A stretch of DNA of 64,000 nt from Bacteroidetes bacterium 43-16. Its GTDB lineage: Bacteria; Bacteroidota; Bacteroidia; Chitinophagales; Chitinophagaceae. Made by a program: the position numbers and the translations under genes. The number at the start of each line of letters is the position of its first letter. Position 1 is the stretch's first letter. Location: the NCBI GenBank assembly GCA_001897525.1, contig MKTB01000017.1:124001-188000 (forward strand), given 5' to 3'. Shown here in pieces: positions 1 through 64,000 of this stretch. The notes beneath the pieces were generated by a model, which was not told where the DNA came from, did no database searches, and saw only the letters and a program-made list of their open reading frames with translations.

Positions 1-1
1 C

Positions 2-565
2 CCTAACGAATCCCTGTATAATGACCTGGTGAATGATTGGCAGGAGCAAAAGACCATGATCAAAGAGCAGATCAAGCTCATCGATCCAATGGCTACCTCC
101 CTCCGTAAATCAACCGCACAAAGGTTCCTGAATGCAACATTGAATGTGATGATGGAGATCCTGATGTACCTGTTGGCGATCGGGAGCATTGCTTACCTGT
201 TCTTTTTAGATAACCTCGGTCCTTTTTACATAGTAGGGAAAATAACAGCCATGCCCGAAATTAAAACCCTGTTTGCATCAGGCGAATTGTCCGGCTTTAG
301 CATGGCGATCAAAGCAATGTTTGTCCTAATGGCCCTCCTGTTTTTGATCATAGGAAGGATGCTGGCCAACATCAGGCATAAGAACAGTACCCTGAGCCTG
401 GCAGGAAAGAATATGAAAACCATTTCCGGGCAGCACCTGGCCCGTAAAACAGCCATTGAATCACTGGAGCAAAGGCACGTTATGGTCCTGCCCCAGACAG
501 ATATAAATGTTGATTCCATACAGACCATCAGGAAAGAAGACGATCACAACGATATACTCCTATAA
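2..565 (+). CDS. Hypothetical membrane protein, 5' end cut by window edge
   Basis: The reading frame is open from base 2 with no stop, so the true start lies before the window; a GTG at 29 is only an internal candidate. The visible part (about 187 residues) has a polar N-terminal stretch, two hydrophobic segments (about residues 40-62 and 93-113 counted from the GTG) and a charged C-terminal tail ending in DDHNDILL. This suggests an inner-membrane protein with two helices and cytosolic ends. I do not recognise a family. It ends 8 bases before the purine nucleoside phosphorylase start, so the two are probably co-transcribed, but this gives no functional clue. Confidence 0.7.
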   Translation, partial: PNESLYNDLVNDWQEQKTMIKEQIKLIDPMATSLRKSTAQRFLNATLNVMMEILMYLLAIGSIAYLFFLDNLGPFYIVGKITAMPEIKTLFASGELSGFSMAIKAMFVLMALLFLIIGRMLANIRHKNSTLSLAGKNMKTISGQHLARKTAIESLEQRHVMVLPQTDINVDSIQTIRKEDDHNDILL

Positions 566-573
566 TTAATATT

Positions 574-1389
574 ATGATATTCGAAAAAATTCAGGAAACA
601 GTAGCTTTTATTAGCAGCAAGGTCACTACATTACCTAAATATGCTGTGATATTAGGTTCCGGCCTGGGCGGATTGACCAAGGCCATACAGGTGGAGCATG
701 AACTGCCTTATTCCGAAATCCCTAACTTTCCCCAGTCTACCGTTGAAGGTCATGATGGGAAACTGATCTTCGGTACCATAGGAGATAAACCCGTAATGAT
801 GATGGCAGGCCGCTTTCACTATTACGAAGGCTACAATATGCAGGAAGTAACCTTCCCGATGCGCGTGATGAAAGCATTAGGCGTAGACACCATGATCGTG
901 AGCAATGCGGCAGGAGGGATGAATAAAGATTTCAGGATCGGTGACATCATGTTTATCCGTGACCATATCAACCTCTTCCCCGAACACCCTTTAAGAGGTA
1001 AGAATGATGAACGCCTGGGCGTACGCTTCCCGGATATGAGCGAGCCTTATAACCTGGCATTGCTGGATAAGGCCCATGCAATAGCCCGTGATGCAGGCAT
1101 TGATGTGAAAGAAGGCGTGTATGTAGGTTTGCAGGGTCCTACCTTTGAAACCCGTGCCGAATATAAATGGCTGCATGTGATCGGTGGAGATGCCGTAGGC
1201 ATGAGCACCGTTCCGGAAGTGATCGTGGCCATTCACAGCGGTATGACCGTCTTTGCGGCCAGCATAATTACCGACCTGGGCATCCGTGAGGAGCAGAATA
1301 CCATCACCCATGAAGAAGTATTAGCTGCGGCCAACGAGGCAGCACCTAAACTGGAAAAAATTGTTTCTGAATTAATCAAATCAATATAG
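574..1389 (+). CDS. punA: Purine nucleoside phosphorylase, trimeric (PNP-I) type
   Basis: A cytosolic salvage enzyme that cleaves purine nucleosides with phosphate to base plus ribose-1-phosphate. At 271 residues it has the usual length. Family marks are the phosphate-binding GSGLGG near residue 28, the GRFHYYEGY loop, SNAAGGMN, QGPTFETRAE carrying the base-binding Glu, and DAVGMSTVPE. The residue matching human Asn243 is Asp (D234, in SIITDLG). In the family, Asn there favours 6-oxopurines and Asp is found in MTA phosphorylase, so adenosine use is possible. It is followed 4 bases later by a YHS lipoprotein gene, suggesting one transcript that ends at the hairpin at 1767. Confidence 0.93.
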   Translation: MIFEKIQETVAFISSKVTTLPKYAVILGSGLGGLTKAIQVEHELPYSEIPNFPQSTVEGHDGKLIFGTIGDKPVMMMAGRFHYYEGYNMQEVTFPMRVMKALGVDTMIVSNAAGGMNKDFRIGDIMFIRDHINLFPEHPLRGKNDERLGVRFPDMSEPYNLALLDKAHAIARDAGIDVKEGVYVGLQGPTFETRAEYKWLHVIGGDAVGMSTVPEVIVAIHSGMTVFAASIITDLGIREEQNTITHEEVLAAANEAAPKLEKIVSELIKSI

Positions 1390-1393
1390 TTTT

Positions 1394-1708
1394 ATGAAAA
1401 AGATATTATTAGCCGCTGCTGTCGCTTTTGCACTTACCTCTTGTGGTGAAGATAACACTGCTGCAAAAGCAGACGGGCACGATGATCATGCAGGACATAA
1501 CCACGGTACAGAGCAAACCGATAAAGGTACTGCAGCTACACCGGAAACACCTTCAAAATATACCGATAAAGATCCGGTATGTGGCATGGACAGGAACGAG
1601 AAATGGACTGAGTTTACCGCTAAAGGTACCGATACCACCTGGTTTTGCAGCCCCGTTTGTAAAGAGCAATTTGATGCAGATCCTGCTAAATTCCCCAAGA
1701 AAGCATAA
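1394..1708 (+). CDS. YHS-domain lipoprotein, probable periplasmic metal binder
   Basis: A 104-residue protein. Its signal peptide ends in a lipobox (ALTSC), so Cys17 should be lipidated and the protein anchored to a membrane facing the periplasm. A His/Asp-rich linker (residues 24-40, several HDDH/GHNHG-like pairs) precedes a YHS domain with DPVCGM and FCSPVCKEQFDADP. YHS domains occur in copper and heavy-metal handling proteins, and the paired Cys plus His-rich tract fit metal binding. The metal cannot be named from sequence. It lies 4 bases after punA and ends before a strong terminator. Confidence 0.8.
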   Translation: MKKILLAAAVAFALTSCGEDNTAAKADGHDDHAGHNHGTEQTDKGTAATPETPSKYTDKDPVCGMDRNEKWTEFTAKGTDTTWFCSPVCKEQFDADPAKFPKKA

Positions 1709-1766
1709 TTTATTCTGAATAAATATCAGCTTGTTGTTTTACGTCGATCGTAATAACAATAATTGG

Positions 1767-1808
1767 AAGCGGCAATCTCCTTATCAACCGGGATTGCCGC
1801 TTTTTTTT
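1767..1808 (+). terminator. Rho-independent terminator after the punA/YHS genes
   Basis: Perfect 11-bp arms AAGCGGCAATC (1767-1777) and GATTGCCGCTT (1792-1802), followed by a run of eight T. Ends the punA-YHS transcript and separates it from ribD. Confidence 0.9.
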
Positions 1809-1846
1809 AATATTTGCCCCTCTTTAATCCATTCCTGTTTCCCCTT

Positions 1847-2896
1847 ATGAATCCACATATTCCATTTATGCAACGTGCCCTCTATCTCGCCCGCCTGGGA
1901 GCGGGTAGGGTAGCCCCTAATCCTTTAGTGGGCGCTGTATTAGTTCATGACGGCACCATAATCGGGGAGGGCTGGCACCATACTTATGGCGCGGCCCATG
2001 CAGAGGTGAATTGTATCAACAGCGTTAAGGCATCCGATCAACATAAGATCAGCGCGAGTACTATCTATGTTACCCTCGAGCCCTGCGCCCATTTTGGTAA
2101 AACCCCTCCTTGTGCCGCATTGATCATTAAACACAAGATTCCTAAAGTCGTGATAGCCTGTGTAGATACCTTTTCCGAAGTGGCGGGCAGAGGTATTGAA
2201 CAATTGAGAGCGGCCGGAATAGAGGTAGAACTGGGCATTTTAGAGCAGGAAGCACGTTGGCTGAACCGCTGCTTTTTTACCTTCCATGAAAAGAAAAGAC
2301 CTTACATTATACTTAAATGGGCTAAGAGTACAGATGGCTTCATCGCCCCGGAAAACGGCCGGAAAGTGATGCTGAGCAATGCTTTGGTACAAAGGTACGT
2401 ACACAAAATGCGCCATGAGGCCGCTGCGATCATGGTAGGCTACAATACCGCGCTTTTAGACGATCCTTTATTGACCGACCGTTTTTTCGGTACACAACAA
2501 CCGCTGCGAATTGTCTGTGACTGGAAAGATACACTCCCTGAAAACCTGCATCTCAAAACAGACGGGCAGCAAACAATGATCTACAATCACAAAAAAAATG
2601 AAATAAAAGGGGCTTGCAGGTACATAAAACCGGATCAGGATGATGTGAATACAATACTGGATCATCTCTACACCGAAGGCATAAACAGCCTGATCGTCGA
2701 AGGAGGTACAAAGACCTTACAAGAGTTTATTGACATGGGCCTTTGGGACGAAGCCCATGTGATCACCGCTGCAGCGGCCATAGGAGCAGGTGTAAAGGCA
2801 CCCGGTCTGTTGCATGCCCAAAAAATAAATACCATCAGGCTGGCAGATAATAGCATTGACCTGTTTGTAAATCCTTTTGCACAAACCTCTTCCTGA
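1847..2896 (+). CDS. ribD: Bifunctional riboflavin biosynthesis protein RibD (deaminase/reductase)
   Basis: Catalyses steps two and three of riboflavin synthesis: deamination of the diaminopyrimidine from GTP, then NADPH-dependent reduction of the ribosyl chain. The N-terminal deaminase carries the zinc motif HAEVNC and PCAHFGKTPPC. The C-terminal reductase half (from about residue 145) has KWAKSTDGFIA, a DDPLLTDR segment and VEGGTKTLQEF. I chose ATG 1847 (349 residues). An upstream TTG at 1814 would add eleven residues and lies directly beside the terminator and a TATTTG promoter-like box. No FMN riboswitch is visible in the short leader. The partner ribBA is at 39.5 kb. Confidence 0.93.
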   Translation: MNPHIPFMQRALYLARLGAGRVAPNPLVGAVLVHDGTIIGEGWHHTYGAAHAEVNCINSVKASDQHKISASTIYVTLEPCAHFGKTPPCAALIIKHKIPKVVIACVDTFSEVAGRGIEQLRAAGIEVELGILEQEARWLNRCFFTFHEKKRPYIILKWAKSTDGFIAPENGRKVMLSNALVQRYVHKMRHEAAAIMVGYNTALLDDPLLTDRFFGTQQPLRIVCDWKDTLPENLHLKTDGQQTMIYNHKKNEIKGACRYIKPDQDDVNTILDHLYTEGINSLIVEGGTKTLQEFIDMGLWDEAHVITAAAAIGAGVKAPGLLHAQKINTIRLADNSIDLFVNPFAQTSS

Positions 2897-2962
2897 TCCT
2901 TGGTTTAGCGATCCCGGTAAAGATTATCATCCGTTCAAATGAACTGCCCTTCCGGCCTTTCA

Positions 2963-2994
2963 TTTGTACCTGAGTTTTATATTCCCGTAATTTG
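2963..2994 (+). promoter_or_regulatory. Predicted promoter of the YigZ-like gene
   Basis: A -33 element TTTG (2963-2966), 21-nt spacer, then TAATTTG (2988-2994), one base short of the Bacteroidota TAnnTTTG box. It implies a start of transcription near 3000 and supports the downstream ATG at 3017. Confidence 0.55.
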
Positions 2995-3016
2995 CATTTC
3001 GATAGTACAGATTCCT

Positions 3017-3607
3017 ATGTTGACATATACCACGATTACCGCTCCGGCTACCGCAGAATTCAGAGACCGGGGGTCCAAATTCCTGGCTTACGCTTATCCC
3101 CTGAAAAGTGTAGAGGAAGTGAAATCTATAATAGCAGACCTGAAAAAAGAACATCCAAAAGCCGTGCACCATTGCTATGCTTACCGCATGGGCATCGAAG
3201 GTACCGTTTACCGGGCTAATGATGACGGAGAACCTTCCGGAAGTGCCGGCAGGCCTATTCTCGGGCAGATTGATAGTGCCGGGCTCACCAATGTCCTGGT
3301 CGTGGTAGTGCGCTATTTCGGGGGCACATTGCTCGGTGTTCCGGGATTGATCAATGCTTACAAGACCGTGACCACAGATGCCCTGGCAACCATAGAAAGA
3401 GTAGAGAAAAATATAGAGTTCCCTGTAAAGCTGAGTTTTGACTATACCATCATGAACGAAGTGATGACCGTATTAAAACAGTTTGAGGCTAATATCCTGA
3501 AACAGGAAATGACCTTGTTCTGCGATTTTGAAGTAGGTATTCCGCTGGTGCATAAAGAAGCCTGCCTGCAAAAACTGGAAGCTATTTATGGTTTGAAGCT
3601 GGAATAG
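3017..3607 (+). CDS. YigZ/IMPACT family protein
   Basis: Cytosolic protein of 196 residues with the IMPACT N-terminal fold followed by a DUF1949-type C-terminal domain. Visible family marks: EFRDRGSKFLAYAYP near the start, HHCYAYR, NDDGEPSGSAGRPIL and VVVRYFGGTLLGVPGLI. Family members relate to translation control or have no settled role in bacteria, so I give no precise function. An ATG at 2939 is in frame, but its extra 26 residues overlap the predicted promoter and do not match the family's start. The family core begins a few residues after Met 3017. Confidence 0.88.
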   Translation: MLTYTTITAPATAEFRDRGSKFLAYAYPLKSVEEVKSIIADLKKEHPKAVHHCYAYRMGIEGTVYRANDDGEPSGSAGRPILGQIDSAGLTNVLVVVVRYFGGTLLGVPGLINAYKTVTTDALATIERVEKNIEFPVKLSFDYTIMNEVMTVLKQFEANILKQEMTLFCDFEVGIPLVHKEACLQKLEAIYGLKLE

Positions 3608-3677
3608 CCTTATGCCAGGAGTTAAAAAGACAAATCAATAAAGCTTCGGCCTGATGGATGAATTGAGGTTGTTGCAA

Positions 3678-3724
3678 TAAAAAGCCCCTCGATGATGATC
3701 CAGGAATGGAAAATTACGAGGGGC
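3678..3724 (-). terminator. Terminator of the large minus-strand T9SS gene
   Basis: Arms GCCCCTCG (3684-3691) and CGAGGGGC (3717-3724), perfect 8 bp. Read on the minus strand the stem is followed by CTTTTTATT, so it ends the gene whose stop is at 3797. It lies between convergent genes. Confidence 0.7.
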
Positions 3725-3796
3725 AAGTATGAAACAAAATAGCTTAGTTTCCTTGTTTCACCAGGGTTTTAATGTCTGGTGTTTATCTGATTAGAT

Positions 3797-6700
3797 TTAT
3801 TTTTCTTTTACTATTTTGTAAGAAGAACTATGGCCGGTGGCACTGATAATATTGATATTATACACACCTGAGCTTAGGTTTTCCAGGTTGATATCCAATT
3901 GAGTGTTCGCAGCTTTTAATTGCTGTATCAGTCTGCCGGAAGCATCATAGATAGTAATGCTTTCATCGCCTTTCAGGCCCTCAAGCGTTACATGATCTTT
4001 GGCCGGATTCGGGTAGATCAGGATGTTGCCCTCGTTGCCAAATAATACACTGCGAACATTACTGTAGTCAAACCTGCCGTCAACATTAATTTGTTTTAAA
4101 CGGTAGAAATTCAGTGCATTTAAAGGTCTGACATCCGTAAATGTGTACTGCTGCTTGGTGCTGCTGTTGCCATTGGCTGAATGACTGGCTACAAAGCCGG
4201 ATGTAGTCCATGATTTACCGTCTGCGCTTCTTTCGATCTCAAAACCTTTGTTGTTTTGTTCCCTTGCGGTAGACCAGTCCAGTTGTACCGTAGTGCCCTT
4301 TTTAACCGCATCAAAATTTAACAGGCTTACCGGAAGGGCTGAGGAAGTGCTGCTGGCAAAACCAAAGGTAGAGAAGGACCTGATACCTGTGAATTCTACA
4401 TAATCAACACCGTCTTCTTCACCTGTAGCCGATGGATAAATATTGATCGCATTAGAAATGGTCTGACCATTATTAGCAACTACTGTAGCACTTGCATTAC
4501 CCGAATATTTAAACCAGGTTTGCGCTTGCTGATTAGCTACGATTGTATTACGGAGTTCCGCAGAATCAAAGAATATCCTCACTTTAACACCACCATTGGT
4601 CGTATAGTTACCACCGGCAGGTAAGATTTCCAATAAACGGCCCATAATATTACAGGTATTGCCACCCGATGTCACAATATAGGATGTAGGGCTATAAGTA
4701 AGTACTCCATTTACACCACCTGGCTCAATATTACCATTCCAGTTAATAGCAAATGCTTTGCGGGTTTGTGCCGCATCATAATAATAGTATTTCCAGCCTA
4801 CTGCTTTAAGACAGGCAGAGGTGAAGTTAGGAGTTGCATTGGTTTGAGGCAGGTCTACAGTACCGGGTGCAGTCTGGTTTACTTTAGCAAAGGTAAAATA
4901 AGATACACCTGCCGGGAACTTATGATTGACTTCATAATTAGTACCATTAACCGTCAGCACCGCTGCTGTGTCGGCGGCATCAAAAGTATTATCCAGGGAA
5001 TAAACGATCACATATTGAGCACATGCTCCTTGTCCCGGCACAGTGATGCTGCCAACAGAAGCTATCGGGAACTGTATCTTCACGGTTTGTGTCATAGGAT
5101 TATCACCATTGTTTTCCACACGCCAGATACGGGTCATTCTTTTGTTGAGATTAGAGGCCGCAGCATCCCCGTTGTGCGCAAAAGATACGCTGGCAGTAGC
5201 AAGGCTATTCTGGCTGTTATTATCTCCCCATACAAGGAAGCTGTTGTCATTGGCAAATGTATTGGTATTGGAAACATTGTTCGCTGCAATACTTCCGAGG
5301 CCCATCGTCACCTGGTTATTCGGAACTGTGTTCATGCTTTTGCTTTGTTTCTGGGTAAGGGCGCTATTGTCATCGCGGCCAATGCCTGCAACATTGAAAT
5401 GATACGTGCTGCCGCCGGCACCATTCCAGATCACTTTTCCGGTAGAGGAAGTATATTGATAAGTGCCGCTATTTATGCCGCCACCTAAAAGCGTAATACC
5501 GTATTTCAGGCCCAGGTAGCTGTCAATTTTCCTTCTTTCCGGTGAGCCAACAGCATGATTGACACTATAAACAATATTCTCAGCCATATTGCCCTGATAA
5601 TATTCACTACCCAAAGCAGCTCCCGTACTGGGACTCGGCTCCTGGCTAAGCGCGTACCATGTATTTGTAATTGAATTAGAAACGGTTCTGTTTGTAGTAG
5701 AATTCGCATTATAACCGTTATAGCCATACGTATTACTACCTGTTACACCGGTAAAGTCCCAGGTCTGTGAGATCAGGGATTGGGTTAGAGAAGTATTGCT
5801 ATTACCACTAAAAGAGGCTGAAGCATTATTCCCGAAAAGTAAAGATTGACCCTGGTAATAAAGATAATTAGTTGCCGTACTTCCTGTATATAAATAATTA
5901 AAGCCGGGATCATCATCTCCAAAAGAAAATACCTGCTTATTAAAGCCGGTGGTTTCGTCGTTATTCTGAACCGAATAGACAGAGCCGGGCGTAGTGCCGG
6001 TTGCCAGTATATTATTGGCCCTCATCCAGTGAGAAGTTCCATTGAAGGTGATCGCAGGATTAAAGTTGTAGGCATTGCTAACGGTACTCTGTACACCGCC
6101 TTGCAACTGGAGATTGTGGCCGGAGCCGGAAAGGTCATTCCAGGTAGTGGTAGCCCCTGGAGGTGTGCTGGCATTTACCCATAGTGTAAGCCCGCTGGTT
6201 ACGCCACCAGGGCCTGTTTGAAAGGAACCTATGGTTACAAAATCACCATCATTCACTACAACTCCGGTAGCAGATCCACCCGATACCGCGTAAATACGTG
6301 TACTCGCCGGCGTAAAACTGCTGTTGCTGCTGACCATTACATACCTGGCATAATTATAGCCAGTTGTAGCTATATTAAGCGTATAAGCTCCACCGGCAGT
6401 GCCGGCAAGGGTTACCTGTGCATTCCAGATTTTTGATGAGCGCATATTGATAGTGCCTGCCAGGCTGCCATTGGCAAAGGCAGTACCGGCTGCGTAGCTG
6501 TAGGCTGTAGTGCCGGACAGGTTATTATCACCAAGCAATACAGCATCCAGGTCATTAAGTGTACCTGTATTGGCCGCATTAGTAGTGGTCAGGCTGCTTA
6601 AATAGGTACTGATGGAGCCATCAGAAGTCGATTTGGATTGCTTCTGGTACAGGTTAGAACCATTATCCCTGGCAATACCAAAAATATTATTCTGGTAGCC

Positions 6701-7513
6701 GGAGTGACTGCTGCCTGTCCAGATATTAGTACCCGCACTGTTCACATAATTGGGTGATCCGGCCGCATTCAGTGAAAGCCCATATTTAATAGCCAGGTAA
6801 GATTGTACCCTTAGCTTATCGCTGGCGCTGAGCGTGGCGCGGTACATGATCACTTCGCCGATATTCCCATTGAAAGAGCCATTGCCGTAGCCGTCAAACC
6901 CGATAAACAGGTCAGTGCTGCTTAAGGTATTAGTACAGGTAGTGGAAGCCTCCACATTTCCATTGTTCGAGATAGAGACACCGCCGCTGACCCCAAAGCC
7001 GCTGACCAGATAAGGCAGGGTCGTGGAAAAGCCGGATTGTTTGGCTACACCGGTTCCGCCAGATCCATTCCAGTCTCCGGTGGTAAAGCCTACATCGGTG
7101 GTTGGGCTTGAAGTGGCTAATACCCAGCCCGCGGCCCACCCGGAATTGGTGGTTTTGGCCATAAAGGGAGAATAAGCAATATTTCCTGGTAAACCTACAG
7201 CAAAAACAGAGATAGCGCCCCCTAAAGGGTTTAATGCTGTATTGTGTGTAACACGAAAATAATTACTTGTACTAAAGCCGGTAGGTACTGCATTGTAATT
7301 GTACAGGGTCGTATTGGTAATGGTACCGGTTTTTGTTGCATTCCGGGCATTGCCACTGGCATCTGTCCAGGTGGTGCCACCGGTATAGTTCTGGGAGGGG
7401 AGCCAAAGCTGCAGCCCTGCGGAGACACCTCCCGGTGCCTGCGCTTTTGTGCTTGAAAATCCTAAACACAGCGGAATAGATACAAGCAAAACTTGTTTGT
7501 ACATTTGTTTCAT
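3797..7513 (-). CDS. Large secreted protein with two LamG-like modules and T9SS type A sorting domain
   Basis: A 1238-residue exported protein. A signal peptide (residues 1-25, ending TKAQA) is followed by two related modules starting GGVSAGLQLWLPSQ (about residue 28) and GGVTSGLTLWVNAS (about 438). Each contains a concanavalin/LamG-like stretch and a segment of the SYLGLKYGITL type; I recall such modules as DUF8202-like, from memory. A later section includes an LDWSTAREQNNKGFEIERS domain common before sorting signals. The last ~75 residues (IYPNPAKDHVTLEG, YDASGRLIQQL, SGVYNI) form a type A sorting domain, so it is probably moved by T9SS and attached at the surface. Function (adhesin or carbohydrate binding) is not determined. 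Confidence 0.88.
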   Translation of the reverse strand: MKQMYKQVLLVSIPLCLGFSSTKAQAPGGVSAGLQLWLPSQNYTGGTTWTDASGNARNATKTGTITNTTLYNYNAVPTGFSTSNYFRVTHNTALNPLGGAISVFAVGLPGNIAYSPFMAKTTNSGWAAGWVLATSSPTTDVGFTTGDWNGSGGTGVAKQSGFSTTLPYLVSGFGVSGGVSISNNGNVEASTTCTNTLSSTDLFIGFDGYGNGSFNGNIGEVIMYRATLSASDKLRVQSYLAIKYGLSLNAAGSPNYVNSAGTNIWTGSSHSGYQNNIFGIARDNGSNLYQKQSKSTSDGSISTYLSSLTTTNAANTGTLNDLDAVLLGDNNLSGTTAYSYAAGTAFANGSLAGTINMRSSKIWNAQVTLAGTAGGAYTLNIATTGYNYARYVMVSSNSSFTPASTRIYAVSGGSATGVVVNDGDFVTIGSFQTGPGGVTSGLTLWVNASTPPGATTTWNDLSGSGHNLQLQGGVQSTVSNAYNFNPAITFNGTSHWMRANNILATGTTPGSVYSVQNNDETTGFNKQVFSFGDDDPGFNYLYTGSTATNYLYYQGQSLLFGNNASASFSGNSNTSLTQSLISQTWDFTGVTGSNTYGYNGYNANSTTNRTVSNSITNTWYALSQEPSPSTGAALGSEYYQGNMAENIVYSVNHAVGSPERRKIDSYLGLKYGITLLGGGINSGTYQYTSSTGKVIWNGAGGSTYHFNVAGIGRDDNSALTQKQSKSMNTVPNNQVTMGLGSIAANNVSNTNTFANDNSFLVWGDNNSQNSLATASVSFAHNGDAAASNLNKRMTRIWRVENNGDNPMTQTVKIQFPIASVGSITVPGQGACAQYVIVYSLDNTFDAADTAAVLTVNGTNYEVNHKFPAGVSYFTFAKVNQTAPGTVDLPQTNATPNFTSACLKAVGWKYYYYDAAQTRKAFAINWNGNIEPGGVNGVLTYSPTSYIVTSGGNTCNIMGRLLEILPAGGNYTTNGGVKVRIFFDSAELRNTIVANQQAQTWFKYSGNASATVVANNGQTISNAINIYPSATGEEDGVDYVEFTGIRSFSTFGFASSTSSALPVSLLNFDAVKKGTTVQLDWSTAREQNNKGFEIERSADGKSWTTSGFVASHSANGNSSTKQQYTFTDVRPLNALNFYRLKQINVDGRFDYSNVRSVLFGNEGNILIYPNPAKDHVTLEGLKGDESITIYDASGRLIQQLKAANTQLDINLENLSSGVYNINIISATGHSSSYKIVKEK

Positions 7514-7540
7514 AAGAATTATTTAGTAATAACTGTAGAA

Positions 7541-7569
7541 CAAAGCTATGACAATAGTTATATAACAAA
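7541..7569 (-). promoter_or_regulatory. Predicted promoter of the minus-strand T9SS gene
   Basis: On the minus strand TTTG (plus CAAA at 7566-7569), 17-nt spacer, then TAGCTTTG (plus CAAAGCTA at 7541-7548): a full match to the Bacteroidota -33/-7 pattern, 27 bases upstream of the start codon. Confidence 0.75.
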
Positions 7570-7707
7570 AATGATATAATTGACATTAACGAACAGATTA
7601 ACATAAGAAATGAAATTATATGAAATCACGATATAATTTCATTTATTTTTAATATTAAATTTTATTTATTTGGTTAGATCCTGATGTAAATAAACGGAGA
7701 AATGAAA

Positions 7708-7715
7708 TATATTTG
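7708..7715 (+). promoter_or_regulatory. Predicted -7 box of the plus-strand T9SS gene
   Basis: TATATTTG fits TAnnTTTG exactly. It lies 27 bases before ATG 7743 in an AT-rich divergent intergenic region (7514-7742) in which I see nothing else. It overlaps a TTG that would otherwise extend the downstream frame. Confidence 0.65.
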
Positions 7716-7742
7716 CATACACTAACCAACCTTTTAATATTT

Positions 7743-9329
7743 ATGAAAAAAATCATATTATTTCCTGGAGTTCATTTTTTATTCAGTTTTATTGGCTTGA
7801 TTTTCAGTGTTTTAATAGCAACAGAAACAAGCGCACAAAGCGGTGTGGGTACTGATACTACTTTAAATACCTCCCTTATTGTCGGTATGGGTATTACACA
7901 GGAGGTATATGCAGAAACACTATATATCGGCCCGGATGCAGTTTTAAATATGGATGGCGGAGACCTCCTTGTCTATAGTAAATATATCTGGATAGCACCT
8001 ACCGCTCAGATATCCGGAAGCGGCAGCTTGATTATTGCCAACCCCGAGGATAATCCACAGTATCCCGATATGAGTGGTACGACTACAATAGATGTCAATA
8101 ATGGTTTGCCCTTAACAGCTATTATACGCCATAGAAATCCCAACAATATCATTTTGGCTGATATTGCCGATCCTGCTTATGGTACACTTAATCCTACAGG
8201 GCCTTTGGCATCAGCCTTTAACCTGGCAAGCGTTTTTATGCTTGAAGTATCCGGCGGTGATTTATTGTTAAATGGTAATGACTTTATCATGTGGGAAGAT
8301 GGGATAATAGCTGGTTATGCTATGGACAGAAGTATCATAACAAGTAATAGTATTGCCGGGCATCTCATAAAAGTAAATAATGGTAACCTGAGTTTTACTA
8401 CATTCCCTGTAGGTATAGTTGAAGGGGAATGCACCCCCGTCTCTATACAAGGTTCCGGTGATTACTCTGTAAGCGTAACCGATTATGCAGCCAGTGGTAT
8501 TACTATATCTGGCCCGCAGGAGGGTATAGACCGTACCTGGCATATATACGGCGGACCTGCAACTGAAATATACCTGCAACATGATATAGCCACTAATGGT
8601 ACCCTGTATAATGATGCTGCAGCTTTTATTACCCGCTACCTGGGTAGCGGCAACTGGAGTACTGCCGCGGCAAATGATTACCTCATTGATGGCTTTCATT
8701 ATAATGCCGGGGCAATACCTGCTGGCATACCACTCTCTGCTGCTGATGATGGGGCATGGCTCAGCAAAACAAGTGATGAACTTAGCCCTCTGCCCGTAAA
8801 GCTGCTCCGCTTACAGGCCCGTAAAGAAGGGCATGTAGTAGCCTTGGAATGGTCAACAGCATCAGAACAACACTGCAAGGGATTTACAATAGAAAGAAGT
8901 ATAGACGGCAGTAATTGGACTCCAATAAGCTTTGTACACAGCCTTTCTGAAAGTGGGAACTGCAACATCAGATCAGACTATAGCTCTATAGATAATCAAC
9001 CCGCTGATGGTAGAAATTTTTATCGCCTGAAACAAACGGACTTTGACGGTAAATATACCTACAGCAAACTGGTAAGTATCTTATTTGATGCAGGTATAAA
9101 AGTCTCTGTTTACCCTAATCCCGTCACAAAGTATATAAATATAAGCGGCCTTCAGTATGGAGCAGGTATTGCCCTGTATGATGTTGCCGGCAGATTGCTG
9201 CAGCAACGGCAAGCGGAAAAGGATACGATCCATTTTGATATGGAATATTTTAATTCAGGCATCTATACTATTAAGATCACAGCTACAGATGGAAGTACAA
9301 CACACTACAAAGTAGTTAAGCAACCTTAA
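7743..9329 (+). CDS. Secreted protein with T9SS type A sorting domain
   Basis: A 528-residue protein. It has a long signal peptide (about residues 1-32, ending TSAQS), then a beta-rich region of unknown family with repeated 'VSGGDLLLNGND'-like segments typical of surface beta-helix or sandwich proteins. An LEWSTASEQHCKGFTIERS domain at about residue 368 and a C-terminal sorting domain (VYPNPVTKYINISG, YDVAGRLLQQ, SGIYTIKI) resemble the C-terminal third of the divergently transcribed neighbour, so the two probably share that region by descent. It should be exported by T9SS. The cargo function is not recognisable. Confidence 0.85.
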   Translation: MKKIILFPGVHFLFSFIGLIFSVLIATETSAQSGVGTDTTLNTSLIVGMGITQEVYAETLYIGPDAVLNMDGGDLLVYSKYIWIAPTAQISGSGSLIIANPEDNPQYPDMSGTTTIDVNNGLPLTAIIRHRNPNNIILADIADPAYGTLNPTGPLASAFNLASVFMLEVSGGDLLLNGNDFIMWEDGIIAGYAMDRSIITSNSIAGHLIKVNNGNLSFTTFPVGIVEGECTPVSIQGSGDYSVSVTDYAASGITISGPQEGIDRTWHIYGGPATEIYLQHDIATNGTLYNDAAAFITRYLGSGNWSTAAANDYLIDGFHYNAGAIPAGIPLSAADDGAWLSKTSDELSPLPVKLLRLQARKEGHVVALEWSTASEQHCKGFTIERSIDGSNWTPISFVHSLSESGNCNIRSDYSSIDNQPADGRNFYRLKQTDFDGKYTYSKLVSILFDAGIKVSVYPNPVTKYINISGLQYGAGIALYDVAGRLLQQRQAEKDTIHFDMEYFNSGIYTIKITATDGSTTHYKVVKQP

Positions 9330-9422
9330 AATACTTTATCGTAAGACACTTCATGATAGCGGATGATTAAATACTGATAATAAAATAGCATTTTTTAGAA
9401 CCAAACACAAATATTGAAAACA

Positions 9423-10436
9423 ATGAGAACACAGATCTTAGTACTTATGATGGCTTTAAGCACCCTGAGTTTTGGCCAGAAAACAATTACCCTGCAAGTG
9501 AAAGAAAATACCGTTCCCTGTGAAGGAGTGGCCCCGATGGACTGTATGCAGGTAAAAGAAGGTAATGCTACAAGTTGGAGTTATTTTTATAGCACCATAG
9601 AAGGCTTTAATTACCAGCCCGGCTATCTCTATAAATTGAGTGTCCTCAAAACCAAAAGAACGGGCAATATTCCTGCAGATGCATCTGCTTATACCTACAA
9701 GCTTAAAAAAGTAATTTCGAAAAAGAAAGTACAGGTCCCGAACACAGCCTATTTAAATAAAAAAATGGTGCTTACCCGGATCAATGGTAAACCGGTAACC
9801 GGAGGTAAAGTTTTCATGACACTGGACAATACCCGGAACAGTATATCAGGGAAAAGCGGCTGTAACAGGTTTAATGCCGGCTACAAGCTTTCCGGAAATA
9901 CGATTGAAGTAAACCCGCTTATGGGCACTATGATGGCCTGCGACCCCGAAAGCATGCAACTCGAGCAGGATTTTATGGCCGCTATGGGCAATAAAAAATT
10001 TGAATTGCAGAGCCAGGGAAATACCATTCATTTTAAAGACCCGAAAACGAAAACCGCTGTACTGACTTTCCAGATTCCGGCAGAAAGTGAGATCTGGTCA
10101 TTTATAAATGGGAAAAAATGGAAACTGATCCAGATGGACCACACCGGCCAGGATTACGGGAAAGCCATGATACAGTTTGATGTAACAACAAAAAAAGTGA
10201 GTGGTAATAGCGGCTGTAACAACTTCTTTGGCGGCTTTACGACTCAAGGTGATGAGATCAGCTTTACTGCATTAGGCAGCACAAAAATGGCCTGCCTGGA
10301 TAAAGGTGCCGCAGACACAGAAAAGAAAATGCTACAACATTTGTCCAATACAAGCCTGAGGTTTGATGTGGCAGAGCAGACCCTGAACTTTTATAAAGGC
10401 GACAAATTGATCATGATGTTTGGCATGGTCCGGTAA
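9423..10436 (+). CDS. Secreted DUF4377 plus double META domain protein
   Basis: A 337-residue protein with a signal peptide ending FGQ. The first part (to about residue 75) with EGVAPMDCMQV and GFNYQPGYLYKLSV matches my memory of DUF4377. Two META (HslJ-like) domains follow at about residues 115-215 and 225-335. Each has the GKSGCNRFNAGY / GNSGCNNFFGGF core and a later MMACDPES / KMACLDKG motif. META proteins are linked to heat or antibiotic stress at the envelope, but without a known reaction. A TTG at 9414 could add three residues; I prefer ATG 9423. No terminator separates it from the T9SS gene 93 bases upstream. Confidence 0.85.
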   Translation: MRTQILVLMMALSTLSFGQKTITLQVKENTVPCEGVAPMDCMQVKEGNATSWSYFYSTIEGFNYQPGYLYKLSVLKTKRTGNIPADASAYTYKLKKVISKKKVQVPNTAYLNKKMVLTRINGKPVTGGKVFMTLDNTRNSISGKSGCNRFNAGYKLSGNTIEVNPLMGTMMACDPESMQLEQDFMAAMGNKKFELQSQGNTIHFKDPKTKTAVLTFQIPAESEIWSFINGKKWKLIQMDHTGQDYGKAMIQFDVTTKKVSGNSGCNNFFGGFTTQGDEISFTALGSTKMACLDKGAADTEKKMLQHLSNTSLRFDVAEQTLNFYKGDKLIMMFGMVR

Positions 10437-10448
10437 GTGAATATTTAA

Positions 10449-10455
10449 TAATTTG
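10449..10455 (+). promoter_or_regulatory. Predicted -7 box just before ltaE
   Basis: TAATTTG, one base shorter than TAnnTTTG, ends 8 bases before the ATG at 10464, so the mRNA would have almost no leader. Confidence 0.45.
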
Positions 10456-10463
10456 CATATAAG

Positions 10464-11480
10464 ATGAGAATAGATTTAAGAAGTGACACACTTACGCTGC
10501 CCACAAAGGAAATGAGCGAGGTGATGAACAATGCCCCTTTGGGGGATGATGTATATGGAGAAGATCCTTCCGTAAATGCCCTGGAAGAAAAAGCCGCAGC
10601 TATGTTCGGTATGGAAGCAGCGCTGTTTTGCCCTACGGGCACGATGACCAATCAACTGGCCATCAAAGTACATACCCGGCCGGGAGATGAAGTGATCTGT
10701 GATAAATTGTCCCATATCTATCTGTATGAGGGCGGTGGCATCGCCATGAATGCCTTCTCTTCCGTAAGGCCTTTGGAGGGTCACCTGGGCCGGATCACCG
10801 CTCAGGTGGTGGCAGAAAATATCAACAATGCCGCCGATGTACACCAGCCCATCACCCGGATGGTGTCCCTGGAAAATACAGTGAACAAAGGCGGAGGCAG
10901 CATTTATGACTTTAATGAGATCAGGAAGATCAGGGAAGTCTGTACGGCAAACGGGATCATCCTGCACCTGGATGGTGCAAGGCTTTTTAATGCATTGGTA
11001 GAAGCCCCGGAGACCACCCTGGATTACGGGAAAACCTTCGATAGCATCTCCATCTGCCTGTCCAAAGGCTTAGGATGTCCTATAGGATCTTTATTACTAG
11101 GCAGCAAGCCCTTCATCGCGCAGGCAAGGCGCTACCGCAAAGCTATGGGCGGCGGCTGGCGGCAGGCCGGGGCACTGGCAGCAGCAGGCAGCTATGCCCT
11201 GGACCATCATATCGACCTGCTCCGGGCAGACCATCGCAGGGCCAAAGCAATAGGGGAGATGCTGGCCGGAAATTCCTGGGTAGAAGCAGTATATCCCGTA
11301 AGCACCAATATCATCCTGGCACAACTGTCGCAGCATATTACCGCTACAGACTTTGTGGAAAAACTGAAAACAAAAGACGTGCACTGTGTTTCCTTTGGTA
11401 AGCATTTAGTACGTTTTGTCACACACATCGACTTTACCGATGAGCATTTGGAGGCCTTAAAACAAGAACTTGATTTTTAA
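10464..11480 (+). CDS. ltaE: Low-specificity L-threonine aldolase
   Basis: A PLP enzyme that splits threonine or allo-threonine to glycine and acetaldehyde in the cytosol. Its 338 residues match the family. Marks include RSDTLTLPT at the N-terminus, [24 protein letters not shown], the [11 protein letters not shown] segment with the PLP-contacting Asp, and [12 protein letters not shown] where Lys201 should bind PLP. The reading frame starts within a few bases of a predicted promoter box and ends before a hairpin at 11515, so it is likely monocistronic. Confidence 0.93.
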
Positions 11481-11514
11481 GCCAGTCCTTCATACATCAT
11501 AAGATCACCAGAGC

Positions 11515-11540
11515 AGCCCCTGGATAGCACAGGGGCTTTG
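11515..11540 (+). terminator. Probable terminator after ltaE
   Basis: Perfect arms AGCCCCTG (11515-11522) and CAGGGGCT (11530-11537), then TTTG. The T run is short, so it may be a weak terminator. Confidence 0.5.
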
Positions 11541-11564
11541 TGATGGTGACAACAATTAATTGTG

Positions 11565-11572
11565 TATTTTTG
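11565..11572 (+). promoter_or_regulatory. Predicted -7 box of the HMG-CoA lyase gene
   Basis: TATTTTTG fits TAnnTTTG, 16 bases before the ATG at 11589; a TTTG lies 24 bases upstream (11537-11540), a long spacer. Confidence 0.55.
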
Positions 11573-11588
11573 AACAAAGAATAATACT

Positions 11589-12434
11589 ATGATTTTAGTC
11601 GAGTGTCCACGTGATGCCATGCAGGGCTGGTCACATTTTATACCTACAGAACAAAAAGTGGCCTACCTGAACCAATTATTAAAAGCCGATTTCGATATCC
11701 TGGATTTTGGCTCATTCGTTTCGCCTAAAGCCATTCCGCAACTGGCAGATACCAAAGAGGTCATTCCCCAACTGGATATGAGCACGACCAAAAGCAAGCT
11801 GCTGGCCATTGTGGCCAATACACGCGGTGCAGAAGAAGCGGTGGTCTATGACGAGATATCCTTCCTGGGCTTTCCTTTTTCTATTTCGGAGACCTTCCAG
11901 ATGCGCAATACCAATAAGACCATTGAGCAATCCCTGGCACAGGTGGAAGAGATCCAGAACCTTTGTGTGCAGCACAATAAGCGCGCCATGCTGTATATCT
12001 CTATGGGTTTTGGCAACCCTTACGGAGATGAATATAATGCCGATATCGTTTTTCACTGGTTCAACAAGCTGGTGGAGCTAGGCGTAGGGCATATAGCACT
12101 GGCCGATACCGTAGGCGTTTCTAACCCGGAAAATATCAGCTACCTGTTCAGTAAGCTCATCCCCGAATTCCCGGAAATGCATATCGGTGCCCACTTTCAT
12201 TCCCATCCGCATAACTGGGAAGAAAAAATTGAGGCCGCCTGGAACAGTGGCTGCCGCAGCTTCGATAGTTCCATAAAAGGGATAGGCGGCTGCCCTATGG
12301 CAAAAGACGAGCTGGTGGGCAACATCGCCACAGAAAATATGCTCCTGTTTGCCCATAAGCATAAGATCGACCTGGAGATCAACCAGCAAGCCTTCAATAC
12401 CGCTGCCCAAATGGCGATAGACGTATTTGTTTAA
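11589..12434 (+). CDS. Hydroxymethylglutaryl-CoA lyase
   Basis: Cleaves 3-hydroxy-3-methylglutaryl-CoA to acetyl-CoA and acetoacetate, the last step of leucine breakdown. The 281 residues carry the lyase marks: VECPRDAMQGW near the N-terminus with the catalytic Arg-Asp pair (R8, D9), ALADTVGVSNP, AHFHSHPHN with the metal-binding His pair, and KGIGGCPMAKDE with the active-site Cys. An in-frame stop just upstream excludes a longer N-terminus, so the protein starts only four residues before the catalytic strand, shorter than usual. No other leucine-pathway gene lies nearby. A related carboxyl-metabolising lyase cannot be fully excluded. Confidence 0.88.
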   Translation: MILVECPRDAMQGWSHFIPTEQKVAYLNQLLKADFDILDFGSFVSPKAIPQLADTKEVIPQLDMSTTKSKLLAIVANTRGAEEAVVYDEISFLGFPFSISETFQMRNTNKTIEQSLAQVEEIQNLCVQHNKRAMLYISMGFGNPYGDEYNADIVFHWFNKLVELGVGHIALADTVGVSNPENISYLFSKLIPEFPEMHIGAHFHSHPHNWEEKIEAAWNSGCRSFDSSIKGIGGCPMAKDELVGNIATENMLLFAHKHKIDLEINQQAFNTAAQMAIDVFV

Positions 12435-12452
12435 TTGTAACTACCTTATTTT

Positions 12453-12486
12453 AACAAAAGCTGTACACAGGGGCAGCTTTTGTTAT
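12453..12486 (+). terminator. Probable terminator after the HMG-CoA lyase gene
   Basis: Arms AACAAAAGCTG (12453-12463) and CAGCTTTTGTT (12474-12484), perfect 11 bp, with the T tract partly inside the stem and ATTATA after it. Confidence 0.6.
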
Positions 12487-12583
12487 TATATTTGCTATGC
12501 CATTATTGTATGATTCATAACACTTTATGGTGGCTTCTCCAGCCACCTTCCCGGAATCGTTAATGATTGGTTAGCATTTGAAA

Positions 12584-12611
12584 TTTGATATCTTTATTTT
12601 ATGTACTTTTG
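12584..12611 (+). promoter_or_regulatory. Predicted gapA promoter
   Basis: TTTG (12584-12587), 16-nt spacer, TACTTTTG (12604-12611), an exact -7 box 41 bases before the ATG. A second exact box, TATATTTG (12487-12494), lies further upstream and could give a longer leader containing a hairpin (GGTGGCT 12529-12535 with AGCCACC 12541-12547). Confidence 0.7.
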
Positions 12612-12652
12612 CACAAAATTTATTCAATCAAACATAAAATATTTTTTCAGAA

Positions 12653-13666
12653 ATGAGTAAAGTAAAAGTTGCCATTAATGGTTTTGGCCGTATCGGACGT
12701 TTAGCTTTCCGCCAGATTTATAACCTGGACGGTATTGAGGTTGTTGCTATCAATGATTTAACTCAGCCAAATGTTTTAGCTCACCTGTTAAAGTACGATA
12801 CTGCTCAGGGCCGTTTCAATCAAGAGGTGACCAACTCTGATAGTGCAATCACTGTAAATGGCAGCGAAATCAAGATCTATGCTGAAAAGGATCCTGCTAA
12901 TATTCCATGGGGACAACATGATGTAGACGTAGTATTGGAATGTACCGGTTTCTTTACCGATGCAGACAAAGCTCAGGCTCACATCAAAGCAGGCGCTAAA
13001 AAAGTAGTGATCTCTGCTCCTGCTACCGGCGATCTGAAAACAGTTGTATTCAACGTGAACCACGATATCCTGGACGGATCTGAAACAGTTATTTCTTGTG
13101 CATCTTGTACAACAAACTGTCTGGCTCCTATGGCTAAGGCTTTACATGAAAACTTCGAGATCAAAGTAGGCCAGATGACTACCGTGCATGCTTACACCAA
13201 CGATCAGAACACTTTAGATGCACCTCATCCTAAAGGAGACCTGCGTCGTGCACGTGCAGCTGCAGAAAACATTATCCCTAACTCTACCGGTGCGGCTAAA
13301 GCAATCGGTCTGGTATTACCTGCACTGAAAGGTGTATTGGATGGCGGTGCACAACGTGTACCTACCGTTACCGGTTCCCTGACTGAATTGACTACCGTTT
13401 TAGCTAAGAAAGTAACTATTGAAGAAGTAAATGCAGTGATGAAAGCCGCTGCCAATGAATCTTACGGATACAACGAAGATGAGATCGTTTCCAGCGATAT
13501 CATCGGTACTTCTTTCGGTTCTATCTTCGATGCTACACAAACTAAAGTAGTAACGGTAGGCGATATGCAAATGGTGAAAACCGTTTCCTGGTACGATAAC
13601 GAAATGAGCTATGTGTCTCAATTGGTACGCACAGTGAAATACTTTGCCGGATTAATTTCTAAATAA
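12653..13666 (+). CDS. gapA: Glyceraldehyde-3-phosphate dehydrogenase, type I
   Basis: Central glycolytic enzyme that oxidises glyceraldehyde-3-phosphate to 1,3-bisphosphoglycerate with NAD, cytosolic homotetramer. At 337 residues it is full length: Rossmann start [13 protein letters not shown], Asp in VVAINDLT favouring NAD, the active-site SCASCTTNC with Cys152, HAYTNDQ with the catalytic His, and the C-terminal WYDNEMSY. Codon choice is visibly more uniform than in the neighbours (many GCT, GTA, AAC), as expected for a highly expressed gene. Own promoter and a strong terminator indicate a single-gene transcript. Confidence 0.97.
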
Positions 13667-13685
13667 TTAGTTTATTTATATCTTT

Positions 13686-13718
13686 ATAAAGGCGCGATTA
13701 TTCGCGCCTTTATCTTTT
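13686..13718 (+). terminator. Terminator after gapA
   Basis: Perfect 12-bp arms ATAAAGGCGCGA (13686-13697) and TCGCGCCTTTAT (13702-13713), loop TTAT, then CTTTT. The next gene starts three bases later. Confidence 0.9.
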
Positions 13719-13720
13719 AA

Positions 13721-14056
13721 ATGAATATCATTAAATACATACTTTGGTGGGAGATCAGGCGTTTGCTGTTTAATCTTTTCCTGCTTGGGAGCACCCTGGT
13801 ATTATGTTTCGCTTTTGGCTTTAATCTTTTCAGGACTGAACCCGGTTCCGGAGCGTACTACCTGTTTATTACTTACCTGTTGCTTATAGCACTTGCTAAC
13901 CTGGTGTACACTTTAAACTATTTTATTTATTACAAGAAAGCAAAGGAAAATAAAACAAGAATCGGATTATTTGAGCGAATCATGTTGTGCTCATTAATCC
14001 TATTGACACTGTACACCATTTTTATTTTGGTGATCATATTGTATTTATTCCAATGA
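13721..14056 (+). CDS. Small membrane protein of unknown function
   Basis: A 111-residue protein with no recognisable family. Hydrophobic stretches at about residues 14-33, 44-68 and 85-110 suggest three membrane helices, with a basic loop (YYKKAKENKTR) on the cytosolic side and a positively charged N-terminus. The ATG lies only two bases after the gapA terminator, so it is either served by readthrough or has a promoter inside the terminator region; none is obvious. The frame is intact and its base composition matches the neighbours, so I regard it as real but unnamed. Confidence 0.6.
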   Translation: MNIIKYILWWEIRRLLFNLFLLGSTLVLCFAFGFNLFRTEPGSGAYYLFITYLLLIALANLVYTLNYFIYYKKAKENKTRIGLFERIMLCSLILLTLYTIFILVIILYLFQ

Positions 14057-14147
14057 TGCTTATTCCATTACCTTGTTTGCCGGGTAAAAAACGTTCCCTT
14101 TTTTAATCTGATTTATTGCATTGTTAATGTTTGTTAAAATAATAATT

Positions 14148-14167
14148 AATTAAACGTTTGTTTAATT
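14148..14167. promoter_or_regulatory. TetR-type operator 1
   Basis: Perfect 8-bp inverted repeat AATTAAAC-N4-GTTTAATT. It covers the -33 TTTG of the promoter in front of the TetR gene. Confidence 0.75.
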
Positions 14168-14184
14168 TTTCGATCTTACATTTG
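14157..14184 (+). promoter_or_regulatory. Promoter of the efflux operon
   Basis: TTTG (14157-14160), 16-nt spacer, TACATTTG (14177-14184), an exact -7 box. Its -33 part lies in operator 1 and its start region just before operator 2. Confidence 0.75.
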
Positions 14185-14190
14185 CATCGG

Positions 14191-14212
14191 AATTTAAACA
14201 AGTGTTTAATTT
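14191..14212. promoter_or_regulatory. TetR-type operator 2
   Basis: TTAAAC-AAGT-GTTTAA (14194-14209), the same arms and 4-nt spacer as operator 1, with partial extension to 14191-14212. Centre-to-centre distance from operator 1 is 44 bp, about four helical turns; it would cover the transcription start. Confidence 0.72.
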
Positions 14213-14221
14213 TTAGAACTT

Positions 14222-14875
14222 ATGGAACATGCGAAAGAATATTCAGAAAAACAGCTACATATAATGAATGTAGCCATAGACCTGTTTGCAGAAAAAGGCT
14301 TTACAGAAACCTCTGTGCGCCAGATAGCAGAAAAAGCAGAAGTCAACCTGGCCATGATCAACTATTATTTTGGCTCCAAGAAAGAACTGCTGGAATCTAT
14401 TTTTGAATACCAGCTCGCCAATAAAACCATTTCCCTGGAGCAGATCATGAGCAATGCCGCTTTGAACCCCGTTCAAAAGATAGAAGCCTACCTGGATTAT
14501 TTTATTGAATCGGCTTTTTCCAGCCTTAAATTCAATAAAATTATGGTGAAACGCACCACTACAGAGGTAGACCGGGAGTCCAAGATCTTCAAACTGGTGG
14601 TAGAAAGCAGGGCACAGTACCGCTCGATCATTGAAAAGGTCATAGTACAGGGCCAGAAAGAGAAACTATTTAGAAAAAATATCGACATCGTCCTGATGTC
14701 TGCCATATTTGTAGGCACCGTTAACCATGTATTGTCCAATGTTCCTTATTACAGTACCGTGTACCATATCGAACAGGGCAATATGAAAGCTTACAAAGAA
14801 ACGTTTGTCAAAAAACTGAATAAAGAAATCAAATTAATCATCAAATTATATCTGAGTATCGATGCAAAAGCATAG
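14222..14875 (+). CDS. TetR family regulator of the efflux operon
   Basis: A 217-residue repressor-type regulator. The N-terminal helix-turn-helix (about residues 12-58) has the family pattern IDLFAEKGFTETSVRQIA, then VNLAMINYYFGSKKELLE. The remaining residues form the all-helical ligand/dimer domain. Two matching inverted repeats lie in its own promoter region, so it probably represses itself and the downstream efflux genes until a ligand binds. The stop overlaps the TolC-like gene start by 14 bases, a clear sign of one transcript. The ligand is unknown. Confidence 0.92.
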   Translation: MEHAKEYSEKQLHIMNVAIDLFAEKGFTETSVRQIAEKAEVNLAMINYYFGSKKELLESIFEYQLANKTISLEQIMSNAALNPVQKIEAYLDYFIESAFSSLKFNKIMVKRTTTEVDRESKIFKLVVESRAQYRSIIEKVIVQGQKEKLFRKNIDIVLMSAIFVGTVNHVLSNVPYYSTVYHIEQGNMKAYKETFVKKLNKEIKLIIKLYLSIDAKA

Positions 14876-16220
14876 TCTTTTCCTGATTTTTGGTGCGGCA
14901 TTATGTATCGGCAGTAGCCTGAATGCCCACGCACAAGAGGTACGGGCGCTTTCTCTCAACGAAGCGGTCAGCCTGAGTATCAACAATAATAAATCACTCA
15001 AACAATCAAAATACGCTTTAGATGGTGCCAAAGCGGGCGTACAGGAAGCGAAAGAGCGTCGGCTCCCGGATGTGAAGGTCTCGGGTAGCTATATGCGACT
15101 CAACAGCCCTACGGTGAGCGGCAACCTCTTGCAGATGATGGCATCGGGAGAGCAGGGCAGCGAAGCCGGGGCTATAAAAGTAAACCAGGTAGCCTTTGGA
15201 ATGGCCAATGCAAGCCTGCCTTTATTCTCGGGCAACCGGATCAATAACGGCATTAAAGCTGCTACTTACCTCGAAAAGGCCGCTGCTTATGATGTAGCGC
15301 AGCAGGCAGACCTGGTGATTGATAATACCATTGAAGCTTATTACAACTTGTACAAAGCGCAGGCTTATTTAAAACTGGTAGCAGAGAACAACCGTACTGC
15401 CCTCAACAGGGTGAAAGATTTTGCCAACCTGGAAAAAAACGGTGTGATCCCGAGGAATGATCTTTTAAATGTGCAGCTACAGCAAAAGAATATGGAACTG
15501 GCCATATTGGACGCGGAAAACAATATGAAAATTGCCAATTACAATTTTGACCTTATGCTGGGCCTGGATGAAAATACCACCCTGCAGGTAGAAGGATTGA
15601 ATGGTATACAGGAGCAGCAACTGGGCGAGATGGATGCCTATGTCAACAGGGCATTGTCGGAAAGAAGCGATGTGAAAGCCCTCGACAGCAGGTTAAGTGC
15701 CAGCCAGGCAAATATCAGGGTCACAAAAGGGGCTTACCTGCCTTCTGTAGCACTGACCGGTGGTTACGTTGCGGCTGATGTACATAATATGCTCACCGTG
15801 ACCAATGCTATGAATGTAGGCCTGGGATTGAGTTATAATATTGCCGACCTGTATAAGACAGGAGCGAAAGTAAAACAGGCAAAAGCACAGGAAGCCGAAA
15901 TGCAAATGGCTAAATCAAATTTGCAGGATGGCGTGAAAATGGAAATACATAAAGCGTACCAGGACTTCCGCCAAAGCAGCCAAAAGGTGAGCGTACTGAA
16001 GACTGCTGTTGACCTGGCCGATGAAAACTACAAGATCGTTAAGAATAAATATGATAACAGCCTGGCCACCGCTACAGAATTGCTGGATGCCGATGCCAAT
16101 AAATTACAGGCAGCTATAAACTACGAATTTTCAATGATCGACAACCTGATCGCTTATAACAAATTATTAAGGGCATCCGGCCAGATCTCCGAGGTGTATG
16201 CTCCTGCTTCTTCTAATTAA
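14862..16220 (+). CDS. TolC-family outer membrane efflux protein
   Basis: The outer-membrane duct of a tripartite efflux pump: 452 residues with a signal peptide ending AHAQE, then two outer-membrane-efflux repeats (about residues 28-225 and 235-440). These show the heptad-like helical pattern of the periplasmic tunnel (for example SVLKTAVDLADENYKIVKNK). The start overlaps the TetR gene, and the membrane-fusion protein gene follows after 29 bases, so duct, adaptor and transporter are made together. Confidence 0.92.
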   Translation: MQKHSLFLIFGAALCIGSSLNAHAQEVRALSLNEAVSLSINNNKSLKQSKYALDGAKAGVQEAKERRLPDVKVSGSYMRLNSPTVSGNLLQMMASGEQGSEAGAIKVNQVAFGMANASLPLFSGNRINNGIKAATYLEKAAAYDVAQQADLVIDNTIEAYYNLYKAQAYLKLVAENNRTALNRVKDFANLEKNGVIPRNDLLNVQLQQKNMELAILDAENNMKIANYNFDLMLGLDENTTLQVEGLNGIQEQQLGEMDAYVNRALSERSDVKALDSRLSASQANIRVTKGAYLPSVALTGGYVAADVHNMLTVTNAMNVGLGLSYNIADLYKTGAKVKQAKAQEAEMQMAKSNLQDGVKMEIHKAYQDFRQSSQKVSVLKTAVDLADENYKIVKNKYDNSLATATELLDADANKLQAAINYEFSMIDNLIAYNKLLRASGQISEVYAPASSN

Positions 16221-16249
16221 TCAAACAATACTTTTTACAAATTACAATA

Positions 16250-17368
16250 ATGGAAAACAATAACAATGCTCCTCAGGCAGAGCAAGTTGCAGATAAAAAG
16301 AAAACAAATAAAAAATTTGCCATCGGTTTTGGCGCTATCTTGGTGGTAGGCTCAATATTTGGTTTTTATAAGTACAATGAATCACAAAAACATGAAGATA
16401 CCGATGATGCGCAGATCAGCAGCCGCATCAGCCCGGTGATCCCCAGAGTAGGTGGCTTTATTACCGAGATCCGCGTGAAAGATAACCAGATGGTGAAAAA
16501 AGGCGATACCCTCGTGGTGCTGGACAGCCAGGACTTCCAGGTGAAACTGGAAGATGCCGAAGCAAGGCTGATCTCTGCGCGCAGCAATGTAGGTGTGGCT
16601 AATGCCGGAGAATCCGTGACACAAAACAATGTAGTGTCTACACAGGCCAATACCAATACCATAGATGCACAGATCGAATCTGCAAAAGTGAACCTGTGGA
16701 GAGCACAGAAAGATTTTGAACGCTACCAGAACCTGATCAAAGATCATTCTATTACCCAACAACAATTTGAGCAAACAGAAGCGACCTACCTGATCGCTCA
16801 AAAGCAACTGGACGTGCTCAGGGCGCAGAAAAATGCTGCCTCTAAACAAACTGCCGCAGTAGCTGCACAAAGCAATATCAACAGGGGACAGATCGCTGTA
16901 GCCAATGCTTCCATTGCACAGGCAGAAGCCGGAGTAGCTGCTGCCAGACTGAACTTAAGCTATACCGTGATCACCGCTGCTGTAGATGGCCAGGTGGGTA
17001 CCGTAAATATTCAACCGGGTCAACTGATCAATGCAGGGCAGTCCCTGTTCCAGATCATACCTGATGACCAGAAATGGGTAGTGGCCAACTTTAAAGAAAC
17101 ACAATTGACCAGGATGAAGACCGGCCAAAAGGTAACCATAGAAGTAGATGCCTTCCCCGGCCAGAAAATGGAAGGAACCATTACTTCCTTCTCCCCGGCT
17201 ACAGGTGCTAAGACCTCTCTTTTACCTCCCGACAATGCTTCCGGGAATTTTGTAAAAACCGTTCAGCGCGTTCCGGTAAGGATCGACTTCTTAAGCAATA
17301 CCGATAAAGAATTATTAAACCGTTTAAGCTCCGGCATGAATGTGTTTGTAGATGTTCATTTGAAATAA
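16250..17368 (+). CDS. HlyD/EmrA-family membrane fusion protein
   Basis: Periplasmic adaptor of the efflux pump, 372 residues. A short cytosolic tail rich in Asn, Gln and Lys is followed by one membrane helix (about residues 24-42), then the EmrA-like order: a lipoyl half-motif (ISPVIPRVGGFITEIRVKDN), a long alpha-helical hairpin (about residues 90-210, rich in Ala and Gln), the second lipoyl half (VDGQVGTVNIQPGQ) and a beta-barrel part with VVANFKETQLTRMKTGQ. It links the inner-membrane transporter encoded 10 bases downstream to the TolC-like duct. Confidence 0.93.
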   Translation: MENNNNAPQAEQVADKKKTNKKFAIGFGAILVVGSIFGFYKYNESQKHEDTDDAQISSRISPVIPRVGGFITEIRVKDNQMVKKGDTLVVLDSQDFQVKLEDAEARLISARSNVGVANAGESVTQNNVVSTQANTNTIDAQIESAKVNLWRAQKDFERYQNLIKDHSITQQQFEQTEATYLIAQKQLDVLRAQKNAASKQTAAVAAQSNINRGQIAVANASIAQAEAGVAAARLNLSYTVITAAVDGQVGTVNIQPGQLINAGQSLFQIIPDDQKWVVANFKETQLTRMKTGQKVTIEVDAFPGQKMEGTITSFSPATGAKTSLLPPDNASGNFVKTVQRVPVRIDFLSNTDKELLNRLSSGMNVFVDVHLK

Positions 17369-17378
17369 TTAAAGGTTT

Positions 17379-18953
17379 ATGGAAACTAATTCTTTGGTAG
17401 AGTATGGTGCTCGAAGAGTCATCATAGTCGTCACTGCCATATTGTGTGCCCTGCTGGAGATCGTGGATACCACCATTGTCAATGTAGCCCTGAACGAGAT
17501 GAAAGGTAACCTGGGCGTTACTTTGAGCGAGATCGGCTGGGTGATCACGGCTTATGCGATCGGTAATGTGATCATTATCCCGATGACGAGTTGGTTGTCG
17601 CAACAATTTGGCCGGCGCAATTATTTTGCTGCCTCTGTTATACTCTTTACGATTTGTTCTTTTTTATGTGGTAATGCCTCCACGCTCTGGGAGCTGGTAT
17701 TGTTCCGCTTCCTGCAGGGTGTAGGCGGTGGTGCGCTGCTGGTGACCTCGCAGACCATTATTACAGAAGTTTTTCCCAGCGAAAAACGCGGTATGGCGCA
17801 GGCTTTATACGGTATGGGTGTCATCATTGGTCCTACTTTAGGTCCGCCATTAGGTGGCTACCTGGTGGAAACCTATAAATGGCCTTCTATTTTCTACATC
17901 AATATTCCGATAGGTATTGTGGCCGCTATCCTGGCATTAAGATTTATCAAGAACCCGGCCTATTCCGGCACGAAGAAAAAGATCGGTGAAGTAGACTGGT
18001 GGGGCATGATCTTCCTGGCCGCAGCGGTAGGTAGTTTACAGTTTGTATTGGAAAGAGGGCAGGAGTCAGACTGGTTCCAGGACCCTACGATCCTGATCCT
18101 GACCGTCACCTGTGTCTTGAGTGCTTATTTATTTATCTGGCGCGAGCTTACTTATGCCAACCCGATCGTGAACCTGCGCGTACTGAAAGACGGGAACTTA
18201 AGGATCGGTACTATCCTGACCTTTGTATTAGGTTTCGGTTTATATGGCTCAACCTTTATTATTCCCCTGTACCTGCAGAGCTCTTTGGGCTGGTCGGCCT
18301 TCCAGGCGGGCCTCATCATGGTGCCTGCGGCGCTGATGACCGCCTTTATGATGCCGGTCGTGGGGCAATTGATACAGCGCGGCGTTAAGCAGCAATATAT
18401 TGCCGCAACGGGATTTTTACTGTTCTTTATTTACAGCATCTGGGGGCATAATATATTAACGCCCGATACCGGCTCCGAGCACTTTTTCTGGTTGCTGATG
18501 TTCCGTGGATTTGCATTAAGTATGCTGTTCATCCCCATCACTACCTTATCCCTTTCTACCCTGAAAGGCCGGGAGATCGGTGAAGGAGCTTCGTTTACGG
18601 GTATGATGCGGCAATTGGGCGGTTCATTCGGTATTGCGATCATTACCACTTACATGAGCCACCAGAATGCCATGCACCGCAGCGACCTGATCGCCAATAT
18701 TAACCCGACCAATGTGGTCTTCCAGGAACGCTTCAATGCTTTTGTAGCCCGTTTTATGTCTACAGGTGCGCCTTCTAATGTGGCGCAGCAAATGGCTTAT
18801 ACCGCTATGGACGGAGGGGTGATGAAGCAGGCGGTGGTATTGTCTTATATGGATGTATTTATTGCCATAGGCTTTGTATTCCTGGCCAGCATTCCTTTTG
18901 TACTTTTTGCCAAAAGCAGCAAATCGAAGATAGATATGAGCAATGTGCACTAA
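17379..18953 (+). CDS. EmrB/QacA-type drug:proton antiporter (MFS DHA2)
   Basis: Inner-membrane transporter of 524 residues with the 14-helix layout of the DHA2 family. Marks: the motif-C region GMGVIIGPTLGPPLGGYL, VDTTIVNVAL in helix 1 (the D-x-T-I-V-N-V-A signature), and WVITAYAIG. It should drive export of toxic compounds with the proton gradient through the adaptor and duct encoded just upstream. Substrate cannot be read from the sequence. The gene ends the operon at a strong terminator. Confidence 0.94.
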   Translation: METNSLVEYGARRVIIVVTAILCALLEIVDTTIVNVALNEMKGNLGVTLSEIGWVITAYAIGNVIIIPMTSWLSQQFGRRNYFAASVILFTICSFLCGNASTLWELVLFRFLQGVGGGALLVTSQTIITEVFPSEKRGMAQALYGMGVIIGPTLGPPLGGYLVETYKWPSIFYINIPIGIVAAILALRFIKNPAYSGTKKKIGEVDWWGMIFLAAAVGSLQFVLERGQESDWFQDPTILILTVTCVLSAYLFIWRELTYANPIVNLRVLKDGNLRIGTILTFVLGFGLYGSTFIIPLYLQSSLGWSAFQAGLIMVPAALMTAFMMPVVGQLIQRGVKQQYIAATGFLLFFIYSIWGHNILTPDTGSEHFFWLLMFRGFALSMLFIPITTLSLSTLKGREIGEGASFTGMMRQLGGSFGIAIITTYMSHQNAMHRSDLIANINPTNVVFQERFNAFVARFMSTGAPSNVAQQMAYTAMDGGVMKQAVVLSYMDVFIAIGFVFLASIPFVLFAKSSKSKIDMSNVH

Positions 18954-18974
18954 GATAGATCAATTGTTTTTTTC

Positions 18975-19010
18975 AGAAAGACCACGACAATTCGTGGTCT
19001 TTCTTATTTT
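18975..19010 (+). terminator. Terminator of the efflux operon
   Basis: Perfect 13-bp arms AGAAAGACCACGA (18975-18987) and TCGTGGTCTTTCT (18992-19004), followed by TATTTT. Confidence 0.9.
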
Positions 19011-19027
19011 AAGCCCTTTAATTAAAC

Positions 19028-19035
19028 TAACTTTG
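19028..19035 (+). promoter_or_regulatory. Predicted -7 box of the DEAD-box helicase gene
   Basis: TAACTTTG fits TAnnTTTG, 36 bases before the ATG at 19072; no clear -33 TTTG. Confidence 0.5.
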
Positions 19036-19071
19036 CTCTCTATTCAATTTTACCTGTTGATTTTATAAGTA

Positions 19072-20313
19072 ATGAGATTTGAACAATATAAAATAGCTAC
19101 TGAACTAAAGCGTGCCCTGGACGAGATGGGTTTTAAAAAGCCTACAGACATCCAGTATAAAGCCATACGCCCCATCCTGGAAGGGAATGATGTGCTGGGC
19201 GTGGCACAAACCGGTACGGGTAAAACCGCAGCTTTTGCCATCCCGGTGCTGCATAAATTAATGTATGTGAAAAACCGGCCGGATAAACGCCAGACCAAAT
19301 GCCTGGTGATGGTACCTACCAGGGAACTGGCCTTGCAGATCGCCAAAGTATTCCGGGAATTGGGGAAATATACCAAACTTAAAATTACCGCATTGGTAGG
19401 TGGCGTAGAGCAGGAGCACCAGATCGAGCAACTGGCCAATGGTACAGATGTGTTGATCGCAACACCCGGTCGTATGTTTGACCTCCTGCACCAGCAGAAA
19501 TTAGACCTGAACAAAACGGAAATACTGGTTTTGGATGAAGCCGATCTTATGCTGGATTACGGCTTTATTAAAGATATACAGGATGTCATCAAGTTCCTGC
19601 CCGATTACCGGCAGACACTTTTTTTCTCCGCAACGATCAACAGTGAAATTAAAGAGATCGCTTACGGGATCGTAAGAAATCCTATCCGTATACAGATCTC
19701 GCCGCAGGACCCTGTTTCTAAAAATATTACCCACTTCGTTGCCTTCATTGAAATGGATGATAAGCGTTTCTTCTTAGAAAGGCTGGTGGTAGAGCACCCG
19801 GAATCTAAAATACTGATCTTTGTAAGGACCAAAGTGCGTGCCGAAAGAGTAGCCGCAGCTATGGAACGGGTAAAGGTCAAAACCCTGACCATGCACAGCG
19901 GGAAAGACCAGTCGGAGCGGGCAGAGATCATGAAAGCCTTTGCTTCGGGTGAAGTGCGCCTGCTGATCACTACAGACCTTAATGCACGCGGTGTGGATAT
20001 TCCAAACGTAGACTATGTGGTGAACTATGACCTACCTGATGAGGCAGAAAATTATGTACACCGGGTAGGCCGTACCGGGCGTGGAGTGGCTAAAGGAACG
20101 GCTTACTCCTTCTGTGCACCGGAGGAAAAAGAAATGCTTAAAGAGATCGAGTCCTACCTCGGTAAACCGATCCATGTGCTCGAAATAGACAAAGAAACCT
20201 ATGCAGATACTGTTGTATTTACCGATGAAGTGAACAATGATAACTGGCAGGTATTGTTGCGAAATGCAGAGCAGGAAGCGGCAGAAAGGAAAACAAAGAA
20301 GAAAAAGCGATGA
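19072..20313 (+). CDS. DEAD-box ATP-dependent RNA helicase
   Basis: A 413-residue RNA helicase with every core motif: Q motif (KKPTDIQYKAI), AQTGTGKT, PTRELA, TPGR, DEAD, SAT, then in the second RecA lobe LIFVRTK, TTDLNARGVDIP and HRVGRTGR. The C-terminus is short and ends in a Lys-rich tail (ERKTKKKKR) that probably contacts RNA. Such proteins act in ribosome assembly, RNA decay or cold adaptation; which one cannot be decided here. It has its own promoter-like box and ends at a terminator shared with the minus-strand genes. Confidence 0.95.
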   Translation: MRFEQYKIATELKRALDEMGFKKPTDIQYKAIRPILEGNDVLGVAQTGTGKTAAFAIPVLHKLMYVKNRPDKRQTKCLVMVPTRELALQIAKVFRELGKYTKLKITALVGGVEQEHQIEQLANGTDVLIATPGRMFDLLHQQKLDLNKTEILVLDEADLMLDYGFIKDIQDVIKFLPDYRQTLFFSATINSEIKEIAYGIVRNPIRIQISPQDPVSKNITHFVAFIEMDDKRFFLERLVVEHPESKILIFVRTKVRAERVAAAMERVKVKTLTMHSGKDQSERAEIMKAFASGEVRLLITTDLNARGVDIPNVDYVVNYDLPDEAENYVHRVGRTGRGVAKGTAYSFCAPEEKEMLKEIESYLGKPIHVLEIDKETYADTVVFTDEVNNDNWQVLLRNAEQEAAERKTKKKKR

Positions 20314-20333
20314 GTTTTTGTTTTTATAAAAAC

Positions 20334-20376
20334 AAAAAAACAGGGATCTTTAGTAACTAAAGATCCCTGTTTTTTG
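20334..20376. terminator. Bidirectional terminator between helicase and beta-barrel genes
   Basis: Arms AAAAAACAGGGATCTTTA (20335-20352) and TAAAGATCCCTGTTTTTT (20358-20375), perfect, with an A run before and a T run after, so it works for the convergent genes on both strands. Confidence 0.93.
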
Positions 20377-20377
20377 C

Positions 20378-20995
20378 TTATAAGCCAAATCCTACGCCCA
20401 CCTGGAAGTGTTGCGTGGTCCATCTTTCAGAGACAGAACTATTGTTCCTGTTCGATAAGCCCATCACATACCTGCCGGTGACATGCAGCCCTAAAGGTAG
20501 TTTGACCCTGGCACCGATCACAGCAGACACATAACTATCTTTATGCACATTGGTGATCTCGTTCAGCACCTCATCCTTATCATTCATGCTCACAATTTTA
20601 GTGAACTGAGGACCTATTTCAAACCAGGTGAAGGGTAAGGCCTTAAAGCCTACCAGCACCGGAACCGAGAGTTCTGAAAAAGAAAATTCGGCATTACGTA
20701 CCTGGTCTTTTCCGCTCCTGATATAGTTATTAAATACCTGGTTGAAGTTATCACCGGCCACCATCCTGGTCTGGGTAAAGATCCCTTCTGCGATTAAACT
20801 CATTTTCTCTCCGCTGACACCCAGGTAAGCACCACCAAAAGGAAAAGCATTGAACTTGCCGGAGATATCCTTGCCGGAATTATTGTAAATAGTCGCTCCT
20901 GCCTTTATTCCCACATGGAAATTCTGGGCATTTGAGGCATTCGTAAAGAGGCTAAAGCCGATCAATGTGAGCGTACTTTTGATTAAATGTTTCAT
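20378..20995 (-). CDS. Outer membrane beta-barrel protein (PorT/OMP_b-brl_2-like)
   Basis: A 205-residue protein with a signal peptide ending SNAQ. Alternating hydrophobic beta strands end in VGVGFGL with a terminal hydrophobic residue, as in small outer-membrane barrels (8-10 strands). It resembles the porin-like barrel family common in Bacteroidota (PF13568 from memory). It lacks clear marks of the T9SS component PorT, so I do not call it that. The start overlaps the folC stop by 4 bases (ATGA), so both genes share a transcript ending at the bidirectional terminator. Confidence 0.82.
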   Translation of the reverse strand: MKHLIKSTLTLIGFSLFTNASNAQNFHVGIKAGATIYNNSGKDISGKFNAFPFGGAYLGVSGEKMSLIAEGIFTQTRMVAGDNFNQVFNNYIRSGKDQVRNAEFSFSELSVPVLVGFKALPFTWFEIGPQFTKIVSMNDKDEVLNEITNVHKDSYVSAVIGARVKLPLGLHVTGRYVMGLSNRNNSSVSERWTTQHFQVGVGFGL

Positions 20996-22347
20996 ATAGC
21001 TATTTTTTTGTTGTTTGTTTTTTTGTTATCTAAGTACTCGAGGGCTTCTCCCACAATGAAAAAGCTGCCTGTGATCAATATCAGGTCTGCTTCATCGCAA
21101 TGGTGCAGTGCTGCTTCCAGTGCAAGGTCTACAGTAGGGTAGGCGCTTCCTTCCATGCCCTGCTCCTGTGCCAGTGCCTGCAGCTCTGCTACATTCAATG
21201 CCCTGGGGATAGCGGCCTGGGTGAAATAATACCGGGCATCCTGCGGTAATAAAGAAAGTGCTTCTTTTACATCTTTATCCGCCACAAAGCCGACAATGAT
21301 ATGCTGTTGCTTTTGACTGAATTGCGGATGTTGCAGCTGCTGTGTCACCATAGACATACCATTCGGATTGTGGGCCACATCGGCAATGACGAGCGGTGCG
21401 GTCTGTACTGTTTCCCATCGCCCTCTTAATCCTGTGAGCGCTTTCACTTTAGTGACCGCCCTTTTAAAAATGTCCAGGTCTACGTTCCAGCCCAGGCTTT
21501 GCAGGGTAACTATTGTAGCCAGGGAGGTTTTAAGATTATCTGCCTGGAAGCTGCCCAGGAGGTCGGTCTCTATCTCTATAATGTTATAGTTGCGGGTATC
21601 TACAAACTTTATGGTTTGCGATGCAGCATCGGTTCGTACAATGGCCCCGTCAAACATAATATCGGCATAGATCAGTTGCGTATGATTCAGGATCGCATAC
21701 CGGCTGAATACCGCAGCGGTCTCATCCTGGGACAGGCCGATGATTACCGGTTTTTTCTCTTTAATGATCCCTGCTTTCTCTGCCGCAATTTCAGGGATCG
21801 TATGCCCGAGAATGTGCGTATGGTCCAGGCTTATATTGGTAATAACGGAAATTTCGGGTATAATGATATTGGTACTGTCCCATCTTCCCCCCAATCCTGT
21901 TTCTATAATAGCAATATCCACCTTTTCCTTTGCAAAAGCCCAGAAAGCTAAGGCCACATTCAATTCAAAGTAGGAAGGCATCACTGTATCAATGATGTCC
22001 CGGAAAGTATTGATGAACAAAGTAAGTAGCTGCTTGTCCAGCAGCTGCCCGTCTACCCGGATGCGCTCTCTCAGGTCGATCAGATGCGGTGAGGTATAGA
22101 GGCCCGTTTTATAGCCTGCTTCCTGTAAACAGGCAGCCAGGATATGGCTGGTACTTCCTTTACCATTAGTGCCCGCAATGTGTATAGATTTAAACTGTTT
22201 TTCCGGGTTGCCGATATGATTACAAAGTTGTTGTATTTTATCCAGTTTTGGATTCAGCGCATCAATTCCTGTCCGGGTGAACATCGGCAATTGATCAAAC
22301 ATAAATTTTATGGCAGATTCATAGTCTAAAGGAACCTCATGATGCAT
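20992..22347 (-). CDS. folC: Folylpolyglutamate synthase/dihydrofolate synthase
   Basis: Cytosolic Mur-ligase-like enzyme that joins glutamate to dihydropteroate and extends the folate tail. The 451 residues include the ATP P-loop HIAGTNGKGSTSH, the omega loop GLYTSPHLIDLRERIRVDG, ETGLGGRWDSTN, ITNISLDHTHILG with the metal-binding His, and the C-terminal DVAHNPNGM. Length and order match FolC. It heads a two-gene minus-strand transcript with a beta-barrel gene, a pairing with no obvious functional logic. Confidence 0.95.
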   Translation of the reverse strand: MHHEVPLDYESAIKFMFDQLPMFTRTGIDALNPKLDKIQQLCNHIGNPEKQFKSIHIAGTNGKGSTSHILAACLQEAGYKTGLYTSPHLIDLRERIRVDGQLLDKQLLTLFINTFRDIIDTVMPSYFELNVALAFWAFAKEKVDIAIIETGLGGRWDSTNIIIPEISVITNISLDHTHILGHTIPEIAAEKAGIIKEKKPVIIGLSQDETAAVFSRYAILNHTQLIYADIMFDGAIVRTDAASQTIKFVDTRNYNIIEIETDLLGSFQADNLKTSLATIVTLQSLGWNVDLDIFKRAVTKVKALTGLRGRWETVQTAPLVIADVAHNPNGMSMVTQQLQHPQFSQKQQHIIVGFVADKDVKEALSLLPQDARYYFTQAAIPRALNVAELQALAQEQGMEGSAYPTVDLALEAALHHCDEADLILITGSFFIVGEALEYLDNKKTNNKKIAI

Positions 22348-22378
22348 ATAGTCAATTGTTTATCAAAAACTTTAGCGG

Positions 22379-22386
22379 CAAAGTTA
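22379..22386 (-). promoter_or_regulatory. Predicted -7 box of folC
   Basis: Plus-strand CAAAGTTA reads TAACTTTG on the minus strand, an exact box 31 bases before the start codon. No clear -33 element. Confidence 0.5.
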
Positions 22387-22505
22387 CTGGAGAGTGGGCT
22401 GGATTGTTTAGATTTAAGAAAAAAATATTTTTTGATTAATAAAATTTTAACCTTAACTTCATCTTCATATTCTATTTCTAACATTTAAAATTACTAGTTG
22501 TAAAA

Positions 22506-24422
22506 ATGAAAAAGAGAATTTTACTTTTATCTACCCTGTTGGGCTTAGCTAGCTTAACTTACGCCCAAAAACTGGCGTTGATTGAAGAGTTTTCGGGAGA
22601 GAACTGCGGACCTTGTGCTGCTTATAATCCTGCATTTATGAATTTGGTAAATGCTGCCGGTAATAGTACTAAAGTATTATTGCTGAAGTACCAGTCTCCA
22701 ATCCCTACTCCGGGGCCTATCTATAATATCAATACAGTATTTACGGATGCCCGTATGTCTTATTATTCTGTGAACTCTGCCCCTTCATTCTACTTGAACG
22801 GTGCGTCGAAAGGTAATATTACAAGTGCTACACAGGCTATGTTCAATGCTGCGGCTGCAGAAACTACTCCTTTTACTATGTCTGTAGCCAATCCGGTGTA
22901 CAATGCCAATGGCCAGACTATGTCTGTTACTGTAACCGTTACTGCTACCAGTGCCGTTACTGTTTCTAATGTAAAATTAAGAGTAGCTTTTGCTGAAGAG
23001 TTGAACTATACTACTCCTCCGGGTACCAATGGAGAAACGCATTTCCAGAATGTAGTACGCCAGATGTATCCTAATGCAGCCGGTACTACGCTTGATGCTG
23101 CCTGGACTGCAGGTCAAAGCAGAACCTATACAGTGACAGGTGTGATCCCTGGCTATGTAAACCCTGCTGCCCCGAGCCGTTTCTTTGCTGCATTCCTTCA
23201 AAAAGATGATGCTACTAAAGAAGTACTGCAATCTGCGAAAACAGGTAATGTTACCATTCAACTACCTGCAGCAAACGCAGCCTTGACCAGCATTAATATG
23301 AATGTGGCCGCTTCTAATATGGTATGTACACTGCCATATACACTTAATGCTACTACTAAGCTTAAGAATACCGGTACAGAAGCCCTTACTACTGCAAAAA
23401 TATACTACAAATTAGGTACTGCGAGTGCATGGACAGAGATGAACTGGACCGGCAACCTGGCAGCAGGTCAAAGTGTTGATGTTGCACTTTCTGGTCTTAA
23501 TATTACCTCTTCCGGTATTATTCAGTTGCTTGATTCTGTAGGTTTACCAAATGGTAAAGTTGACTTAGATGATTATGATAATGCTAACGCTGGTTATTAT
23601 TTCCAAATTAATTCCAATGCTGTAGCGCTTCCTGTGGAAAACGACTTTGAAACAGATAAAGCAGATTGGATGATGTATTTCAACGGTAGCAACGGTTACC
23701 CGATGCAGCGTGTTAATAATGGAAGTGGTGCTAGTGTTGGCTACAACTCTGCAACTGCTTTATACTTTAATGCACCAAACATCGGCCCTGGCCCTGTAGG
23801 TTATTTCCTTTTACCAAAAGCAACTTTACCTGCCGGTGCTAAAGCATTAGACTTTTATCAAAGCTATGCCATGAGAACAGGTGCTAATGGCGACAGATTG
23901 GAAGTAGTTTATTCTTCAGATTGTGGTGCTACCTGGACAAGAGTATGGATGTTAGAAGGTCAAGGCCTGGCAACAACTACGCCTACATCAAATACCCAAG
24001 GTCACCTTCCAACTACTGCTACTTATGTAATGCGTTCTGTTGATATGACTGCTGTTCCAGATGGTGCATTGGTCGCTTTCAGAGCTACATCTGGCGGTGG
24101 AAACTTCATGTGGATTGACAATGTGAAATTCCGTACTGGCGCTCCTGTTGCTATTGAAGATCTGATGGATCAAAGCAAATTATCTGTTTTCCCTAACCCT
24201 GTATCTAATAAACTGAACGTTTCTATGTCAATGAAAAGAAACGATAAAGTTACTTTTGCAGTGGTAAATACACTGGGACAAGAGGTATATTCTGTAACTA
24301 AAGATGTTAATTCAGGTAATCAGGTAATTGATATCGATGCCAGCCAATTAGCGGCAGGTATGTATATCCTGAACATCAAAACTGCAGAAGGTGCTGTACA
24401 GCAAAAGTTTACAAAAATGTAA
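22506..24422 (+). CDS. Omp28-type T9SS cargo protein with thioredoxin-like N-terminus
   Basis: A 638-residue exported protein. After a signal peptide (ending TYAQ) comes a thioredoxin-like part with EEFSGENCGPCAAYNP (CGPC at about residues 36-39) and SAPSFYLNG containing the cis-Pro region; this is the Omp28 family layout. A beta-sandwich section follows, then a jelly-roll-like region (from about residue 375, ENDFETDKADWMMYF...MWIDNVKF) like choice-of-anchor domains. A type A sorting domain (VFPNPVSNKLNVSM, NTLGQEVY, AAGMYILNI) ends it. It should be secreted by T9SS and kept at the surface; redox activity is possible because both cysteines are present. Confidence 0.88.
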   Translation: MKKRILLLSTLLGLASLTYAQKLALIEEFSGENCGPCAAYNPAFMNLVNAAGNSTKVLLLKYQSPIPTPGPIYNINTVFTDARMSYYSVNSAPSFYLNGASKGNITSATQAMFNAAAAETTPFTMSVANPVYNANGQTMSVTVTVTATSAVTVSNVKLRVAFAEELNYTTPPGTNGETHFQNVVRQMYPNAAGTTLDAAWTAGQSRTYTVTGVIPGYVNPAAPSRFFAAFLQKDDATKEVLQSAKTGNVTIQLPAANAALTSINMNVAASNMVCTLPYTLNATTKLKNTGTEALTTAKIYYKLGTASAWTEMNWTGNLAAGQSVDVALSGLNITSSGIIQLLDSVGLPNGKVDLDDYDNANAGYYFQINSNAVALPVENDFETDKADWMMYFNGSNGYPMQRVNNGSGASVGYNSATALYFNAPNIGPGPVGYFLLPKATLPAGAKALDFYQSYAMRTGANGDRLEVVYSSDCGATWTRVWMLEGQGLATTTPTSNTQGHLPTTATYVMRSVDMTAVPDGALVAFRATSGGGNFMWIDNVKFRTGAPVAIEDLMDQSKLSVFPNPVSNKLNVSMSMKRNDKVTFAVVNTLGQEVYSVTKDVNSGNQVIDIDASQLAAGMYILNIKTAEGAVQQKFTKM

Positions 24423-24456
24423 TACCTTTTAAACAGTAATGGTTAAATTTTTAACT

Positions 24457-24495
24457 AAAAAAAGATGGAATACTTTAGGGTATTCCGTCTTTTTT
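24457..24495 (+). terminator. Terminator after the Omp28-like gene
   Basis: Arms 24457-24472 (AAAAAAAGATGGAATA) and 24481-24495 (TATTCCGTCTTTTTT) pair with one G-T, ending in a six-T run. Confidence 0.88.
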
Positions 24496-24508
24496 AGCTA
24501 AAATCACT

Positions 24509-24516
24509 TAAATTTG
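24509..24516 (+). promoter_or_regulatory. Predicted -7 box of the small T9SS cargo gene
   Basis: TAAATTTG fits TAnnTTTG, 28 bases before the ATG at 24545. Confidence 0.55.
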
Positions 24517-24544
24517 TAATGAACAATTTTAAATAAAGCATAAA

Positions 24545-25282
24545 ATGAAAAAAATATTACTTACTGTATCGATTGGTTTGTTGGGCACTATTGCAGCTTC
24601 TGCACAGAGTTACGAGATCCTGCATGATACAATGATTAAAACTACCTTAGGAACACCGGGTCTTGATCCGACCAATGAAGCTATTTATTTTCACGATTCA
24701 GTGAAGAACGTAACTGCTACAGACCTGGAGAATGTGAAATGGCGTATTATTGAAAGTAATTTACCCCTGGGTTGGTATATATTCACTTTTTGTGACAATG
24801 TATTTTGCAGATCAACTGCAGAAGTGAATAATCACCTGAATAATGCAAACCAGATAGAGACCTTTGCTCCGATCGCTCCGGGAACAAGTGCTTTATTAGA
24901 GCCTTCTGTGGTGGTCCCGCAATCTGCAGATGATGGTACCGGTATCATTAAAGTAAGAGTTTTTACAGATAGTCACACCGATACAGCAGTATTTATAATC
25001 AATAAAACACCGGTTGGGATCAATCAGGTAAAAATGAATGACAGCAGGGTGTCTTTGTTCCCTAATCCATCTATGGGCCAGGACCTGAATGTATTTATCA
25101 ATAAAGAATTGGGTGCAAAATCTATAGCAATTTATAATGTTTTAGGTGCTCAGGTTGCGCAACAGTCCATTACCCGGGAAGTAAGTAATGTAGCCACTGC
25201 TCATTTGGCAAATGGTCATTATTTAGTGAAAGTATTAGATCAAAATGGTCTGGTGATTACTACCAGGAAATGGGTTAAGTAA
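24545..25282 (+). CDS. Small secreted protein with T9SS type A sorting domain
   Basis: A 245-residue protein: signal peptide ending ASAQS, a central beta-sandwich-like domain (about residues 25-150) with two cysteines in FTFCDNVFCRS that could form a disulfide, and a C-terminal type A sorting domain (LFPNPSMGQDLNVF, YNVLGAQVAQQ, ANGHYLVKV). I do not recognise the central domain. It sits between two terminators with its own promoter-like box, so it is probably transcribed alone. Confidence 0.82.
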   Translation: MKKILLTVSIGLLGTIAASAQSYEILHDTMIKTTLGTPGLDPTNEAIYFHDSVKNVTATDLENVKWRIIESNLPLGWYIFTFCDNVFCRSTAEVNNHLNNANQIETFAPIAPGTSALLEPSVVVPQSADDGTGIIKVRVFTDSHTDTAVFIINKTPVGINQVKMNDSRVSLFPNPSMGQDLNVFINKELGAKSIAIYNVLGAQVAQQSITREVSNVATAHLANGHYLVKVLDQNGLVITTRKWVK

Positions 25283-25303
25283 TATCTTCAATGTATATTT
25301 TTG

Positions 25304-25334
25304 AAAAGCAGCAGGCAATCCTGCTGCTTTTTTG
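25304..25334 (+). terminator. Terminator after the small T9SS cargo gene
   Basis: Perfect 12-bp arms AAAAGCAGCAGG (25304-25315) and CCTGCTGCTTTT (25320-25331), with T run to 25333. Confidence 0.92.
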
Positions 25335-25361
25335 TTGTAAAGTGCCCAATGAAGTAATTCA

Positions 25362-25406
25362 ATAAAAGAAGGGGCATGAATTATAAATTCATGCCCCTTC
25401 TTTATA
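25362..25406. terminator. Terminator of the DUF2911 gene (symmetric hairpin)
   Basis: Perfect 18-bp arms (25365-25382 and 25386-25403; cores GAAGGGGCATG and CATGCCCCTTC) with a 3-base loop. On the minus strand the stem ends in CTTTTATT, so it ends the gene whose stop is at 25426. Confidence 0.88.
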
Positions 25407-25425
25407 GATAAATTTTACAGGAAAA

Positions 25426-26256
25426 TTATTTTGTTAAACTCTTCAGGTTGTTAGCATATTCCGCTTCGTATGGTGTACCTTTTGCACCTTCTGCAGCTAT
25501 TTTAGCAGCAGCAATAGCTTCGTTCTTTTTACCCATTTTGTTCAGGATCTCAGCTTTTACCCAATGAATGTAAAATGCTTTAGGGTTTTCCTCGATAGCT
25601 TTGTCTGTGTAGCCTAAAGCCTGGTCCAGGTTTTTGCCTTTCTCAAAATAATATCTTGCAGCTACCAGGTAAGGTGGTTTTTCTGCTTTTAAAGCTTCTG
25701 TCAGATAGCTTTCAATTCTTTTGTCATTATCCGCTTTCACAGGAACTACCACTTTCGTGTTTTCCCATGCCAAAGTCAGGTCACAGCTATTTTTTGTGAT
25801 GTTATCCAGGGATATAGTGAAGGATTCCACTTTATCTTTAACCGTAACTGTATTGGCTTTTACAGAAGCAATGTTCTTTGCTTTATCATATCCTGATAAG
25901 CCCCAGTTTTCAGTTGCCGGGTTAAGGATCACATCCCATGAAGTTTTATTAGGAATAGTATAGATAGAATAGGTTCCGGCAGGAACTACTTTGCCACCGA
26001 AGATCACTTCTTCTCCGAATGTAATTTTAGTAGCACCGTTGGCACCGGTTCTCCATTCTTTACCAAAAGGTACCAGGTCCCCGAATATTTTTCTTCCTTT
26101 TACTGCAGGGCGGCTGTATACGATCTCTATTTTTGAAGTAGAGAACTCTTGGTTGATGGTAGTGGCAGGGCTAGGAGCAGGCATTTTAAAATCCTGGGCG
26201 AAAGCGCCATATCCAAGCAGCATACCTGTAAATAGTAATAAGGAAATCTTTTTCAT
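25426..26256 (-). CDS. DUF2911 exported protein with C-terminal TPR-like helices
   Basis: A 276-residue protein with signal peptide ending AFAQ, so envelope-located. The N-terminal two thirds match DUF2911: VYSRPAVKGRKIFGDLVPFGKEWRTGANGAT, then the VPAGTYSIYTIP segment, an all-beta domain of unknown role common in Bacteroidota. The last ~80 residues (ARYYFEKGKNLDQALGYTDK, WVKAEILNKMGKKNEAIAAA) form two helix-turn-helix TPR-like units, suggesting protein contact. A TAATATTG box on the minus strand about 35 bases upstream may be the promoter. Confidence 0.85.
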   Translation of the reverse strand: MKKISLLLFTGMLLGYGAFAQDFKMPAPSPATTINQEFSTSKIEIVYSRPAVKGRKIFGDLVPFGKEWRTGANGATKITFGEEVIFGGKVVPAGTYSIYTIPNKTSWDVILNPATENWGLSGYDKAKNIASVKANTVTVKDKVESFTISLDNITKNSCDLTLAWENTKVVVPVKADNDKRIESYLTEALKAEKPPYLVAARYYFEKGKNLDQALGYTDKAIEENPKAFYIHWVKAEILNKMGKKNEAIAAAKIAAEGAKGTPYEAEYANNLKSLTK

Positions 26257-26363
26257 TAATTCTTCAATTTTTGATGATTAAAAAGTACGCAATATTACTA
26301 AAAATATAGGCTGGTAGAATGTTAAATTAAAGGCAAGAGATGAGTATGAATTTTCGCTTGTAG

Positions 26364-26371
26364 TACTTTTG
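26364..26371 (+). promoter_or_regulatory. Predicted -7 box directly before the metallophosphoesterase gene
   Basis: TACTTTTG fits TAnnTTTG and ends only 5 bases before the ATG at 26377, so transcription should begin at or next to the start codon. Confidence 0.6.
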
Positions 26372-26376
26372 CATAC

Positions 26377-27648
26377 ATGAAAAGAAGTTGGGGTTTTTTA
26401 GCGACTGTAATTACTATATTGAGCCTCGTAGAATATTACTGCTATGTTGCGTTCCGTTTAAGTATAGCTTCGTTAAGCCAGGCGAATAAAAAGTGGATCA
26501 CTGCAGTCTATATCATCGTTTCTTTAGTAGGTTGGGCCTCCTTGTTCTGGATGAGGTACGTCAGCGCACATACTTTTCCTAAAAATGTAAAAGCGCTTAT
26601 ACTGGCCTCCTTGTTTGGATTTGTTGTGGCTAAATTACTGATCGCCGTATTTATGCTTTTGGGAGATGTATACCGCTTCTTTCAATGGATCGCGAAGAGT
26701 GCCCGTTCTGCCCCGGTGCATCTGCAGGCCGATGGTATGGACCAGGGGACCGCTCATTTGTTGCCCCGGTCTGTTTTTCTCTCCAGGATGGCCTTGCTGG
26801 CAGGCGGGTTGATGTTTGGCGGCTTTGTGTGGGGAACGACTAACCGGTACCGCTATCATTTGAAAAAGATGAAGCTTACCGTGAAAGGCTTGCCGGAAGC
26901 ACTCAAAGGACTTAAACTGGTACAGATTTCCGATATACATTCTGGGAGCTTTGATAATCAAGAAGCAGTGGAAGCCGGGGTAAAAATGATCCTGGCACAA
27001 AAGCCCGACCTGATCGTTTTTACCGGTGATCTTGTGAACGACCGGGCATCAGAATTGAAACCTTACCTGGAAGTATTCAGCCAGCTGAATGCACCGCTGG
27101 GTGTATATTCCACGCTGGGTAACCACGATTATGGAGATTATGTGGAGTGGGAGAGTGCCGCAGCAAAAGCGGATAATTTAAATACCCTGAAGCAATATCA
27201 CCAGGATATGGGCTGGAAACTCCTGATGAATGAACATATCGTACTGAATAAAGACGGTGCAGACTTTGTCTTGCTGGGCGTGGAGAACTGGAGCGCTAAT
27301 TCGAGATTCCCGAGATTGGGAAAACTTTCCGAGGCCTATAAAGGTTTAGAAGGAAAATCCTTGCCCTTGAAGATATTGCTGAGTCATGATCCTTCACATT
27401 GGGATGCCGAAGTGCGCAAAGATTATGGAGATATCGATCTTACCTTAAGCGGACATACCCATGGGATGCAATTTGGTATTGATCTGCCCTGGTTTAAGTG
27501 GAGTCCCGTACAGTATGCTTATCATCAGTGGGCCGGACTTTATACAGAAAATAATCAATCCTTATATGTAAACAGGGGATATGGCTTTTTGGGCTACCAG
27601 GGTCGCCTGGGCATCCTCCCGGAAATTACAGTAATAGAATTCGCTTAA
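26377..27648 (+). CDS. Membrane-anchored metallophosphoesterase
   Basis: A 423-residue protein with about four hydrophobic helices in the first 165 residues, then a calcineurin-like phosphoesterase domain. Metal-ligand motifs appear in order: QISDIHSGSFD (about 184), TGDLVND, LGNHDYGDY, a LLSHDP segment and LSGHTHGMQFG (about 362). The layout is that of YkoQ/YaeI-type enzymes; the substrate (a membrane lipid phosphoester or nucleotide) is not evident. It is the only gene between divergent DUF2911 and the lipoprotein pair. Confidence 0.9.
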   Translation: MKRSWGFLATVITILSLVEYYCYVAFRLSIASLSQANKKWITAVYIIVSLVGWASLFWMRYVSAHTFPKNVKALILASLFGFVVAKLLIAVFMLLGDVYRFFQWIAKSARSAPVHLQADGMDQGTAHLLPRSVFLSRMALLAGGLMFGGFVWGTTNRYRYHLKKMKLTVKGLPEALKGLKLVQISDIHSGSFDNQEAVEAGVKMILAQKPDLIVFTGDLVNDRASELKPYLEVFSQLNAPLGVYSTLGNHDYGDYVEWESAAAKADNLNTLKQYHQDMGWKLLMNEHIVLNKDGADFVLLGVENWSANSRFPRLGKLSEAYKGLEGKSLPLKILLSHDPSHWDAEVRKDYGDIDLTLSGHTHGMQFGIDLPWFKWSPVQYAYHQWAGLYTENNQSLYVNRGYGFLGYQGRLGILPEITVIEFA

Positions 27649-27685
27649 CCGCTTATATTATTTTTTGTTTTTATTGGTTTGGTGT

Positions 27686-27715
27686 TTTGATATCAGCAAA
27701 ATAGTGTTACTTTTG
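27686..27715 (+). promoter_or_regulatory. Promoter of the lipoprotein pair
   Basis: TTTG (27686-27689), 18-nt spacer, TACTTTTG (27708-27715): full match to the -33/-7 pattern. The box ends 9 bases before the ATG at 27725, so the leader would be about five bases. Confidence 0.72.
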
Positions 27716-27724
27716 CCCTGATTT

Positions 27725-28258
27725 ATGAGATGCCTTAGCTTAATTTGTGTCTTTGGCTGCCTTGGACTGGTAGCTTGTAATAATAATTCGAATAAACTGA
27801 ATGGGACATGGAAGCCCGTTTTACCTGCAGAAAAACTGGCTTTGATTGAAAATGCTTTCCAGGAAAACGAAGCGGAAATCCGGGGGATTACAGAAGTAAC
27901 TCCGGGATTAGCCATGCAGTATGATACGGAAAACCTGGATACCTTAAAGACCAGGATGCTGGATGAGCTTAGGCAACAGTATGAGCCTCAGTCTCATAAT
28001 GCTTACAAATTCACAAAAGACGGTTTTTTGATTTTATATAATGAGAAAAACCAGGGAGAAGATACTTTATTCAATTATGAACTGGATGGGAATGAGCTTA
28101 ATTTCAGTCTTATTGACGAAAGTAAGGCCTATACAGAATCCATATTTGAAGAAGGCGGAAGCCTTAATATCTTTAAAGTTAATAAAGACAGCCTGGTATT
28201 GACCATGTCGGCAGGAACCTTTGAAGATACTATTTACATGAGAAAGGAAAACAAATAA
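27725..28258 (+). CDS. Lipoprotein of unknown function (first of a pair)
   Basis: A 177-residue protein with a signal peptide ending in lipobox LVAC, so membrane-anchored in the envelope. The mature part begins with NGTWKPV, as in lipocalin-like beta-barrel domains, and has later strands such as YKFTKDGFLILYNEK and LNIFKVNKDSLVLTM that fit a small beta-barrel. No family recognised. It is followed 24 bases later by a second lipoprotein with the same strand order, so the two look like old tandem duplicates in one operon. Confidence 0.75.
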   Translation: MRCLSLICVFGCLGLVACNNNSNKLNGTWKPVLPAEKLALIENAFQENEAEIRGITEVTPGLAMQYDTENLDTLKTRMLDELRQQYEPQSHNAYKFTKDGFLILYNEKNQGEDTLFNYELDGNELNFSLIDESKAYTESIFEEGGSLNIFKVNKDSLVLTMSAGTFEDTIYMRKENK

Positions 28259-28282
28259 AAAATATAAATTATCATTTTAAAC

Positions 28283-28933
28283 ATGCGCAAAACAATTATA
28301 GTAATAGGTCTTTTAGGCGTCGCGTCACTTACTGCCTGTAAAGGTGGTGGATCTGGCAATATCTCTCAAAAATGGGAAGTCGTATACGACAATTCAGGAA
28401 GAGATTCAGCATTCAATGCACAATTACAGTCTGTAGATACCATGACTGCTTTTCCTCCTGACTTTATCGAGATGAAAGCGGAACTGGCAAAAATGAAGCC
28501 GGATTCTATTGCTACTTTACCGCCGGAAGTGGTAGAGATGCTTAAAATTGAAGATCTGCCTACATTAAAGGCTAAGATCAAAGAGAACCTGATGGATGGT
28601 AAAAAACAACAGGATTCCCTGGAAGCTAAAAGATCTGTGATCTATGATTTCCAAAAGAATGGTGTATTGAAAATGTATGCTTCTGACATGCCTGATCAAA
28701 TGGTAGATACTTCTACTAAATACACTGCAGATATGAAAGCTAAGAAGTTATTCTTATTTGCGAATCAAGCTATCGTGAAAGGTGAAATGGCGAATGATAC
28801 CGTTACTTTTGATATCTTACATATCAGCGGAGATAGCCTGAGCCTGAAAGTTGATCCGAAAAGCAAAGGTGCTGCCGGTCCTAACATCAAACCAATGGCA
28901 TTTAAGTTGTATAAAGAAGAAAAAAAGAAATAA
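28283..28933 (+). CDS. Lipoprotein of unknown function (second of a pair)
   Basis: A 216-residue protein with lipobox LTAC and a Gly-rich linker after the Cys. The order of segments (SQKWEVV start, YDFQKNGVLKMYASD, DILHISGDSLSLKVD, FKLYKEEKKK) parallels the preceding lipoprotein, with an extra charged helical insert (about residues 55-115). I infer paralogy from this shared order, not from a computed alignment. It ends the operon at a strong terminator. Confidence 0.75.
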   Translation: MRKTIIVIGLLGVASLTACKGGGSGNISQKWEVVYDNSGRDSAFNAQLQSVDTMTAFPPDFIEMKAELAKMKPDSIATLPPEVVEMLKIEDLPTLKAKIKENLMDGKKQQDSLEAKRSVIYDFQKNGVLKMYASDMPDQMVDTSTKYTADMKAKKLFLFANQAIVKGEMANDTVTFDILHISGDSLSLKVDPKSKGAAGPNIKPMAFKLYKEEKKK

Positions 28934-28953
28934 GCTATTCGTTTATAATTATT

Positions 28954-28988
28954 AAGAAGAGCCCGGAGATTCCGGGCTCTTCTTGTTT
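28954..28988 (+). terminator. Terminator after the lipoprotein pair
   Basis: Perfect 14-bp arms AAGAAGAGCCCGGA (28954-28967) and TCCGGGCTCTTCTT (28971-28984), then GTTT. Confidence 0.88.
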
Positions 28989-29050
28989 ACGGGGACTCTC
29001 GCGCAGGCTAAGGACAAAAAATATTTCTTAAATCTGAATTTGTTTAAGAC

Positions 29051-29084
29051 TTTGTTTTATTTTCATGCCAATACTTTATATTTG
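29051..29084 (+). promoter_or_regulatory. Promoter of the DUF2723 gene
   Basis: TTTG (29051-29054), 22-nt spacer, TATATTTG (29077-29084), exact box, 23 bases before the ATG at 29108. Confidence 0.7.
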
Positions 29085-29107
29085 CGCACACAACATCAAT
29101 TCAAACC

Positions 29108-32100
29108 ATGAATTTTAGCAGAATTAACAACATTAGCGGCTGGCTTGTATTTGGAATAGCACTTCTGGTGTATTTAATAACAATGGAACCAACCACCAGC
29201 TTCTGGGATTGTGGAGAGTTTATCGCCTGTGCCTATAAATTACAGGTAACGCACGCTCCGGGAGCTCCTTTATTTATGTTGCTGGGCAGGTTATTTGCCA
29301 TTTTTTCGCCTTCACCGCAAAGTGTTGCCATGTATGTAAATGCATTGAGTGCATTTGCGAGTGCATTTACCATTTTATTTTTATTCTGGTCGATTACCCA
29401 TTTTGCTAAAAGATTAGTAAAAACAGAAGACGGTGGTTTCTCTACAGGCAATATGATTGCTGTAATAGGAGCCGGCTTCGTAGGCGCATTAGCCTATACT
29501 TTTTCCGATACATTCTGGTTCTCTGCTGTAGAAGGTGAGGTATATGCAACCTCTTCTTTCTTTACGGCTTTAGTATTCTGGTGTATCCTCAAATGGGAAG
29601 AAGCTGATGATGTGTATGCAGACAGATGGCTGGTCTTAATTGCCTACCTGATCGGTCTGTCTACGGGTGTCCATCTCTTAAGTTTGCTGGCTATCCCTAC
29701 CATTGCATTGATCTATTACTTCAAAAGGTATAAACCTACACTTAAAGGCAGCTTACTGGCTTACTTTTTAGGAGGGGTTGTTTTATTGGTAGTACAATAT
29801 GGCGTGATCCAGTATATTCCTATCCTGGCCTCCAAATTTGAGCTGATGTTCGTGAATAGTATGGGTATGCCCTTACATTCCGGTGCCATCTTCTTCTTAC
29901 TGCTTTTTGGTGCCATTTTAGGTGGTATCATCATCTTTGCTAAGCGTACCAAAAGATATACTTTACATGTAGCGATGCTTTCATTGGTATTTATATCAAT
30001 TGGCTATACTTGTTATATTCCGGTGATCATCCGTGCAAAAGCGGGTGTATCTATTAATATGACCAACCCGGATAACGTTGTTTCCCTGATCCCTTACCTG
30101 CAAAGAACACAATATGGTTCTACACCATTCTTAACCGGGCAGTACTTTACTACAGAAGGAAAAGGTGAATATGGCGATCCGATCTATTTACCGGTGACCA
30201 AAGACGGTAAGACAAGATATGAGGTAGTAGACCAAAATATCAAAATGAGCTATGACGAGAAGCACTTCTTCCCGCGTGTCTGGAGTAATGATGAGAGCAG
30301 AGGTCACGTATCTTACTACAGAAGCCAGTTAGGACTGGCCGAGGGTGAAGAGCCTACCGCATTGGACAATATGAAGTTCTTTATGAGTTACCAGATGAAT
30401 TATATGTTCTGGAGATACTTTATGTGGAACTATGCCGGTCGTCAGAATGACTACCAGGGTTCAGGTGTAGAGCCTCACCAGGGTAACTGGATCACAGGTA
30501 TTAATGCCGTGGATAAAGCGATGGGCAGAGGCGATTTCAATAAATTGCCGGATGCTTATAAAAATAATAAAGCACACAATACGATGTTCATGTTACCGTT
30601 TATTTTAGGTATCCTGGGTATTGTGTTCCAATTTAAGAAAAACAAACTGGACGGTTGGGTCATTTTATCCTTCTGGTTCTTCACCGGTATTGCCGTTCAG
30701 CTTTATATCAATAATACACCTAACCAGCCACGTGAACGTGACTACCAGTATATCGCTACTTATGCGTATGCGATCTGGATCGGTATCGGGGTGTTCTTCC
30801 TCAGAGACCTGTTGATGAAAGCGATCAAGAACCCCGCTGCCTCAGCAGCGATTGCAACAATTGCCTGCCTGCTTGCCGGTCCGGTATTAATCGCTTCTCA
30901 AGAGTGGGATGACCACGACCGTGGCAAGAAAACTCTGGCTATTGACAATGCAAGAAACATGCTGGCTACCTGTGACAGTAATGCTATCCTCATCACCAGC
31001 GGTGACAATGAGACCTATCCGCTCTGGTATATCCAGGAAGTAGAAGGATTCAGAACAGATGTAAGGATCTTTAACTATAACCTGATGGGTACAGACTGGC
31101 AAAACATCCAGATGTTCAACAAAGTAAATGATGCACCACCGATCAGTGTATTATGGAATAAAAACTTTGTGGAAGGTTATGGTAATGCCAACTATTATAA
31201 TATTAATGAAATTCCATCCCTGAAAGATAAAGTCTTTAATGTTAAAGAAGTAATGGACTTTATGATGGATGAGCGCAATGGTGCACCAATGAGAATGGGC
31301 AATAGAGTAGTGCCGTTCATCCCGGTTCGTAATATTTCGATTCCATTGAATAAAGAAGCGATGCTGAAAAATGGCAAGGTTGCGTTGAAGGATTCTACTA
31401 TGCAGATCCCTGATGCCCTCATTGTACAGTTCAAAGATGCTTATGTAGGCAGACCGGATATTTCTATGATGAACATCATTGCCGGTATTGCAAAAGACGG
31501 ATGGAACCGCTCCTTGTATATATGTAATGGTATCCCGGTTTGTGGATTGGAAGGTTACCTGAAGAAAGACGGGTTATTGAATAAACTCGTTCCGGTAGTT
31601 ATGCCTAATCAGACCTTTACAGATATTGATCGTAATATGGAACTCTTTACCAAAGTGTACACTTTAGGAAAAGCCAATACGAACCAGGTATATTATGATG
31701 AGCCTAATAAACGTACTTTCTACGGTTATAGAAATGATGCTGCTGCATTCGCCATTCAATTGCTGAATGTGGGCAGAAGAGAAGATGCCCTGAAGATCCT
31801 GGACCATTCTATGGCACAGATTTCAGAAAGCTCATTCCCTACAGATCTTTCTTACTCTTTTGAAATGACCAATGTACAGATGTTTAATGCTTACCTGGCT
31901 GCCGGAGATGCTAAGAAAGCAGAAGCGATTGGAGACAGATTAGCAAAATTTGCCAAAGACTTCACCAATTACTATGTAGATCTTGGCGATAATGGTCAAA
32001 TGGGCGCATTAGGTACGATTGACAGGAGTATCCGTACACTGAATATGCTGGCCAGTAGCGCTACAGGTAACAAACAACCTGAACTGGCGAAAAAATACAC

Positions 32101-32203
32101 CGATCAACTGATGACGATGTCACAAAGACTGGAGTCCGGCTCACAGATCTTTAAAGATTATATGACGCAGATGATGCGACAAAATCAGGCTGGCGGACAG
32201 TAG
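29108..32203 (+). CDS. DUF2723 (GT117-type) integral membrane protein, possible O-glycosyltransferase
   Basis: A 1031-residue membrane protein. The first ~560 residues hold about a dozen hydrophobic helices; the first loop carries TTSFWDCGEFIACAY (D34, E37) and LQVTHAPGAPLF, the hallmark of DUF2723. This is a GT-C-like family that includes animal TMEM260, a protein O-mannosyltransferase. The C-terminal half is a soluble, probably periplasmic domain ending in TPR-like helices (from about residue 870). By family I infer transfer of sugar from a lipid carrier to exported proteins; the activity is not shown by sequence alone. The next gene encodes a giant Ser/Thr-rich T9SS protein, a plausible substrate. 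Own promoter and terminator. Confidence 0.85.
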   Translation: MNFSRINNISGWLVFGIALLVYLITMEPTTSFWDCGEFIACAYKLQVTHAPGAPLFMLLGRLFAIFSPSPQSVAMYVNALSAFASAFTILFLFWSITHFAKRLVKTEDGGFSTGNMIAVIGAGFVGALAYTFSDTFWFSAVEGEVYATSSFFTALVFWCILKWEEADDVYADRWLVLIAYLIGLSTGVHLLSLLAIPTIALIYYFKRYKPTLKGSLLAYFLGGVVLLVVQYGVIQYIPILASKFELMFVNSMGMPLHSGAIFFLLLFGAILGGIIIFAKRTKRYTLHVAMLSLVFISIGYTCYIPVIIRAKAGVSINMTNPDNVVSLIPYLQRTQYGSTPFLTGQYFTTEGKGEYGDPIYLPVTKDGKTRYEVVDQNIKMSYDEKHFFPRVWSNDESRGHVSYYRSQLGLAEGEEPTALDNMKFFMSYQMNYMFWRYFMWNYAGRQNDYQGSGVEPHQGNWITGINAVDKAMGRGDFNKLPDAYKNNKAHNTMFMLPFILGILGIVFQFKKNKLDGWVILSFWFFTGIAVQLYINNTPNQPRERDYQYIATYAYAIWIGIGVFFLRDLLMKAIKNPAASAAIATIACLLAGPVLIASQEWDDHDRGKKTLAIDNARNMLATCDSNAILITSGDNETYPLWYIQEVEGFRTDVRIFNYNLMGTDWQNIQMFNKVNDAPPISVLWNKNFVEGYGNANYYNINEIPSLKDKVFNVKEVMDFMMDERNGAPMRMGNRVVPFIPVRNISIPLNKEAMLKNGKVALKDSTMQIPDALIVQFKDAYVGRPDISMMNIIAGIAKDGWNRSLYICNGIPVCGLEGYLKKDGLLNKLVPVVMPNQTFTDIDRNMELFTKVYTLGKANTNQVYYDEPNKRTFYGYRNDAAAFAIQLLNVGRREDALKILDHSMAQISESSFPTDLSYSFEMTNVQMFNAYLAAGDAKKAEAIGDRLAKFAKDFTNYYVDLGDNGQMGALGTIDRSIRTLNMLASSATGNKQPELAKKYTDQLMTMSQRLESGSQIFKDYMTQMMRQNQAGGQ

Positions 32204-32220
32204 ATTTTTAATGAATTGTT

Positions 32221-32276
32221 AATAGGGCTAAAATTGTCTTTAAAATAAAGATAATTTTAGCCCTATTTGATTTTTG
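32221..32276 (+). terminator. Terminator after the DUF2723 gene
   Basis: Arms AATAGGGCTAAAATT (32221-32235) and AATTTTAGCCCTATT (32253-32267), with an inner GTCTTT/AAAGAT extension giving about 21 pairs around a five-base loop, then TGATTTTTG. Beyond it, to 32486, I see only AT-rich leader. Confidence 0.88.
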
Positions 32277-32486
32277 TTAAAATTATTTTAATATTTTTGT
32301 ACTCACTATATTTACCTTTTGAATTAAACATATTATCATTCTGTAAACATTGATTACAGAACGTGAAAGTTTAACATGTCTTTGCTAATCTTGCAGCTGA
32401 TAAACAGCCCTGGTTTTTTTATATAACCGGAGGTTGATTACTCATGCTATCCCCAATCTTCTTTGGCATCTATAAGACTAATTTGA

Positions 32487-35400
32487 ATGAAGAAAAATTT
32501 ACTATTGCTGGTGTTCGCTTTTGGCGTTCTTGTGAACAATTTATGGGCGCAAAAGTTAGAACTAAGTACCAAAACAATCAATGCATGTGCACAAACTACG
32601 GTACAGGTATGTGCTACCGGCTATCAGCCGAATGTGATTACGAGTGCGCAGCAGAATGATTTTTTTACGGGCGTAGTGGACCTTGGGTTCAATTTTAACT
32701 ATTTCGGGCAACAATTCAGTTCGATAGTTATTTCACCCAATAACCTCGTAAGTTTTGACCTGGCCTTGGCAGACCTGTATTCCGAGTGGGAATACGGAAG
32801 CGCGTTGAATACCGGGCAATTGAACAAAGCGATATTGTTCCCGTTCCAGGATTTACATATCGGAGGAACGATCCGTTATAAAATGGTGGGTACTGCTCCC
32901 AACAGGAAATTTGTGGTAGAGTTTTGCCAGGTACCTTTCTATTTCTGCTTGTCCAATACCACTACCAACCAATTGATATTACATGAAACCAGTAATATCA
33001 TTGAGATGCATATAACGTCCAAGCCCTATTGTGCGGGCTGGTCGGGAAGTGCTTTTGCATCTGCAGTGCAAGGGATCAAATCCGGGTCCAATGAAGTTTT
33101 CGTAGCCGGCAGAGGACCCAATGCCGGACCCTGGGCAGTAAGTGCTCCGGAAGGTATGAGGTTTACCCCTAATGGCGGCTCTTATACCGTAAACAGTATT
33201 GGCTATGCTCCTGTAAAGCTGATAGAGCCGGGCAATGGCAACTTTCAGTGGTTTGCAGGCAACAGTACCACACCATTTGCCACTTCTGCCTGTGCGAGCA
33301 TCACTACGAACCAGAATACCAACTATTATGTAGTAAAATATAATGGTACTAATGTAGGCTGTAACCCGAACATTACTGAAATCATAGATACCGTTTATGT
33401 AAACCATGATGAAGTAGTAGAAACAACTACGCTCACTTTCTGCAGAGATCAACTTCCTGCACAATGGAGAGGCATAACCATTCCCAGCACGGCCAATACC
33501 ACCAATAATTATGATTCCGTATGGGTCAATGGCACAAATGGAAGTTGCGATACCAACTTTATCCTGAACCTGGTGGTCAATGATTACCAGCAGGCCCAGT
33601 TTACCCCCGTAGGCACCATCTGCGCAGGATCAACATTCAGCTTACCGGCTACTTCTAATAATGGCATCACCGGGACCTGGTCTCCGGCGGTAAATAATAC
33701 ACAAACCACTACTTATACCTTTACACCATCCCAGGGACAGTGCGGATTACCGGTAACAATGACCGTAAATGTACTGCCCAGCGATACACCGGTTTTTGCC
33801 CAGGTCGACTCCATCTGTGCAGGAGCGGCTTTGGCCCCTTTGCCTACGACCTCGCTCAACGGCATCACGGGTACCTGGTCCCCGGCGATTAATAATAATG
33901 CGACCACCACCTATACCTTTACCCCTAATAACACAGGTACCTGTATTATTAGCCCGACAATGACCATCGTTGTAAAACCTGTTGTGATACCTGAATTTGA
34001 CCAGGTGATGCCGGTTTGTGCAGGCGGTGCATTGAACCCTTTGCCCACGACTTCTTTAAATGGCATTACCGGTAGCTGGTCTCCTGCCATAAATAGTAAC
34101 GTGAGCACTACCTATACCTTTACGCCAGATCAAGGCCAGGGTTGTGTCGGTTCAACCACCATGACCATCAATGTTAATGATACGAATACCGTACCATCCT
34201 TCTGGAATCCGGGCGCTTATTGTGAAGGCTACCAGTTCACCTTACCCAATACCTCTCAAAACGGTATACAAGGTACCTGGTCTCCTGCCTACGATTATTA
34301 TAATACCACTACCTATACCTTTACCCCTGGCCCTGGAGAATGCGGACAGTCTTTTTCAATGACGATTGCCATATATCCTTATGTAGTGCCCGACTTTACA
34401 CAAGTACCACCGGTATGTCTTGGAGGAACGATCAATCCATTACCGACGACTTCCAATAATAATATAACGGGATCCTGGTCACCGGCCCTGAACAATACGG
34501 CAACCACTACCTATACTTTTACACCTTCAACTGCTTATTGTGCCAACCCGGTTACCATGACCATTGTGGTGGACAGCGGTACCTTACCCACTTTTGCCAT
34601 CGTAGATTCAGTATGTGAAGGGTCCACAGTAAGCCCTCTGCCAACGACCTCTACAAACGGTATTGCCGGAACCTGGAGTCCTGCATTCAACAGCAGCACA
34701 CCTACCACTTATACCTTTACACCAGCTTCTCAATGTGCGCCTTCGGTAACACATACCCTGGGTATATCAGCAAGAACAGTACCTGTATTTACCCAGATCA
34801 TTCCCCTGTGTCAGGGTGATGCCTTAAACCCTTTCCCTACTACTTCTTTGAACGGAATAAGCGGTACCTGGTCTCCCGCGCCAAACAATATGGCGACCAC
34901 CACGTATACCTTTACACCGGATACCTCATTCTGTGCTACCACAGCTACAATGACCGTAGTGGTCAACAGCAGCGGTACTTTACCGGTCTTTGATTCATTG
35001 CCTAATATGTGTATCGGTACCATAATGACTCCTTTACCGACCACTTCACTCAACGGTATCACCGGAACATGGTCTCCTGCGCTGAACAATACACAGACAA
35101 CGACCTATACCTTTACACCTGCTGCCAATTCTTGCGGGATACCTACAAGCCTTACTATCATCATAGATACCCTGATGATCCCAACCTTTAACCAGGTTGG
35201 CCCCATCTGCCAGGGATCGACGCTGAACCCCTTACCACTGATCTCTAATAACGGGCTTAAAGGTACCTGGTCCCCGGCTTTGAATAATACACAAACCACT
35301 ACTTATACCTTTACTCCTTTATTTGGCCAATGTGCGGTGCCTACAACCATGACCATTGTGGTGGACACAGCGATTGTACCTACATTTGCTGCCGTAGCAG

Positions 35401-38400
35401 CTATTTGCGAAGGAGCAACATTGAATCCTTTACCTACTACCTCACAGAATGGTATTACCGGTACCTGGTCACCGGCTTTAAACAACGGCACCACGACCAC
35501 CTATACCTTCACCCCAACAGCGGGACAATGTGCGGCCCCTGATACCATGACCATTGTGGTACATCCTAATGTGACACCACTGTTCACCCAGGTAAATGCC
35601 ATCTGTGTGGGCGAGCCTTTGAGTCCCTTACCGACTACATCCAATAATGGGGTTACCGGTACCTGGTCTCCGGCCCTGAACAATACGCAGACCACCACTT
35701 ATACCTTTACCCCGGCAGCCGGTCAATGTGCGCTAAACACCACCATGACCATCAATGTGAATGACGGTACCTTACCTACTTTTACCCAGGTAGCCGCTAT
35801 CTGTGCAGGCAGTAACTTAAATCCATTACCTACCGCATCCAATAACAATATTACCGGAACCTGGTCGCCAGCATTGAATAATACAGCGACCACCACCTAT
35901 ACCTTTACCCCGGCTGCAGGTCAATGTGCCCTGAGCACGACCATGATCATAGTGGTAGATACTAACGTCATCCCGACCTTTACCCAGGTAGCAGCTATCT
36001 GTACCGGGAGCAACTTAAGCCCATTGCCTGCTACGTCAAATAATGGCGTTACGGGTACCTGGTCTCCGGCCTTGAACAATACACAGACCACAACTTATAC
36101 CTTTACACCTACTACAGGTCTTTGTGCGACCACAGCCACAATGACCATAACAGTGGATACCGCTGTGGTACCTACATTTGCTGCAGTAGCTGCGATATGT
36201 GAAGGAGCTGCATTGAATCCATTGCCTGCTACCTCGCAGAATGGTATTACCGGTACCTGGTCGCCTGCATTGAATAACGGTGCAACGACTACTTATACCT
36301 TCACGCCTGCTACCGGTCAATGTGCCACTTCAAACACCCTGACCATAACCGTTAATCCTAATATAGTACCACAATTCACCCAGGTGAGCGCCATTTGTGC
36401 AGGAACAACTTTGAGTCCTTTGCCAACGAACTCTTTGAATAATATTACCGGTACCTGGTCACCGGCCCTGAACAACACCGCCACCACCACTTATACCTTT
36501 ACCCCGGCGGCCGGTCAATGTGCGACCACAACGACCATGATCATCAATGTGAATGACGGTACCTTACCTACCTTTACCCAGGTAGCAGCTATCTGTGCAG
36601 GAGGTACTTTAAATCCATTACCTACCGCATCCAATAACAATATTACCGGTACCTGGTCACCTGCATTGAATAATACAGCGACCACTACCTATACCTTTAC
36701 CCCGGCAGCAGGGCAGTGTGCGCTGAGCACCACCATGACCATCGTGGTGAACCCTAATGTAACACCTACCTTTGCACAAATACCTTCGATCTGTACCGGC
36801 AGCAACTTAAATCCATTGCCGACCACTTCGCAGAATGGTATTACCGGAACCTGGTCACCGGCCTTGAACAATACACAGACCACTACTTATACCTTTACGC
36901 CAACTACAGGCCTGTGTGCGACCACAGCCACAATGACCATAACGGTGGATACAGCCGTGATGCCTACATTTGCTGCAGTAGCGGCTATTTGCCAGGGGGC
37001 TGCATTGAGTCCATTGCCCACTACCTCGCAGAATGGTATTACCGGTACCTGGTCGCCAGCATTGAATAACGGTGCAACCACCACTTATACCTTTACACCT
37101 GCAGCAGGTCAATGTGCGGCCCAGGCTAGCCTTACCATAACCGTTAACCCTAATATCCTGCCAACTTTCACACAGGTAAATCCAATTTGTGCAGGAGCTG
37201 CTTTAAATCCTTTACCCACTACCTCGCAGAATGGTATTACCGGTACCTGGTCACCGGCCCTGAACAACACGGCAACCACCACTTATACCTTTACCCCGGC
37301 AGCAGGTCAATGTGCGACCACAACGACCATGACGATAAATGTGAACAATGGTACTTTACCGACCTTCACCCAGGTAGCAGCTATCTGTGCAGGCGGTACT
37401 TTAAATCCATTGCCCGCCACATCTAACAACAATATCACCGGGACCTGGTCTCCCGCGCTTAATAATGCAGCGACTACCACCTACACCTTTACCCCTGCTG
37501 CAGGACAGTGCGCATTAGGTACCACCATGACCATAGTGGTGAACCCTAATGTAACACCGACCTTTGCACAGGTGCCTTCCATCTGTACCGGCAGTACTTT
37601 AAACCCATTGCCGCTTACTTCACAGAATGGTATTACCGGAACCTGGTCTCCAGCCTTGAACAATACAGCTACGACCACTTATACCTTTACCCCAACTACA
37701 GGACAATGTGCGACCACAACAACGATGACCATAACAGTGGATACGGCTGTTGTACCTACATTTGCCCCGGTAGCGGCTATTTGCCAGGGTGCGGCATTGA
37801 ATCCATTACCTGCTACCTCGCAGAATGGTATTGCAGGAACCTGGTCTCCGGCATTGAATAACAATGCGACCACCACCTATACCTTTACCCCGGCAGCAGG
37901 ATTATGTGCAGCGAGTACAACTTTGACCATTACCGTTACGCCAAACACAGTAGCACAGTTTACCCAGGTAGCACCTATCTGTACCGGCAGTACTTTGAGT
38001 CCATTACCAACCACCTCGCTGAATGGCGTTACAGGTACCTGGTCACCTGCCCTGAACAATACGGCTACGACCACCTATACCTTTACCCCAACCACAGGAA
38101 CCGGCAATTGCTGGTCCGGTGCCACCATGCAGATCGTAGTAAATCCATACCTGACCGGTAACAGGAACGTAAGCATATGTTCCGGCAGCAGCTATACCTT
38201 TAACGGGATCACTTATACCAACTCCGTTACAGGTGTGAAGGACACCATTTCCAACCCTGCAACCTGTGACAGTATCATTACCCTTAACCTGACCGTTAAC
38301 CCTGTGACGACAGGTATCCAAAATGCTACTATCTGTGCCGGAGATACCTATACTTTTAACGGGCAATCCTACAGCACCAGCAATAATACCGCGAAAGACA

Positions 38401-39302
38401 CCTTAGTGAACCATTACGGTTGCGATAGCATTGTTACCCTTAACTTAACCGTGATCCCGGTGAACCCTGTTGCCGATACCCTGAGATTAACAGATTGCGG
38501 AAGCGTAACGTATGCAGGCAATACCTATACCGCCAGTACACATCTTGTTGATACTATATCCAATGCAAATGGTTGTGACAGTATCTACAAACATATCCTG
38601 ATACAAGTCAACCCGGTTTATTCATTTAAAGAAACCGTACACCTTAAAGGATGTAAAGAAGTTACTTACAAAGGAGTGACCTATGGCGCATCTACTGTAT
38701 TTGAAGAAGAGATCAGGACCGCAAACGGATGTGATAGTCTTATTAACACAGTGGTGATAGAAGTCAATGACTTTAAACTGAAAGCATTCACCAATCCGGC
38801 AGAACCGTTTAAAGGAGAGAATGTACATATCCAGACCTATTCTGTGGACAATGTACCTTACTCTATCCTGTCCTGGGAGCCGGCCATACTGTTCCCTAAC
38901 CAGACGGCAAGAGAGCAGAGAGTGGTCTTAGACAACCCGGTAAGGATCGTGATCACCGGGGTACAGGGAGGATGCCAGGATACCGCAATGATCGATATCA
39001 CCGAATTCCCGGGATACTCTAATGAAGTTAAAGTACCGAGTGCCTTTAGCCCGAACGGCGACGGATTGAACGATGTGTTTGCCCCGGTATTAAGGATCGA
39101 TCATGGCTATTCCATAGTTTCCTTTAAAATTTACAGCCGCTACGGAGAACTGGTGCATACCACCAGCAATATGAACTCCGGCTGGGACGGCACCTACAAA
39201 GGCAGACTGCAGGATGCCGGTGTGTACTACTACATGATCAAAATTAAATTCCTGGACGGAACAGAGAAGTTCTTTAAAGGAGATGTCACCTTACTGAAGT
39301 AG
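32487..39302 (+). CDS. Giant 23-module repeat protein with gliding-type (T9SS type B) C-terminus
   Basis: A 2271-residue exported protein. Signal peptide ends LWAQ. Residues ~20-368 form a non-repeat beta-rich head. Residues ~369-1889 are 23 tandem modules of about 66 residues with the pattern PTFTQVAAICAG...LNPLP.TS.NGITGTW, then SPALNNTATTTYTFTP and a Cys near the end, so each module has two cysteines that could pair. Four different modules with CDSI motifs follow (~1890-2100), then a C-terminal domain with VPSAFSPNGDGLNDVF, YSRYGELVH and WDGTYKG, the gliding-associated type B sorting domain. It is probably a long surface fibre or adhesin exported by T9SS. Every module is a multiple of three bases, so copy changes keep the frame. 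Confidence 0.93.
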   Translation: MKKNLLLLVFAFGVLVNNLWAQKLELSTKTINACAQTTVQVCATGYQPNVITSAQQNDFFTGVVDLGFNFNYFGQQFSSIVISPNNLVSFDLALADLYSEWEYGSALNTGQLNKAILFPFQDLHIGGTIRYKMVGTAPNRKFVVEFCQVPFYFCLSNTTTNQLILHETSNIIEMHITSKPYCAGWSGSAFASAVQGIKSGSNEVFVAGRGPNAGPWAVSAPEGMRFTPNGGSYTVNSIGYAPVKLIEPGNGNFQWFAGNSTTPFATSACASITTNQNTNYYVVKYNGTNVGCNPNITEIIDTVYVNHDEVVETTTLTFCRDQLPAQWRGITIPSTANTTNNYDSVWVNGTNGSCDTNFILNLVVNDYQQAQFTPVGTICAGSTFSLPATSNNGITGTWSPAVNNTQTTTYTFTPSQGQCGLPVTMTVNVLPSDTPVFAQVDSICAGAALAPLPTTSLNGITGTWSPAINNNATTTYTFTPNNTGTCIISPTMTIVVKPVVIPEFDQVMPVCAGGALNPLPTTSLNGITGSWSPAINSNVSTTYTFTPDQGQGCVGSTTMTINVNDTNTVPSFWNPGAYCEGYQFTLPNTSQNGIQGTWSPAYDYYNTTTYTFTPGPGECGQSFSMTIAIYPYVVPDFTQVPPVCLGGTINPLPTTSNNNITGSWSPALNNTATTTYTFTPSTAYCANPVTMTIVVDSGTLPTFAIVDSVCEGSTVSPLPTTSTNGIAGTWSPAFNSSTPTTYTFTPASQCAPSVTHTLGISARTVPVFTQIIPLCQGDALNPFPTTSLNGISGTWSPAPNNMATTTYTFTPDTSFCATTATMTVVVNSSGTLPVFDSLPNMCIGTIMTPLPTTSLNGITGTWSPALNNTQTTTYTFTPAANSCGIPTSLTIIIDTLMIPTFNQVGPICQGSTLNPLPLISNNGLKGTWSPALNNTQTTTYTFTPLFGQCAVPTTMTIVVDTAIVPTFAAVAAICEGATLNPLPTTSQNGITGTWSPALNNGTTTTYTFTPTAGQCAAPDTMTIVVHPNVTPLFTQVNAICVGEPLSPLPTTSNNGVTGTWSPALNNTQTTTYTFTPAAGQCALNTTMTINVNDGTLPTFTQVAAICAGSNLNPLPTASNNNITGTWSPALNNTATTTYTFTPAAGQCALSTTMIIVVDTNVIPTFTQVAAICTGSNLSPLPATSNNGVTGTWSPALNNTQTTTYTFTPTTGLCATTATMTITVDTAVVPTFAAVAAICEGAALNPLPATSQNGITGTWSPALNNGATTTYTFTPATGQCATSNTLTITVNPNIVPQFTQVSAICAGTTLSPLPTNSLNNITGTWSPALNNTATTTYTFTPAAGQCATTTTMIINVNDGTLPTFTQVAAICAGGTLNPLPTASNNNITGTWSPALNNTATTTYTFTPAAGQCALSTTMTIVVNPNVTPTFAQIPSICTGSNLNPLPTTSQNGITGTWSPALNNTQTTTYTFTPTTGLCATTATMTITVDTAVMPTFAAVAAICQGAALSPLPTTSQNGITGTWSPALNNGATTTYTFTPAAGQCAAQASLTITVNPNILPTFTQVNPICAGAALNPLPTTSQNGITGTWSPALNNTATTTYTFTPAAGQCATTTTMTINVNNGTLPTFTQVAAICAGGTLNPLPATSNNNITGTWSPALNNAATTTYTFTPAAGQCALGTTMTIVVNPNVTPTFAQVPSICTGSTLNPLPLTSQNGITGTWSPALNNTATTTYTFTPTTGQCATTTTMTITVDTAVVPTFAPVAAICQGAALNPLPATSQNGIAGTWSPALNNNATTTYTFTPAAGLCAASTTLTITVTPNTVAQFTQVAPICTGSTLSPLPTTSLNGVTGTWSPALNNTATTTYTFTPTTGTGNCWSGATMQIVVNPYLTGNRNVSICSGSSYTFNGITYTNSVTGVKDTISNPATCDSIITLNLTVNPVTTGIQNATICAGDTYTFNGQSYSTSNNTAKDTLVNHYGCDSIVTLNLTVIPVNPVADTLRLTDCGSVTYAGNTYTASTHLVDTISNANGCDSIYKHILIQVNPVYSFKETVHLKGCKEVTYKGVTYGASTVFEEEIRTANGCDSLINTVVIEVNDFKLKAFTNPAEPFKGENVHIQTYSVDNVPYSILSWEPAILFPNQTAREQRVVLDNPVRIVITGVQGGCQDTAMIDITEFPGYSNEVKVPSAFSPNGDGLNDVFAPVLRIDHGYSIVSFKIYSRYGELVHTTSNMNSGWDGTYKGRLQDAGVYYYMIKIKFLDGTEKFFKGDVTLLK
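33591..38153 (+). repeat. 23 tandem ~198-bp coding repeats
   Basis: Twenty-three modules, nearly all 198 bp (66 codons), counted by the recurring ICAG, GTWSPA and TTTYTFTP segments. The first eight modules are divergent and vary by one or two codons; those from 35181 on are strictly 198 bp. The same words recur at DNA level (GGTACCTGGTC, ACCTATACCTTTACCCC), so this block is prone to misassembly and to unequal recombination. Confidence 0.95.
35181..38153 (+). repeat. Higher-order repeat: four-module 792-bp unit, 3.75 copies
   Basis: Modules fall into four types in fixed order A-B-C-D. B modules (start PTFAAVAAIC or PTFAPVAAIC) begin at 35379, 36171, 36963 and 37755, each exactly 792 bp apart. 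A begins at 35181, 35973, 36765 and 37557; C (the first three ending NVN.GTL) at 35577, 36369, 37161 and 37953; D (AASNNNITG-like, QCAL) at 35775, 36567 and 37359. The fourth unit lacks D. Modules of the same type in different units are more alike than neighbours. Confidence 0.9.
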
Positions 39303-39324
39303 AACTTACAGTTGTGAAGCACGG

Positions 39325-39356
39325 GCGCCGGTATAGATTACCGGCGCTCTTTTTTA
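39325..39356 (+). terminator. Terminator of the giant gene
   Basis: Perfect 9-bp arms GCGCCGGTA (39325-39333) and TACCGGCGC (39339-39347), then TCTTTTTTAT. Confidence 0.9.
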
Positions 39357-39439
39357 TACAAATGACCGGGGTTTTCAAATTCTGTTACAATTATGACAAT
39401 ATTAGATTCGGCCCTGAGCGTTAATCGGGGAAATAGCTG

Positions 39440-39447
39440 TACTTTTG
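39440..39447 (+). promoter_or_regulatory. Predicted -7 box of ribBA
   Basis: TACTTTTG fits TAnnTTTG and lies 27 bases before ATG 39475. It overlaps an in-frame TTG at 39445, which is therefore unlikely to be the start. Confidence 0.62.
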
Positions 39448-39474
39448 TATATCTTAAAATTCCAAAATATTTTT

Positions 39475-40674
39475 ATGTTACATACTATTGATGAAGCACT
39501 GGATGATCTTAAAAAAGGCAAACTGATCATTGTAGTGGATGATGAGGATAGAGAGAACGAAGGCGATTTTATAACTGCAGCTGCTAATGTAACTCCGGAG
39601 ATTATCAACTTTATGTCAAAATATGGCAGAGGACTTATCTGTGCACCGATTACCGAAAGCAGGGCAGATGCTTTGCAGCTGAACCTGATGGTAGAAGACA
39701 ATACCGTGTTGCACCAGACTCCCTTTACCGTTTCTGTAGACCTGATCGGGCAGGGATGTACCACCGGTATTTCCGCACATGACCGTGCAAAAACCGTTCA
39801 GGCATTGATCGATCCCGCAACCAAACCCTCTGACCTGGGCCGTCCCGGTCATATATTTCCACTAAGAGCAAAACCGGGTGGGGTATTGAGAAGGACAGGA
39901 CATACAGAAGCCACCGTAGACCTGGCCAGGCTTGCCGGCTTTGAACCTGCAGGTGTATTGGTAGAGATCATGAATGACGACGGCACGATGGCTCGTTTAC
40001 CCGAACTCATGGAGATCTCCGAGAAATACGATCTTAAAATCATTTCCATAAAAGACCTGATCGCTTACCGCTTAGAAAAAGAAAGCCTGATCGAAGAAGA
40101 AGTGCGCGTGGATATGCCCACCAAATACGGTCATTTTGAGCTGATCGCCTTCAGGCAAAAAAATACAGGCGAGCAACACCTTGCCCTGATCAAAGGTGAC
40201 TGGAAAGAAGGCGATGCCGTATTGACCAGGGTGCATAGCTCTTGCTTTACAGGCGATATCCTGCATTCCTTACGTTGCGATTGCGGAGAGCAGTTGCAGG
40301 CCGCCATGCAAATGGTAGAGCAGGAAGGTAAAGGATGTGTCTTGTACATGAACCAGGAAGGCCGTGGCATAGGACTGATCAATAAGCTGAAAGCCTATAA
40401 ACTCCAGGAAGAAGGTAAAGATACCGTAGAAGCCAACCTTGCACTCGGCTTTAAAATGGACGAGCGGGATTACGGAGTAGGCGCGCAGATCCTGCGTCAC
40501 CTGGATATCACGAAGATTAAATTAATGAGCAATAACCCGAGAAAACGTGCAGGTTTGCTGGGCTATGGCATTGAAATAGTGGATATCGTTCCTATCGAGA
40601 TCAAGCCAAATCCTTACAATGAAAAATACCTGACCACCAAGCGTGATAAATTGGGACATGATATTTTAAAATAA
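39475..40674 (+). CDS. ribBA: Bifunctional DHBP synthase/GTP cyclohydrolase II
   Basis: Supplies both entry compounds of riboflavin synthesis: 3,4-dihydroxy-2-butanone-4-phosphate from ribulose-5-phosphate and the diaminopyrimidine from GTP. The N-terminal RibB half has [13 protein letters not shown], the FTVSVD segment and [12 protein letters not shown]. The C-terminal RibA half (from about residue 205) has [19 protein letters not shown] with three zinc-binding cysteines and [10 protein letters not shown]. Length from ATG 39475 is 399, as usual for the fusion. No FMN riboswitch is visible upstream. The partner ribD lies at 1.8 kb. Confidence 0.96.
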
Positions 40675-40692
40675 GATAATTAATTGATAGTT

Positions 40693-40724
40693 AAAGGGTG
40701 TGCAGAATAGCACACCCTTTTTTG
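40693..40724 (+). terminator. Terminator after ribBA
   Basis: Perfect 11-bp arms AAAGGGTGTGC (40693-40703) and GCACACCCTTT (40710-40720), then TTTG. Confidence 0.9.
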
Positions 40725-40780
40725 TTAAGCAAACATTTCTTTTGTACATTAGCTTTTTTAAATTTCGAAGCCGGCCATTT

Positions 40781-42418
40781 ATGAAGCAAGTGATGAAGAT
40801 GTTTCCAGTAGTCTTTACCCTTTTAGGACTACTTTCCAGTTGTGTAAGTGTAGAAAAATATAACCTTAGAAGAACCCAGCCCATTAGCGTCAAAAAGCTA
40901 CAGAAAGACATTGATTACGTTCAGAAAAACCTGTACTCCCGGCATCCGGATTACGACTATTATACCCCCAAGCCTGTTTTAGATGCCCGCTTCGATAGCT
41001 TAAGAAAAGCCGTCAATCACCCGATGACCGCCAATGAATTCTATGTAAGCCTCAGCCCGGTGATCGCCCAGGTACACCAGGGCCATATGGCTACCTTGCC
41101 CGCCCCGATGAAAGTGAGCCGGGAGCGGAAAAAATATTTAAAAACCATGGGAGCCAGTCCCCTGCAGCAATTTGATTACAAATGGGAAGAACACCGCCTT
41201 TTCGTGATCAGGAACCGCTCTGCCGACAGCGCCATCCAGAAAGGCTGGGAACTGGTCGCCATCAATCAGCTCAGCGTTCAGGATATCTATAAAAAATACG
41301 CCCAGACCTTTAGCTCCGACGGCTATAACCAGACCGCCCTCCCGGGCTTTTTTGCCCGCCGTATCCCTACCTTTTATAATGAAGAACTGGGCCAGCAGGA
41401 TAGCCTGAGCTATACCTTTAAAACAAAAGAAGGCGAGCTGGTGGTTAAAGAAATAAAAAGAGCGCAAAAAAATCCTGCGGCTAAATCCGGCCTTGCCGAT
41501 TCTGCCAAAAATCAATTGGTGAAGAAGGACAGTGCCGTATCCGATACTACTGCCCTGGCTAAAAAAGAGCAGGAAAAGCTGAAGCAGCAAAAAAACAAAG
41601 AAGAACGTAGCAATAAAGCGCTTTACGGCTATGATGCCACTAAAAAAGAATACATCCGCAACCTGAAGTTTTATGGTAAAGACAGTACGCTGGCCTACCT
41701 TAAAGTAGCCCAGTTCAGCGAAGGCAAATACAAAAAAGCCTATACTAAATTGTTTGATTCCATTCAAAAAGCGAAAGCAGAAGTACTGGTATTGGACCTG
41801 AGAGATAATCCCGGGGGCAGGGCGATGGAGGTGACCGAGCTGTACCGCTACTTTGCAGACAGCAGCTTTAAATTATATGCACCCAGCAAAGTAAGTTCAA
41901 AGTCTTCTTTACTGAATGCCGGGTTCTACAGTAAGATGCCCAAAGCCATCTGGCCCTTCTTTTCTATCTACTATCCCTTCTATGCCGTACACCGTTTTGT
42001 GAATACCAAAAAACATAAAGACGGGAGCTACTATTACTCCGGTATGAATGGTAATAGATGGAAGACACCCCACGAAAAAGCCTTTAAAGGCAAAGTCTAT
42101 TTATTGGTCAATGGCGGTAGCTTCTCCGCAGCCTGTCTTATGGCCAGCAGGCTCTCCGTACTGCCCAATGTTACCGTTGTAGGCGAAGAGACCGGGGGCG
42201 ATTTTAATGGTACCGTTGCCGGGATCATGCCCGTCCTTAGTTTACCCAATTCAAATATCATCTGGCGCATAGGCCTGATGCATGTGCGGCCCGTGAACAG
42301 GACCGATGTTAAAGGAAGAGGTATCTTCCCCGACCAGGCATTTACACAGTCCGTTAAAGACATCATTGAAGATAAAGATAAGGCCATGAACTGGATCCTG
42401 GAAGAGGAGCACTTGTAA
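40781..42418 (+). CDS. S41-family (C-terminal processing-like) peptidase, lipoprotein
   Basis: A 545-residue envelope protein. From ATG 40781 it begins MKQVMKMFPVVF and has a lipobox LSSC; a longer frame upstream runs through the terminator and is not credible. The peptidase domain is in the C-terminal half: LVLDLRDNPGGRAMEV, VNGGSFSAACLMAS with the likely catalytic Ser, and VGEETGGDFNG. An N-terminal helical region of tail-specific-protease type and a Lys/Ala/Gln-rich low-complexity linker (about residues 228-290) precede it; a PDZ segment is weak at best. It likely trims envelope proteins or peptides. Unusually, the insert between the two parts is charged and probably disordered. Confidence 0.87.
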   Translation: MKQVMKMFPVVFTLLGLLSSCVSVEKYNLRRTQPISVKKLQKDIDYVQKNLYSRHPDYDYYTPKPVLDARFDSLRKAVNHPMTANEFYVSLSPVIAQVHQGHMATLPAPMKVSRERKKYLKTMGASPLQQFDYKWEEHRLFVIRNRSADSAIQKGWELVAINQLSVQDIYKKYAQTFSSDGYNQTALPGFFARRIPTFYNEELGQQDSLSYTFKTKEGELVVKEIKRAQKNPAAKSGLADSAKNQLVKKDSAVSDTTALAKKEQEKLKQQKNKEERSNKALYGYDATKKEYIRNLKFYGKDSTLAYLKVAQFSEGKYKKAYTKLFDSIQKAKAEVLVLDLRDNPGGRAMEVTELYRYFADSSFKLYAPSKVSSKSSLLNAGFYSKMPKAIWPFFSIYYPFYAVHRFVNTKKHKDGSYYYSGMNGNRWKTPHEKAFKGKVYLLVNGGSFSAACLMASRLSVLPNVTVVGEETGGDFNGTVAGIMPVLSLPNSNIIWRIGLMHVRPVNRTDVKGRGIFPDQAFTQSVKDIIEDKDKAMNWILEEEHL

Positions 42419-42516
42419 TGATTTATAACATTATTGTAGCTTTTTACCTGCTTTTGCTACCCGTTTTTTACTTAGCTTAGTACTTTGTTTTATACAGTTT
42501 AAAAGATACATTATTG

Positions 42517-43077
42517 ATGAAGTACACGATAGGTTTAGGCATTGCGGCACTTATTTTAATGGCTTGCGGACAGGGTAATGAAAAGAAGAACGAAGCAGCA
42601 GCCGGTTCCTCCCACACGTCAAACCCGGCAACCGAAAACTATCAGCCCAAAGTTACCGTAGTGAAATATGAAGAACTGCTGGAGGTACTCAGGCAACAAA
42701 ATGATACTTTAAACGTCATTAACTTCTGGGCTACCTGGTGTGTGCCCTGTGTCAAAGAATTGCCCTATTTCATGGCCACAGTACAGGAGATGAAAGATAA
42801 GCCCGTGAAACTGATCCTGGTGAGCCTGGATGCCAGAAGCAGCTTAGACAGCGCAGTAATACCCTTCATTCAAAAGAAAAATTTTGTCGCCACCCACTAT
42901 TTGCTGGATGACAATGGCCGGATGAACGAGTGGATACCTAAGATAGCAGCAGACTGGGATGGTGCCATTCCTGCCACAGCTTTATATAAAAACGGCCAAC
43001 AACTGCGTTTTGTTCAGGGACAGTTGTCCGAAAAAGAGTTAAAAACATTCATTCAAACCCATTTAACCGATAAATAA
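42517..43077 (+). CDS. TlpA/ResA-like thioredoxin-fold lipoprotein
   Basis: A 186-residue lipoprotein with lipobox LMAC. The thioredoxin-like domain (about residues 45-185) has NFWATWCVPCVKELPYF with a CVPC active site, and AIPATALYKNG with the cis-Pro. It should act in the periplasm as a disulfide reductant or oxidant, for example in cytochrome maturation. A TTG three bases before the ATG is in frame, and I chose the ATG. TACTTTG at 42480 resembles a -7 box. The next thioredoxin-fold gene starts 7 bases after its stop. Confidence 0.9.
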   Translation: MKYTIGLGIAALILMACGQGNEKKNEAAAGSSHTSNPATENYQPKVTVVKYEELLEVLRQQNDTLNVINFWATWCVPCVKELPYFMATVQEMKDKPVKLILVSLDARSSLDSAVIPFIQKKNFVATHYLLDDNGRMNEWIPKIAADWDGAIPATALYKNGQQLRFVQGQLSEKELKTFIQTHLTDK

Positions 43078-43084
43078 ATACAAT

Positions 43085-43786
43085 ATGAAGAAATTATTGA
43101 TAGGTGCCGGTATCCTCACTTTGGCCTTGAGCGCCTGCAATGACATCAATTCATCAAAAAACGATGAAGGTGCTGCAGCGGCAGACTCTTCTGTAAAAAA
43201 ACAAGAAGAAACACCCAAAGTGACCATGCCAGAAGGCTATAAAGTAGGCGATGAAGCCATGGACTTTAAACTGAAGAACATTGATGGCAACGGCGTGTCC
43301 CTGGGACAATTTGCAGATGCAAAAGGCTATATCGTTATATTTACCTGTAACCATTGTCCCTATGCAAAAGCCTATGAAAGCCGCATCGTAGACCTTGATA
43401 AGAAATATAAAGCAAAAGGATACCCTGTGATCGCTATCAACCCTAATGATCCGGCTTTGCAGCCCGAAGACAGCTATGAGGCGATGGTGACCAATGCCAA
43501 AGAAAAAGGCTTTACCTTCCCTTACCTCTTCGACGAAAAACAGGAAGTGTATCCCGTATACGGAGCCACCAAAACACCCCATGTGTACCTGCTCCAAAAA
43601 GAGAACGGTAAGCTGATTGTCAAATACATAGGTGCGATAGACGATAATTATGAAAAACCTGTAGAAGTGAAGGCTAAATACGTAGAAACCGCTGTAGATG
43701 CGCTTTTGGCCGGCAAACCGGTAACCGAGAACAAAACAGTTGCCGTAGGTTGCAGCATCAAAGACAAAAGAACACAAAAAAGTTAA
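43085..43786 (+). CDS. Redoxin/peroxiredoxin-like lipoprotein
   Basis: A 233-residue lipoprotein (lipobox LSAC, then an Asn/Asp/Ser-rich linker). The domain from about residue 52 fits AhpC/TSA-type redoxins: GDEAMDFKLKNIDGNGVSLGQF, then IVIFTCNHCPYAKAYESR with a CNHC pair, and TKTPHVYLL with the cis-Pro. Such proteins are found beside TlpA-like proteins in Bacteroidota; a role in periplasmic thiol or peroxide chemistry is inferred. It forms a two-gene operon with the preceding gene, ended by the hairpin at 43809. Confidence 0.88.
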   Translation: MKKLLIGAGILTLALSACNDINSSKNDEGAAAADSSVKKQEETPKVTMPEGYKVGDEAMDFKLKNIDGNGVSLGQFADAKGYIVIFTCNHCPYAKAYESRIVDLDKKYKAKGYPVIAINPNDPALQPEDSYEAMVTNAKEKGFTFPYLFDEKQEVYPVYGATKTPHVYLLQKENGKLIVKYIGAIDDNYEKPVEVKAKYVETAVDALLAGKPVTENKTVAVGCSIKDKRTQKS

Positions 43787-43808
43787 TGTATCAATAATGA
43801 ATATAGGG

Positions 43809-43847
43809 AAAGCGGATTCGTTTATACACGAATTCGCTTTCTTTTTG
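43809..43847 (+). terminator. Terminator after the redoxin pair
   Basis: Arms AAAGCGGATTCG (43809-43820) and CGAATTCGCTTT (43829-43840) pair with one G-T, followed by CTTTTTG. Confidence 0.88.
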
Positions 43848-43855
43848 TAATTTTG
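43848..43855 (+). promoter_or_regulatory. Predicted -7 box of the cysteine desulfurase gene
   Basis: TAATTTTG fits TAnnTTTG and directly abuts the terminator, 29 bases before the ATG at 43885. Confidence 0.55.
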
Positions 43856-43884
43856 CCTACTATTTAAATAATATAGTTTTAACT

Positions 43885-45012
43885 ATGCAACGTATATACT
43901 TTGATAATGCGGCCACTACAGCTTTAGACCCACAAGTATTGGAAGCTATGCTGCCCTTTCTGACCGAAAAATTCGGCAACCCCAGTTCCATCTACTCCTA
44001 CGGGAGAGAAAGTAAGATGGGGATAGAGGCCGCGCGCAAATCTGTTGCAAAGATATTAGGCACCAAACCGGCCAATATCTTCTTTACCTCCGGCGGAACC
44101 GAAAGTACCAATACCGCAATGTCTGCAGCAGTAAGAGATCTGGGCGTGAAGCATATCATCACCTCACCTATTGAGCACCATGCCACCCTGCATACCGCAG
44201 AGTATTACGAAAAACAAGGGATAAAGCTTTCCCTGGTAGATATATTGCCCAGCGGTCACGTAGACCTCGAAAGCCTGAAAACATTGCTGAGTGAAGGACC
44301 TCAACCCGTACTGGTATCCCTGATGCATGCCAATAACGAGATCGGTAACTTATTGCCGATCCAGGAAGTAGGGGAAATATGCAAAGCACACAATGCTTAT
44401 TTCCATTGCGATACCGTGCAGACCGTAGGACACTATCCCTTAAACTTTTCTGAGCTGAATGTACACTTTGCCAACGGTGCCGGGCATAAATTCCATGGCC
44501 CTAAAGGTGTGGGCATACTCTATGTTTCAGACGAAGTACAGATCAAACCCATGATCAACGGGGGAGGGCAGGAGCGCAATATGCGTGCCGGTACCGAGAA
44601 CCTGTATGGCATCGTAGGCTTTGCCAAAGCCCTGGAAATGGCTACAGAGACCTATGAGCAGGATTCCACCCATATGCGTTCCCTGAAACAATACATGGCC
44701 GACCAGTTAACGGCCTTGATACCAGGCGTGACCTTTAACGGAGACTGGCAGGGAGAATCTTTATACACCGTTTTAAACGTATCATTCCCCCGGACAGATA
44801 AAACAGAAATGCTCCTTATGAGCCTGGATATGGCAGGGATCTGCGTATCCGGCGGCAGCGCCTGCTCCAGCGGAGCTAGCATAGGATCACATGTGATCAG
44901 GTGCTTGCCCAATAACAATGAAGTAGTACCCGTACGTTTCTCTTTTTGCAAACACAATACCACCAACGAAATTGATAGTGTGATCAACACACTGAAAAAT
45001 ATCCTGGGGTAA
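43885..45012 (+). CDS. Cysteine desulfurase (NifS/IscS class)
   Basis: PLP enzyme that takes sulfur from cysteine for Fe-S clusters or tRNA thiolation. The 375 residues have YFDNAATTALDP, FTSGGTEST, the HANNEIGNLLPIQ segment, the PLP Lys202 in GAGHKFHGPKG, and the mobile-loop Cys327 in SGGSACSSG, the class I arrangement. No iscU or sufE-type gene is adjacent. It is followed by another thioredoxin-fold gene 22 bases later, possibly one transcript with it and the RlmI-type and paa genes, since no terminator is visible until after paaY. Confidence 0.93.
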   Translation: MQRIYFDNAATTALDPQVLEAMLPFLTEKFGNPSSIYSYGRESKMGIEAARKSVAKILGTKPANIFFTSGGTESTNTAMSAAVRDLGVKHIITSPIEHHATLHTAEYYEKQGIKLSLVDILPSGHVDLESLKTLLSEGPQPVLVSLMHANNEIGNLLPIQEVGEICKAHNAYFHCDTVQTVGHYPLNFSELNVHFANGAGHKFHGPKGVGILYVSDEVQIKPMINGGGQERNMRAGTENLYGIVGFAKALEMATETYEQDSTHMRSLKQYMADQLTALIPGVTFNGDWQGESLYTVLNVSFPRTDKTEMLLMSLDMAGICVSGGSACSSGASIGSHVIRCLPNNNEVVPVRFSFCKHNTTNEIDSVINTLKNILG

Positions 45013-45034
45013 TTTTTTTATACCTTAACTTAAT

Positions 45035-46414
45035 ATGATGAAAAAGCTTGGACTTTTGCTGATAGCCACCCTTAGCCCCCTGGTATTCTGGGCACAAGGC
45101 ATTTTGTTTGAAACCGGGACCTTTGCAGAGGCGCTGGCAAAAGCTAAGCAGGAAAATAAAATAGTATTCCTGGATGTGTACACCACCTGGTGTGGTCCTT
45201 GTAAACAGATGGCCGCCAAACTGTTTCCTACCACAGAAGCCGGGAACATCTACAACAAACATTTCGTCAACTATAAAATTGATGCCGAAAAAGGAGAAGG
45301 ACTGGAAGTCGCTGCAAAATATAAAGTGCAGGGATACCCTACCAACCTGTTTTTAAGGCCCGATGGCTCCGTGGTCTACACCGTAATGGGTGCAGGAGAT
45401 CTGCCCTGGTTCCTGGGAAATGCCAATGTTGCCATTGCCGAGTCCAAAGATCCTATGCAGTGGTCCGACTATGAAGCCCGGATCAATAGTAATAAAGCAG
45501 ATAAAGAATTCCTGAAAAATTACCTGGTTAAAGGAAAAAGATTAGGCAAGAATACCGATAAAGGCCTGGATATGTATGTGGACAAGCATATAAGTAAGAA
45601 AATGAAAGAGGATGAAATGCTCTTTTTGCTGGACTACAACCAGACCATGGACAATAAAGCCTATGCTTTGCTGGAAAAAAACAGGACTGCTTTAGATAAG
45701 CTCAAACAAAAGGAAACGCCCAATTTCTTCAAATACTATACAGAATCCCTGGTGCCGGGAACCATTGAAAAACTGGCAGAAGATAAAGACGAGGCCGGTT
45801 TTAAGAAAATAATACTGGGCTTTGTCAATAAAAACAGCAGCACACCTAAGATGGACGGATGGTTCTACTCCAAAGCCTTCTATGAGCGCCTGGGTGATGA
45901 AACCAAAATGGAAGTGTTCAAATTATTACGTACCAATGAAATGATGAATACCCCTGTTGCCGGATTCCAAAAAGAAGATGCAGCAAAACTGGCAGAGTAT
46001 GTATTGACCGTAGAGCGCCAGCTCAACCAGAATAAAATGCCTGCAGCAGAACAAAAAAACTATATCGAGAGCTTTAAAAAGCAAAATCCGCAGGTGAACA
46101 AAATGGCCTCTTTAAACGCCGCCACCGATCTGAATGAAATGGCCTGGAATGTCTATGAGACCAATAATAAACAAATGTATAAAGATGCCATTAAATGGTC
46201 CGAGAAATCTTTAGAACTGCTGGGCGGTACTGATGTCACTACACGTGTTTCCTTACTGGATACCTATGCCCATTTACTCTACCGTAACGGGCAAAATGAA
46301 GAAGCCCTGAAACAACAGACACAGGCCCTCGACCTGGCAAAATCGGCCAATAATGCCGACCTGGTAAAAGATGTAGCAGCAACATTACAACAAATGAAAG
46401 ACGGTTCCCTCTAG
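45035..46414 (+). CDS. Exported thioredoxin-like protein with helical C-terminal region
   Basis: A 459-residue protein with a signal peptide ending VFWAQG. An N-terminal thioredoxin domain (to about residue 130) has FLDVYTTWCGPCKQM (WCGPC) and GYPTNLFLRP. The remaining two thirds are alpha-helical, ending with TPR-like units (TYAHLLYRNGQNEEALKQQ). The combination suggests a periplasmic thiol protein that binds partners through its helical part. Two adjacent ATGs (45035, 45038) give starts one residue apart. Confidence 0.87.
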   Translation: MMKKLGLLLIATLSPLVFWAQGILFETGTFAEALAKAKQENKIVFLDVYTTWCGPCKQMAAKLFPTTEAGNIYNKHFVNYKIDAEKGEGLEVAAKYKVQGYPTNLFLRPDGSVVYTVMGAGDLPWFLGNANVAIAESKDPMQWSDYEARINSNKADKEFLKNYLVKGKRLGKNTDKGLDMYVDKHISKKMKEDEMLFLLDYNQTMDNKAYALLEKNRTALDKLKQKETPNFFKYYTESLVPGTIEKLAEDKDEAGFKKIILGFVNKNSSTPKMDGWFYSKAFYERLGDETKMEVFKLLRTNEMMNTPVAGFQKEDAAKLAEYVLTVERQLNQNKMPAAEQKNYIESFKKQNPQVNKMASLNAATDLNEMAWNVYETNNKQMYKDAIKWSEKSLELLGGTDVTTRVSLLDTYAHLLYRNGQNEEALKQQTQALDLAKSANNADLVKDVAATLQQMKDGSL

Positions 46415-46443
46415 GGCCTGTTCAGGTACATAAACAGCCGTAG

Positions 46444-47616
46444 ATGATCAAAGTCTTTCTGAAGAAAAAAATAAGTACAAGGATATCCGAAGGCCATCTC
46501 TGGATCTACCAAAATGAGATCGGGGATATCGTAGGCACAGAAGCAGAGCGTGGGGCACTGGCAGATGTATTCTCTTCCAACGGTTCATTTGTCGGCAGAG
46601 GCTATTACAATCCTCTATCCCAGATCCCTGTGCGTATACTGAGCAATCAACAGGAAGCGATCGATGAAGCATTCTTTTTGAAGAAAATAAAAGCTGCCCT
46701 GGCCTACCGGCTGCAACTTGGTTTTACAGAAAACTTTCGCCTGGTCAATAGCGAGTCCGACGGGCTTCCCGGGCTGATCATCGATAAATTTAATGATTAC
46801 TTTGTCCTGCAATTTCAGACCCTGGGCATTGATGTGCGCAGAGCAGAAATTATACAGGCATTAAATACCCTCTTTAGTCCCAAAGGCATTTATGAGTGCA
46901 ATGATATCCCGCAGCGCAGCCTGGAAGGACTGCCCCAGGTCAAAGGCTTTTTAAGCGCACCATTTGATACGAAAATTACGATCCGGGAAGAAGGCCTGCA
47001 ACTCTATATAGACCTTGAAAACGGCCTCAAAACAGGCTATTTCCTGGACAACCAGCACAATCGTCGCCTGATAGCGCCCCTGGTGCATGGTGCAGACGTT
47101 TTAGACGTGTTCTGCTATACCGGTGCTTTCAGCCTCATGGCTGCCCGGCATGGTGCCAAAAGCGTACTCGGCATAGATTATGCGGCAGATGCGATCCGGC
47201 TTGCCCGGGAGAATGCACAGCAAAACGGCTATGCAGAAAGCTGTACCTTTGATACAAAGAATGCCTTTGACCTTTTGAAAACCTGGGCAAAGGAAAAGAA
47301 ACAGTTTGACGTGCTTATATTAGATCCACCGGTTCTGCTGCACGCTAAAGCCAACCTGGAAAAAGCATTGGGAGCCTATAAAGAGATCAATTTAAGGGCC
47401 ATGCAACTGCTGAAGCCCGGAGGCTTCCTGGTTACCACCTGTGCCACTCACCTGGTCACAGAAGAGGCTTTCGCTACCGTGTTAAAAGAAGCGGCCCGGG
47501 ATGCAAAGTGCAAACTGAAAACCGTGAGCTGCCAGACCCAGTCGGCCGATCATCCTGTGGTATGGCATATGCCCAATACCCAGTATTTAAAATTTTGGAT
47601 CATTCAAGTGAATTAA
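46444..47616 (+). CDS. PUA-domain class I rRNA methyltransferase, RlmI type
   Basis: A 390-residue SAM-dependent methyltransferase. An N-terminal PUA-like RNA-binding part (KKKISTRISEGHLWIYQNEI) is followed by a central domain and a Rossmann methyltransferase with VLDVFCYTGAFSLMAARHGAKSV (SAM site) and LDPPVLLH, where RlmI has DPPSF. By family it should make 5-methylcytosine in 23S rRNA; the altered residues after DPP leave the exact target open. It lies 4 bases before paaD. Confidence 0.9.
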   Translation: MIKVFLKKKISTRISEGHLWIYQNEIGDIVGTEAERGALADVFSSNGSFVGRGYYNPLSQIPVRILSNQQEAIDEAFFLKKIKAALAYRLQLGFTENFRLVNSESDGLPGLIIDKFNDYFVLQFQTLGIDVRRAEIIQALNTLFSPKGIYECNDIPQRSLEGLPQVKGFLSAPFDTKITIREEGLQLYIDLENGLKTGYFLDNQHNRRLIAPLVHGADVLDVFCYTGAFSLMAARHGAKSVLGIDYAADAIRLARENAQQNGYAESCTFDTKNAFDLLKTWAKEKKQFDVLILDPPVLLHAKANLEKALGAYKEINLRAMQLLKPGGFLVTTCATHLVTEEAFATVLKEAARDAKCKLKTVSCQTQSADHPVVWHMPNTQYLKFWIIQVN

Positions 47617-47620
47617 TACC

Positions 47621-48106
47621 ATGTTGACCGTAGACCTGATATATCAATGGCTGGAGAGCGTAACAGACCCCGAAATTCCTAATGTAAGCATTAAGGATAT
47701 GGGCATCCTGCGCGGTGTAGCACTGATAGACGATACATCAGTCAAAATAACCATTACCCCTACCTACAGCGGTTGCCCGGCTATGGACGTGATCGCTATG
47801 CAGGTGCGCATGACCCTCCTGGGACATGGGCTGAAGCATATAGAAATAGAGATGCAGTTAAGCCCCGCCTGGACCACAGACTGGATCACCGAAGAAGGCC
47901 GGAAGCGTATGCTGGCTTATGGCATCGCCCCTCCCGTGCGCAGGGCCTCCAGCGAACTGGGCTTATTTGAAGAAGATGAAGTGGCCTGTCCTAAATGTGA
48001 GAGCGTTCATACCGAATTAGTGAGCCGCTTTGGGGCTACCAGTTGCAAATCCATGTACCGCTGCCTCGACTGTAAAGAGCCCTTTGAACACTTCAAGTGC
48101 CATTAG
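47621..48106 (+). CDS. paaD: Phenylacetyl-CoA epoxidase subunit PaaD (MIP18-like with zinc ribbon)
   Basis: A 161-residue protein. The N-terminal DUF59/MIP18 fold shows SVTDPEIPNVSIKDMGIL and TPTYSGCPAMDVI, and the C-terminus a zinc-ribbon-like end: CPKC, SRFGATSCKS, CLDC and a final FKCH. This combined layout is PaaD, thought to help insert iron into the phenylacetyl-CoA monooxygenase. The other epoxidase genes (paaA, B, C, E) are absent from this window; paaY follows. Four cysteine pairs are intact, so the protein looks functional. Confidence 0.87.
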   Translation: MLTVDLIYQWLESVTDPEIPNVSIKDMGILRGVALIDDTSVKITITPTYSGCPAMDVIAMQVRMTLLGHGLKHIEIEMQLSPAWTTDWITEEGRKRMLAYGIAPPVRRASSELGLFEEDEVACPKCESVHTELVSRFGATSCKSMYRCLDCKEPFEHFKCH

Positions 48107-48165
48107 GGCCATCTCCTGAGTTATATACCCGGCAAAAGCCGGAACAACCATAAATATTCAGCAAT

Positions 48166-48762
48166 ATGATATACGAATTTAAAGGCTTTATCCCTGTAGT
48201 GCATCCCAGCGCTTTTGTACATCCGCAGGCTATCGTTACCGGCAATGTGATCATTGGCAAAGATGTCTACATCGGTCCCGGGGCTGCCCTGAGGGGCGAC
48301 TGGGGCGGCATAGAGATCGCTGATGGCTGCAATGTGCAGGAAAATTGTACCATACATATGTTTCCCGGCGTTACCGTTCGCCTGGAAGAAAATGCCCATA
48401 TCGGTCACGGGGCCATCATTCATGGCGCACATATCGGGAAAAACTGCCTGGTAGGCATGAATGCCGTTCTGATGGACGATGTGGAACTGGGAGATGAATG
48501 CATCGTAGGAGCACTGTCCTTCATCAATGCCAATACCATTATCCCGGCCAGGAGCCTGGTGGTAGGTAATCCGGCCAAGATCATCAAACAAGTGAGCGAT
48601 GAGATGATCGCCTGGAAAACCAAGGGCACCCAATTGTACCAGTCACTACCCGAAGATATGCGCCGGCACTGGAAAGCCTGTGATCCATTAAGCGAAATTC
48701 CGGCAGACCGCCCGGCACAGGATACCCTGTTTGAGACCTGGAATACCATCAAAGGAAAATAG
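48166..48762 (+). CDS. paaY: PaaY-like hexapeptide-repeat protein (gamma carbonic anhydrase/thioesterase)
   Basis: A 198-residue left-handed beta-helix protein. Hexapeptide turns run from about residue 15 to 140 (VHPQAIVTGNVIIG, VYIGPGAALRGDW, NCTIHMFPG), with His residues of the metal site in IHMF and HIGHGAIIHG. The C-terminal helix region with EMIAWKTKGTQLYQSL is the PaaY type, described as a thioesterase that removes toxic dead-end CoA esters of the phenylacetate pathway. Position behind paaD supports this name over a generic gamma carbonic anhydrase. Confidence 0.87.
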   Translation: MIYEFKGFIPVVHPSAFVHPQAIVTGNVIIGKDVYIGPGAALRGDWGGIEIADGCNVQENCTIHMFPGVTVRLEENAHIGHGAIIHGAHIGKNCLVGMNAVLMDDVELGDECIVGALSFINANTIIPARSLVVGNPAKIIKQVSDEMIAWKTKGTQLYQSLPEDMRRHWKACDPLSEIPADRPAQDTLFETWNTIKGK

Positions 48763-48839
48763 CCCGCTCCGTCTTGTAGATACTATTCTGTCAATAACAA
48801 TAAAAATTGCTAAAATTTCGTTTATTTTGACGAATCATT

Positions 48840-51266
48840 ATGCTACATTCCAGATCTATTATACTATTTGTAAGCTGCATTTTATGCAGCTTTTGTGCTG
48901 TTGCGCAAACGGCAAAACTTACCGGTAAAGTCACGGATTACGATAGAGCGCCCATTGCCGATATTACCATCAGCGTGGATAAGTCAGATAAGTTTGTCCT
49001 GACCGATACCCTGGGTTATTATGAAATAGAAATACCGGCCGGTAAGCGTATCCTCTTAAGAGCGAGTGGCGTAGATTTTGAATCAGAACCCTTTAGCGTA
49101 ACCCTTAAAGAAGGGGAGACCCGCACCCGGAATATCTTCATGGAAAGCAGGGGCACCAAGCTCGATGCCGTACAGGTAAAAGCAGAGCGGGAACGAGGCC
49201 AGGTAGGTACCATAGGCGTAAATACAAAAAATGTGCAGGCTTTACCCGGCTTAGAAGGGGTAGAAGGTTTATTGAAAATGCTGGTAGGTCATCGCAATGA
49301 GCTGACCTCACAATATACCGTAAGAGGGGGCAACTTTGATGAAAACCTGGTATATGTCAATGATTTTGAGATCAACAGGCCCTTTTTGGTGAGGAGTGGC
49401 CAGCAGGAAGGGCTCAGCTTTGTGAACCCCGATATGGTAAGCCGGGTAGACTTTTCCGTTGGCGGTTTCCAGGCCCGCTACGGAGATAAAATGTCCTCCG
49501 TTCTTGATGTTACTTACCAGCGCCCGGAAAAATTCTCCGGCTCCGTAATGGCCAGCTTATTAGGCTTCCAGGCACACCTGGCAGGAGGCAGTAAAAATAA
49601 AAAACTAAGCTTTATGCTGGGCTTCCGTCAAAAGACCAACCAGTATTTATTACAATCCCAACCCACGAAAGGGCAGTATAATCCCTCTTTCACAGACATA
49701 CAGGCATTAATCAATTATAGATTTTCCAAGAAACTGGAACTGGAGTTTATCGGTAACTATGCCCTCAACAGCTTCCGCTTTGAACCGGAGCGTGCCCGTG
49801 CCGCCTTCGGCTCGGTGACCCAGGCACTGGCCTTTACCTCCGTGTACACCGGTGGAGAGATCGACCAGTTTGACAATACCTTCGGTGGCCTGTCCCTGAC
49901 CTTTACGCCCAATAAAAAGCTTAAACTTAAACTACTGGGCAGCCTGTATAATTCTTTTGAAAAAGAAACCTTTGATATTAAAAGTGAATACATGCTTTCC
50001 GTAGTAGAGCTGGACCTTGGCTCTCAGAACCTGGGTAAAGAGCTCTACAGCCTCGGATCAGGCGCTATTCACCGCTATGCACGCAATTTCCTGAACGCCT
50101 ATGTGGCCAATGTGGGCCTCAAAGGCACTTACAGTGCCGGAGATCACTTTTTTAGTTTTGGTGGCAATGTTCAGAACGTAAATATCGACGACCGTTTACT
50201 GGAATGGGAACGCAGGGACAGCGCAGGCTTCTCCATCCCTTACAATCCTTTCCAGGTCAATATGTACCAGTATTACAAAGCGAGCAACCAGCTCAGCTAC
50301 AATAAAGTAGATGCCTATATCCAGGACAATATCTTACTGAGCAAGAACTTTGATGCCGTACTGACCCTGGGTGTAAGAGGAGTCTACAACTTTTTGAACA
50401 AGGAAATGATCATCAGCCCGAGGGCCAATTTCAGCTTTAAACCGAAATGGCAGGAAAATATGCTGATCAAAGTAGCCGCCGGGCAATATACCCAGCCGCC
50501 ATTCTACCGCGAGATGAGGGCCATGGACGGCTCTTTGAACACCGACCTTAAAGCACAGAAATCCTGGCAGTTTGCCGCCGGGCTTGATTATAACTTTATT
50601 GCATTGAACGACAGGCCCTTCAAGTTTACCGCCGAGTTGTTTTACAAAGCCCTTTCAGACCTGGTACCTTACGATTATGATAATGTACGCATCCGCTATG
50701 CCGCCAATAACAATGGTATAGGCTATGCCTATGGCGGTGAATTACGTTTATTCGGAGACCTGGTTAAAGATGCAGAATCCTGGGTGAGCATAGGCTACCT
50801 GAAGACCATGGAGCGCTTGCTGAATCCTGCTACAGGTGAATATGGCGACTGGCAGCCGAGACCTACTGATGGTCGTGTTACCTTCGGTGTTTTCTTCTCC
50901 GACTACCTGCCCCAGAATGATAACTTCAGGGTTTACCTGAATATGATGTATGCAACCGGGCTACCTTCACCATTACCGGAGCGTAATTTCCAGCGCAGAG
51001 ACAACTTCAGGTTACCTGCTTATCGCCGGGTGGACATCGGGTTTTCCGCCCTTTTGCTGGATGCGGCCAACAACAAAGCCGGTTACTACAGCTTTTTTAA
51101 AGGCCTGAAATCAGTGTGGGTGAGCCTGGAAGTGTTTAATTTATTGGGTATTGCCAATACCCTTTCTTATGAATATATTGAGTCTTTAAACAATAATTTC
51201 TCCTTTTATATTCCTAACAGGTTGACTAACCGTATGATCAATTTTAAGATCGCGGCCAGGTTTTAA
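48840..51266 (+). CDS. TonB-dependent receptor with carboxypeptidase-like N-terminal domain
   Basis: An 808-residue outer-membrane transporter: signal peptide ending AVAQT, a beta-sandwich domain (about residues 27-105: LTGKVTDYDRAPIADITISV), a plug domain with YTVRGGNFDENLVYVNDFEI and VNPDMVSRVDFSVGGFQARYGDKMSS, then a 22-strand barrel ending FKIAARF. Substrate unknown; no SusD-like partner is next to it, so it is not a polysaccharide locus pair. TATTTTG at 48823 may be its -7 box. Confidence 0.92.
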   Translation: MLHSRSIILFVSCILCSFCAVAQTAKLTGKVTDYDRAPIADITISVDKSDKFVLTDTLGYYEIEIPAGKRILLRASGVDFESEPFSVTLKEGETRTRNIFMESRGTKLDAVQVKAERERGQVGTIGVNTKNVQALPGLEGVEGLLKMLVGHRNELTSQYTVRGGNFDENLVYVNDFEINRPFLVRSGQQEGLSFVNPDMVSRVDFSVGGFQARYGDKMSSVLDVTYQRPEKFSGSVMASLLGFQAHLAGGSKNKKLSFMLGFRQKTNQYLLQSQPTKGQYNPSFTDIQALINYRFSKKLELEFIGNYALNSFRFEPERARAAFGSVTQALAFTSVYTGGEIDQFDNTFGGLSLTFTPNKKLKLKLLGSLYNSFEKETFDIKSEYMLSVVELDLGSQNLGKELYSLGSGAIHRYARNFLNAYVANVGLKGTYSAGDHFFSFGGNVQNVNIDDRLLEWERRDSAGFSIPYNPFQVNMYQYYKASNQLSYNKVDAYIQDNILLSKNFDAVLTLGVRGVYNFLNKEMIISPRANFSFKPKWQENMLIKVAAGQYTQPPFYREMRAMDGSLNTDLKAQKSWQFAAGLDYNFIALNDRPFKFTAELFYKALSDLVPYDYDNVRIRYAANNNGIGYAYGGELRLFGDLVKDAESWVSIGYLKTMERLLNPATGEYGDWQPRPTDGRVTFGVFFSDYLPQNDNFRVYLNMMYATGLPSPLPERNFQRRDNFRLPAYRRVDIGFSALLLDAANNKAGYYSFFKGLKSVWVSLEVFNLLGIANTLSYEYIESLNNNFSFYIPNRLTNRMINFKIAARF

Positions 51267-51356
51267 GCACTTAACATTCCTCTAATCCTATATTGACTTT
51301 GTCTATTTTTCATTTGACTGAAAAAAAATTATCTTCGCAAGGTTTAAATTAAAATT

Positions 51357-52307
51357 ATGTCTACAGAAATAAAGAAAGAAGTAATAGATTGTTTGATCAT
51401 CGGTTCCGGCCCTGCAGGGTATACTGCAGCTATTTATGCATCAAGAGCAGGTCTTAAACCTGTCTTGTACAGTGGCTTACAGCCGGGTGGCCAATTGACC
51501 ATCACTACAGACGTGGAAAACTACCCGGGCTATCCCGAAGGCGTTATGGGCCCCCAGATGATGAAAGATTTTGAAAACCAGGCACGCCGTATGGGTGCAG
51601 ACCTGCGTTGGGGCTATGTGTCTAAAGTAGACCTGAGCGTTCGCCCCTTCCTGGTACAGGTAGATGAGCAGGACTGGATCGAAGCCAATTCACTGATCAT
51701 CTCTACCGGTGCATCGGCAAAATGGCTGGGTATCGAAAGTGAGACCCGCCTGAATGGCTATGGCGTTTCTGCCTGTGCCGTTTGCGATGGTTTCTTCTTC
51801 AAAGAAAAAGAAGTAGCGATCGTAGGTGCCGGAGATACGGCTTGTGAAGAAGCCATATACCTGGCTAAATTATGTACTAAAGTACATATGTTTATCCGTA
51901 AAGATGAAATGCGCGCTTCAAAAGTGATGCAGGACAGAGTATTGAAAACGCCGAATATCCAGGTGTACTGGAATACAGAAACAGACGAGATCTTAGGCGA
52001 GAAGAAAGTAGAAGCAGTAAGAATACTGAACAACCAGACAGGAGAGAAAACAGAGATCCCGGTATCCGCGTTCTTCGTGGCCATCGGTCACCAGCCCAAC
52101 AGTGACCTGTTCAAAGACGTGATCGATATGGACGATCAAGGGTATATCCTGACCGTTCCGGGTACTTCCAAAACAAATATTGCAGGTGTATTTGCCTGTG
52201 GCGATGTACAGGATAAAATGTACCGCCAGGCAGTAACTGCGGCCGGTAGCGGCTGTATGGCCGCCCTGGATGCAGAAAGATACCTGGGCGAGTTTGTACA
52301 TAACTAG
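51357..52307 (+). CDS. trxB: Thioredoxin reductase
   Basis: NADPH-dependent flavoenzyme that reduces thioredoxin in the cytosol. The 316 residues carry the FAD site IGSGPAGYTAAIYASRAG, the redox pair CAVC (C140, C143), the NADPH site VGAGDTACEEA and the C-terminal FAD motif VFACGDVQDKMYRQ. TATCTTCG (51330-51337) upstream differs by one base from the -7 box. It ends at the terminator at 52324. Its likely partners, including periplasmic thioredoxin-like proteins, are encoded 5-9 kb upstream. Confidence 0.96.
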   Translation: MSTEIKKEVIDCLIIGSGPAGYTAAIYASRAGLKPVLYSGLQPGGQLTITTDVENYPGYPEGVMGPQMMKDFENQARRMGADLRWGYVSKVDLSVRPFLVQVDEQDWIEANSLIISTGASAKWLGIESETRLNGYGVSACAVCDGFFFKEKEVAIVGAGDTACEEAIYLAKLCTKVHMFIRKDEMRASKVMQDRVLKTPNIQVYWNTETDEILGEKKVEAVRILNNQTGEKTEIPVSAFFVAIGHQPNSDLFKDVIDMDDQGYILTVPGTSKTNIAGVFACGDVQDKMYRQAVTAAGSGCMAALDAERYLGEFVHN

Positions 52308-52323
52308 GAAATTTTATTTTTGG

Positions 52324-52367
52324 AAAAACATTGAGTGAAGTATCCTGCTTTACTCAATGTTTTTTTG
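52324..52367 (+). terminator. Terminator after trxB
   Basis: Arms 52324-52340 and 52348-52364 (core ACATTGAGT / ACTCAATGT) pair over 15 or more bases with one G-T, followed by a run of T. Confidence 0.9.
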
Positions 52368-52393
52368 CTTTTGGACATTAATTGCTGTCGAAA

Positions 52394-52409
52394 ATCAGCG
52401 ATCGCTGAT
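52394..52409. promoter_or_regulatory. 16-bp perfect palindrome between trxB and tgt
   Basis: ATCAGCGATCGCTGAT is fully self-complementary with no loop. It lies about 65 bp before the tgt -7 box, so it could be an operator for a dimeric regulator. No regulator is assigned. Confidence 0.4.
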
Positions 52410-52473
52410 GGTTTTATTTTACACTTTCGCTTCCTGTAGCAGCTATTTTTTTAGTCTTACTAATATTATTGGC

Positions 52474-52481
52474 TACTTTTG
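52474..52481 (+). promoter_or_regulatory. Predicted -7 box of tgt
   Basis: TACTTTTG fits TAnnTTTG, 50 bases before the ATG at 52532. No clear -33 TTTG. Confidence 0.55.
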
Positions 52482-52531
52482 CAATCCATCGAATGGTCCA
52501 TTTTGACTTTTGACTTTTGAATACATTATCC

Positions 52532-53662
52532 ATGAAATTTGAATTACAGGCGGTATGTCCCGATACGGGAGCAAGGGCAGGTTTGCTGCATACCGATCAT
52601 GGTGTGATCGAGACACCAATATTTATGCCGGTAGGTACCGTAGGCAGTGTGAAAGCGGTGATGCAGGACCAGTTGCTGAACGATATCAAGGCACAGATCA
52701 TTTTAGGCAATACTTACCACTTATATTTAAGACCGGGAACCGATATTTTAGAAAAAGCCGGTGGGCTGCACAAATTCAATGGCTGGCATAAACCTATCTT
52801 GACCGATAGCGGAGGCTACCAGGTATTTTCTCTTTCCGGCAACCGGAAACTGAAAGAAGAAGGCGCTATGTTCCAGTCCCATATCGATGGTTCCAGGCAC
52901 CTCTTTTCTCCCGAACGTGTGATGGATATCCAGCGCAGCATAGGTGCCGATATCGTAATGGCTTTCGATGAATGTACCCCGTATCCCTGCGACTATAATT
53001 ATGCCAAAAAATCTATGGAAATGACCCATAGATGGCTGGACCGTTGTGTACAGCGTATGGACGAGACCGAGCCTAAATATGGCTACCACCAGTCCCTGTT
53101 CCCCATCGTGCAGGGAAGTACCTATAAAGACCTGAGAAAACAATCGGCAGAATACATCGCCTCAAAAGGTGCAGAAGGTAATGCCATCGGCGGATTGTCT
53201 GTAGGCGAGCCGGAAGAAGATATGTATGAAATGTGCGGATTGGTCTGCGATATACTTCCGAAGGATAAACCACGTTATTTAATGGGAGTAGGTACCCCCT
53301 GGAACATCATTGAGAACATCTCATTGGGTGTAGATATGTTTGACTGTGTGATGCCTACCCGTAACGGACGTAACGGGATGTTGTTTACCTCTGAGGGCGT
53401 AGTCAATATCAAGAATAAAAAATGGGAAGCAGACTTTTCTCCGATAGATGCCGGGATAGCTGCTCCTGCAAGTAATTATTATACCAAAGCCTATTTGCGC
53501 CACCTGTTCCAGGCCAAGGAGATATTGGGATTGCAGCTGGCCAGCCTGCAAAACCTGAGCTTCTACCTGCACCTGGCACAGGAAGCAAGGGCACATATCT
53601 TGAACGGTACATTCGGACAATGGAAAAACGGTGCCCTGGCAAGGGTTAAAACAAGGTTGTAA
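52532..53662 (+). CDS. tgt: Queuine/preQ1 tRNA-ribosyltransferase lacking the usual zinc ligands
   Basis: Exchanges guanine-34 for preQ1 in tRNAs for Asp, Asn, His and Tyr. From ATG 52532 it has 376 residues, normal for bacterial Tgt. Catalytic parts are intact: TDSGGYQVFSL with the general acid Asp, FDECTPYP with the preQ1-specific Cys, IGGLSVGEP, and GVDMFDCVMPTRNGRNG with the nucleophile Asp (about D271). The zinc site is not: the positions matching E. coli Cys302, Cys304, Cys307 and His333 are I309, A311, S314 and Q340, in exact register. The protein probably keeps its fold without zinc. It lies 24 bases before the permease gene. Confidence 0.93.
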   Translation: MKFELQAVCPDTGARAGLLHTDHGVIETPIFMPVGTVGSVKAVMQDQLLNDIKAQIILGNTYHLYLRPGTDILEKAGGLHKFNGWHKPILTDSGGYQVFSLSGNRKLKEEGAMFQSHIDGSRHLFSPERVMDIQRSIGADIVMAFDECTPYPCDYNYAKKSMEMTHRWLDRCVQRMDETEPKYGYHQSLFPIVQGSTYKDLRKQSAEYIASKGAEGNAIGGLSVGEPEEDMYEMCGLVCDILPKDKPRYLMGVGTPWNIIENISLGVDMFDCVMPTRNGRNGMLFTSEGVVNIKNKKWEADFSPIDAGIAAPASNYYTKAYLRHLFQAKEILGLQLASLQNLSFYLHLAQEARAHILNGTFGQWKNGALARVKTRL

Positions 53663-53686
53663 ATCAAGAAGAGCGATTAACACTTC

Positions 53687-54757
53687 ATGAAAAAACTGGA
53701 TCGGTACATACTGTATAGCTTTTTAGTGACATTCTTATTCTTTGTATTAATGATGTCTGTGATCATCTGCGTAATTGATTATACGCAGAAGATCGACGAT
53801 TTTGTAAGGTATAAGGCACCGACCGGTGAGTTGTTTATCTATTTCCTGGTGACCGCTCCGAGTTTTATTACCCTGCTGTTCCCTTTGTTTGTATTCCTGG
53901 CCACCATCTATTATACCTCGCGCCTGGCTTACCGTACAGAGATCATTGCCATACTGGCCACAGGTACTTCATTTGTCCGGTTTTTAAGGCCCTTTATCAT
54001 AGGAGGTGTTTTATTGTGTGCTGCCAATCTCATCACCAATCACTACCTCATACCCAAGGCCAATACCATTATGAATACCTTCCTGCGCAAGTACTTTTTT
54101 GATAAAAAAGTATCTGCAGACGGGGTGCATCTTAAAATATCCGACAGCACCTATATCTATATGGGCACCTTTAATTTTGAGGGATCTAATGGTAATAACT
54201 TTACCGTAGAAACCATAAAAGGCGTAAGCCTGGTGGATAAGCTGATTGCAGAACGGGTATCTTACGATAAAGAGAAAAAAGAATGGGTGATGACCAATGT
54301 CGTTCATTTGAAAAATGACAGTATTGCCGAGCATCTGGATAAGTTCCCTGAACTCAGGAAAAAGTACAATTTCACTCCCGAAGACCTCAATATTGACCGT
54401 AATATCAAGATCGAACTAACTTCCCCGGAACTGTCGGCTTTTATTGCCCGGGAGAAATCCAGGGGCGCAGAGAATGTCTCCGATTTTGAAATAGAATTAT
54501 ATAAGCGCTCTGCACAGCCTTTCGCTGCTTTTATCCTGGTGATCATCGGGGTGTGTATTGCTTCACGAAAAGTACGTGGAGGTAGTGGCCTTCACCTGGC
54601 GATTGGTATTGCCATCAGCGCATTATATATCCTTACCATGCAGCTTACCGCTACATTTACCGTCAACAGCGGCCTGCATCCCGTCATTGCCGTATGGATA
54701 CCTAATTTTATATTTATGATCTTAGGGGCCTATCTATATAGGCGGCAGGCGACATAG
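53687..54757 (+). CDS. LptF/LptG-family permease
   Basis: Inner-membrane component of the lipopolysaccharide export ABC system, 356 residues. Three hydrophobic helices in the first 115 residues (LYSFLVTFLFFVLMMSVIIC; PSFITLLFPLFVFLATI; LRPFIIGGVLLCAAN), a periplasmic beta-jellyroll domain (about 125-265) and three C-terminal helices give the YjgP/YjgQ layout. LptF and LptG cannot be separated by eye. It starts 24 bases after tgt, so probably in one transcript with it. Confidence 0.9.
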   Translation: MKKLDRYILYSFLVTFLFFVLMMSVIICVIDYTQKIDDFVRYKAPTGELFIYFLVTAPSFITLLFPLFVFLATIYYTSRLAYRTEIIAILATGTSFVRFLRPFIIGGVLLCAANLITNHYLIPKANTIMNTFLRKYFFDKKVSADGVHLKISDSTYIYMGTFNFEGSNGNNFTVETIKGVSLVDKLIAERVSYDKEKKEWVMTNVVHLKNDSIAEHLDKFPELRKKYNFTPEDLNIDRNIKIELTSPELSAFIAREKSRGAENVSDFEIELYKRSAQPFAAFILVIIGVCIASRKVRGGSGLHLAIGIAISALYILTMQLTATFTVNSGLHPVIAVWIPNFIFMILGAYLYRRQAT

Positions 54758-54762
54758 GTAAT

Positions 54763-54791
54763 AAAAATTAAGCTTCCTAAAAATTAAGCTT
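54763..54791 (+). repeat. 13-bp direct repeat
   Basis: AAAAATTAAGCTT occurs at 54763-54775 and 54779-54791, three bases apart, immediately before the REP-like palindrome. Confidence 0.7.
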
Positions 54792-54851
54792 GTCATGCTG
54801 AGCTATGTCGAAGCATGAACGGGGCATCCTTCGACCGGGCTCAGGGTGACA
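54791..54851. repeat. REP-like extragenic palindrome
   Basis: Outer arms TGTCATGCTGAGC (54791-54803) and GCTCAGGGTGACA (54839-54851) pair with a two-base internal mismatch; inner parts (GTCGAAGCATG and GCATCCTTCGAC) also pair. This word pair (TGTCATGCTGAGC...TTCGAC...GCTCAGGGTGACA) is familiar from intergenic repeats in many bacterial genomes. The rest of the 54758-55071 gene-free stretch holds degenerate copies of similar words (CTCGACT, CACTCGAAA, GGCCAAATGGCC, GTCGACCGAACG) and no gene. Confidence 0.7.
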
Positions 54852-55004
54852 GGGCGCATATAGATTTCTCGACTCCATTGCATTGCACTCGAAAGGACGG
54901 ACTGTATTCGGCCAAATGGCCGTAATGTCGACCGAACGTTAGTGAGTGGAAACATATAATAAAATGCTTAGAAGCTCTTCTGTACTTTGTTCAGAAACAA
55001 AAGT

Positions 55005-55063
55005 ATGCTTGCCACTGTTGAGTCTAGTTCTGAGGGGTCTAAACAACTTAAGGTGGCAAGCAT
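55005..55063 (-). terminator. Long inverted repeat after the TPR gene, possible terminator
   Basis: ATGCTTGCCAC (55005-55015) and GTGGCAAGCAT (55053-55063), perfect 11 bp, with an inner GTTG/CAAC pair. On the minus strand it follows the TPR gene stop by nine bases and is followed by ACTTTTGTTT. Confidence 0.45.
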
Positions 55064-55071
55064 CTGATTTT

Positions 55072-55590
55072 CTATGCGGCACTTTTTTCTTTTTTATCTT
55101 TTTTGCCGCTCTTCTTCCCGGAGGTTTTGGTCTTGATCCTTTCTTCCAAAGTGTTCAGGCATTCGATGATGTTTGTATTATGCGCAATTGCTTTCGCTTT
55201 CTGGATCATCTTCATCGCCTTTTTTAGTTTTTTTACCTGTTCATAAAGGCTCGCTTTGCGGTACAATAACCAGGATTTATCTGTTCCTTTTACACCCAGG
55301 GCAAAATCTATGAACTTTTCTGCATCGGTATAATCCTCGTTCCAGATCAATACATTGATATAGTGCGGATAAATCTCAATGGCATGTACATTTACTGCCA
55401 GTGCTTCCAGGAAGTATTCCTTTGAAGCCTCAAAGTCTTTAAAGATCTCCCCGTGCATCCTGCCCATCAGGCAAAGTGCCGTAGTGTCTTCACGGTCATA
55501 GGACAAAGCATATTCCAGTGATTCACTGGCCTCTTCCAGGTTATAAGGATAGGCATCCAATGCTTTTAATACATATTTATTCGATTTCAT
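55072..55590 (-). CDS. TPR-like helical protein encoded next to rtcB
   Basis: A 172-residue cytosolic protein without signal peptide. Helix pairs with TPR spacing (AYPYNLEEASESLEYALSYD, ALCLMGRMHGEIFKDFEAS, PHYINVLIWNEDYTDAEKF, WLLYRKASLYEQVKKLKKA) make about four repeats, and the C-terminus is a Lys-rich tail (SGKKSGKKDKKEKSAA) that may bind RNA. It starts 102 bases after rtcB on the same strand, so the two are probably co-expressed and it may assist RNA ligase function; this is inference from position. Confidence 0.75.
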   Translation of the reverse strand: MKSNKYVLKALDAYPYNLEEASESLEYALSYDREDTTALCLMGRMHGEIFKDFEASKEYFLEALAVNVHAIEIYPHYINVLIWNEDYTDAEKFIDFALGVKGTDKSWLLYRKASLYEQVKKLKKAMKMIQKAKAIAHNTNIIECLNTLEERIKTKTSGKKSGKKDKKEKSAA

Positions 55591-55692
55591 GATTTGTTTG
55601 TTTTTAAAAGGGTGTCAGGTTTGAGTTGACTGCTTGCCACATTGCTACAAACTGGATGTGAGCGGCATTCAGCTTTTCAGACACCCCATTTT

Positions 55693-57084
55693 TTATTTGT
55701 CCATTCTCGCGATCTTCGGTGTGAACTTTGCGATGATCTTCACCAGTTCCTGCTGATTGGCCATTACTCTTTCGATGTCTTTATAAGCCATCGGAGCTTC
55801 ATCTATACCTCCGCCGATAAGGGTCACCTCATGAGCTACAAGGTGCTTCTGTACCTGGCTTTTCGTGAGCTTGTTTTTGCACTGCGAGCGCGACATCAAG
55901 CGCCCGGCACCATGAGATGCAGAATGCAGGCTGTCTTCATTACCCAAACCCATCACTACAAAACCGGGAGCAGTAAGCGACCCCGGGATGATCCCGATCT
56001 CGCCGGCACCTGCAGGCGTAGCCCCTTTACGGTGCACGATACATTCTTTGCCATCCACCAGTTCTTTCCAGGCGAAATTGTGGTGATGCGCAATTTTCGC
56101 TATAGCCTGCGTGCCCAGTAATCGGGTGATGCGCCGGTGAATATCATCATGGCAAGCCTGTGCATAATCACCCGCAAGGTTCATCGCGATCCAGTACTCC
56201 TGCCCGTCATGGCTGTTCACATCCAGCCAGGCCAGGTGCTGCACCTGCCGGGGCAAGGGGCATTGCTTCGCTGCGAGATAAGTATAGTGTCGCGCTATAT
56301 TAGACCCTAAGGCCCTGGAGCCACTGTGGGAGAGCAATCCCAGGTATTCGCCCGGTTGTATCTTCCAGGGATTATTAAGCTCCTCAATACTTACAATGCC
56401 AAACTCCACAAAGTGATTACCACTACCCGAAGTGCCCAGTTGGCGATGTGCTTTTGAAAACAGGCTTTTCAGTAAAGGGATCTCCCTGAACTCGGGCCGC
56501 TCAAACACTTCGCTTTCGCCTTTATTTTTATGCACTTCATACATACCGAACTTTGTATGCTCAGACAGTATTTGAGTCAGCTGGTAACTATGGCTCCTCA
56601 GGTAAGCGGCCGGGATAGGATAGATGCTTAAACACATCCGGCAGCCTATGTCCACGCCCACACCATAAGGAATCACCGCGTTATCGGTGGCTAATACACC
56701 CCCGATCGGCAGGCCGTAACCACTATGGGCATCCGGCATCAGAGCACCTTTTACAGATACAGGAAGCTTTAAGGCTTCAAACATCTGGTATTTGGCACTG
56801 TCTTCGATCTCGTGCTCGCCAAATATCCGGAAGGGTGCACGAGTTGTATTAAGCTGCTGCTGCTGAACCTTTACCGGTTCTATTAATGCTTCTGCTATCT
56901 TACCCCATACCGGGTGTCCTTTAAACTGCTCCGGTGTCTCCAGGACCAGCCTGGCATCCGATAAAAGCCTTTCCTTTTTTTCTTTTTTGCCATAGCGACT
57001 GATCTGCCCCATAGCTATATTGATACTATTATTATTAGGGTAACCTATCTTTAAGAGGTCTTTCCCTTTGATTTTATTTCCCAT
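55693..57084 (-). CDS. rtcB: RtcB-type RNA ligase
   Basis: GTP- and Mn-dependent ligase joining 2',3'-cyclic phosphate or 3'-phosphate RNA ends to 5'-OH ends, used in RNA repair. The 463 residues carry the metal and guanylate motifs: MPDAHSGYGLPIGG, GVDIGCRM with the metal Cys148, TSGSGNHFVEFG, SHSGSRALG, HHHN, VHRKGATPAGAGE and SASHGAGRLMSR containing the His that is guanylylated. The N-terminus is about 50 residues longer than E. coli RtcB. Downstream is a TPR gene, and no rtcA, rtcR or prfH gene is in the window. A long leader with its own hairpins precedes it. Confidence 0.95.
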   Translation of the reverse strand: MGNKIKGKDLLKIGYPNNNSINIAMGQISRYGKKEKKERLLSDARLVLETPEQFKGHPVWGKIAEALIEPVKVQQQQLNTTRAPFRIFGEHEIEDSAKYQMFEALKLPVSVKGALMPDAHSGYGLPIGGVLATDNAVIPYGVGVDIGCRMCLSIYPIPAAYLRSHSYQLTQILSEHTKFGMYEVHKNKGESEVFERPEFREIPLLKSLFSKAHRQLGTSGSGNHFVEFGIVSIEELNNPWKIQPGEYLGLLSHSGSRALGSNIARHYTYLAAKQCPLPRQVQHLAWLDVNSHDGQEYWIAMNLAGDYAQACHDDIHRRITRLLGTQAIAKIAHHHNFAWKELVDGKECIVHRKGATPAGAGEIGIIPGSLTAPGFVVMGLGNEDSLHSASHGAGRLMSRSQCKNKLTKSQVQKHLVAHEVTLIGGGIDEAPMAYKDIERVMANQQELVKIIAKFTPKIARMDK

Positions 57085-57172
57085 GATTTGGATTGAAAAT
57101 GATACATGATCCCTGTTACCACATCAATAAATGTATTGAAGTGATTCAGGTATTTATGGGAATCTTTTTCGT

Positions 57173-57353
57173 AAAAAAGAAGCCCGAAACTTTTGGCCCC
57201 GGACTTTCGTATCAAATGGAAGGAGTCTTCCTCCTATGAAAAGTGAAAGTCGCGAAGCGCGTGCACACCAGGTCCTATTGGTGCTACAGCCGGTATGTTA
57301 GTGTTGAACAGGAACATTTTGCTTCGTTTAAAAGAGTGATTTAAATAATTTTC
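57173..57353 (-). ncRNA. Putative ~180-nt leader RNA or small RNA upstream of rtcB
   Basis: A strong minus-strand promoter (57358-57387) starts transcription near 57353. About 180 nt downstream a 7-bp stem (plus AAGCCCG 57180-57186 with CGGACTT 57200-57206; one G-T) is followed on the minus strand by CTTCTTTTTT (57182-57173), a terminator-like end 90 bases before the rtcB start. The RNA therefore may be a separate small RNA, or an attenuated leader read through into rtcB. Inside are a GGAAG-ACTC-CTTCC hairpin and a 27-codon frame (57234-57317) starting MFLFNTN. Its 5' end (CCTCGAAA) can partly pair with the 3' GTTTCGGG. Confidence 0.45.
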
Positions 57354-57357
57354 GAGG

Positions 57358-57387
57358 CAAAGGTAATTGCATTTTTTAAATAACAAA
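57358..57387 (-). promoter_or_regulatory. Promoter of the rtcB leader
   Basis: Minus strand TTTG (plus CAAA 57384-57387), 18-nt spacer, TACCTTTG (plus CAAAGGTA 57358-57365): full -33/-7 match, about 275 bases before the rtcB start codon. Confidence 0.75.
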
Positions 57388-57452
57388 AAATATTTTAAAT
57401 TATTTTTAAAAGAAAATCAATTACTTATGAATTTTTGGACATAGAAAATCTG

Positions 57453-57516
57453 TTTGCGCCCTAAAGGGGAACATTGCAGTAAAACAGGTGGAAATACCTG
57501 TACTGCCTGGCGCAAA
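57453..57516. other. Nested inverted repeats, probable structured RNA element
   Basis: Three nested perfect stems in 64 bases: TTTGCGCC (57453-57460) with GGCGCAAA (57509-57516), GCAGTA (57476-57481) with TACTGC (57501-57506), and CAGGT (57485-57489) with ACCTG (57496-57500). A purine-rich bulge (CTAAAGGGGAACATT) sits on one side. The plus strand shares the words AAAGGGGAAC and GGTGGAAA...CC with the core of cobalamin riboswitches, but the rest does not fit and no plus-strand gene follows. On the minus strand CACTTTTG (57520-57513), one base off the -7 box, overlaps its edge. Confidence 0.4.
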
Positions 57517-57544
57517 AGTGCTTGTTTTGCGGACCGGTAAACAC

Positions 57545-57579
57545 AAAAAAAGCGCCCGATAAATCTTATCGGACGCTTT
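57545..57579 (-). terminator. Minus-strand terminator with no obvious gene
   Basis: Arms 57549-57562 (AAAGCGCCCGATAA) and 57566-57579 (TTATCGGACGCTTT) pair with one mismatch, and on the minus strand the stem ends in a seven-T run. The nearest upstream gene already has its own terminator at 57733, so this one may end a separate short transcript from the 57580-57730 stretch, in which I see no credible gene. Confidence 0.72.
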
Positions 57580-57732
57580 GGCGATGGCCATATTGTGATT
57601 ATCTAAAATGCTGTACGGTTTGTATGAGCACATGCTTGCGTCCTGTATGTAATATTGAAGCCTGACATTTTGATAATTTTTGTATTGGTTTAAAATTCGT
57701 TGCGAAAATAGTTAATTTTTTAATACCACAAA

Positions 57733-57766
57733 ATTAAGCAGCGTTTTCTTTGCTTAAGCGCTGCTA
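57733..57766 (-). terminator. Terminator of the Wzi-like gene
   Basis: AGCAGCG (57737-57743) and CGCTGCT (57759-57765) form a stem that overlaps the stop codon; on the minus strand it is followed by TAATTTTG. Confidence 0.6.
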
Positions 57767-59485
57767 AATTTTCGTATAATCTCTGTGCGCCAGGTTAAGG
57801 CGTATGCCTGAATAAATATGGTAATGGCTGGAATTGTTTGCTGGCAGGGCCGCATAATTGAAATTGCCATACACACCACCCAGGTCAAAGAATAAATTAG
57901 GCGCGATCTGGTAGCTGGCATGCAGGCTGCCCAAGAGCCGGGTCAGCTTAGGCCCGTTGACCATTTTAATGCCATGATCGGCAGGGTAATTTTTGCTGTA
58001 ATCTTTAGAAGGATCATTGCCCAGGTTAAGACCGCCCGTGTCTACACCATGCTGGTAAAACATGGCTTTGGCTTCCAGTGTAATGTTTTTAGCAGGCCGG
58101 TAAGTGGCGATAAAGATCGCTTCGCGGAAGCCTGCAGCCAAAGGATGCCCAAGCGGCAGGTTGTTATTGGTGAAATTAGCGGCTACATAACCTTCGCCTC
58201 TGTCTATGTGTTGAAAGGTATAGGGACGGATGACATTGCCTTCCAGCTGTAGGTCCAGGTTGGAAATATTGAAGGCATCGTAATAATTAAGGCCCAGTTG
58301 TGCCCCCCATTTATTATGAATATATCCATTACCGGCAAAAAATTCCTTAGCCGTAAATTCATTCAGCAGGAACTGGCCGTAAAACCTTAATCCCTTTGCT
58401 GCTATTGCTTTTGCATTGATACCGATCGTAACTTTATCGGGGCTGCCCAGTCCTCTTTCTATGGCCCGGTAAAAAATGATCGGGTTCAGGTAGCCCATCT
58501 CAAAACCATTTTCACGGCTGAAGACCACCATTTCATAAGCGCCTACATTGAGCCACTTCGTCAGGTTGACACTTAATTGATGGGCCGTTGCAAACTTGTA
58601 ATTAGGCTGTACATTCGTTAAAGCGTTTCCCGGGATATTTGTGTCCGGGTTGAGCTTCATGAATATATTATCATATTGCAGTTTCCATACCTTGGTACGG
58701 ATATTGGCATAAGCCACCGGGGCCGCAAAGTCGGATAATACAAGTCCCCTGTAACCGTCGCCCAATTTTAAATAATCATAGCCCAGGTTAAGGCTGATAT
58801 AATCTCTTAATAAGCTGACACTGATATTCCCCGTAGGCAAGAGGTAGCTGTAGCTTTGCTCCTCACTGTTGTAGTTATAATTCCGCGGCCCGCCGACGAG
58901 GGTGTTCCTGCTGTTATTGAGGGCTTCATAGTAGCTCACCGGTTGCTCCCGTATGTAGCGGATGTTCAGGTCCAGGCCCACATAGTCCTTGTACTTTGCT
59001 CTAACCTTAGCCCCGGCAGCAATATTATATTTGAAGTCTGTGGCTTCATCTGCGTTTTCATAAATACCCTGAAAACCCAGTACAGGGTTGGCACTGATGA
59101 AAAAATCCCTGTTGTTGTAATAAGCGAGGTCAGTGATTTTCTGGTAGAAAGGTCCTGCAGGACGACGGGAATCTATGGCCCCGAAACCGTCTGGTGCGGC
59201 CCATTCCCCGGCATTGCTCAATGCCAGTCCTATGTTGGCATTATCCGTTTGGGTCCAGCCTCTGCGCGTATTGTACTGCGCTGCCTGTTCCATAAATCCG
59301 GCAACACTTTTTTTATCCAGGGGCTGAACGGTAGTGTGTATAGCCTGCGGCAGTTCGCCGGAGAGGGTAGACAGCCTGTTGACCAGATCATAAGCAGCTC
59401 CGTCAACGTCTTCATAAGCACTTTGCGCATGTGTAAGGTCAGCGATCAATAAAAGTAATACGGGAAAGAGTACAATTTTTTTCAA
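57764..59485 (-). CDS. Wzi/RemB-like outer membrane beta-barrel protein
   Basis: A 573-residue protein from a TTG start at 59485, which gives a clean signal peptide (MKKIVLFPVLLLLIADLTHAQ). A longer frame from TTG 59512 would begin inside a promoter box. After a short helical N-terminus the protein is a long series of beta strands (SYLLPTGNISVSLLRDYISL, NIRTKVWKLQYDNIFMKLN, FRFYGQFLLNEF-like) as in capsule-assembly Wzi barrels and the gliding protein RemB. Family assignment is by pattern only. It may serve polysaccharide attachment or surface motility. Confidence 0.68.
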   Translation of the reverse strand: MKKIVLFPVLLLLIADLTHAQSAYEDVDGAAYDLVNRLSTLSGELPQAIHTTVQPLDKKSVAGFMEQAAQYNTRRGWTQTDNANIGLALSNAGEWAAPDGFGAIDSRRPAGPFYQKITDLAYYNNRDFFISANPVLGFQGIYENADEATDFKYNIAAGAKVRAKYKDYVGLDLNIRYIREQPVSYYEALNNSRNTLVGGPRNYNYNSEEQSYSYLLPTGNISVSLLRDYISLNLGYDYLKLGDGYRGLVLSDFAAPVAYANIRTKVWKLQYDNIFMKLNPDTNIPGNALTNVQPNYKFATAHQLSVNLTKWLNVGAYEMVVFSRENGFEMGYLNPIIFYRAIERGLGSPDKVTIGINAKAIAAKGLRFYGQFLLNEFTAKEFFAGNGYIHNKWGAQLGLNYYDAFNISNLDLQLEGNVIRPYTFQHIDRGEGYVAANFTNNNLPLGHPLAAGFREAIFIATYRPAKNITLEAKAMFYQHGVDTGGLNLGNDPSKDYSKNYPADHGIKMVNGPKLTRLLGSLHASYQIAPNLFFDLGGVYGNFNYAALPANNSSHYHIYSGIRLNLAHRDYTKI

Positions 59486-59509
59486 AACCGGGTTATTTGA
59501 ATTTCGTTG

Positions 59510-59516
59510 CAAATTA
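59510..59516 (-). promoter_or_regulatory. Predicted -7 box of the Wzi-like gene
   Basis: Plus CAAATTA reads TAATTTG on the minus strand, 24 bases before the TTG start at 59485, in the 45-bp gap after the DUF445 gene. Confidence 0.45.
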
Positions 59517-59530
59517 CAAAAACATTTATA

Positions 59531-60775
59531 TTAAAGCAGTATTTGCGTAAGGGTATAAATCAAGAGGCCTACAATGCCCCCGACGAGGGTACCATTGATG
59601 CGTATAAACTGCAGGTCCTTGCCCACTTCCAGTTCCAGTTTTTCACTCAGGTCTTTACCTTCCCAGTTGCCCACCGTCTGGCTGATGAGCGCACCCAGGC
59701 TACCCCTGTTTTTCAGTACAATTTTATAAGCATTCTTTCTTACCCATGCATTGATCTTCTGGTTGAAGGCTTCATCATGTTTAAAAGTGTCTGCTATATC
59801 ATCTATCGATTTGCGGATGTAGTTTTTTAAACCCGAATGATCCGCTTCCAGTGCCGTAAGGATGCCGTTCTTCACACTGCTCCATATGTCTTTGGCCAGC
59901 TGAGTGGTCTGGTTGCTGTCCAGGAATTCATGCTTCAGTTTATCTATATCCTGCTTCCATTCCGGTTTTGTTTTGATATCTGTGGCAATCGTTTTTAACT
60001 GCGCGGCAATATCTGCCCTTATCTGGTGCTGCGGGTTGGCTTCAATATCGCCAAAGTATTTAGAGAGACCATTCGTGATCTTTTTAGCGATCATATTATC
60101 TACAAAGCCGGGAATGAGTACAGAGCTTTCTTCTTTTACTTTATCCTTTACGATGTTTTCATTTTCGGCAATATAGGTCTTCAGTTTTCCGGCAATAAAA
60201 GTCATGAGCTGGTTGTGCATGTCTTTATTCATCGCATATTCCAGGCCCTTGCCCAGCATTTCGTTGACATCTATACGGTCCAGGAACTCGATGCCTTTTT
60301 TTTCGATCACGCCGATGATGAACTGGTCATCCAGCGCTACAATGATCTTGTGGGCATATTTGATAAACTCCTCCGACAAAAGGTTTTTGTTTTTTTCTTT
60401 TTCCAGCCAGTCGGAAACAAAGCGCGAGATCTCGAGCTTAGAAATATAAGGCCTCAGGTTCTCCGGGGTCAGGAAATTATCTACTACAAAGCTGCCGAGA
60501 TTATCCCCGATCTTTTGCTTGCTGTTTTCTATCAGGTTAGTATGCGGAATACGTAAGCCCAGGGGATAGTGAAACAGGGCCGTAACGGCAAACCAGTCGG
60601 CCAGGGCACCCACCATGGCGGCTTCTGAGAAAGCACGTACATAATACATCCAGTTTTGCGGTGCTTTCTGGATGCCCATGCTCATGGCAATAAATATAAT
60701 CGCCATCAGGATAAATAATCCGGTGGCCAGCATTTTATGCTTGCGGAGTTGTTGTTGTTTTTCGCTTGTCGTCAT
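59531..60775 (-). CDS. DUF445 family membrane protein
   Basis: A 414-residue protein from ATG 60775. Two N-terminal hydrophobic helices (ATGLFILMAIIFIAMSM; the SEAAMVGALADWFAVTALF segment typical of DUF445), a long charged, mainly helical domain with HTNLIENSKQKIGDNLGSFV, and a final hydrophobic helix (GGIVGLLIYTLTQILL). Family members (YjiN, YheB) sit in the inner membrane; their role is not settled. An upstream TTG at 60805 lies in the -7 box and is rejected as start. Confidence 0.88.
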   Translation of the reverse strand: MTTSEKQQQLRKHKMLATGLFILMAIIFIAMSMGIQKAPQNWMYYVRAFSEAAMVGALADWFAVTALFHYPLGLRIPHTNLIENSKQKIGDNLGSFVVDNFLTPENLRPYISKLEISRFVSDWLEKEKNKNLLSEEFIKYAHKIIVALDDQFIIGVIEKKGIEFLDRIDVNEMLGKGLEYAMNKDMHNQLMTFIAGKLKTYIAENENIVKDKVKEESSVLIPGFVDNMIAKKITNGLSKYFGDIEANPQHQIRADIAAQLKTIATDIKTKPEWKQDIDKLKHEFLDSNQTTQLAKDIWSSVKNGILTALEADHSGLKNYIRKSIDDIADTFKHDEAFNQKINAWVRKNAYKIVLKNRGSLGALISQTVGNWEGKDLSEKLELEVGKDLQFIRINGTLVGGIVGLLIYTLTQILL

Positions 60776-60802
60776 AAGGATCAGGTGCTTGACAGTATGG
60801 AA

Positions 60803-60810
60803 CAAAGGTA
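60803..60810 (-). promoter_or_regulatory. Predicted -7 box of the DUF445 gene
   Basis: Plus CAAAGGTA reads TACCTTTG on the minus strand, an exact box 27 bases before ATG 60775 and identical to the rtcB leader box. Confidence 0.58.
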
Positions 60811-60927
60811 GAGAATCCTGTATAGATGAGCCGCAATCTCTTGTTAACTTAAATGGCCGCTATTTCTGAATAATTGATTAGTTTTAGCCACGGAGATACC
60901 GAAGAGGGCTCCGGTTATTTTTATTTT

Positions 60928-61494
60928 ATGCTTATTGAACAAATCATTGACAGCGTCTTGCCGCTCCCGGCCTCCTCAAAAGCTACCCTCACCGGTCACA
61001 TTAAAGAAGTATCTTTCAAAAAAGGACACCTGATCATCAAGGCCAATAAAATAGACCAGAACATCTATTTTATCAAAAAGGGACTGGTAAGGGCATTTGC
61101 GGATATCGGGGAGAGTGAAGTTACCTTCTGGATAGGAAAAGAAGGCGCAACAATCATTTCCATGAGAAGTTATGTGGAGCATAAAGAAGGCTACGAGCAT
61201 ATAGAATTGCTGGAAGACTGTGAACTATACCAGCTCGAAGGCACTATTTTACAAGAACTTTTTTTAGCAGATATACATATCGCCAACTGGGGCAGGAAGT
61301 TTGCCGAGCTGGAGCTGATCCATACCGAAGAAAGGCTGATCTCCAGGCAATTTAAAACAGCCACAGAGCGCTACAAGGATCTCTTGCAAAACAATCCTGA
61401 TTTCTTACAAAGGGTACAGTTGAATGTCATTGCCTCTTACCTCGGCATTACACAAGTGAGCCTGAGCCGCATCAGGGCCGATGTGCGCTGCTGA
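60928..61494 (+). CDS. Crp/Fnr family transcription regulator
   Basis: A 188-residue regulator from ATG 60928; a start at 60874 would add 18 atypical residues. The N-terminal cNMP-binding-like beta-roll (about residues 10-115) includes FKKGHLIIKANKIDQNIYFIKKGLVRAF. A short C-terminal part has the helix-turn-helix LNVIASYLGITQVSLSRIRAD. No Fe-S cysteine cluster is seen, so it is not a classical Fnr. It lies 69 bases upstream of an SMR exporter gene on the same strand and probably controls it. Confidence 0.88.
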   Translation: MLIEQIIDSVLPLPASSKATLTGHIKEVSFKKGHLIIKANKIDQNIYFIKKGLVRAFADIGESEVTFWIGKEGATIISMRSYVEHKEGYEHIELLEDCELYQLEGTILQELFLADIHIANWGRKFAELELIHTEERLISRQFKTATERYKDLLQNNPDFLQRVQLNVIASYLGITQVSLSRIRADVRC

Positions 61495-61563
61495 GATTTT
61501 ATCATTTGTAAAATGAGATGCCGCGATCTTTCCGGAACTTTGTGTTTCTAAAAAGATAAAATT

Positions 61564-61890
61564 ATGAACTGGTTTTTATTGGTGATCGCGGGTATTTTTG
61601 AAGTGATCTTTGCCTCTTGCCTGGGTAAAGCAAAAGAGGCTACAGGAGCCGCTGCAGGATGGTGGTATGCAGGATTTTTTGTGGCCCTGGCCATCAGTAT
61701 GGGACTTTTGGTAAAAGCTACGCAAACATTACCCATCGGTACAGCATATGCCGTATGGACCGGTATCGGCGCAGTAGGCACCGCTTTAGTAGGTATCCTT
61801 ATCTTTAAAGATCCGGCCAGTTTCTGGAGGGTATTCTTCATCACCACTTTGATCGGTTCTATCATAGGTCTGAAGGCCGTATCGCATTAA
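61564..61890 (+). CDS. Small multidrug resistance family exporter, Gdx/SugE subtype
   Basis: A 108-residue, four-helix inner-membrane exporter. Gly10 and the proton/substrate Glu13 (IAGIFEV) are present, with LPIGTAYAVWTGIGAVG and the C-terminal IIGLKA, which mark the guanidinium-exporter (Gdx, formerly SugE) branch rather than the Qac branch. The Gdx Trp16 position is Phe here, while the Ser (S45) and Trp (W65) of the pocket are kept. No guanidine riboswitch is visible in the 69-base upstream gap; the adjacent Crp/Fnr gene may regulate it instead. Confidence 0.9.
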   Translation: MNWFLLVIAGIFEVIFASCLGKAKEATGAAAGWWYAGFFVALAISMGLLVKATQTLPIGTAYAVWTGIGAVGTALVGILIFKDPASFWRVFFITTLIGSIIGLKAVSH

Positions 61891-61916
61891 TCGTTTTACT
61901 GCAATCTTAGGGGCGT

Positions 61917-63719
61917 TTACGAAAGTGTCTTCAATAACCTGTCCAGGTTAAGGCTTCTTGCCGAAGCATCGAAGATCTCTTTGTACACACCTTCAAATTT
62001 ATATAAAGTCTCATGTGTGCCCGATTGTACTACCGTACCATTTTGCATGACATAGATCTTATCCGCATCAATGATCTGGGAGAGGGAGTGGGATATAATG
62101 ACCACCGTTCTCCCTTTTTTTATAGCATCCAGCGAGTTTTTGATGTGCTCAGTAGCGATTGCATCGAGGCTGGCCGTAGGTTCATCTAAAAGGATGATGG
62201 GCGGATCTTTTAAGAACAGCCTGGCTATGGCGATGCGCTGCTGCTGGCCGCCTGAAAGCAGCGTGGCATCATAATCATATTGATCCGGCAGGCTCATGAT
62301 CTGCTCGTGCAGGTAAGCCTTTTTTGCTGCCTCCCTGATCTCTTCCAGTGTTGCCTCTGTTTTGCCATACCGGATATTTTCTGCTATGCTGCCCTGGAAA
62401 ATGTGGTTCTTTTGTAACACCAGGCCTATCTCACTTCTTAAGTGAGCATTGTTATAGTCAGCTAAAGAAATGCCGTCCAGCTGTATAGATCCGCTGTCGG
62501 GCGTATAAAATTTGCTGAGCAGGTTAATGACCGTTGATTTGCCTGCCCCGCTCAATCCTACCAATGCGGTGGTTTTGCCGCTTTCAATATGGATCGATAC
62601 ATCATGCAGGGCTTTTGTGCCATTAGGGTAATTAAAGTACACCTGGTCCACCTCGAAATTACCCCTTATCTCGTTATCGGTAACCGTACCTTCGGGCTCG
62701 GCCTGGTCATCTGCATTTAAAATTTCAAAATAACTTTCTGCATAGATCATGGCATCATTCATGTCATCATATATACGGTGCAGTTGTCTTATGGGCGCAG
62801 AAACATTGTTGAACAGCATAATGTGCAGCATGATGGCCCCTATGGTCATTTGCTGCTGCAATACCAGGTAGACCGTCAGCAATATGATGAGCACGACCCC
62901 GATCTGTTCAATAAAGGTTTTGAGCCCGTCATAGAGAAAGCTGGCTTTCCTCGTGGCCAGCTGGCTGTCCATTAATTGCTTTTGCAGGTTCAGTTGTTTT
63001 TTGCCTTCCAGTTGTTCCCGTACAAAGCTTTTAATCACCATGATCGAATTGACAAGGTTCAGCAGGCCGGAGGTTTTTTGTTCGCGCTGGCTCCTTAGTC
63101 TTCTGCGTACACCACCCAGTTTCTTCGCCTGTTTTGCGGTTATATAAAAATAGATGGGTACGATAATGGTAGACACCAGTCCTACATATACATTCTGCAG
63201 GTACATGATGATGAGTGCAATAATGGCGCTGGAGAAAAGCGGCAGGATGTCGATAAAGAAATTCTGTACCAACTTTGTGAGGCTCTCAATGCCCCTGTCG
63301 ATACGGGTTTGCAGCTTCCCGGAACTATGGTCCTCGTCTGTGTAATAAGCTACTTTATACGTTAAGATCTTATCTATCGCGGCCTGGGCCAGTTTTGAAC
63401 TTACATTGATGCGGATCTTTTCTCCATAGAACTTTTGCCCGAAGTGGATAAAGATGTTCAATAATTCCTTGCCCAGTAAAATGATACTGATGAATATAAG
63501 CAGGGGAATGCCTTTTTGAAAAGAACCGGCGCTGCTGATCAGCTTGCTGACCTCATCTACGGTATATTTAAGTACAACCGGGTTGACCTGTGCGGTCACA
63601 GCGCCTATTAAGGTGAGCGTAAGCGTGCCTGCTATGAGCCATTTATAGGGCCTGGTATAGGGAGCAAGCTGCTTGTATATACTGTATAGATTGATTGTTT
63701 TTTGAAATCTTATGGGCAT
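61917..63719 (-). CDS. ABC transporter, fused permease and ATPase (MsbA-like)
   Basis: A 600-residue half-transporter that works as a homodimer. The N-terminal membrane domain (about residues 20-330) has six hydrophobic helices. The C-terminal ATPase has VGLSGAGKSTVINLL (Walker A), the Q-loop LVLQKNHIFQGSIAENI, LSGGQQQRIAIARL (signature), IILLDEPTASLD (Walker B) and the switch His in VIISHSLSQI. It likely exports a lipid, peptide or drug; the substrate cannot be told. It ends 26 bases from the SMR gene in convergent orientation, with no clear terminator. Confidence 0.93.
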   Translation of the reverse strand: MPIRFQKTINLYSIYKQLAPYTRPYKWLIAGTLTLTLIGAVTAQVNPVVLKYTVDEVSKLISSAGSFQKGIPLLIFISIILLGKELLNIFIHFGQKFYGEKIRINVSSKLAQAAIDKILTYKVAYYTDEDHSSGKLQTRIDRGIESLTKLVQNFFIDILPLFSSAIIALIIMYLQNVYVGLVSTIIVPIYFYITAKQAKKLGGVRRRLRSQREQKTSGLLNLVNSIMVIKSFVREQLEGKKQLNLQKQLMDSQLATRKASFLYDGLKTFIEQIGVVLIILLTVYLVLQQQMTIGAIMLHIMLFNNVSAPIRQLHRIYDDMNDAMIYAESYFEILNADDQAEPEGTVTDNEIRGNFEVDQVYFNYPNGTKALHDVSIHIESGKTTALVGLSGAGKSTVINLLSKFYTPDSGSIQLDGISLADYNNAHLRSEIGLVLQKNHIFQGSIAENIRYGKTEATLEEIREAAKKAYLHEQIMSLPDQYDYDATLLSGGQQQRIAIARLFLKDPPIILLDEPTASLDAIATEHIKNSLDAIKKGRTVVIISHSLSQIIDADKIYVMQNGTVVQSGTHETLYKFEGVYKEIFDASARSLNLDRLLKTLS

Positions 63720-64000
63720 TCAGGAACTTAAAGGGTACCTATAAATATAAGGATAACTATGGATTTTGACCTTTATAAGATCCCTAAGTTTAAACATAAG
63801 TGTTTTGGGAGTGCTCCGGGTGGGAAAATATGCCTTTATAAAAGGGCCGGAGTGATACATATTTCCTATAGATTAATTTTTTTTGATATTTTTATCATCA
63901 TTTGCTATGTGAAATAAAATATTTTTTATTTACATTTGGTTAGCAATGTGAAATTAGTATAGCCAACAGCAGCGTGTGCCTCAGTCAAACTCCGAAAGAA
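63720..64000. other. Gene-free AT-rich end with a plus-strand promoter-like box
   Basis: No gene is seen in these 281 bases. TACATTTG (63931-63938) fits the -7 box, and the words GCTATGTGAAAT (63904-63915) and GCAATGTGAAAT (63943-63954) form a 39-bp-spaced near-direct repeat around it, so a plus-strand gene may start beyond the window. Confidence 0.4.

Follow-up and report, generated by a model that had tools for sequence, protein, structure and literature searches.

The gene and its modules

In the window, by which we mean the whole 64,000-nucleotide stretch analysed, a forward-strand gene encodes a protein that carries 23 modules of 65-67 aa each and ends in a type B T9SS sorting domain. 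Each module is predicted to be a small beta domain and has a conserved pair of cysteines. In a sister species, a Taibaiella MAG (G004), the syntenic gene is split at contig ends, so its count of at least 17 modules is a lower bound. The features of the locus are the following.

32221..32267 (+): terminator-like hairpin 3' of the upstream TMEM260-like gene
32487..39302 (+): gene for the giant putative T9SS surface protein, 2271 aa
32547..33590 (+): N-terminal non-repeat part, residues 21-368, after a presumed signal peptide
33591..35378 (+): modules 1-9, older and diverged, without four-module phase; 66-78% DNA identity to the same-place G004 modules
35379..37952 (+): higher-order array, modules 10-22 (BCDA BCDA BCDA B), 792-bp block
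35379..35576 (+): module 10, type B; other type B modules at 36171-36368, 36963-37160 and 37755-37952
35577..35774 (+): module 11, type C; other type C modules at 36369-36566 and 37161-37358
35775..35972 (+): module 12, type D; other type D modules at 36567-36764 and 37359-37556
35973..36170 (+): module 13, type A; other type A modules at 36765-36962 and 37557-37754
37953..38150 (+): module 23, at the C-terminal end of the array and out of phase; closest to the last G004 module, 81% DNA identity
39030..39269 (+): CHU_C / type B T9SS sorting domain, residues 2182-2261
39323..39349 (+): terminator-like hairpin 3' of the giant gene; 11-pair stem with 8 G-C pairs, followed by a run of T

Both hairpins call for caution, as the scan for terminator-like hairpins gave 8 sites overall against a shuffle mean of 6.7, which is no excess. 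The N-terminal part (residues 21-368) matched no Pfam family at E <= 1, and its structure model (pLDDT 33.9) is not usable. A single weak Ig_7 match (E 0.033) was seen in one of five N-terminal parts searched against Pfam.

The sorting domain matches PF13585 (E 5.7e-15) and TIGR04131 (E 1.2e-14), both past the cut-off, in agreement with a preliminary description of this DNA that had called the product a T9SS protein. A T9SS translocon gene is present in the genome (SprA_N, E 5.9e-156), a match found in none of 14 control genomes. Judged by its predicted sorting domain, the protein is a type B T9SS cargo. Cargo of this type may anchor to PorP-like proteins (PMC9143113); a scan of 20 window proteins at E <= 1e-5 gave no PorP/SprF-like family. 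The AlphaFold model of modules 14-17 consists of repeated beta domains (pLDDT 93.1), with unreliable inter-module geometry (pTM 0.55), and the array is probably a surface rod.

A four-module period in the array

The starts of the type B modules, 35379, 36171, 36963 and 37755, are spaced by exactly 792 bp. Protein identity is 94% between D modules 16 and 20 (4 of 66 residues differ) and 79% between the neighbours 15 and 16 (14 residues differ). These coordinates and both counts, the counts read by eye, stand in the preliminary description, and they are confirmed. At lags 792 and 1584 the DNA from 35181 to 38153 has self-identities of 0.789 and 0.737; the ten other multiples of 198 up to 2376 give 0.636-0.678, including 0.668 at 2376 itself, which corresponds to three blocks. 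Exact runs of at least 20 bp number 19 at lag 792 (the longest of 41 bp) compared with 5, 3 and 7 at lags 198, 396 and 594.

For all 13 modules from 10 to 22, the best DNA match lies four modules away on either side, two of them tying with +8. Mean DNA identity in this part is 0.802 for the 15 same-phase pairs and 0.681 for the 63 other pairs, an excess reached by none of 20,000 permutations of module order. Third codon positions alone show the same period (0.606 same-phase versus 0.454 other; 0 of 20,000 permutations). Thus, the likeness of modules of one type is due to shared descent and not to convergence. Best matches, lag-792 identity and permutations together back the view, put forward earlier, of repeated duplication of a four-module block over older, diverged modules.

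In a tree of the 13 modules the four phase labels cost 3 changes, the minimum for four labels, and modules group by phase and not by neighbourhood, as the preliminary description expected; strong support falls on just 1 of 20 inner branches. Type A is not one clade in the module trees, where most branches lack strong support, the modules being short (198 bp). The 792-bp signal sets in at about 35350 and fades near 37950. Module 9 (35181-35378) has 63-67% DNA identity to the A modules (70-77% in protein), some other modules being at least as close, and module 23 is similarly close to several phases. Neither is clearly in phase. The constant order of types A, B, C and D described before therefore stands for modules 10-22, and the reading of module 9 as an A module does not.

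The sister gene, the junctions and related arrays

The G004 gene allows the array to be dated in relative terms. Modules 1-9 are each best matched by the G004 module in the same place, and in a tree of 40 modules they pair with their G004 counterparts, as do modules 10, 22 and 23. Both ends of the array are thus conserved; the middle of the G004 array is incomplete. In the same tree, G004 modules join types B, C, D and, weakly, A. The known part of the incomplete G004 array holds fewer C, D and A modules. Blocks within our array are 79-84% identical in DNA, with NG86 dS of 0.60-0.93. Against G004, dS is 1.28-1.87 for CDAB blocks, 1.65 for the N-terminal part and 1.88 for the C-terminal part; values of 1.3-1.9 are near saturation, and module 10 yielded no dS value. 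Because dS is higher against G004 than between blocks, the sequences suggest that the four module types are older than the split from the G004 species, and that the block was amplified after it in the central part, the one-to-one correspondence of the ends being preserved. Block copying is therefore not recent. As the G004 array is incomplete, we infer the direction of change, a gain here. From its protein sequence one G004 module was first taken for a C/A hybrid left by a deletion; DNA thirds give no clear switch, the module is A-like or mixed, and this idea was dropped.

Residues that distinguish the types are concentrated at module junctions, and G004 conserves them type by type. Among variable columns, 15 at junctions separate the phases better than 18 in the core (a difference reached by 55 of 20,000 column shuffles). 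In six G004 modules, agreement at the junction columns is 0.50-0.76 with the module's own type, compared with 0.18-0.51 for the other types. The phase signal of third codon positions is likewise stronger at junctions than in the core (0.173 versus 0.142; at invariant residues 0.265 in only 3 columns versus 0.080 in 19). Since this is so, the junction effect may come in part from exchange between cores and not from selection on the protein.

Within a survey of 43 arrays that included this one (p values uncorrected), our array is the clearest four-module case, and other block sizes occur. It alone passes a global period test, where none of 2000 shuffles reaches its value and the runner-up has p 0.077. 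In a nearest-neighbour test 8 of 43 reach p < 0.01, ours included, six of the 8 with lag 3 or 4. In a third-position test 7 of the 43 have p < 0.05, where chance alone would give about 2, and array L102 likewise scores 0 of 2000, at lag 2. Of 24 genes retained from a second family, 20 have a module number of the form 3n+2, and the misfits have 12, about 10, 9 and 7; these 24 were picked after viewing a 30-row table, and L119 has mostly 67-aa units. Where HMM and motif counts conflicted (L112 18/17, L120 15/14, L129 12/11, L125 10/9), the number nearest to the array length was used; the motif alone missed one to three modules in L124, L118, L122 and L111. Steps of three modules were rejected as proof of block gain and loss in this family: the tail tree needs at least 12 number changes, four genes do not fit, and a sister pair with 11 and 14 modules shows no clean loss of one three-module block.

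Origin of the block and comparison with known systems

We think it probable that a four-module block was duplicated after the species split, within an older array that already had four types, with junctions holding the phase. The array would be the stalk of a T9SS-exported cell-surface protein, a string of small beta domains. According to this proposal, an array built from single modules already contained four distinguishable types in the order B-C-D-A-B. After the split, unequal recombination between mispaired gene copies would have duplicated a four-module block about twice, in the middle of the array, with both ends fixed. The junctions, which differ between module types, would hold the phase: after a 792-bp shift like would pair with like and every junction would stay intact, which would not be so after a 198-bp shift.

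Gene conversion among every fourth module of an old single array could yield the same pattern with no block duplication after the split, and the patchy lag-792 identity (0.59-0.95 across 66-bp bins) and the apparently homogenised interiors of related arrays within species are consistent with it. However, conversion would then need to be confined to multiples of four, as lags 1-3 show no excess, and G004 has fewer C, D and A modules in its known, incomplete part; we consider this route improbable. Selection alone, making every fourth module alike from no common ancestor, could account for the amino-acid signal at junctions, but it is refuted by the period in third codon positions and we give it practically no weight.

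A better contender, still unlikely in our view, is a structural register in which every fourth module presents the same face or binds the same partner, as has been proposed for titin super-repeats, so that duplication supplied the period and selection keeps it. Phase identity at junctions conserved by type in G004, dN/dS of about 0.11-0.15 between blocks and the position-specific linkers of the titin A-band (PMC10665226) all point this way. Against it, related arrays show three- or four-module blocks, likeness between single modules, or no period at all, so four is not demanded by the fold, and the third-position signal at junctions is also higher. It is rather doubtful, somewhat more so than gene conversion, that blocks are often lost and gained in frame and thereby set the reach of the tip, as in a length-variable stalk of Periscope type. 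Every unit is in frame, the number of modules probably differs between species (23 versus at least 17), in the second family the near sisters G411 (14 modules) and G306 (11 modules) agree at their ends, and Flavobacterium psychrophilum isolates are described as varying in repetitive motifs of a gliding motility-associated protein (PMC8400371). Yet no block is recent by dS, modules are at most 87% alike, and the Periscope Proteins with the most extreme length variation are those whose repeats are most nearly identical (PMC8201768). Since no exact repeat in the array exceeds 41 bp, there is no support for a length switch operating today. Of the copy-number change suggested in the preliminary description, a difference between species thus probably holds, and ongoing length variation finds no backing.

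Returning to the proposed duplication, it is tempting to speculate, at long odds, that junctions act as an address code: linker faces would define types and lock recombination in phase, and rods would gain or lose whole multi-module blocks that preserve register, four here and perhaps three in the second family. If junction identity locks phase, surface-rod length would change in blocks set by protein structure. The locus offers a clean bacterial super-repeat whose syntenic sister gene permits dating, and it keeps block duplication as history, which the data document, apart from length variation as function, which they do not.

In Periscope Proteins (the SHIRT, Rib and SasG stalks), tandem folded domains link a distal N-terminal part to a C-terminus that serves as anchor (PMC8201768). 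Tandem folded domains are also predicted here; the repeat DNA is less alike, and one genome per species was compared. Like type B cargo such as SprB, our protein has a CHU_C / TIGR04131 sorting domain. Fragments of GhpA (grappling hook protein A, Aureispira sp.) are the best fold matches of the predicted four-module model, with a lowest Foldseek E of 1.3e-6 and a top VIA Z of 8.0 (rmsd 6.6 across 253 residues); a Z of 8 can, by the tool's own note, reflect a common arrangement, and the query model has a pTM of 0.55. PDB sequences searched with the block at E <= 10, and with its profile or the whole protein at E <= 1, gave no match, hence none to GhpA. A study of BACON domain arrays in phages (PMC6949934) added nothing here. 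Our literature search on higher-order repeats in bacterial or adhesin proteins found no related report, which does not show absence from print.

In the D-zone of titin the super-repeat comprises 7 domains. That of the C-zone has 11, and in the A-band super-repeats same-place domains are more alike, most clearly in the central repeats (PMC10665226). Similarly, in our array same-position modules are more alike, junctions carry phase, and the middle appears to have expanded between conserved ends. Titin differs in being eukaryotic, with longer units and two fold types (Ig/FnIII), whereas here the array is bacterial, has four-module units of one fold and lacks a known template or partner. Duplication of several domains at once, often central, is described as the usual mode in domain repeats, with nebulin units of 7 domains, and such repeats as far commoner in eukaryotes than in prokaryotes (PMC1553488). 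Our array resembles the nebulin type in the probable duplication of a block of several modules in its middle. In summary, super-repeats of this kind are already known, and the array described here is a bacterial example.

The giant gene and the predicted fold of its modules

The giant gene (32487-39302, + strand) is a single open frame of 2271 aa, in which 23 modules of 65-67 aa each span 33591-38150. Terminator-like hairpins flank it on both sides; a scan of the region found 8 such sites for a shuffle mean of 6.7, that is, no excess. The SprA translocon is present in the same genome. Searching this genome with the giant protein gave 56 matches (self counted), many of them to the C-terminal part alone. 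The window also encodes three more predicted T9SS cargo proteins.

Sorting domain of the giant protein, and further predicted T9SS cargo in the window
Residues 2182-2261 of the 2271-aa protein: CHU_C / type B T9SS sorting domain
3797-7513, - strand: predicted T9SS cargo protein with Por_Secre_tail domain
22506-24422, + strand: predicted T9SS cargo protein with Por_Secre_tail domain
24545-25282, + strand: predicted T9SS cargo protein with Por_Secre_tail domain

No Pfam model reaches its cut-off over the module, and the only other Pfam matches in the giant protein, NUP210 Ig-like and DUF6265, are both under theirs. AlphaFold, given modules 14-17 (window 36171-36962) and 29 rows from the window and L061 (a stretch from a relative), predicted repeated short beta domains (pLDDT 93.1, pTM 0.55). 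Cysteines 10 and 51 of the module are invariant across these rows and likely form a disulphide. Fragments of GhpA (grappling hook protein A, from Aureispira) took the first four places among the Foldseek matches of this model, and six of the first seven (top E 1.3e-6). A second structural comparison with GhpA gave a top Z of 8.0 (rmsd 6.6 over 253 residues), a value that may reflect a common arrangement. Sequence searches of the PDB returned no match, GhpA included.

A four-module period within the array

The preliminary description had proposed a 792-bp higher-order repeat at 35181-38153. At lags of 792 and 1584 the DNA there has a self-identity of 0.789 and 0.737; every other multiple of 198 to 2376 (ten lags) gives 0.636-0.678. 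The 792-bp signal sets in at about 35350 and decays near 37950. Each of the 13 modules from 10 to 22 is matched best, in DNA, by one four positions away, with the match at +8 equally good for modules 10 and 11. Mean DNA identity among them is 0.802 for same-phase pairs (n=15) vs 0.681 for other pairs (n=63), a difference reached by 0 of 20,000 permutations. The period thus holds for modules 10-22; modules 9 and 23, though they fall within the proposed 35181-38153, have no clear phase at the DNA level. As third positions taken by themselves show the signal (0.606 same-phase vs 0.454 other; 0 of 20,000 permutations), convergence is ruled out as its main cause.

Phase identity is concentrated where modules meet. 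The junction (residues 58-66 and 1-13 of the module) holds 15 of the 33 variable amino-acid columns of modules 10-22. The excess of same-phase over other-phase identity is 0.370 at the junction vs 0.165 in the core, a contrast matched by 55 of 20,000 column shuffles. For six modules from G004, the genome of a sister species, agreement at junction columns is 0.50-0.76 with the module's own type and 0.18-0.51 with other types; in core columns the own type is best in four of the six, with small margins. This resembles titin, whose linkers are described as position-specific (PMC10665226). Selection on the junction as the whole cause is argued against by the third positions, where the phase signal is again stronger at the junction, both over all columns (0.173 vs 0.142 in the core) and at invariant residues (0.265 in 3 columns vs 0.080 in 19). 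Such an excess is expected if cores were exchanged between types.

The sister gene and the age of the blocks

Among five genomes of the genus, the window's own included, the N-terminal part is closely matched elsewhere only in G004, at 84% identity; the next-best matches (at most 49%) are taken as paralogues. In both the window and G004 a TMEM260-like gene and ribBA flank the giant gene. In G001-G003, of the same genus, the matched stretches of these two neighbours lie 156-170 bp apart, leaving no room for it. At window 32204-39444 a 6.8-kb gene has thus been gained or lost in a lineage-specific way.

The G004 gene is split across two contig ends with an exact 138-bp overlap, and its array has at least 17 modules (12 whole and a partial one on one contig, 5 on the other). 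Modules 1-9 are 66-78% identical in DNA to their G004 counterparts, and the last modules 81%. A 40-module tree, from which a partial G004 module was omitted, groups the modules of G004 with types B, C, D and weakly A, and pairs modules 10 (support 87/77), 22 (90/85) and 23 (100/99) with G004 counterparts. Between window and G004, dS is 1.28-1.87 for the CDAB blocks, 1.65 for the N-terminal part and 1.88 for the C-terminal part; between blocks of the window, dN is 0.07-0.11 and dS 0.60-0.93 (NG86). From the tree placement and the dS values, the four types appear to predate the window/G004 split and the multiplication of the block to postdate it.

The longest exact repeat in the window array is only 41 bp (lag 792). 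The count of 23 modules is therefore unlikely to result from misassembly, and recombination in this array should at present be rare. The preliminary description had also proposed that changes in copy number could vary fibre length. This is possible yet unsupported, since the array lacks the highly similar DNA repeats that underlie length-variable stalks (PMC8201768).

Arrays in relatives and probable growth by blocks

Of 394 genomes in the family, 51 gave a match to the block at E <= 1e-20; stretches were taken from 36 of them, and arrays of at least 7 modules were analysed (n=43 with the window). The window array alone passes a global period test (0 of 2000 shuffles), and a nearest-neighbour test gave p < 0.01 in 8 of the 43.

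Arrays with p < 0.01 in the nearest-neighbour test
Lag 4: window, L095
Lag 3: L120, L040, L112, L117
Lag 1: L048, L099

Block similarity thus recurs at other sizes, and the fold does not dictate four. Exchange is recent in some relatives: in the 38-module array of a 3153-aa protein of G002 (gene at L044:4644-14102), an exact repeat of 328 bp recurs at a distance of eight modules, and modules 10/18 and 11/19 are 99-100% identical. Since contigs end or are N-padded within such arrays (L038, L039, L041, L049, L050, L098, L099, L102), draft genomes often yield incomplete module counts.

The members of a second family share 56-100% identity with L104 in their C-terminal tail and have units mostly of 69 aa. 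Its genes have 5, 7, 9, 10, 11, 12, 14 or 17 modules, mostly 11, 14 or 17. From 30 rows, 24 genes were kept (all in L103-L132) and 20 of these have 3n+2 modules. L130, L101 and L113 were left out because their modules were few or interrupted or their tail identity was low. L095-L097 (14, 10 and 13 modules) were left out for their 66-aa units; adding these three back gives 21 of 27. The tail tree requires at least 12 changes of module number, and several genes have their longest exact repeat three modules apart. We regard the 3n+2 pattern as a lead. The near sisters L105 and L128 have 11 and 14 modules; their first four and last two correspond one-to-one (87-91%), and the interior modules of L105 are closer to one another.

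The best reading of the window array is a stalk that grew in its middle through duplication of a four-module block. The process is already known: domain repeats are described as growing mostly by several domains at once, often in the middle (PMC1553488). With its very clean unit, this bacterial surface protein makes a good new example.
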